Positions 1-24,279 of a DNA stretch of 24,279 nucleotides are shown here, one piece after another. Under the pieces are notes generated by a model that was not told the origin of the DNA, ran no database searches, and saw nothing but the letters and a program-made list of their open reading frames with translations. Source of the DNA: a virus; the IMG/VR virus record IMGVR_UViG_3300031772_006060, positions 1 through 24,279 of that record; one strand, written 5' to 3'. The translations under genes and the position numbers were made by a program. Position 1 is the first letter of the stretch. Every line of letters starts with the position of its first letter.

Positions 1-891
1 CAGTATAAATATGAGTAGGATTCTGAGTAGTAGCGTGAGTAGATCCGTCACCAAAATCCCAATCCCATGACGTAGGAGTTCCTGTAGATGTATCCGTAAA
101 TGCTACTGAGAGATTTGCAGGACCTGAAGTAGGAGTACCCGTGAAATTCGCTACCATACTCACAGAGATGTAGCTCGTTTTTGTCTCAGTATCAGATCCA
201 GCTCCATTAGTAGCTATCAAAGTGACTGTGTACGTACCAGCTACAGTATAAATATGAGTAGGATTCTGAGTAGTAGCGTGAGTAGATCCGTCACCAAAAT
301 CCCAATCCCATGACGTAGGAGTTCCTGTAGAGGTATCTGTGAATGCTACTGAGAGGTTTGCGGGACCTGACGTAGGAGTCCCTGTGAAATCCGCTGTCAT
401 AATTACAGTGATGTAGTCAGTTTTTATTTCTGTATCAGACCCTCCAGCATTAGTAGCAGTCAGCGTGACTGTATACGCTCCTGTTACAGTATAAATGTGA
501 GTGGGATTTTGCGTGTAATCATGAGTAGATCCGTCACCGAAATCCCAATCCCATGCCGTAGGAGTACCCGCAGAGGTGTCTATGAATGCTACTGAGAGAT
601 TTGCGGGACCTAACGTAGGAGTACCCGTGAAATTCGCTACCATACTCACAGTGATATAGTTCGTTTTTATCTCTGTATCAGACCCTCCAATATTAGAAGA
701 GATTAGGGTAACTGTATACGTACCCGCCACTGTATAGATATGGGTGGGATTTTGAGTGATAGCATGAGTAGATCCATCACCGAAATCCCAGTTCCATGAT
801 GTAGGAGTACCCGTAGAGGTGTCTGTAAAATTTACGGTTAGTGGCGCATACCCAGCAAGAGGGTTTGATATAAAATCAGCAACGATGGGAC
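1..891 (-). repeat. In-frame 243-bp tandem repeat (PKD domain array)
   Basis: Equivalent bases recur at 1, 244, 487 and 730, a constant 243-bp (81-codon) spacing. Units run roughly 1-165 (partial), 166-408, 409-651 and 652-891. Bases 1-88 and 244-331 are identical. A different 37-bp block is identical between 129-165 and 615-651 but diverged in the unit between them. The oldest-looking unit is the one nearest the N-terminus. The array continues beyond position 1. Confidence 0.95.
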
Positions 892-1759
892 TAATAACTA
901 CAATAGACTCAACAACAGACCATAGAGATATAAGGGAAACTAATGTATTGGCTGCTCTGACTCTATAATAGAATGTGCCGACGGGGACTGAAGACTCAGT
1001 GAATGTTGTTAATGGACCGGAGTATATCTCAATTGGGGATAAAAACAATGGCTCTGATGATCGCTCTAAAACATACCCATCAGATCCTACTGAAACTGAC
1101 CACACGGCCTGTATGTCAGCGCTAGATAGAATCTGCGTTAATGATATAATAGAAGGTATAGGAATGGAATAGTCTTCAGTATACGCAGAGTACGGCGATG
1201 CAGCATAAGAGTAGGAGATAGAAAACTGAGTGGAATCAGAACTTACAAAGTTTGAGAAATTATCAAGTCTAGACGAATTCCAATTAACAGATGTGCTAAT
1301 GGGAGAAGATACTTTAACATCATGATACATCTTGATAGAAAGTGACTTGGGAAGACTATCAGATAGCACTAAAAGTCTAACATCATCGTGCTCTCGAATA
1401 TAAACACCAACACTAGAAACATCAGATGAAAGCGTGCGTGAGAAGTAGGTAGTAGGATCAGTAGTTAGATTGGGTTCAATCTCAAGAATCCGAAGAACTC
1501 GGTTGGTACCAATACACCAGACCCAGAAACGATCGGTGAAGAAAGACCCATCGTTCTGTAGTGCAGGGGATACCGAGAAACTATATAGTGAAAGCGGGAT
1601 TGATGCTACAAATGAACTATAGAACTCTTTGATCAACAGCTTGCCAAAAGATTGGGAAACTGACCATAGGTATCCTTTGGCTGAAATGCCTATAGGGATT
1701 GACTCAGAGCCGTACCCTGTAACAAAAAGTTCCTGATTATCAGTAACTGGTAATGACAT
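1..1759 (-). CDS. Virion adhesin/receptor-binding protein with tandem PKD domains (3' end outside window)
   Basis: The ATG at 1759 opens a frame with no stop before the window edge, so about 586 residues are visible and the C-terminus is missing. The first ~290 residues are beta-rich and unrecognised; around residues 205-295 they resemble a fibronectin-III fold (GYVLERSSEP, later GTFYYRVRAANT). At least four PKD domains follow, each with the hallmark WDFGDGST (WNWDFGDG in the first) and a THIYT...GTYTVTL strand pair. Their period is exactly 81 residues. PKD domains are Ig-like spacers or binders found in surface and carbohydrate-active proteins, so a distal fibre or adhesin role is inferred. 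The start lies two bases after the TAA of the 70-aa gene and has no clear Shine-Dalgarno, which suggests coupled translation. The codons are AT-richer than in genes above 6.8 kb. Confidence 0.85.
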   Translation of the reverse strand, partial: MSLPVTDNQELFVTGYGSESIPIGISAKGYLWSVSQSFGKLLIKEFYSSFVASIPLSLYSFSVSPALQNDGSFFTDRFWVWCIGTNRVLRILEIEPNLTTDPTTYFSRTLSSDVSSVGVYIREHDDVRLLVLSDSLPKSLSIKMYHDVKVSSPISTSVNWNSSRLDNFSNFVSSDSTQFSISYSYAASPYSAYTEDYSIPIPSIISLTQILSSADIQAVWSVSVGSDGYVLERSSEPLFLSPIEIYSGPLTTFTESSVPVGTFYYRVRAANTLVSLISLWSVVESIVVISPIVADFISNPLAGYAPLTVNFTDTSTGTPTSWNWDFGDGSTHAITQNPTHIYTVAGTYTVTLISSNIGGSDTEIKTNYITVSMVANFTGTPTLGPANLSVAFIDTSAGTPTAWDWDFGDGSTHDYTQNPTHIYTVTGAYTVTLTATNAGGSDTEIKTDYITVIMTADFTGTPTSGPANLSVAFTDTSTGTPTSWDWDFGDGSTHATTQNPTHIYTVAGTYTVTLIATNGAGSDTETKTSYISVSMVANFTGTPTSGPANLSVAFTDTSTGTPTSWDWDFGDGSTHATTQNPTHIYT

Positions 1760-1761
1760 AA

Positions 1762-1974
1762 TTAGAATTGATGCATTTGAAGTCTACGCGAATACTCTGG
1801 TCCTAACAGCTCACCTGTGTTAAAGCTCAATTGTCCAGAAACCCTAATAAGATTTGTGAGTACTGTGAAAGTATCCTCGTTTACCATAGGATCTTTCATT
1901 ACTTGAGCCTTAAATTGTGCATTCAGATACTCCTGACGAGCAATCAGAGCAACGATGTCTTCTTTGGTAGTCAT
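1762..1974 (-). CDS. Small 70-aa protein, unknown, in the tail-fibre cluster
   Basis: I do not recognise a family. The protein is short, has no membrane segment or signal peptide, and reads as mainly alpha-helical: MTTKEDIVALIARQEYLNAQ starts a helix, followed by a second stretch around TFTVLTNLIRVSGQL. I chose the ATG at 1974 over a TTG six codons upstream at 1992, because TAAGGAG ends six bases before this ATG and the TTG would lie inside that ribosome-binding site. The upstream 1090-aa gene's TAA stop is part of the Shine-Dalgarno, so translation is probably coupled. Its place between two large exposed proteins suggests a fibre chaperone, an assembly factor or a small virion connector; this is inference from context only. 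Confidence 0.75.
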   Translation of the reverse strand: MTTKEDIVALIARQEYLNAQFKAQVMKDPMVNEDTFTVLTNLIRVSGQLSFNTGELLGPEYSRRLQMHQF

Positions 1975-1980
1975 TCTATT

Positions 1981-1987
1981 CTCCTTA
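1981..1987 (-). promoter_or_regulatory. Ribosome binding site TAAGGAG overlapping a stop codon
   Basis: On the minus strand TAAGGAG sits six bases upstream of the ATG at 1974. Its first three bases are the stop codon of the 1090-aa gene. It decides the start of the 70-aa gene and indicates that termination and reinitiation are linked. Confidence 0.8.
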
Positions 1988-4900
1988 AGCAAATAGTGAA
2001 TATGTGTAAGTCAAGGTCAAATTCTTAGTTGCATCCGCAGCAGCAAAGATAAACACACCGTTTGATCCAAAAGAGTATTTTCCTGTACCCGGTGTAAGTA
2101 CACCGATGCGCCACGCATCACTAAAAGCAGGATACCCGGCATTCAAAAGGTCGATTACTGGTGTTCCCGCCATAGCGTCTGCATAGGTCGCTGCCAGTTT
2201 GATATGCGTAGTATCTACATTAATTGCATAATAGATACCACCGTCCACCAGAGGGGTTGGAAACATAAACTGAGAATATATAGTGGAATTACGGTAGAGC
2301 TTCACAGGTGTTCCTGTAGCAATATTCAAGCCACATGAAATAGTATCATTCGGTCTATCTGACACAGACCATGTTGATGTAATTGTGGGTGCATACTCAG
2401 TATATGCTGTTGCACCTTCCATTACTTTGACTACCATTGCATCAGGATCAGTAGCCCGGAAATCTGGATCTGTTGTTTCCGTCACATGACACACATAGGG
2501 GACTGATGCAGGAACAGTAAATGCTATGGCGTCGGCCACATCTACAGGAACATGATAATTCTTTGCTGCAACACGCATTGTTTGCAGATTGTCCTTGATT
2601 TTGTTGGGGCCATGAACCCAAGTGAAACGATCTCCTACAACAAACTGTTGATCCCACGGTTTTCCTGTGGCGTTGTTGAATGCAACACTAACACCTTGGA
2701 GCAACGCGGTTGTACCGGTCTTGGGAATTGGCCGATCTGTTGCGTTATCTTTGATCCAATTTGCACCATTCCAACCAAATGTGGTTACTATACTAGCAAC
2801 AGGATATACCGTTGCATTACAGAATAAAATTGGAATTAAGATCCCGTTGTCTAAATCAACTAAGTTACGGAACATGTGTGCTAAAGAGTTTGTTGTTGAT
2901 TGGTAAGGACCGCCTAGATAGTAAATCTCTGGACTCCAATTATTAGGAGACCCTGCAACAGGTTGGGCATTTGTTGCTCCTAACACGTAAGTACCAGTAT
3001 AATAGTTACCACTATCATTTTTAAGAACATATAGAAAGATTGAATCCGAGACCTGTGATATACCAGCCATGTAAAATATTAGCATACTAAGAGACAAAGA
3101 CTCAACCTCGACAGTAGTACCTGAATTAAGTCCAGTTACTATAACAGTGCGTACAATCAGTGTAGACCTTTGTAGGTCTACAATTTGGTTAGTACCTTTC
3201 CTTATGCATCCCCCTCGACTAACATACTTGGTAGGTAAAGAACACCAGCCAATGCTATTCCCGTCATTAGCTTCATCCTGAAGCACCCATGCCTTATCAG
3301 CATCTGTAAACCATTGATCGTGCGTAGCGCCTGTATAGTATGCACCGTCTTTTAACACCCTACCATTATATGCTTCCAGAGACCCAGTAACAATATGTAC
3401 CATGCCAGCAGTCATGCCTTCCAATTTCTCTCCACCACCTGTGATATATTGAGTGGCTGTAGATGCCCCAAGATCAATCTTACTCAAACCTGTAATATGA
3501 CCTGACCACATGTAAGTGGAAATTGGGTCATACGCCAAATCAAGAACCGGATTAGATAAAATACCAGAAATTGTCAAAAGAGTCGGGGCTACAGTGGGTG
3601 TAGTAGTATCATACAGATAGATTCCGTCTGAAGTAGCAATATAGACATCTGTGCCTACTTTGACCATTCGATGTGCTTTTGTTCCTGTTGTTCCGAACTT
3701 ACATAGAGATACAGAAGTCTCAATAGTCCAGAAACGCCAACGACATACGTTCTGTAATTGTGTCGATCTACTCTTTTGAATAGAATAAATAAAGTCACCA
3801 ACTTGAATCTGATCCTCTATCATATTATCACCACGGGGACTAACCTCGTCCTCAGCTAAATCAATATTATCCGCTAAAACATGGGGCTGCATCTTATTGT
3901 CGATGTCAACGCCCATACTAAGCTGAGGGATTGGATACTGATTAGAACTTTTATAAGAGAATCTCCAAGGTGCAAGCTCTAAAGAAAATCGCCCGGTATT
4001 TTGTCGAACAATTGTGTGAGTGCCTGTACCTTGAGCTGAAATTGTAATAGATAATCCACCCAGAGAAGTAGAAAGTTGGATGGTGGTTCCTGCTTGAATC
4101 ACATAATAATCCACCCCGGCAGATATACCAGTAGGCAGTGCACCTCCCGCATTAGTAAATCTAACAATATCGTCCATAGCAAAGGACTGCGCTATAGTGA
4201 TTTCATTTGTTCCTGTATTCACTACGGCCGGTAGAAATGTTTCGTCAACGATATCAGAGGCGTCGCCTGTTTTAGTAATGCGTACACGCCCTACAATAGC
4301 ATGTTTGTTAGTCGGTGTACCCGTAAGTGCAATTGTTCCTTGTGAGTTTGGAGGATAAGCAGGATCACTAAAGATTTGATCTATCCGACTCGCAGGATGG
4401 GTAAATACACGGGATATAGCAGGCCCAAAATCCGATGGGATAGAGTACCCTATAGTAGCTGCTTTATCATGTACTGGACTGCCTTGAGTGGGCCACCCAA
4501 AGACAAACACCCCAAGGGGATATGCTACTTCGGTAGTAGCATAATTTTGTACCCATTTCTGTCCATAACAGGGACCGAACCACTGGGGGGTAGCTAGATT
4601 ATTGCTCAATCTCCATATATACCTCATCACATTGTCTTTATCCGTCGGGGGATTGAATGCGCATAACCCCTGAATTCCATAACCGTCAGGAAATCCAAAA
4701 GTTTCACAAGCACGATAAACTAAGAGTTGGGAAAGTCTACGTTGAATGTAGCGATTATCGGGAGAGTTATATCCACCTGCTACAAAACTATAAAATAGCG
4801 TATACTTAACAAAAAGATACTGGTTGGTCTGCTGTGTGATAGGGGTGGACAACTCAATAAAAGAGGCATACTCATACGGATGCGCTTCACTTACGTTAAA

Positions 4901-5257
4901 ACTTGAACCTATAATCTTGATTGTGCGTGGGGCTACTGGCGGACTAAATAAATTCTGAACAGAGGAAGTGTTGGCTACCGGATCTAGTGTCTGAGCCAAT
5001 TCCCACATTCTACCGTTGGTTAAGGTATTAATACGTTGGTAGGGTGCATATCGTTGTCGCAGATCGCCAGCAGGAGCAGAATCCCCGGAAAGCTGGATGG
5101 ACCTCTTATTATAATTTCCAAGGAATGGATCAGAACCTTCCCAGCAACCCAACACCAGAGGCATTTGGTCGGTAGAAGTATTCCATTGGGAACCTTCTGC
5201 CACAACTTTGTCATCTTCAATCAGCTTCCACTCATACAAACCTTTGTTCTTAAACAT
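1985..5257 (-). CDS. Large virion structural protein, probable tail fibre/receptor-binding protein (1090 aa)
   Basis: There is no single family I can name with certainty. Residues ~348-418 form a compact domain recurring in phage structural proteins (DDIVRFTNAGGALPTGISAG, then YYVI, QLSTSLGG, GTGTHTI). A diverged relative may occupy ~977-1040 (LVDGGIYYAINV, HIKLAAT). Residues ~515-610 (KVGTDVYIATSDGIYLYD, LAYDPISTYMWSG) look like beta-propeller blades. Most of the rest is beta-strand with many Asn, Thr and Gly, as in exposed fibre proteins. No enzymatic motif is evident. The ATG at 5257 has AGGAG five bases upstream, and that element overlaps the TAG of the preceding gene. The domain around residue 350 is also present twice in the first gene of the window (20952-24279), which links the two as virion components. 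Assignment as fibre or adhesin rests on position and composition. Confidence 0.7.
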   Translation of the reverse strand: MFKNKGLYEWKLIEDDKVVAEGSQWNTSTDQMPLVLGCWEGSDPFLGNYNKRSIQLSGDSAPAGDLRQRYAPYQRINTLTNGRMWELAQTLDPVANTSSVQNLFSPPVAPRTIKIIGSSFNVSEAHPYEYASFIELSTPITQQTNQYLFVKYTLFYSFVAGGYNSPDNRYIQRRLSQLLVYRACETFGFPDGYGIQGLCAFNPPTDKDNVMRYIWRLSNNLATPQWFGPCYGQKWVQNYATTEVAYPLGVFVFGWPTQGSPVHDKAATIGYSIPSDFGPAISRVFTHPASRIDQIFSDPAYPPNSQGTIALTGTPTNKHAIVGRVRITKTGDASDIVDETFLPAVVNTGTNEITIAQSFAMDDIVRFTNAGGALPTGISAGVDYYVIQAGTTIQLSTSLGGLSITISAQGTGTHTIVRQNTGRFSLELAPWRFSYKSSNQYPIPQLSMGVDIDNKMQPHVLADNIDLAEDEVSPRGDNMIEDQIQVGDFIYSIQKSRSTQLQNVCRWRFWTIETSVSLCKFGTTGTKAHRMVKVGTDVYIATSDGIYLYDTTTPTVAPTLLTISGILSNPVLDLAYDPISTYMWSGHITGLSKIDLGASTATQYITGGGEKLEGMTAGMVHIVTGSLEAYNGRVLKDGAYYTGATHDQWFTDADKAWVLQDEANDGNSIGWCSLPTKYVSRGGCIRKGTNQIVDLQRSTLIVRTVIVTGLNSGTTVEVESLSLSMLIFYMAGISQVSDSIFLYVLKNDSGNYYTGTYVLGATNAQPVAGSPNNWSPEIYYLGGPYQSTTNSLAHMFRNLVDLDNGILIPILFCNATVYPVASIVTTFGWNGANWIKDNATDRPIPKTGTTALLQGVSVAFNNATGKPWDQQFVVGDRFTWVHGPNKIKDNLQTMRVAAKNYHVPVDVADAIAFTVPASVPYVCHVTETTDPDFRATDPDAMVVKVMEGATAYTEYAPTITSTWSVSDRPNDTISCGLNIATGTPVKLYRNSTIYSQFMFPTPLVDGGIYYAINVDTTHIKLAATYADAMAGTPVIDLLNAGYPAFSDAWRIGVLTPGTGKYSFGSNGVFIFAAADATKNLTLTYTYSLFA

Positions 5258-5265
5258 GATGACTC

Positions 5266-6594
5266 CTATGTGTTTACGACAGTTATTGTGGCGTTGTATC
5301 CAGAGCCTATTTGAAATGCTGGGAGGGTATCCTGTTCAAAATCTCTGGATTCTTCGTATTCAAAAGTTTTGGTTATTTGGCCTATAGCCCCCATGCCAAC
5401 ATAAAACGGTACATTATCTTGTTCAAAGTCTCGTGTCTCCTCATATTCGAAAGTCTTAATAATTTGTCCGGCATTACTCCCAGAGATCCGAAACGCCACA
5501 GGCTCTGTAATAATTTGCACATTCTCGATATCACCTACAGTATATTGATATTCAAAAGGGTCATAGATCAGAACTTGTTTGTAACCAGAGATTGGGGTAA
5601 AATACTCCCCACCTATCAATTGGGTAAAACAGCGGACTCGAATAAACTTAGTACCAAGGGATCCTGACCATTGATGCCAACGATCATATGAATCATTCGA
5701 ATTAAATGCAATAGAATCCTCGGTGACAAAGGTCAATCCTACAAGGCTACCTATTTCAATAGTATACGGGTATTTAAGATAGGATAAGTTGTTGCCTAAT
5801 AGGTATGGAATGAAGATAAAAGGCTCGTATACCATACCCACTAGCTGAAAACTCAGTCCAGTTACACTGAGTGGAAATAATTCAACATTATCAACACCAA
5901 GGGAGGCTGAACTACCTAAACCTAGCCTAAAAAGAATTGTTGCCTGGGGATCACGGTTTAAGTGGACTGTATTGGGATCCTGAATATAGGAATTAGGTAA
6001 GTATCTCCAGGATAATTCATCAAGTGGGTTCAGAATCCTAAGATATACTGAGCTATCTTTCCTATAATGTAGATAAATCAAATCGCTAGATGAATCATAA
6101 AAAGCTTGAGATTGCTCTCCGGTATTTAGTAAAATCTCCATACCGGACCATTGCCACACAGATCCAACCAATTCTTGCTTTTGGGTGAAGATGTATAAAC
6201 CTGTCTTCTCAGTTTCCTCTATCCTGGTGATCTCGGAATTGCCAACATATACAAAAGCTAAAACGATCGATGCAGCAATAAGCGTCATATCCCAAGTATC
6301 AGTAAGATGAACACCCATAGAGTCAGAATAAACTATATTAAAAGAGTCTGGAGGGGCGGTTAGAGTGACCGTGCCCCAAGATACTGGAATACTATTTAAT
6401 GTGCCACTTCCTGCTTCAACATTAATTGCGAAAGGAAGAGTAAAAGTAACTCTGGAGTTGCTTGTTCTGCCTGTTGTAAACTGTTTTGTATAAAAGACAA
6501 ACCGCTGACCAGTTGGCTTTACAACCAAACTAGGGAAACTGACTGGACGGGCATCGTCAGTTTCAAGGGTTAGCTTAGTTTCTAAGCGATTCAT
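5266..6594 (-). CDS. Virion protein, unknown, beta-rich, with C-terminal 29-aa repeat (442 aa)
   Basis: I do not recognise the family. The protein is beta-strand rich, and the segment AFYDSSSDLIYLHYRKDSSV resembles propeller or sialidase-type blades. The last ~75 residues contain two 29-residue copies beginning GQIIKTFEYEETRDFEQD and GQITKTFEYEESRDFEQD. The frame is open upstream to a TTG at 6666, but I place the start at the ATG at 6594 (MNRLETKLTLE). It has AAGG nine bases upstream, whereas the TTG has no Shine-Dalgarno. The gene follows a 178-bp gap, so it may be the first gene of its own transcript. It ends in a TAG that forms part of the next gene's ribosome-binding site. It is probably an exposed tail or fibre component; confidence in that role is low. 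Confidence 0.7.
   Translation of the reverse strand: MNRLETKLTLETDDARPVSFPSLVVKPTGQRFVFYTKQFTTGRTSNSRVTFTLPFAINVEAGSGTLNSIPVSWGTVTLTAPPDSFNIVYSDSMGVHLTDTWDMTLIAASIVLAFVYVGNSEITRIEETEKTGLYIFTQKQELVGSVWQWSGMEILLNTGEQSQAFYDSSSDLIYLHYRKDSSVYLRILNPLDELSWRYLPNSYIQDPNTVHLNRDPQATILFRLGLGSSASLGVDNVELFPLSVTGLSFQLVGMVYEPFIFIPYLLGNNLSYLKYPYTIEIGSLVGLTFVTEDSIAFNSNDSYDRWHQWSGSLGTKFIRVRCFTQLIGGEYFTPISGYKQVLIYDPFEYQYTVGDIENVQIITEPVAFRISGSNAGQIIKTFEYEETRDFEQDNVPFYVGMGAIGQITKTFEYEESRDFEQDTLPAFQIGSGYNATITVVNT
5296..5469 (-). repeat. Two 29-codon tandem repeats at the C-terminus of the 442-aa protein
   Basis: The period is 87 bp. Copy one starts at 5469 and copy two at 5382 on the minus strand. Both encode a KTFEYEE(T/S)RDFEQD core, and the DNA copies are diverged, so the duplication is not recent. 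Confidence 0.8.
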
Positions 6595-6772
6595 ATTATT
6601 CAGCCTTAACTTTTTATTGGCCAGCACCACCTCACCGAAAACGTAATATTGCTTTAGTACTACCAAAATTACATTACTATAGGTGAAGCCCCAAATTACA
6701 CCACCACTTGTATAATATTCACAATATCACACTACTCCAAAAACAAATCATACTGTGGAGGATAATGAGAGC
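6595..6772. other. 178-bp intergenic region, the only sizeable gap
   Basis: I see no supported gene here; minus-strand frames are short, the longest possible ATG start giving about ten codons. The region holds a weak promoter-like sequence, an AAGG ribosome-binding site at its downstream edge (6604-6607), and a small inverted repeat (atatt-cac-aatat, 6715-6727). It marks a change from GC-richer genes upstream to AT-richer genes downstream. Confidence 0.7.
6712..6740 (-). promoter_or_regulatory. Weak sigma70-like promoter candidate
   Basis: On the minus strand TTGGAG (6740-6735) and TATTAT (6717-6712) are separated by 17 bases. The -10 matches consensus at five of six bases, but the -35 matches only the TTG. 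It would start transcription about 110 bases before the 442-aa gene. Its position in the only real gap of the cluster supports it; the sequence alone does not prove it, and late phage promoters often need phage factors. Confidence 0.3.
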
Positions 6773-7264
6773 TCACACGTCCGATATGAAAGCAGACACT
6801 GACACACTATATTTACCCACAGTAGTATACGTATGCGTAGGGTTTGCTACCATACCCGTATACCCATCCCCAAAATCCCACACCGCACCAGTAAAATGAC
6901 ACCCAGATGGAGCTATACTCTGATCCGAAAAATTTACCAAAAGAGTACCAGGACCGCGTACAGGATCAGCCAAGAAATCCAGCTTCCCCAGTTTCACAAC
7001 AAAAAAAGGTGACACATATGACCCAGAAAAATCATATACCGTAAGAACGACCCTATGTATCCCATGTGACGTGTATGTATGTACCGGCTCCCGCAGAGCG
7101 CTCGTAGTACCATCCCCGAAATCCCAAAGGAACGCCGTAGGATCCCCACTCACTACCTCGACCCTAAACTGCACCGTGATAGGAGTGATGTAAAGGAACA
7201 CACCAGACACACCACCCTGCCCAGTCTCACCCTGCTTGTATAGCTCAATGTTTGCAGAAACCAT
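6773..7264 (-). CDS. Small virion adhesin with two PKD domains (163 aa)
   Basis: After a short Gly-rich leader (about residues 8-20, QGETGQGGVSG) there are two PKD domains, near residues 22-92 (AFLWDFGDGTTS, VHTYTSHGIHRVVLTVYD) and 95-160 (AVWDFGDGYTG, PTHTYTTVGKYSVSVSA). The product ends immediately after the last core strand, so the second domain may be slightly truncated. The gene starts four bases after the TAA of the upstream PKD/jelly-roll gene, with only a weak GAG-type Shine-Dalgarno. It is the last gene before the gap and composition change. PKD domains here probably act as spacers or binding modules on a fibre. No signal peptide or enzyme motif is seen. Confidence 0.8.
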   Translation of the reverse strand: MVSANIELYKQGETGQGGVSGVFLYITPITVQFRVEVVSGDPTAFLWDFGDGTTSALREPVHTYTSHGIHRVVLTVYDFSGSYVSPFFVVKLGKLDFLADPVRGPGTLLVNFSDQSIAPSGCHFTGAVWDFGDGYTGMVANPTHTYTTVGKYSVSVSAFISDV

Positions 7265-7268
7265 AATA

Positions 7269-7925
7269 TTATCTCATATCCAAATACCCAGCTTTACCAC
7301 GGGTACTAATGTGATAGTCTCGCAAATTTTTAGCCGTCGACCACACCATCAACTCATCTATCTTTATAGTACTCTGTACCGCTACCTCTGTTTTAGTACT
7401 CACAGGTACTGTAGGAGCCACATTGGTCGTCTTGTTACAAGGGATCACTTTGTAGTTTCCAAGATATGTACCAACACTCATATTCTCAGACACAGGATCA
7501 AACTGCACCATAGCCCACTGCTTTATGTTGATGACCCTATCAGAAGATCTATACACATACTGTGGGGTCTCATAAACCAAATGCAACTGTGCATCTATGT
7601 AAAAACGCCAATAGGCCCCCGACGAAACCTCAAACGTCTGCATGATAACAAAATCGGGCGTAGGTGCTACATCATTCACTATGATGTAGTCTGTCTTCGT
7701 CTCACTATCCTGATCCACACTATCCTGTACTACGAGTGTCACTGTATACCTACCAGGCACCGTGTACGTGTGCTTCACGGTAGTATCATTACCATCAAGC
7801 ACAGTACCATCCCCTAAAATCCATTTCCTACCCGTAATAACGCCCGTAGAGGCGTCCGTGAACACGACAGTGTTGAACCTGTCCGCGGCCCTATTAGATA
7901 CAGCGAAATCGGCTGCTACAGCCAT
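7269..7925 (-). CDS. PKD domain fused to the C-terminal half of a LamG-like jelly roll (218 aa)
   Basis: Residues 1-87 form a PKD domain in which the usual WDFGDG is WILGDG, followed by KHTYTVPGRYTVTLVVQD. Residues ~92-205 read as the second half of a laminin-G/concanavalin-A-like jelly roll: YWRFYIDAQLHLVYE, then KQWAMVQFD, SVGTYLGNY, and the typical final strand IKIDELMVWSTAKNLRD. The opening strands of such a fold are absent here but are present at the end of the upstream gene. LamG-like domains bind glycans or other surface ligands, so a receptor-binding role is inferred. The ATG at 7925 has AGGA six bases upstream, overlapping the previous TAG. It is in a different frame from the upstream gene, so simple stop readthrough would not join them. 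Confidence 0.75.
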   Translation of the reverse strand: MAVAADFAVSNRAADRFNTVVFTDASTGVITGRKWILGDGTVLDGNDTTVKHTYTVPGRYTVTLVVQDSVDQDSETKTDYIIVNDVAPTPDFVIMQTFEVSSGAYWRFYIDAQLHLVYETPQYVYRSSDRVINIKQWAMVQFDPVSENMSVGTYLGNYKVIPCNKTTNVAPTVPVSTKTEVAVQSTIKIDELMVWSTAKNLRDYHISTRGKAGYLDMR

Positions 7926-7933
7926 ATATCATC

Positions 7934-9037
7934 CTAAAGAGTAATTGATTTAGCACGCTCGGATGAGCCCGCCGCATTAGTCACTGTGAGTATCACTAAA
8001 TATGTACCTGACGTAGGGAACGTATACGTGATATTCTTCGCAGGAGTAATAACTCCACCCAGAGACCACGACCAGCTCGTGGGATACATCACAGACGTAT
8101 CCGTGAAAGTCACCCGCGTAGGCTTTGATGGATCCACTGTATACGAGAAATCTGCTATAGGAGGCACATCCAAACGCACCCACGCCTGAATAGATCCAGT
8201 GAACCCTAAAAATTTATCGTTAGTATACCCCGATCGCCCACCTCTGTATACGATCGAGTGGCTGTTGTCTACAATACCGTCTACCACCACGAAAGAAGAC
8301 TGCTCCTGAGGCATGAAAAATAACCCAGTGTCCCCTAACCCTATACCCGTATACCCCACACCAGTGTACCCCGCCCCCGTAGCTCCCCACTCCAAATCCC
8401 GCTCATATACCGCGTAATCCAGGAGGCTGAGATTATCCGATTTGAATTTGCCATAAAAAAGAAGATCTGTAGACGGATACACCCCAGTAGCACCCTGTGG
8501 CCCTATCTCTCCTGCGGACCCCACACCCGTGATCCCCTGTGGGCCCGTATAACCTATCAGGCCCTCGATGCCCGTCTCACCTACACTACCGACGTACCCG
8601 TCGAGTCCTGTAGCTCCTACGCGTCCCTGGAGCCCTCTATCACCCTGCTCAAAACTACTGGTGATAGAGAAGGTAGCCATTTTGGAGTACTGGTTGATCA
8701 CCAGAACATTGAAACTACCGTAGGACTCCTGAATGAGAAATTGAGCTATAGGCAAACAATTAGAGATAGCATCAGACGTGACACTCTGAACAAACGCGGC
8801 TGACTTCTTGACCAGGTCAAAAATGAACTCGCCATCTTCCACACGGTAGTACACGTTGATGGCGGCATATTTGCCCTTATCCTCAGGTAGAGTGAAAAAA
8901 GTCTGCCCGCGTATAGGTATGATCAGATTACTGAGATCCAGTATCCGATCATTGTAGAGCACAGAACCCAGACTGACACTGTAATCTACAGTGCCGTCTG
9001 CGTTTCTGATCTCATGTATGATATTCGAGTTGTCCAT
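7934..9037 (-). CDS. Collagen-like tail fibre protein with partial LamG-like and PKD domains (367 aa)
   Basis: Residues 1-130 are an unrecognised N-terminal domain, plausibly the baseplate attachment part. Residues 132-186 are Gly-X-Y collagen-like repeats (GDRGLQGRVGATGLDG onward) with one interruption near GVGSAGE; such segments trimerise in phage fibres. Residues ~190-290 look like the first half of a LamG-like jelly roll (DLLFYGKFKSDN, SSFVVVDG, GFTGSIQAWVRLD), with an odd GYTGVGYTGIG loop inside. From ~293 to the end is a PKD domain (ADFSYTV, SWSWSLGG, YTFPTSGTYLVILTVTN) lacking the usual GDG. The start codon lies one base after the previous stop, with a weak AGAAAG upstream, so coupling is likely. 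The combination fits a side-fibre or short-fibre protein. Confidence 0.8.
   Translation of the reverse strand: MDNSNIIHEIRNADGTVDYSVSLGSVLYNDRILDLSNLIIPIRGQTFFTLPEDKGKYAAINVYYRVEDGEFIFDLVKKSAAFVQSVTSDAISNCLPIAQFLIQESYGSFNVLVINQYSKMATFSITSSFEQGDRGLQGRVGATGLDGYVGSVGETGIEGLIGYTGPQGITGVGSAGEIGPQGATGVYPSTDLLFYGKFKSDNLSLLDYAVYERDLEWGATGAGYTGVGYTGIGLGDTGLFFMPQEQSSFVVVDGIVDNSHSIVYRGGRSGYTNDKFLGFTGSIQAWVRLDVPPIADFSYTVDPSKPTRVTFTDTSVMYPTSWSWSLGGVITPAKNITYTFPTSGTYLVILTVTNAAGSSERAKSITL
8480..8647 (-). repeat. Collagen-like Gly-X-Y coding repeat
   Basis: About eighteen triplets with Gly at every third residue (GDR GLQ GRV GAT ...), broken once, in the 367-aa fibre protein. Such runs form triple helices in phage fibres. 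Confidence 0.85.
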
Positions 9038-9038
9038 G

Positions 9039-12000
9039 TTACTTTCTGAGGAGCGGTTTATTCGTCAGTCTGTATATAGCGATCGAAGGTTCTGTCTGCT
9101 CGATATACCCAGGCTTGTACTCAGCATCCAAATCCTCGTATAATCCTGTCTTGTTCTCCAGGCGTGCTTTGTACACCTTGCTGAATATCACGAGCACCAA
9201 CTCACCACGCATCACAGGATACAGCACGTCCGACCGTACCCGGGCTATCATAGGAACAAAAACTTTTCTAGGAGTACTCGTAACCATATTCTCTGCCTGA
9301 GCTATGACGTCCACAGAGCAACTCGAGTAATACGTCCTGCCTACCTTATCCCCTACGTTGTTCGGTCTGGATAGTACGATGTCCTCGCCAATGTACTGTG
9401 AAAGTATACCAGGCATCCGCACGAAACCTGTAGGAATCGTGAAATTGCTAAACTCCATGTCATCCACATTAGAAAACATATTATCATTCTTCACAGAATC
9501 ATCGTTGACAGCTATGTGCTCTGCAGGTACCTCATAAGGCTCCCCACGCACTATCTCGCTAGCTCCTGTACCTAGGTTCGTTATAAACACCTGCTCAGAC
9601 ATATTCACTACTTCCAGAATCAACTCTTCTGGCAGGTTACCCACAGTCTGGTACGGGATGTATTTGTAGAACACAGTAGCTACCGAGTTAGCTACAGTAC
9701 CAGGTAAATTCGCCAGCTTCACCAGGAGAGGTATCTGTATTTTACCACCATTCAGAGGCTTTCTAGGATCCACCGAGATAGTCACAGTAGACGTGCCAAG
9801 ACCCGTCACCGCAGCTATAGGTGCCATAGTGAAGTAGTCGTTTTGGACCGGTAATGATGACGCCTGATACCACAGATACGGCTGCTGTACTATCTCTTTA
9901 GTCTCACACGATATGAGGCCCAGTACCGTGCCATTCAACAGAGTACTGCCCGCTGGTAGACTCGATAAGTCCACTGTAATCGTAGTAGTGAGTGTAGTGA
10001 GACTGATAGGGTACAGGATACCGATATACATCCCAGATACAGCTTTCGACGCAGGGCTGAAATTAGCCGTGAACGATGTCCTAAGCGCTTCCTGATTCTC
10101 ACCCTTACTCTGTACCGTGATACCTGTGTCTACACTGGGAGTCATACCGAGCGCACTACTCGGTACACACGCCTCCAGTATGACCTCCAAAACAGCATTC
10201 GCAGGTATCGTGAACGCCTCATCCAAATACACCACTACATTATCTTTCACCAAACTCGCGTCTACCACCTCACGATCACGCAAAGACATGTCGCCAGCAA
10301 AATCTACAGATATTTTATAGGACGCGCCATTTACGTTACGCACCGATCGTACACCGTATATGGCATACCCATTGAGATTCTTAGGGATCCTCAGGATACT
10401 GGTAGCCGTGGTAGTCTGCGTGAAATAGTGATACTCTACCAGAGACCCTCTAAACTGCTGACCCTCATACTTTCTGAGGCTCTTCTGAGCATCAGGATCT
10501 ACCATAGGAGTATGACCCAGTAACTCATACAAGAACTTATCCTGATCGTTATCTAATACGACTTTAGCAGAGTACAGCCTGGTATAGTCTACATACCCAG
10601 GCACATTCTCCGTGAGTGTCTCCAGGATCTTACTATCACTCCGGGAATTGATACCGTTGAAATAGTATGTCTCACCGACATTCACAGGATTCGATTGGTA
10701 CTTCACAGAGATAGGAGTCTTAGGGACCCTGGACAACCCTACACGCGAGTAATCAATGAGTGTGGCTGTGATCTGATATTGTACGCCAGTTAGTGTACCA
10801 CCAGATGGCGTATAATTATCTGCTATATGGAACACCACAGTATCTGTACCGAAACCCTCAAAAGTCCCCGGCACAGGCTCCTTGGTCACTACAGTGCCTC
10901 TTTTCACGTATGCACTGTAATATGACGGGTCATTGTGGTAGAGGCCGTCGTCCCGAGGACCGAAAGTCAGCTCTGCCGTGGTAATCAAAATATTGGGGTC
11001 CAGTAGTTTTATATCCTCTACCAGCACCGCGGATGACGATACTCCACCACGTACCAGGTTAGGGATATCATTCGTACCGGTATACTGATCTGACATCAGA
11101 ATAGAAGTACCGTACTGGAGCCCTCTTTGATCCTTGTCACTGACACTGGTCTTGAGGTTGTTAGATAGCAACTTCTCAAGATTCTTCTGCAGCAGTGCGC
11201 TGTAGGACTGGACCACTATCTGACGACGTATGTCAGTGACATCATCATCCACGATCTGCTCATAGGTCAGCCCATCAGGACGTATCGCATTCAAGTCAAA
11301 ATAGGTAGACCCGTTTATATTGCTGTCTACGTTGAATGCACCGGAGTTTCTTTTGGACACAAAAAACATAGGGATCGCCCAGCTGTACCCATCATAGGTA
11401 CCCCTACACCGAGCACGCCATAGGCCATAGTCACCATTCTCAGGACCCATGTTCTCGAAAATGTAGTTACCAGCCTCGCTGGTGTTCGCGTTGAATCCCT
11501 GGCTGTAGACATACTCATGGCCTAGTCCAGACTCTGGATGCTGGAACGGATCTACACCCTCTGCAATTCGGATACGGTACTGTATCTGTACCCGCCTGGT
11601 AGTCTCTACTCCTACCTGGGGGTCTATGATGTTGTCCGTCAAATACTCTTCAGCATTGGACAACACATTACCCTCAGGGAATATTCTACCCTGGACCTTC
11701 GTGACGAGATCAGTACTCTGTGTCTCAGCTGGTGGTATCACGGATGCGTTATACTGTACCACAGTACCTTCAGCTCCCGTAAACCACCCTTTAGTATCAG
11801 ACACAAAGAAAATGTCGTACATATCATAACCGGTACCGATATCCAACACTTCCCATTTAGACCCGCTGTTGTTGCTGATCAGGGCCACCCCCGAGTCACC
11901 CGCTATCCAGGCTTTATCCTCTACAGAAAAAGACAACTGCGCAGGACTCATACTGGAGAAGCTACCAGAAGACGGTCTGAAATCAGACGGCTTCCCTACG

Positions 12001-13487
12001 TTAGAGGGCTCGTAATCTATCGAGGACTCAAAAACACGTATCTTTTGTCTCTGCGCATCAGGCAAATAAGCATCATCCGACCGGTAAGCACTGATCTGAT
12101 TGTTTATTGCTGTACTCAGATCCTCTGCCGTAGCGTATGCATCGAGATCCAGAACTTTTATGTAATTGATGTTATCCTGTGTGCCCGTAAACTCCAGGAC
12201 CAGAGAGTTCGGGTAGTTCGCGGGAGATATCTTGTACATCAAATTCTTGAAATAAACCTTCGGAGCATACGAATACACCCCGATTACCAGGCGTATCGCA
12301 AACTCTTCCCGTATGAAAATGCGATTGAAATTGATAGTACTACCAGGGTATATATCCTGTATGGTCTTGTAGGCCCCATCACTCCAGATACGGTCCGACA
12401 TATTGGACCACGTGAACCCACTATCAGACGTCCTGAGTATGAGCCCATCAGATCCCGAGATCACTCCGTCATTGAGGTTATAGAAAGCTACAGAGTACAG
12501 AGACTGCGTGACCTGAGTACTCGTGGCGTTGTCTGTGACACTGTACCGCTGCCAGATGTTACCACCATCTTTAGTCATCAGCAAAGTGCCAGACGCTCCT
12601 ACTGCCCATCCCACAGACGTATCAAAAAATGTCACACCGTAGAGATTACTGGTATTGCTGGACGACTGGGACACCGTATTAAAATGTGTGCCATCGATCG
12701 ACAGCAGTATGGTGCCATTGTTACCTACGATACACACCCTCTGTGCATCTATCAGGTACAGGTCGTTGAGGTCGTCATTGACCGGAGTACTCAACGTGAA
12801 CCACGACGCTCCTCCGTCTAAACTCTTTACGATCTGACCCTTATCAGAGATAGCGTATCCTATCTCCAGACCGTAGAACTTAACTTTCTTGAAATTCATG
12901 TTTATGGGGGTATCTACTGTGATCCAGTTATTACCACCATCAGAAGTTTTCAGGATAGTACCATTATCTCCCACCGCCCACCCGATGTTTTCATTGTACA
13001 TGTGTACGCCATTGATCGTACTGACCTTAATCACCGGTTGTGGTTTAGAGGTCTCCCCTGTTATCGCTGATTTGATCTGTGGAGTCACCACAGATCTCCA
13101 CACCTCCAGGAATACACCATCTACTCGAGATCCGGATCTCAGCTCATTGTCATTGAACAGTATCTTATTTACATGCTTCAGGGGTGTGTTGGTGTTTGTG
13201 ACATACACGGGCCATCCATTCACCAGTGCCATCTCGGGCTTGGCACCTGTAGGATCCTGAGTATAGAAACCATTGGTGATATCTTTGGAAGTATAGTACG
13301 GGCGGTAGCTGAGCCATCCAGACGGCATATGCGCAGTGGATTTCTGCGTGAGTAGCTCCAGCTGCTCCTGAGCCAAATTCAGCTCAGTGTCCAGGATAGG
13401 TTTTCCAGACTGAAAAACCACCTTATCAAACGCATACCCGGACGCACCAGACGCCGGTGTCACTTTATCACTCTGATTGGTAGCCAT
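9039..13487 (-). CDS. Giant baseplate/tail structural protein with inserted Ycf48-like beta-propeller (1482 aa)
   Basis: The N-terminal phrase VVFQSGKPILDTELNLAQEQ resembles the start of large phage baseplate/fibre-base proteins. A scaffold phrase DGVFLEVWR (near residue 125) resumes after ~595 with TTRRVQIQYRIRIAEG. Between them are seven propeller-like repeats of the Ycf48/BNR type: five at residues ~158-362 (GWAVGDNGTILKTSDGGNNW is the clearest) and two at ~522-580 (AWIAGDSGVALISNNSGSKW). Residues ~363-521 are inserted between blades five and six. The C-terminal 800 residues are beta-rich and unrecognised. I chose the ATG at 13487, because GAGAGG is nine bases upstream; an in-frame GTG at 13493 would be only three bases from it. 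The gene follows baseplate J directly, which suggests a wedge or fibre-docking role. Residue numbers count from 13493. Confidence 0.8.
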   Translation of the reverse strand: MATNQSDKVTPASGASGYAFDKVVFQSGKPILDTELNLAQEQLELLTQKSTAHMPSGWLSYRPYYTSKDITNGFYTQDPTGAKPEMALVNGWPVYVTNTNTPLKHVNKILFNDNELRSGSRVDGVFLEVWRSVVTPQIKSAITGETSKPQPVIKVSTINGVHMYNENIGWAVGDNGTILKTSDGGNNWITVDTPINMNFKKVKFYGLEIGYAISDKGQIVKSLDGGASWFTLSTPVNDDLNDLYLIDAQRVCIVGNNGTILLSIDGTHFNTVSQSSSNTSNLYGVTFFDTSVGWAVGASGTLLMTKDGGNIWQRYSVTDNATSTQVTQSLYSVAFYNLNDGVISGSDGLILRTSDSGFTWSNMSDRIWSDGAYKTIQDIYPGSTINFNRIFIREEFAIRLVIGVYSYAPKVYFKNLMYKISPANYPNSLVLEFTGTQDNINYIKVLDLDAYATAEDLSTAINNQISAYRSDDAYLPDAQRQKIRVFESSIDYEPSNVGKPSDFRPSSGSFSSMSPAQLSFSVEDKAWIAGDSGVALISNNSGSKWEVLDIGTGYDMYDIFFVSDTKGWFTGAEGTVVQYNASVIPPAETQSTDLVTKVQGRIFPEGNVLSNAEEYLTDNIIDPQVGVETTRRVQIQYRIRIAEGVDPFQHPESGLGHEYVYSQGFNANTSEAGNYIFENMGPENGDYGLWRARCRGTYDGYSWAIPMFFVSKRNSGAFNVDSNINGSTYFDLNAIRPDGLTYEQIVDDDVTDIRRQIVVQSYSALLQKNLEKLLSNNLKTSVSDKDQRGLQYGTSILMSDQYTGTNDIPNLVRGGVSSSAVLVEDIKLLDPNILITTAELTFGPRDDGLYHNDPSYYSAYVKRGTVVTKEPVPGTFEGFGTDTVVFHIADNYTPSGGTLTGVQYQITATLIDYSRVGLSRVPKTPISVKYQSNPVNVGETYYFNGINSRSDSKILETLTENVPGYVDYTRLYSAKVVLDNDQDKFLYELLGHTPMVDPDAQKSLRKYEGQQFRGSLVEYHYFTQTTTATSILRIPKNLNGYAIYGVRSVRNVNGASYKISVDFAGDMSLRDREVVDASLVKDNVVVYLDEAFTIPANAVLEVILEACVPSSALGMTPSVDTGITVQSKGENQEALRTSFTANFSPASKAVSGMYIGILYPISLTTLTTTITVDLSSLPAGSTLLNGTVLGLISCETKEIVQQPYLWYQASSLPVQNDYFTMAPIAAVTGLGTSTVTISVDPRKPLNGGKIQIPLLVKLANLPGTVANSVATVFYKYIPYQTVGNLPEELILEVVNMSEQVFITNLGTGASEIVRGEPYEVPAEHIAVNDDSVKNDNMFSNVDDMEFSNFTIPTGFVRMPGILSQYIGEDIVLSRPNNVGDKVGRTYYSSCSVDVIAQAENMVTSTPRKVFVPMIARVRSDVLYPVMRGELVLVIFSKVYKARLENKTGLYEDLDAEYKPGYIEQTEPSIAIYRLTNKPLLRK
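11754..13022 (-). repeat. Seven Ycf48/BNR-like propeller repeats, interrupted after the fifth
   Basis: Each repeat has the pattern hydrophobic strand, GWAVG-(D/A)-xGT(I/L)L, (S/K)DGG, W. Repeats 1-5 span about 12408-13022 and 6-7 about 11754-11930; the ~480 bases between code for a different domain. Some blades are degenerate, for example the third, with IDGTHF in place of SDGGxxW. Confidence 0.75.
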
Positions 13488-13489
13488 GA

Positions 13490-16400
13490 TCACAGGCCTC
13501 TCTTCGTTATTTTCTCATCGAGCACATCTATGTCTTTCATACTCAAACTATCCACATCCAGGTACTCCATAGTACTGGTAGTCAGATCTACCACAGGATT
13601 CACATCAGCAGGGTAGTACGTATAATACGATGCTTTATAATATTTCGTCTGTGGCGGTAGACCGTCCGTAGTACTCACGATAATCTTACCGTCTGCCTGG
13701 ATATACGCCCTACCAGCACTCTTAGCTACATCACCCGCGACAGTCACAGCGGTGAGCAGGATGTTATCCTCGTACACACCCCGGAACAGATTACTGTCTC
13801 CACCGCCATTCGAGGTAGTGTACGTCAGCACGGAGTGTACTGTACGATACGACGCCACACCGCTACCACTGGTTTTCTGATACACCTCAAACGTCAGCGC
13901 ACCCAGATCATCCAGAGGTATAAAAGAGCTATTCCTCTTCATCATCCTCAGTAGCGGCAGGCGGATCTCTTTTACGCCTGTCACCCCATGTATAACATTT
14001 ATGAGAGCACCCTGTGTAAAACTGTCTCCCATCTTGAGCCGAGCCACATAATTCGCTACTGCAGTCTGTATCCTGGACTTCAGGAGGCTACTGTCCACGC
14101 CAGTTTTCTTGTACACCTGAAAACTGATATCAGCGAAATTCTGTACAGCTTCTTTTACTATGGTATCCGCACAGGCATGCTTCATCTTGGTGATAGCTTC
14201 CTGTACCACCTGTACGAGCCCGTTGTGTACGTATGTAACATTGAAATTCTCACTGGCTTTATAAGTCACCTGTACGGTGTCGCCGTGTCTAATTTTACTG
14301 TTATCCAGGAGATTCACATACGTGTACGCAGACTCACTACCCACAGTCAGAGAGTAATCCACGTCTCTTATGAAATCTATGCCACTGGTAGGAGATACCA
14401 CCACAGTAGAGATATCTACTCCCTTTAGCAGGAGCCGAGCTGGAGTATCCAGGAGCATGACATGCTCTTCGTCATTCACCTGGATGAACTCCTGGATATC
14501 ATCATTCTCGTTAAACAGAAACTGCACGGAGTCCTTAGCTATACTGGAGCTACCGTTCTGCAGCGGATCTTCCGTCTTCACGAGTAGATATTTCGACGGG
14601 TCTATTATCGTACCCTGAGACGAGACTACAGACACTATCGATATCACAGGCTGGTTAGCGAGTACCACACTATTGGAGCTCCTATACAGGTAACTCACTT
14701 CTACCACGTCCTTCGTGGCCATACCCACAGACAAATTCTGATAGTTTTTCTCCAGTAGTACCGTGTTCCCACCATTCACTATCTGCATCCCAGTTAAACT
14801 GTAGTTTTCCGACCTGGAGATGTTTCTGACTCTACTCACGGATACTATAGGGCTCGTGTCCGTGACTTTTGGGTTTGGAGTACGCAGCATCAGTTCACTC
14901 GCGTTCACCACCGAGAACTGCTCTCCTACCTTGTTACCATACGTGTCAGTAGGATAGTCATACCTGAAAGCTACCTGATCTATGTACTGATTTTTTTGTA
15001 CCCCTTTGACATACACATCTACCTTACCGCCGATGTGCGTACCAGTACTCATATCGTAATCTCGCATCATCAGGGGGTCGCCTGCTTTTTCGATACGTGC
15101 CTGTAGCACTCCAGGGATATTGTAGGCAGTATCTTCATAACCACCCTCAGTGCCTGAGTCGTAGGACACTTTGGCGAGCTTTATCCTATTCGCCAGACCC
15201 AGGTTGGTCTCTCTGTCAGTACCAAACAGTGTAGGAGCATTGTTGATCACCTGTATGGTCGGTATGAGATTCCTGGATATGGTGATCACACCCGCAGGCA
15301 CATTACTAGCGCTGCCGGGAGTGATAGCCCGTATATTAGCCTCTATCTCGTATCGTTTCAGGGATGAGTTGTAGTAATGATTTATGTCCCGCACACTCAG
15401 CAGCACACTACCCTGTACTGAGAAACTCACAGATGGAGCGCCCGTATCCGGGTCCACTATAGAGGACACTACCGCACCGTCCGGTATGAGTATATCCTGC
15501 GTGGGTACGATCTCAGAGTAAAACAGGACAGTCCCTACCGCAGCGCTGGACCCTTTTCGAGTGATGTTGAAATTAGAGGCTGACTTATCAAACTGCTCGT
15601 CTATGAGTAGCTGTAGATTTATGGGGTCAGAGAGTCCCAGTGCTACCATGAGAGCGCTTTTACGCTGATCCTGCAGTACAGGTATACTCGTACCCGTACC
15701 ATTGGGGTCATCGAAATACAAAAGAGTATCTATAGACAGTGTCGAGAATATGAAATCCTCTATCACATAAAACTTCTCGAACTCCAGTGACACTGGGTCC
15801 AGGATATCCCTGATGACAGATCCCGGTACCACATTCACGAGTTCGTTGTTGACCATCATGTCCCGAGATATAGCGAAAAGTATATCGCTACGAGACCGTT
15901 TCGGGAGGGCATGGTAGCTGGTAGTGTACCGCAGGAACTTAGCCTCGAGCTCTATCGAGTATGGACTCTCTTCTACCTCATTGAAAGAACTATCAAAGAC
16001 CATGTCTGTGACTATGAAATAGTACACCACGTCTTCGCTCAGAGTCTTACCGTCGGTCAGGAAAATGTTAGGTATTTTTCCATCACGGACCAGTCGGGAT
16101 ATGACAGTCTTATCCAGAGTGTACGTGAAGTACTCGTTGGTGACCTGAGTGTTCTTTACTGTGTTGATCTGGATGTTGTTTGTGGTATCAGATACCACAG
16201 TGTCAGATAGGATCACCTCTTCAGTCTCGGACGAGTCGATAGCGGTGACCAGCGCTGTATTCATCTGGACATACCCGGACGCTCCACCACCGGCTTCCAG
16301 GCTGACATAGAAACTACACCCAGCGAAACTGCAGTTCTTGTTCAACATGATACCAGAGCTAGGGGCCAATACTTTTATGCGGTCTGTGTATCTTTTCAGT

Positions 16401-16846
16401 TTCACGCCCGTGGGAGGATTAGAGGAGGCCTGTATGGTACTCTCTTCCACCACGAAAACGTTCAGTACGGATACAGCACTCTGATCCAGGATGGGACCGA
16501 CTTCTCCGTTGTAGCTACTCAGTTTGACTGTCCTGAACTCGAACCGTACTATATCACCCACTACGGTGCTAAAAATACCGTCACTGTTAAAAGACCACGG
16601 GATAGAGGTCGCTATCGTGGCAGAGCTACCTACAGTGATGCCTGTATACGAAAAAGTCGAGTATGTACCCACCCCGTAGGCATTATCAATCCTATACCGA
16701 TACTGCACGCTCAAAAAGGTGTTCTCTTCATACACCGTAGAAATACTACCAGAGACCAGCTGGACGAGGCTATCCGTGTAATACTTATCCTCCCCAGCGG
16801 ACGTCCAATCTGTTTTCGGGTATAGGATGACAGGAGATGCTATCAT
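13490..16846 (-). CDS. Baseplate J family protein (Mu gp47/P2 gpJ-like baseplate wedge)
   Basis: The core at about residues 310-640 carries hallmarks of the baseplate J family: SRSDILFAISRDM, VVPGSVIRDILDPVSLEFEK, the large central beta region with DILIPDGAVV, the NRIKLAKVSYDSGTEGGYED element, IPGVLQARI and KVDVYVKG. A C-terminal helical/ferredoxin-like region near 870-980 (DISFQVYKKTGVD, GALINVIHGVTGVKEIRLP) also fits. At 1118 aa it is much longer than P2 gpJ (about 300 aa); about 300 extra residues precede the core and more follow it. The protein forms the wedge ring that surrounds the tail hub and triggers sheath contraction. Its ATG overlaps the upstream stop by four bases (ATGA), so the two are translationally coupled. 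Confidence 0.9.
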   Translation of the reverse strand: MIASPVILYPKTDWTSAGEDKYYTDSLVQLVSGSISTVYEENTFLSVQYRYRIDNAYGVGTYSTFSYTGITVGSSATIATSIPWSFNSDGIFSTVVGDIVRFEFRTVKLSSYNGEVGPILDQSAVSVLNVFVVEESTIQASSNPPTGVKLKRYTDRIKVLAPSSGIMLNKNCSFAGCSFYVSLEAGGGASGYVQMNTALVTAIDSSETEEVILSDTVVSDTTNNIQINTVKNTQVTNEYFTYTLDKTVISRLVRDGKIPNIFLTDGKTLSEDVVYYFIVTDMVFDSSFNEVEESPYSIELEAKFLRYTTSYHALPKRSRSDILFAISRDMMVNNELVNVVPGSVIRDILDPVSLEFEKFYVIEDFIFSTLSIDTLLYFDDPNGTGTSIPVLQDQRKSALMVALGLSDPINLQLLIDEQFDKSASNFNITRKGSSAAVGTVLFYSEIVPTQDILIPDGAVVSSIVDPDTGAPSVSFSVQGSVLLSVRDINHYYNSSLKRYEIEANIRAITPGSASNVPAGVITISRNLIPTIQVINNAPTLFGTDRETNLGLANRIKLAKVSYDSGTEGGYEDTAYNIPGVLQARIEKAGDPLMMRDYDMSTGTHIGGKVDVYVKGVQKNQYIDQVAFRYDYPTDTYGNKVGEQFSVVNASELMLRTPNPKVTDTSPIVSVSRVRNISRSENYSLTGMQIVNGGNTVLLEKNYQNLSVGMATKDVVEVSYLYRSSNSVVLANQPVISIVSVVSSQGTIIDPSKYLLVKTEDPLQNGSSSIAKDSVQFLFNENDDIQEFIQVNDEEHVMLLDTPARLLLKGVDISTVVVSPTSGIDFIRDVDYSLTVGSESAYTYVNLLDNSKIRHGDTVQVTYKASENFNVTYVHNGLVQVVQEAITKMKHACADTIVKEAVQNFADISFQVYKKTGVDSSLLKSRIQTAVANYVARLKMGDSFTQGALINVIHGVTGVKEIRLPLLRMMKRNSSFIPLDDLGALTFEVYQKTSGSGVASYRTVHSVLTYTTSNGGGDSNLFRGVYEDNILLTAVTVAGDVAKSAGRAYIQADGKIIVSTTDGLPPQTKYYKASYYTYYPADVNPVVDLTTSTMEYLDVDSLSMKDIDVLDEKITKRGL

Positions 16847-17589
16847 GAAAAGGCCACTCTTTCTCTGGCGGTAGTCAGATCAATCAGTTGAGAATACTCC
16901 AGGGTCTGTCCGCTCTGTGCCGTGAATACTACAGACACTGCTACCATAGTAGGATCTTCCGTAGGGTCTACAGTCAAACTCAGCAGCTGTCCAAAAAGCT
17001 CTCCGGGATCTACTTTTCTATTCGCTGACACATACTGTTTCTGGACTGTTTTTACTTTCTCTATGGCATTGGAGATCTGATCTATTATCTTTGTCCTGAG
17101 AAAAGACATGTCAGTGATCTTTGAGCCTATTAAACTGTGTAGTCCGGTACCGTACCAGTCATGAAACGGGTTGGTAGTCACTTTGGTGATTATGGCTTTC
17201 TCTACCGTCTGTAGCAGCAGATACTCTTTACTCACCATCTTGAAATCACCGGACGCTGTGTACGCTATATCATCGACGGTGTTTATACCCACGCATTTCG
17301 GGCAATTATTTGCGTATGTGACATAGTTGACCTCTACCAGCGGCTGCCAGTCTTTTACTGTATAACGCATGAGTATAGACGAAGTGAGAGTCAAAGACAG
17401 GGATCCCCTGACTGTAGACACGCTATACTGATTTGTTTCTACGACTACGTTATTGATTCTCAGGGCTACAGAGGATACAGCGGCCACCGGTCTGGTGAGT
17501 GGTATGGTTTTTAGGTCTGTACCCAGGGCAGATTGCTCCCACAGTACCCTGTGATCGCACTTATTTTGTATCTTTGAGTCGTACGACAT
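16843..17589 (-). CDS. gp25/gpW-like baseplate protein with possible Cys/His metal site (248 aa)
   Basis: Residues ~112-240 match the layout of T4 gp25/P2 gpW-like wedge proteins: a start-of-domain segment NPFHDWYGTGLHSLIGSKI, a helix LRTKIIDQISNAIEKVKTVQ, then strands LLSLTVD and MVAVSVVFTAQSG. The usual family is about 110-140 aa. Here an extra N-terminal domain of ~110 residues carries Cys11-x-His13 and a Cys96-Pro-Lys-Cys99 pair, suggesting metal binding. The gene directly precedes baseplate J with a 4-bp overlap, the order seen in many contractile tails (gpW then gpJ). The ATG at 17589 has no visible Shine-Dalgarno and follows a 42-base spacer. I am fairly sure of a baseplate role and less sure of gp25 homology. 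Confidence 0.7.
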   Translation of the reverse strand: MSYDSKIQNKCDHRVLWEQSALGTDLKTIPLTRPVAAVSSVALRINNVVVETNQYSVSTVRGSLSLTLTSSILMRYTVKDWQPLVEVNYVTYANNCPKCVGINTVDDIAYTASGDFKMVSKEYLLLQTVEKAIITKVTTNPFHDWYGTGLHSLIGSKITDMSFLRTKIIDQISNAIEKVKTVQKQYVSANRKVDPGELFGQLLSLTVDPTEDPTMVAVSVVFTAQSGQTLEYSQLIDLTTARERVAFS

Positions 17590-17631
17590 ATATAGACGGG
17601 AGTATTAATAGATCATCAGGTACCAGTGGTG

Positions 17632-18612
17632 CTATCCCATAGGTCCCAGGTCGTTCTCTATAATTTGAGCCTCTCCGATGGATTTTGGTACTTTCACGGT
17701 ACCCCCGGCAGGATCCTTGACCTCCATGAGCTCTGACTGTTTTCTGAAAACAGAGTACCCCTCACTGGTCTTTATCTCCTCCTCGTCACAGAAACGTATA
17801 CCCCCGAATTTCTTGCGCACCTTCTCGCGCACAGTATCTTCCAGACTTTGGTCTCGGGCTACGATTGCTGTAGACGGAAAACCTATGAGAATAGTCCTCG
17901 ACAGGCGCTCTTTGTGGAGTCTAGCCATAGTCGCAGATATTTTGTCAGCACCCTGCTTGAGGATACCTGTAAATATCTGCGCTGCCTGCACGGCTTTATT
18001 TAGAGCTATTTTATTGACCTCTCTTATCTCATCTATCACGAGATGCTCTATTTTTTTCACATTACCAGGGAAAGCTGCCAGGGCTTTAGCATCTGTGAAC
18101 AGAGCGTATATTTCCTTTGTACCTGACCCTGGAGATCCCCTCATATCATCCAGCACACTCATAGTGGACACTATCATGGAGGATACCCTTTTCATATACC
18201 CAGATACCTTATCTACCACAGCAATTCGGGTAGGGTACGCGTCCACATAATGAGTAGGTAGCTGCTCTTCTTCTTCTGAAAAATATTTGGATATCTCTTC
18301 CAGCACTTTTGACTTTTTAGCTATGTCCTCATTTGCCACCACGGTAAAATCATTGGTAAAATAATTATCCTGTATTTTGTCTGATTGATCTCTCACCGAT
18401 TTTTTCTTACCTACATAAACAGAAGAATATTTATCCAGTATACTGATATGACTTTTTGCGAAACTGTCCTGAGTGTATAACTGAGGCACATTCGTAAAAA
18501 GCATCTTAAACTCACTCAGACCTTTGAGTAGGCACACCGAGTCACTCGCGAATTTGCTCAAAGTCTTAAAAGAATCGCTCTGTGTAGCACCGGTATTTAT
18601 GTAGGAGCTCAT
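17632..18612 (-). CDS. Unknown virion/baseplate-region protein, helical (326 aa)
   Basis: No recognised family. The sequence is mostly predicted helix: the stretch ~95-115 ends in an acidic run (YFSEEEEQL), and residues 180-235 form long amphipathic helices (KKIEHLVIDEIREVNKIALN onward). The C-terminal third mixes strands and charged segments (RKKFGGIRFCDEEEIKTSEG). There is no signal peptide or transmembrane helix. The start overlaps the upstream stop by four bases (ATGA) without a Shine-Dalgarno, so translation depends on the upstream 151-aa gene. A 42-base spacer separates it from the gp25-like gene. From position it is likely a wedge, hub or assembly protein; this is inference. Confidence 0.75.
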   Translation of the reverse strand: MSSYINTGATQSDSFKTLSKFASDSVCLLKGLSEFKMLFTNVPQLYTQDSFAKSHISILDKYSSVYVGKKKSVRDQSDKIQDNYFTNDFTVVANEDIAKKSKVLEEISKYFSEEEEQLPTHYVDAYPTRIAVVDKVSGYMKRVSSMIVSTMSVLDDMRGSPGSGTKEIYALFTDAKALAAFPGNVKKIEHLVIDEIREVNKIALNKAVQAAQIFTGILKQGADKISATMARLHKERLSRTILIGFPSTAIVARDQSLEDTVREKVRKKFGGIRFCDEEEIKTSEGYSVFRKQSELMEVKDPAGGTVKVPKSIGEAQIIENDLGPMG

Positions 18613-19064
18613 AAGCGCTGTATAGCCAGCATATCTCCTTCCAACTTAGCCTTATGTAATTTCATTCTTTTCAACTCATCTATCCTGTCATTTATCTCAT
18701 AGTGTATCTTTACTAGTATCTTTTCTTTCAGCAAAGTAAATATTTCATCAGGTATGTTCTTCCTCATGGCTTTCTCTACCTCTACAGATCCTATGTTTTG
18801 GTCAGCTCCAGTATCCGGATACACATCATCACTTATTACGCTCTCAAACGCTGGGAACAAAGCATAATCTATCTGACGCTCGTCTAAGAATGCTACCAAA
18901 TTCTCTCGACGAGACTTTATACGTAGAGCCAGGTTAGTGACTTTCTTCTCCAAATAAGATAGAGTAGCAGACAGCTCTGCTTTATTGCTGGAGTACAAAT
19001 CTACCAGGTGCTGTACCTCACCTACCGTATCTTGATTGTGGTAGGCATCTTTTCTCAAATTCAT
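18609..19064 (-). CDS. Unknown small coiled-coil-like protein (151 aa)
   Basis: The protein is almost wholly charged and helical. Two long helices look able to form coiled coils: about residues 15-65 (VQHLVDLYSSNKAELSATLS, then KSRRENLVAFLDERQ) and 110-150 (LLKEKILVKIHYEINDRIDE onward). A short Gly/Asp-rich loop, DDVYPDTGADQNIGS, separates them, so an antiparallel helical hairpin is likely. The ATG at 19064 has GGAG six bases upstream, and the upstream gene's TAG lies directly between them. It overlaps the 326-aa gene by ATGA. No family is recognised; a structural or assembly partner of its two neighbours is the best guess. Confidence 0.75.
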   Translation of the reverse strand: MNLRKDAYHNQDTVGEVQHLVDLYSSNKAELSATLSYLEKKVTNLALRIKSRRENLVAFLDERQIDYALFPAFESVISDDVYPDTGADQNIGSVEVEKAMRKNIPDEIFTLLKEKILVKIHYEINDRIDELKRMKLHKAKLEGDMLAIQRL

Positions 19065-19067
19065 TCA

Positions 19068-20810
19068 CTACTCCAGTCCCAATAGCTTCACAAACGTTGC
19101 AACAGCTTTCTCAGTGACTTTAATTTTTGCTTTTAACGCTTCCACCTCTCCTGGGGGTACTACTTCTACGAGTCTCTCCGTGGAGAGACATGGATACCCG
19201 AACAACAGAATTACCCCAAACATGATTCCCTTTTCGGTATACTGACCTATCCCACCATTTTTTGTAATTTTAGCCACAGTGTAGTTAGGCTGCTCCGACT
19301 GCTGGACTCCGGACGTAGTGTCTCCGAGACTCGATGCTTTATTGAACCTATCCACAAAACCCGCCATCCCGCCCTCTTGTACAGGTAGCTTTAGGACCAT
19401 AAACGTACCACGCATGTTGAAAGCCATCAGACGTGTGATGATATCACTGAACTCTGTCACCAAGGCCAGTATGTCAGACACCTTTTTAGCGTAAAAATCT
19501 ATAAACTCAGTGGTAGCGCTACTACCAGTATTCACCATCCCTGCTATTCTGTCCGCCAGGTCATCTATCTTATGAAGCACTATATCTAGGCTCTTACCCA
19601 GCAGCCTCCTGATAGTAAGAGACTGCCATTCACTTTTCAGATCTATGAAATTTAGGAACTCTCCGTTTATGCCCAGGGTAGTATACTTAGCCAACTCCAA
19701 TGTTGGTATACAGTTCCTAGGAGTGACTGCTTGTATTGGCGTGGCTATAGGGCTACGAAGATCTTCTATGAGAGGGTTATCTTCGAAAAACGTGTCTCCT
19801 ATCATACTGTATATCTTATAATAGTATGTCACACCGTCTTTTACATCAAAATCAGTATACCGATAATGAATTTTTCCTGGTATGTTATGTGCATCCGCTA
19901 TCATTTCCCCTAACACCATCACATTTACTTCTACACCATCTATTACAGGACTTGGATTCTTTGGGATACCGGTAGGAACTGTACTCCTATAAATACCATA
20001 CCGAGTAACAGGATTGTCTGGGGCGTCCCACGTGAGCTGTACCCCAAAAACCTTATCTGATGTGCCAGGCTTCCTGAATAGTCCCGCGGTAGCCTTGAAA
20101 TTTTTGGCTGGAGAAGGCATGGGATTTTGAAACCCAAAAAATTCACTCAGGACTTTGAAATTATGCACGAGATTTGACAAAAACTCAGGATCATTAGTAC
20201 CGCCCAACATGGCCAATATGACCCCACCAACTTTATCTTTAGGGTTATCAAATTTAGGAGCATCCGGGTCAGAGCTGCTCGTGCACGTCGCATTTACTCT
20301 ACTTATGAACTCCCGGTACCCGCCATACACAGGAATAGTATATTTCGGAGCTTTCCGATCGAAATTAGGAGCTATGATACTCAAATACACGCCACTGGAC
20401 GCAAACGAGTTAATGAGATCCTTCAGAGCTTTTGCGAGTGCCTTAGTAATAAACTGCAGGAAAATAGCTATAGATTTTACATTACCACTGAACAACTGCA
20501 TAACCTTGAGGAGCTGTGCCACTACTCTCGTGAGTTTATCTACCTGCTTCAAGAACGTAGTAATGGCGTTAGCGGCATACTGCATGTTAGATAAACTCAG
20601 ACTCAAAGACCAACTATCCCATGCGTATCCTTTATTAGCCGTATCCTGAGGACTCGGAGATGTAGTATAGAAAGGGCTCTGAATAGCAGCCACCACCGCC
20701 GTAGTAGGATCAGGCACCATATCCTTTGCCGTGATATTTTTGATAACTAAGTCTTCCAGCTTAGGCTTCACGATCTCAGGATCTACATCGTATTTAATGC
20801 GCACAGACAT
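19068..20810 (-). CDS. Unknown baseplate-region structural protein with FnIII-like domain (580 aa)
   Basis: The order of parts is: an N-terminal region (1-65); long helices (~70-140, LLKVMQLFSGNVKSIAIFLQ); a Cys-containing middle segment; a fibronectin-III-like domain at ~233-362 (VQLTWDAPDNPVTRYGIYRS, then DGVTYYYKIYSM); a second helical region (~395-470); and a C-terminal part with the hydrophobic stretch GIMFGVILLFGYP. The last is too short and polar-flanked to call a membrane helix. FnIII-like domains are common insertions in tail proteins exposed on the virion. The ATG at 20810 is one base after the upstream TAA, with a weak AGAG at nine bases. I do not recognise the family; placement between a giant structural protein and the gp25/J pair suggests a tail-hub or baseplate component. 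Confidence 0.75.
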   Translation of the reverse strand: MSVRIKYDVDPEIVKPKLEDLVIKNITAKDMVPDPTTAVVAAIQSPFYTTSPSPQDTANKGYAWDSWSLSLSLSNMQYAANAITTFLKQVDKLTRVVAQLLKVMQLFSGNVKSIAIFLQFITKALAKALKDLINSFASSGVYLSIIAPNFDRKAPKYTIPVYGGYREFISRVNATCTSSSDPDAPKFDNPKDKVGGVILAMLGGTNDPEFLSNLVHNFKVLSEFFGFQNPMPSPAKNFKATAGLFRKPGTSDKVFGVQLTWDAPDNPVTRYGIYRSTVPTGIPKNPSPVIDGVEVNVMVLGEMIADAHNIPGKIHYRYTDFDVKDGVTYYYKIYSMIGDTFFEDNPLIEDLRSPIATPIQAVTPRNCIPTLELAKYTTLGINGEFLNFIDLKSEWQSLTIRRLLGKSLDIVLHKIDDLADRIAGMVNTGSSATTEFIDFYAKKVSDILALVTEFSDIITRLMAFNMRGTFMVLKLPVQEGGMAGFVDRFNKASSLGDTTSGVQQSEQPNYTVAKITKNGGIGQYTEKGIMFGVILLFGYPCLSTERLVEVVPPGEVEALKAKIKVTEKAVATFVKLLGLE

Positions 20811-20811
20811 A

Positions 20812-21033
20812 TTACCGAACTCTTTTCTTATTCTGGCTCACAGACTCTATCTCTTTGTTCACTATTTTAGACAACAAAACGAGCATGGGCTCCGCAAACT
20901 CTTTCGCGAAACCACCACGCTCACCTGCCTGAACAACCTGCCACGCAGGAGCTAACTCAGTTCCCCCAACATGTCCTGGTCCGTCTGCCTGGACGAGATC
21001 GCTTTCGCCAACGCTTTCGCTCTCTGATCGCAT
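20812..21033 (-). CDS. Small 73-aa ORF overlapping the upstream gene; own gene or -1 frameshift tail
   Basis: The ORF starts at an ATG (21033) inside the end of the upstream giant gene, overlaps it by 82 bases, and then covers the 140 bases before the next gene. GGGAG lies five bases upstream of the ATG, a good ribosome-binding site. The non-overlapping part (WQVVQAGERGGFAKEFAEPM then LVLLSKIVNKEIES) looks like ordinary helical protein. The overlapping part (MRSESESVGESDLVQADG) is low in complexity. The only in-frame ATG after the overlap, at 20886, would leave 24 residues. An alternative is a -1 frameshift in the GGGGG run near the end of the giant gene, adding about 48 residues to it. No family is recognised. 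Confidence 0.55.
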   Translation of the reverse strand: MRSESESVGESDLVQADGPGHVGGTELAPAWQVVQAGERGGFAKEFAEPMLVLLSKIVNKEIESVSQNKKRVR

Positions 21034-24000
21034 CCTATCTCCCTATGGTATTTCATGTACAGCCAGAAATACTTGTTAGAAACTACCGCTTCGTTGATTA
21101 CACTATCCTTTATCTGATTGTACCGGACAGTCCTCATATACCCAATAAAATTGGCGAGGTCTATCGCATACGGATTATTAATGTCATATCTCTCAGGCGT
21201 ATAATAATCATAGAGTATTTGACCCGTACTACTCTTCCAGGGCTTACCAAGCCTCTCCTTCACGTAGTTCAACTGAGTATGCAAATTCCGGTCGGAAATC
21301 TGAATCCACTGGATGTCTCCCAGTACCCCGAAATACACATGCGCAGGCGTATTCCCCGTCGTGAGCTGTTTAGGCGTCGTAGTAGTGTCCGGCAGCCCGT
21401 ACGTGACGTCCACTACTTTCACAGGGAGTATGTCTATAGACGTCATACCCTGCGTGTAACTACCATAGAGGATATCGTCGATCCAGGCATATATATCCTT
21501 GTCCACAGGAGTACTCGCTCTGACTGTGCCAAAAGACTGCGCTACCAGTTCACCCGTAGACACAGACACGTTGGCAGTAGTGTACATGTTCAACAGGTTC
21601 ACAGCTACTATATCGTTGAGTTTGGCGTACAGTAGCGTGTCATCCGCTATAGATGATCCTGTAGCGTCCAATAACCGCGTAGCTTCCCTGTTATTGTACG
21701 TATAATCAATCACCTCTGACCTAAACAGAGGCTCGAATATCGCATCCGGATATCCCCTGAGACCAGATATGTAAGTAGCCAAGCTCGATACAGTAAAAGT
21801 ACTGATGTCATGACCCACCAGGGAGTACGTGTCGTTATACTGTATAGAGCACGTCAAAACCAATCTATCTCGAGTAGCTGGTATCTCAAATCGAGGATTC
21901 GAAATAACATAGTGTGTGCCAGACAGACTCCTGACTTTTAGCTGCAGGGCACTCTGTAGCTGAGAGAGCACGGTCACGGATAGATTCACATATTTCCTGT
22001 GGACTGTGTGTATCCCTACACCCGCCCCGGTGATCGTGATAGGGCTACCACTCAGAGTAGTCGATACCTCTATGGTCTTGTAGGCACCTATCTCAGTCAC
22101 AGACACTACGTAATAATCGGTGAGCAGCGCCAGTGGAGGGGGTAAAGATCCGCCTACGTTGGTGAGTTGGACCACATCATCCACTGTCCAGTCTGTGCGT
22201 ACTACATATAGCTCGTAGCTTTGTCGTGTTACTGTGTGGACTCCGGTGCCTGCATTAAACAGAACAAAAGCCGTACCACCCAGGGTAGCCGATAATTTTA
22301 CTCTGGGATCAAGTGTGGTGCCTGACACACTCACCACATAGTAGTCTATTCCTGACACCAGAGGTGTGGGCAGAGCAGGGAAAGGGGGCTGTATGAAAGG
22401 TAGTGTCCCAGTAGTAGTGAGTCGGACTACATCGTTGACCTGCCAATCACCCACCGGAACGATAAACTCAGAGGTAAGCACACTGACTGTGAGCGCTCCC
22501 GACAGATGAGCCGCCTGTATACTATCATCGACCTCTGCTACCACACCGCTACCAGCTTCGATATCTGTGGTGGCGTCAGCACCGTGACTACCTACCACGT
22601 TAGCCTCAAACACAGATGCTCCGAGCTGAGCTGATGTGTCTATATTAATAGCAGCGGCTAACTCAGACACAGTGTCATATAAAATGTCATCGAAGATGTA
22701 TTCTTTCTCATACAGATAGTTGTAGGTCCAATCACAAGACAGGTCCAAGGTCTCTGCCATATCATTTACTGTATATGCAGACGTAGTGAACTGATATCCC
22801 GCACCGGGTCTCAAAGTCATCACGAAATCATTACGGAGCATTATGCTATCGAGCCTGGACTTAGGTACATCAGCACTGTAGTTTGGTAGATACCCGTACT
22901 CAAAAAATCCAGGGTCGGGGTCTACCGTATGATTACCCTTGTTGGAGTACCGAGTAAAATTGAGGTTACAATAGAACCATTTTCTCACTACGCTATGCTG
23001 ATTGATCCTATCCACGAGTTCCCCGATGCTCTCTGTTGCGAGCTCTGGATATCCTAAAGCTCCAGCCAGGGGGATACCACACCCTATGGACTTGTCAGGC
23101 TGCCCTGTGTCACCGTCCTCAGAATACCCTACTTTAGTACTCCTGAAATAGATCCAATTATCTTTTACCTCATAGTATCCAGAGTCGTCCCAGCAGTATA
23201 TGTCGAATGCCAGGGTATCTTTCCTGTACCCTCTAGGGTTGTTGTTCAGAGTGTTCAGGTACGCTACATCCGGGGCATTCATCGTAAACCCGTACGTATC
23301 ACCAGGACTATATCGCTTTGCTGCCATATTGAGTACGATAGGCTGATCTACCGTACGGTTTACAGTGGTGATCTCCCACCCTATCAGCTTATCGACTTTC
23401 GGTTCTAATTTAGGCGAAGAACCCGTAACTGGGTATTCTACGAAGAAACTTCTCACGATAGGAGTGTACACCGCGTCCAGCTCATAACTCTTGTACGATC
23501 CGCGAGCATCCAGGTCAGTCTGATTATCTCCTACCACATTAGCCGTGAAATACTTCCTATCATACGTAGGGTCCGCTGGTACGCTCCCATCAAATATCTG
23601 TACCTGTCCTTGCTCATTGAACCTACTACTGTTGATAGCACGCACCACTTCTGCTATAGTGTTGTATTTACGGAGATTCACCTTCAGGACATTAGTGGAC
23701 CCTACTGTAGCATCCACATACGGTATGCGCCTCAATACCAACTCTTTTATCACAGATACCTGAGGCTGATTCAGGTCTACATTCTCTATGGTAGTGTACT
23801 GACTCTCTGTCACGTACCCCACTCTATCGATTTGCTGTACTATCTCCGCTGGGTTGTAGCTCTTGTATGACCCACTATCAAAATCATTATAAGTGGCTTC
23901 CCACGTAGTACCGTCCGAGCAGTCTATCTGTAGCACAGGCTCATTCTCTGTCGTACTCCAGACACCTGATACAGGGATACCATCAATAGGTGACTTCCGA

Positions 24001-24279
24001 GCATTACCGTTAGAGGTGTACATAGGGAACGAGTAATACGCGTTCTGACAGCTCAACAAGCTGAGAGCGTTCGTGGGGTCAGTGATATCTGCAGTCCTAG
24101 TATCTACATACAGAGTGTCTGCCAAATTCGACTCTATGTATTTATACACATTTTCTGCTACGATATGCTCTGCCGTAGCTACCGTGAAAGTACTATTGGG
24201 CACGAACACCGCGGACGAATCAAACAGCTGTACGCCCAGGTAGAGCTTAGCAGTTATTTCACTGGCTACCGCCTCCAGC
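20952..24279 (-). CDS. Giant virion structural protein with repeated domains (5' end outside window)
   Basis: The frame is open from the last codon of the window (LEAVASEITAKLYLGVQLFD...) with no start visible, giving at least 1108 residues. The GTG at 24209 is an internal codon; residue numbers below count from it. Four segments resemble the FliD/flagellin-type IN motif: PAEIVQQID (~120), AEVVRAIN (~186), GELVDRIN (~396) and SELAAAIN (~515). Two are followed by F(T/E)ANVVG. Residues ~579-662 and ~664-738 are two copies of a domain with the core DDVVQLTNVGGSLP, YYVVSV and GTGVHTV; a third copy is in the 1090-aa fibre protein. The C-terminal ~110 residues are helical (HTQLNYVKERLGKPWKSS onward). 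No enzyme motif is seen. It is a large tail or baseplate protein of unknown family. Confidence 0.8.
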   Translation of the reverse strand, partial: LEAVASEITAKLYLGVQLFDSSAVFVPNSTFTVATAEHIVAENVYKYIESNLADTLYVDTRTADITDPTNALSLLSCQNAYYSFPMYTSNGNARKSPIDGIPVSGVWSTTENEPVLQIDCSDGTTWEATYNDFDSGSYKSYNPAEIVQQIDRVGYVTESQYTTIENVDLNQPQVSVIKELVLRRIPYVDATVGSTNVLKVNLRKYNTIAEVVRAINSSRFNEQGQVQIFDGSVPADPTYDRKYFTANVVGDNQTDLDARGSYKSYELDAVYTPIVRSFFVEYPVTGSSPKLEPKVDKLIGWEITTVNRTVDQPIVLNMAAKRYSPGDTYGFTMNAPDVAYLNTLNNNPRGYRKDTLAFDIYCWDDSGYYEVKDNWIYFRSTKVGYSEDGDTGQPDKSIGCGIPLAGALGYPELATESIGELVDRINQHSVVRKWFYCNLNFTRYSNKGNHTVDPDPGFFEYGYLPNYSADVPKSRLDSIMLRNDFVMTLRPGAGYQFTTSAYTVNDMAETLDLSCDWTYNYLYEKEYIFDDILYDTVSELAAAINIDTSAQLGASVFEANVVGSHGADATTDIEAGSGVVAEVDDSIQAAHLSGALTVSVLTSEFIVPVGDWQVNDVVRLTTTGTLPFIQPPFPALPTPLVSGIDYYVVSVSGTTLDPRVKLSATLGGTAFVLFNAGTGVHTVTRQSYELYVVRTDWTVDDVVQLTNVGGSLPPPLALLTDYYVVSVTEIGAYKTIEVSTTLSGSPITITGAGVGIHTVHRKYVNLSVTVLSQLQSALQLKVRSLSGTHYVISNPRFEIPATRDRLVLTCSIQYNDTYSLVGHDISTFTVSSLATYISGLRGYPDAIFEPLFRSEVIDYTYNNREATRLLDATGSSIADDTLLYAKLNDIVAVNLLNMYTTANVSVSTGELVAQSFGTVRASTPVDKDIYAWIDDILYGSYTQGMTSIDILPVKVVDVTYGLPDTTTTPKQLTTGNTPAHVYFGVLGDIQWIQISDRNLHTQLNYVKERLGKPWKSSTGQILYDYYTPERYDINNPYAIDLANFIGYMRTVRYNQIKDSVINEAVVSNKYFWLYMKYHREIGCDQRAKALAKAISSRQTDQDMLGELS
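21039..21044 (-). promoter_or_regulatory. Internal ribosome binding site AGGGAG for the 73-aa ORF
   Basis: AGGGAG on the minus strand ends five bases before the ATG at 21033, inside the coding region of the giant upstream protein. It is the main evidence that the small ORF is translated from its own start. Confidence 0.55.
21996..22475 (-). repeat. Two tandem copies of a small beta domain (DDVV...LP...YYVVSV...HTV)
   Basis: Copy one (about residues 579-662 counted from 24209) and copy two (664-738) share NDVVRLTTTG/DDVVQLTNVG, DYYVVSV, LSATLGG/VSTTLSG and G(T/V)G(V/I)HTV. Copy one has a longer Pro-rich loop (FIQPPFPALPTPL). Confidence 0.8.

Follow-up and report, generated by a model that had tools for sequence, protein, structure and literature searches.

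A LamG-like domain kept in two phage genes with PKD domains at the break, and its probable assembly from two proteins

In the virus record IMGVR_UViG_3300031772_006060, the 24,279 bp of which were analyzed as a whole and are hereafter called the window, two consecutive tail-fibre genes (A and B) encode the first and the second half of a single LamG-like jelly roll, a domain of the sugar-binding type, and a PKD domain adjoins the break in each of them. This split was kept in every relative found, which makes it probable that two distinct proteins come together to build the domain. We consider it likely that A and B contribute the two halves of one jelly roll that associate non-covalently after translation and thereby, possibly, clip B-type modules to the A stalk; the physical assembly of A with B, as well as any pairing of their PKD domains, is what we infer from these patterns. 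The phages carrying the split domain are uncultivated large phages.

All main genes of the window lie on the minus strand, in the order Baseplate J-like gene, 1484-aa gene, A, B, C, and further large genes (Table 1). The baseplate genes located just upstream, together with the surrounding gene order, place the A–B pair in a tail or fibre region. The YCF48/BNR-type repeats of the 1484-aa gene probably form a beta-propeller, and gene C follows B both in the window and in most relatives. At the edge of the window, a 586-aa ORF (positions 2–1759, minus strand) that runs off its end carries four PKD stretches in tandem. An earlier note on this DNA, made from the sequence alone, had placed the two ORFs, proposed that they encode complementary halves of one domain, and assigned a PKD domain to each side of the break; both ORFs were found where it had put them, Pfam recovered PF18911 in A and in B, and the halves, carried by separate genes, followed the order of LamG through the junction when joined as N+C.

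Homologues of gene A were present in each relative examined. Its conserved N-terminal domain probably serves for attachment to the virion, judging from its position ahead of the collagen-like stalk. The collagen repeat scored above the Pfam cut-off (PF01391, 30.4 bits vs 27.2), and on account of this repeat gene A is probably trimeric. Both PKD domains also exceeded their cut-off of 27 bits (PF18911/PF00801), PKD-A with 34.2 bits over A residues 292–364 and PKD-B with 48.4 bits over B residues 19–83. After its PKD domain, B reads FVIMQTFE...YWRFYID...KIDELMVW, and in the last of these segments D190 was invariant and E191 nearly so (alignment A10). An AGGA motif lies just 5' of the B start codon in the window. 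Among the relatives, further collagen-like proteins were observed in the fibre cluster (L023:11713–12357 and L023:12403–13398, with counterparts in L024 and L025), the N-terminal domains of which resemble that of gene A and perhaps represent a shared attachment domain.

Table 1. Features of the A–B locus and neighboring genes (coordinates refer to the window)
Feature	Position	Strand	Evidence
Baseplate J-like protein	13490..16846	-	PF04865, E 8.2e-15
1484-aa conserved gene, YCF48/BNR-type repeats, upstream of A	9039..13493	-	PF14870, E 3.7e-27
Gene A, 367 aa: N-terminal domain, collagen-like stalk, LamG N-half, PKD	7934..9037	-	ORF and Pfam
Conserved N-terminal domain, A residues 1-130	8648..9037	-	alignment A8
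Collagen-like Gly-X-Y stalk, A residues 132-185	8483..8644	-	PF01391, E 3.3e-7; PHROGs tail-fibre families
LamG N-half, A residues 186-290, last strand SIQAWVRLD	8168..8482	-	alignments A4, A8, A14; junction-spanning LamG matches
PKD-A, A residues 291-367	7937..8167	-	PF18911, E 2.7e-8
8-nt gap, A stop (TAG) to B start (ATG)	7926..7933	.	sequence
Gene B, 218 aa: PKD and LamG C-half	7269..7925	-	ORF and homologues
PKD-B, B residues 1-90	7656..7925	-	PF18911, E 9.9e-13
LamG C-half, B residues 91-218	7272..7655	-	alignments A7, A10; hhalign; AlphaFold model
KIDELMVW, last LamG strand	7341..7364	-	alignment A10 and DSSP
Gene C, 163 aa, two PKD stretches, after B	6773..7264	-	PF18911, E 7.4e-24

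Neither half by itself matched the Pfam LamG family. When joined in the N+C order, the halves produced weak matches to PF13385 in 3 of the 11 relatives tried (E 0.004, 0.044, and 0.085), all below the curated cut-off of 27.6 bits (best match, 17.7 bits) and each crossing the N/C junction, while the order-swapped controls of these three gave E 0.26, none, and none, and their single halves gave none. When the profile of the joined halves was compared (hhalign) with seven LamG domains that occur intact in the same phages, the N+C order reached E 2.5e-5 and a score of 40.7, whereas the C-half alone (30.2), the N-half alone (21.1), and the swapped order (30.9) were weaker. Shuffling the columns of the N-half lowered the score to a mean of 30.9 and a maximum of 35.6, with none of 150 shuffles reaching 40.7, so that the real columns add about 10 score units; with shuffled C-half columns the maximum was 27.2, and the observed score was likewise never reached. 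Hence, the complementarity of the two halves exceeds chance. The last strand of the N-half (SIQAWVRL) accounted for most of its measurable contribution, the earlier strands agreeing with LamG chiefly by pattern and adding little measurable score, and the best conserved positions in both halves were core LamG strand residues. A profile search of the PDB with the concatenated halves gave no meaningful match.

The conservation of this arrangement was followed in a close relative, L002, in which A (72% identity) and B (74% identity) are divided in the same way, and in relatives far more distant than L002, for which A, B, and the 1484-aa gene served as scan queries (L004–L011, L015, L021–L025, L029, and L036). 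All relatives reaching the region carried the N-half followed by a PKD domain in one ORF and a PKD domain followed by the C-half in another. In all 16 related virus records tested, the profile of the concatenated halves gave exactly two matches, one per half, which never shared an ORF, and the B profile gave a single full-length match per record, as it did in the window. These records correspond to about 13 distinct lineages plus the window, since L021 and L022 are identical over the fetched stretch, and L007/L008 and L005/L010 are near-identical. The divergence of the two halves was correlated (r = 0.75), as would also be expected from shared ancestry alone. A search for an unsplit or PKD-free form, as the earlier note had proposed, recovered none from viral contigs or annotated phages, and from genome contigs only a truncated N-side contig. 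A 4.7-kb contig from a Candidatus Altiarchaeales MAG (L052) carries a homologue of the 1484-aa gene together with the first part of gene A, which hints at an archaeal host, although the binning may be wrong.

The polypeptide that carries the C-half varied among the relatives. In L015, two further genes stand between the halves, and the C-half forms the end of an 834-aa protein that also has two PKD domains. A single gene lies between them in L024, where the C-half closes a 401-aa protein that matches Fn3 weakly. In L023, the C-half is embedded in an 874-aa protein that matches a glycine-rich domain weakly and also has an Ig-like match. All three are larger fibre-like proteins, whereas B of the window consists of PKD and C-half only, and the C-half thus travels within different polypeptides. 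Other features of these fibre clusters were also observed. Downstream of A, L023, L024, L025, and L036 encode a second LamG-like segment (FSCLGWIKKP... in L024) that seemingly lacks the first strands, is preceded by PKD domains in L024, L025, and L036, and is possibly another split or a truncated jelly roll. A papain-family peptidase gene (PF00112, E 1.8e-16) is inserted just after B in L025 (9807–10706), and several fibre proteins of L006, L010, L011, and L023–L025 share a C-terminal tail motif, for example GFVRELGPTLIFD.

The state of the reading frames bears on whether A and B are one gene after all. For both halves, dN/dS was about 0.05–0.3, with some dS values near saturation, which indicates purifying selection on each of them. 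Since the window is a single metagenomic contig, one might suspect a sequencing error or a gene that broke recently and is decaying, and the earlier note had likewise considered a frameshift that broke one ancestral gene; the same split in many independent contigs and the strong purifying selection on both halves leave this explanation a negligible probability, and as a recent event the frameshift was rejected, the split being old and no unsplit form having been found in the contigs and annotated phages searched. A joining of A and B during translation by frameshifting, bypassing, or stop read-through, yielding one chain, appears very improbable as well. Phages are known to add Ig-like domains by frameshifting, A and B lie close together, and in L011 and L036 they share a frame across the stop. 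Against this, the gaps from the A stop to the B start in the relatives and the window (2, 4, 5, 8, 9, 11, 15, and 16 nt) cover all three frame relations, and the stops comprise both TAG and TAA, so that no recoding device fusing A and B is shared; a conserved frame relation with an open overlap of the two frames, as in the recoded Ig-like extensions of phages, was not seen. Moreover, a TGA shuts the B frame of the window one codon ahead of the start, and in L015 and L024 the halves are set apart by other genes. A programmed frameshift or read-through fusion was hence rejected on the variable frames and the intervening genes.

AlphaFold modeled B of the window alone with a mean pLDDT of 88.6, a fair confidence according to which the C-half might fold by itself, and a Foldseek search with this model retrieved chiefly PKD and Ig structures and no clear LamG. 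In the same model, the conserved segment KIDELMVW, a strand in LamG, was left without a pairing partner (DSSP assigned no strand at residues 186–201). It is accordingly rather unlikely, although the foremost of the alternatives, that the C-half, as a small beta domain attached to a PKD, folds and functions without its counterpart and the N-half is an independent stalk cap, the two sharing a LamG origin and no longer meeting. The fairly confident model of B and the presence of the C-half in other larger proteins of L015, L023, and L024 speak for such independence, but the strict one-to-one keeping of both halves in 16 of 16 records, the unpartnered state of a conserved last strand, and the concentration of the best conserved positions on the LamG core of both halves argue against it. 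Less likely still is that the N-half is completed by another partner, either further A chains within a trimer or a different fibre protein, while the C-half of B pairs elsewhere. The probable trimeric state of A and the other LamG-like segments encoded by several relatives would suit this arrangement; however, only the C-half of B occurs once per record, and the strands it provides are precisely those that the N-half lacks, correctly ordered. We also modeled a read-through fusion of A and B from L011, where the stop is in frame (alignment A13). The first 172 residues of this model, N-half included, fell below a pLDDT of 50, probably owing to the poor alignment there, and the model lends assembly in trans no positive support.

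Assembly of one jelly roll from A and B can be outlined as follows. A collagen-like fibre would once have been tipped by a LamG domain, and a PKD tandem would have been inserted into the loop that follows its AWVRLD strand; a stop and a start would then have parted the two PKD domains. A and B would be translated next to each other, in many cases with stop and start closely coupled. A would be anchored in the baseplate region through its N-terminus, the collagen stalk extending from there and presenting the first LamG strands, beside which the C-half of B would insert, with KIDELMVW as the last strand completing the sheet. PKD-A and PKD-B would adjoin the seam and may help to stabilize it. In this way, the rebuilt LamG domain would clip B-type modules to the A stalk, and the glycine-rich, Ig-like, and Fn3-like domains noted above in L023 and L024 are examples of what such proteins carry in addition. 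Receptor binding by the rebuilt domain is a possible, putative role, and a role as a structural joint fits at least as well because the C-half occurs in different larger proteins. More tentatively, and with less than even probability, the halves may be obligate partners in a self-assembling joint by which exchangeable receptor-binding or enzymatic modules are fixed to a collagen-like fibre, with the PKD domains stabilizing the seam. If the explanation holds, a compact beta-sandwich encoded stably by two genes would indicate that even a fold of this type can persist as two halves across long evolutionary spans, modular attachment in phage fibres would have a principle besides covalent fusion and chaperoned trimerization, and A and B would offer a candidate natural split-domain pair for protein engineering.

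In the open-access literature searched, the coverage of which is incomplete, we found no description of a LamG-type domain that is divided between two genes and bears PKD domains where it is divided, but the parts have counterparts in known systems. The strand pattern and order, the AWV-type strand, and the final IDE-type strand resemble the LamG/concanavalin A-like jelly roll (PF13385, Laminin_G_3), whereas here two genes encode the domain, PKD domains adjoin the break from either side, and the match falls below the Pfam cut-off. PKD and Ig-like domains are inserted in phage fibre and tail proteins, often in repeats, and usually decorate or extend the chain; those described here differ in lying at a gene break inside another domain. 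The Gly-X-Y stalk of A is like that of collagen-like phage tail fibres (PHROGs 8745, 5073, and others), from which A departs in that half a LamG domain follows the stalk. In pea and lentil lectins, a concanavalin A-like jelly roll is formed by two non-covalently held polypeptides cut from one precursor, whereas the A and B chains come from two genes and bear PKD domains at the break.
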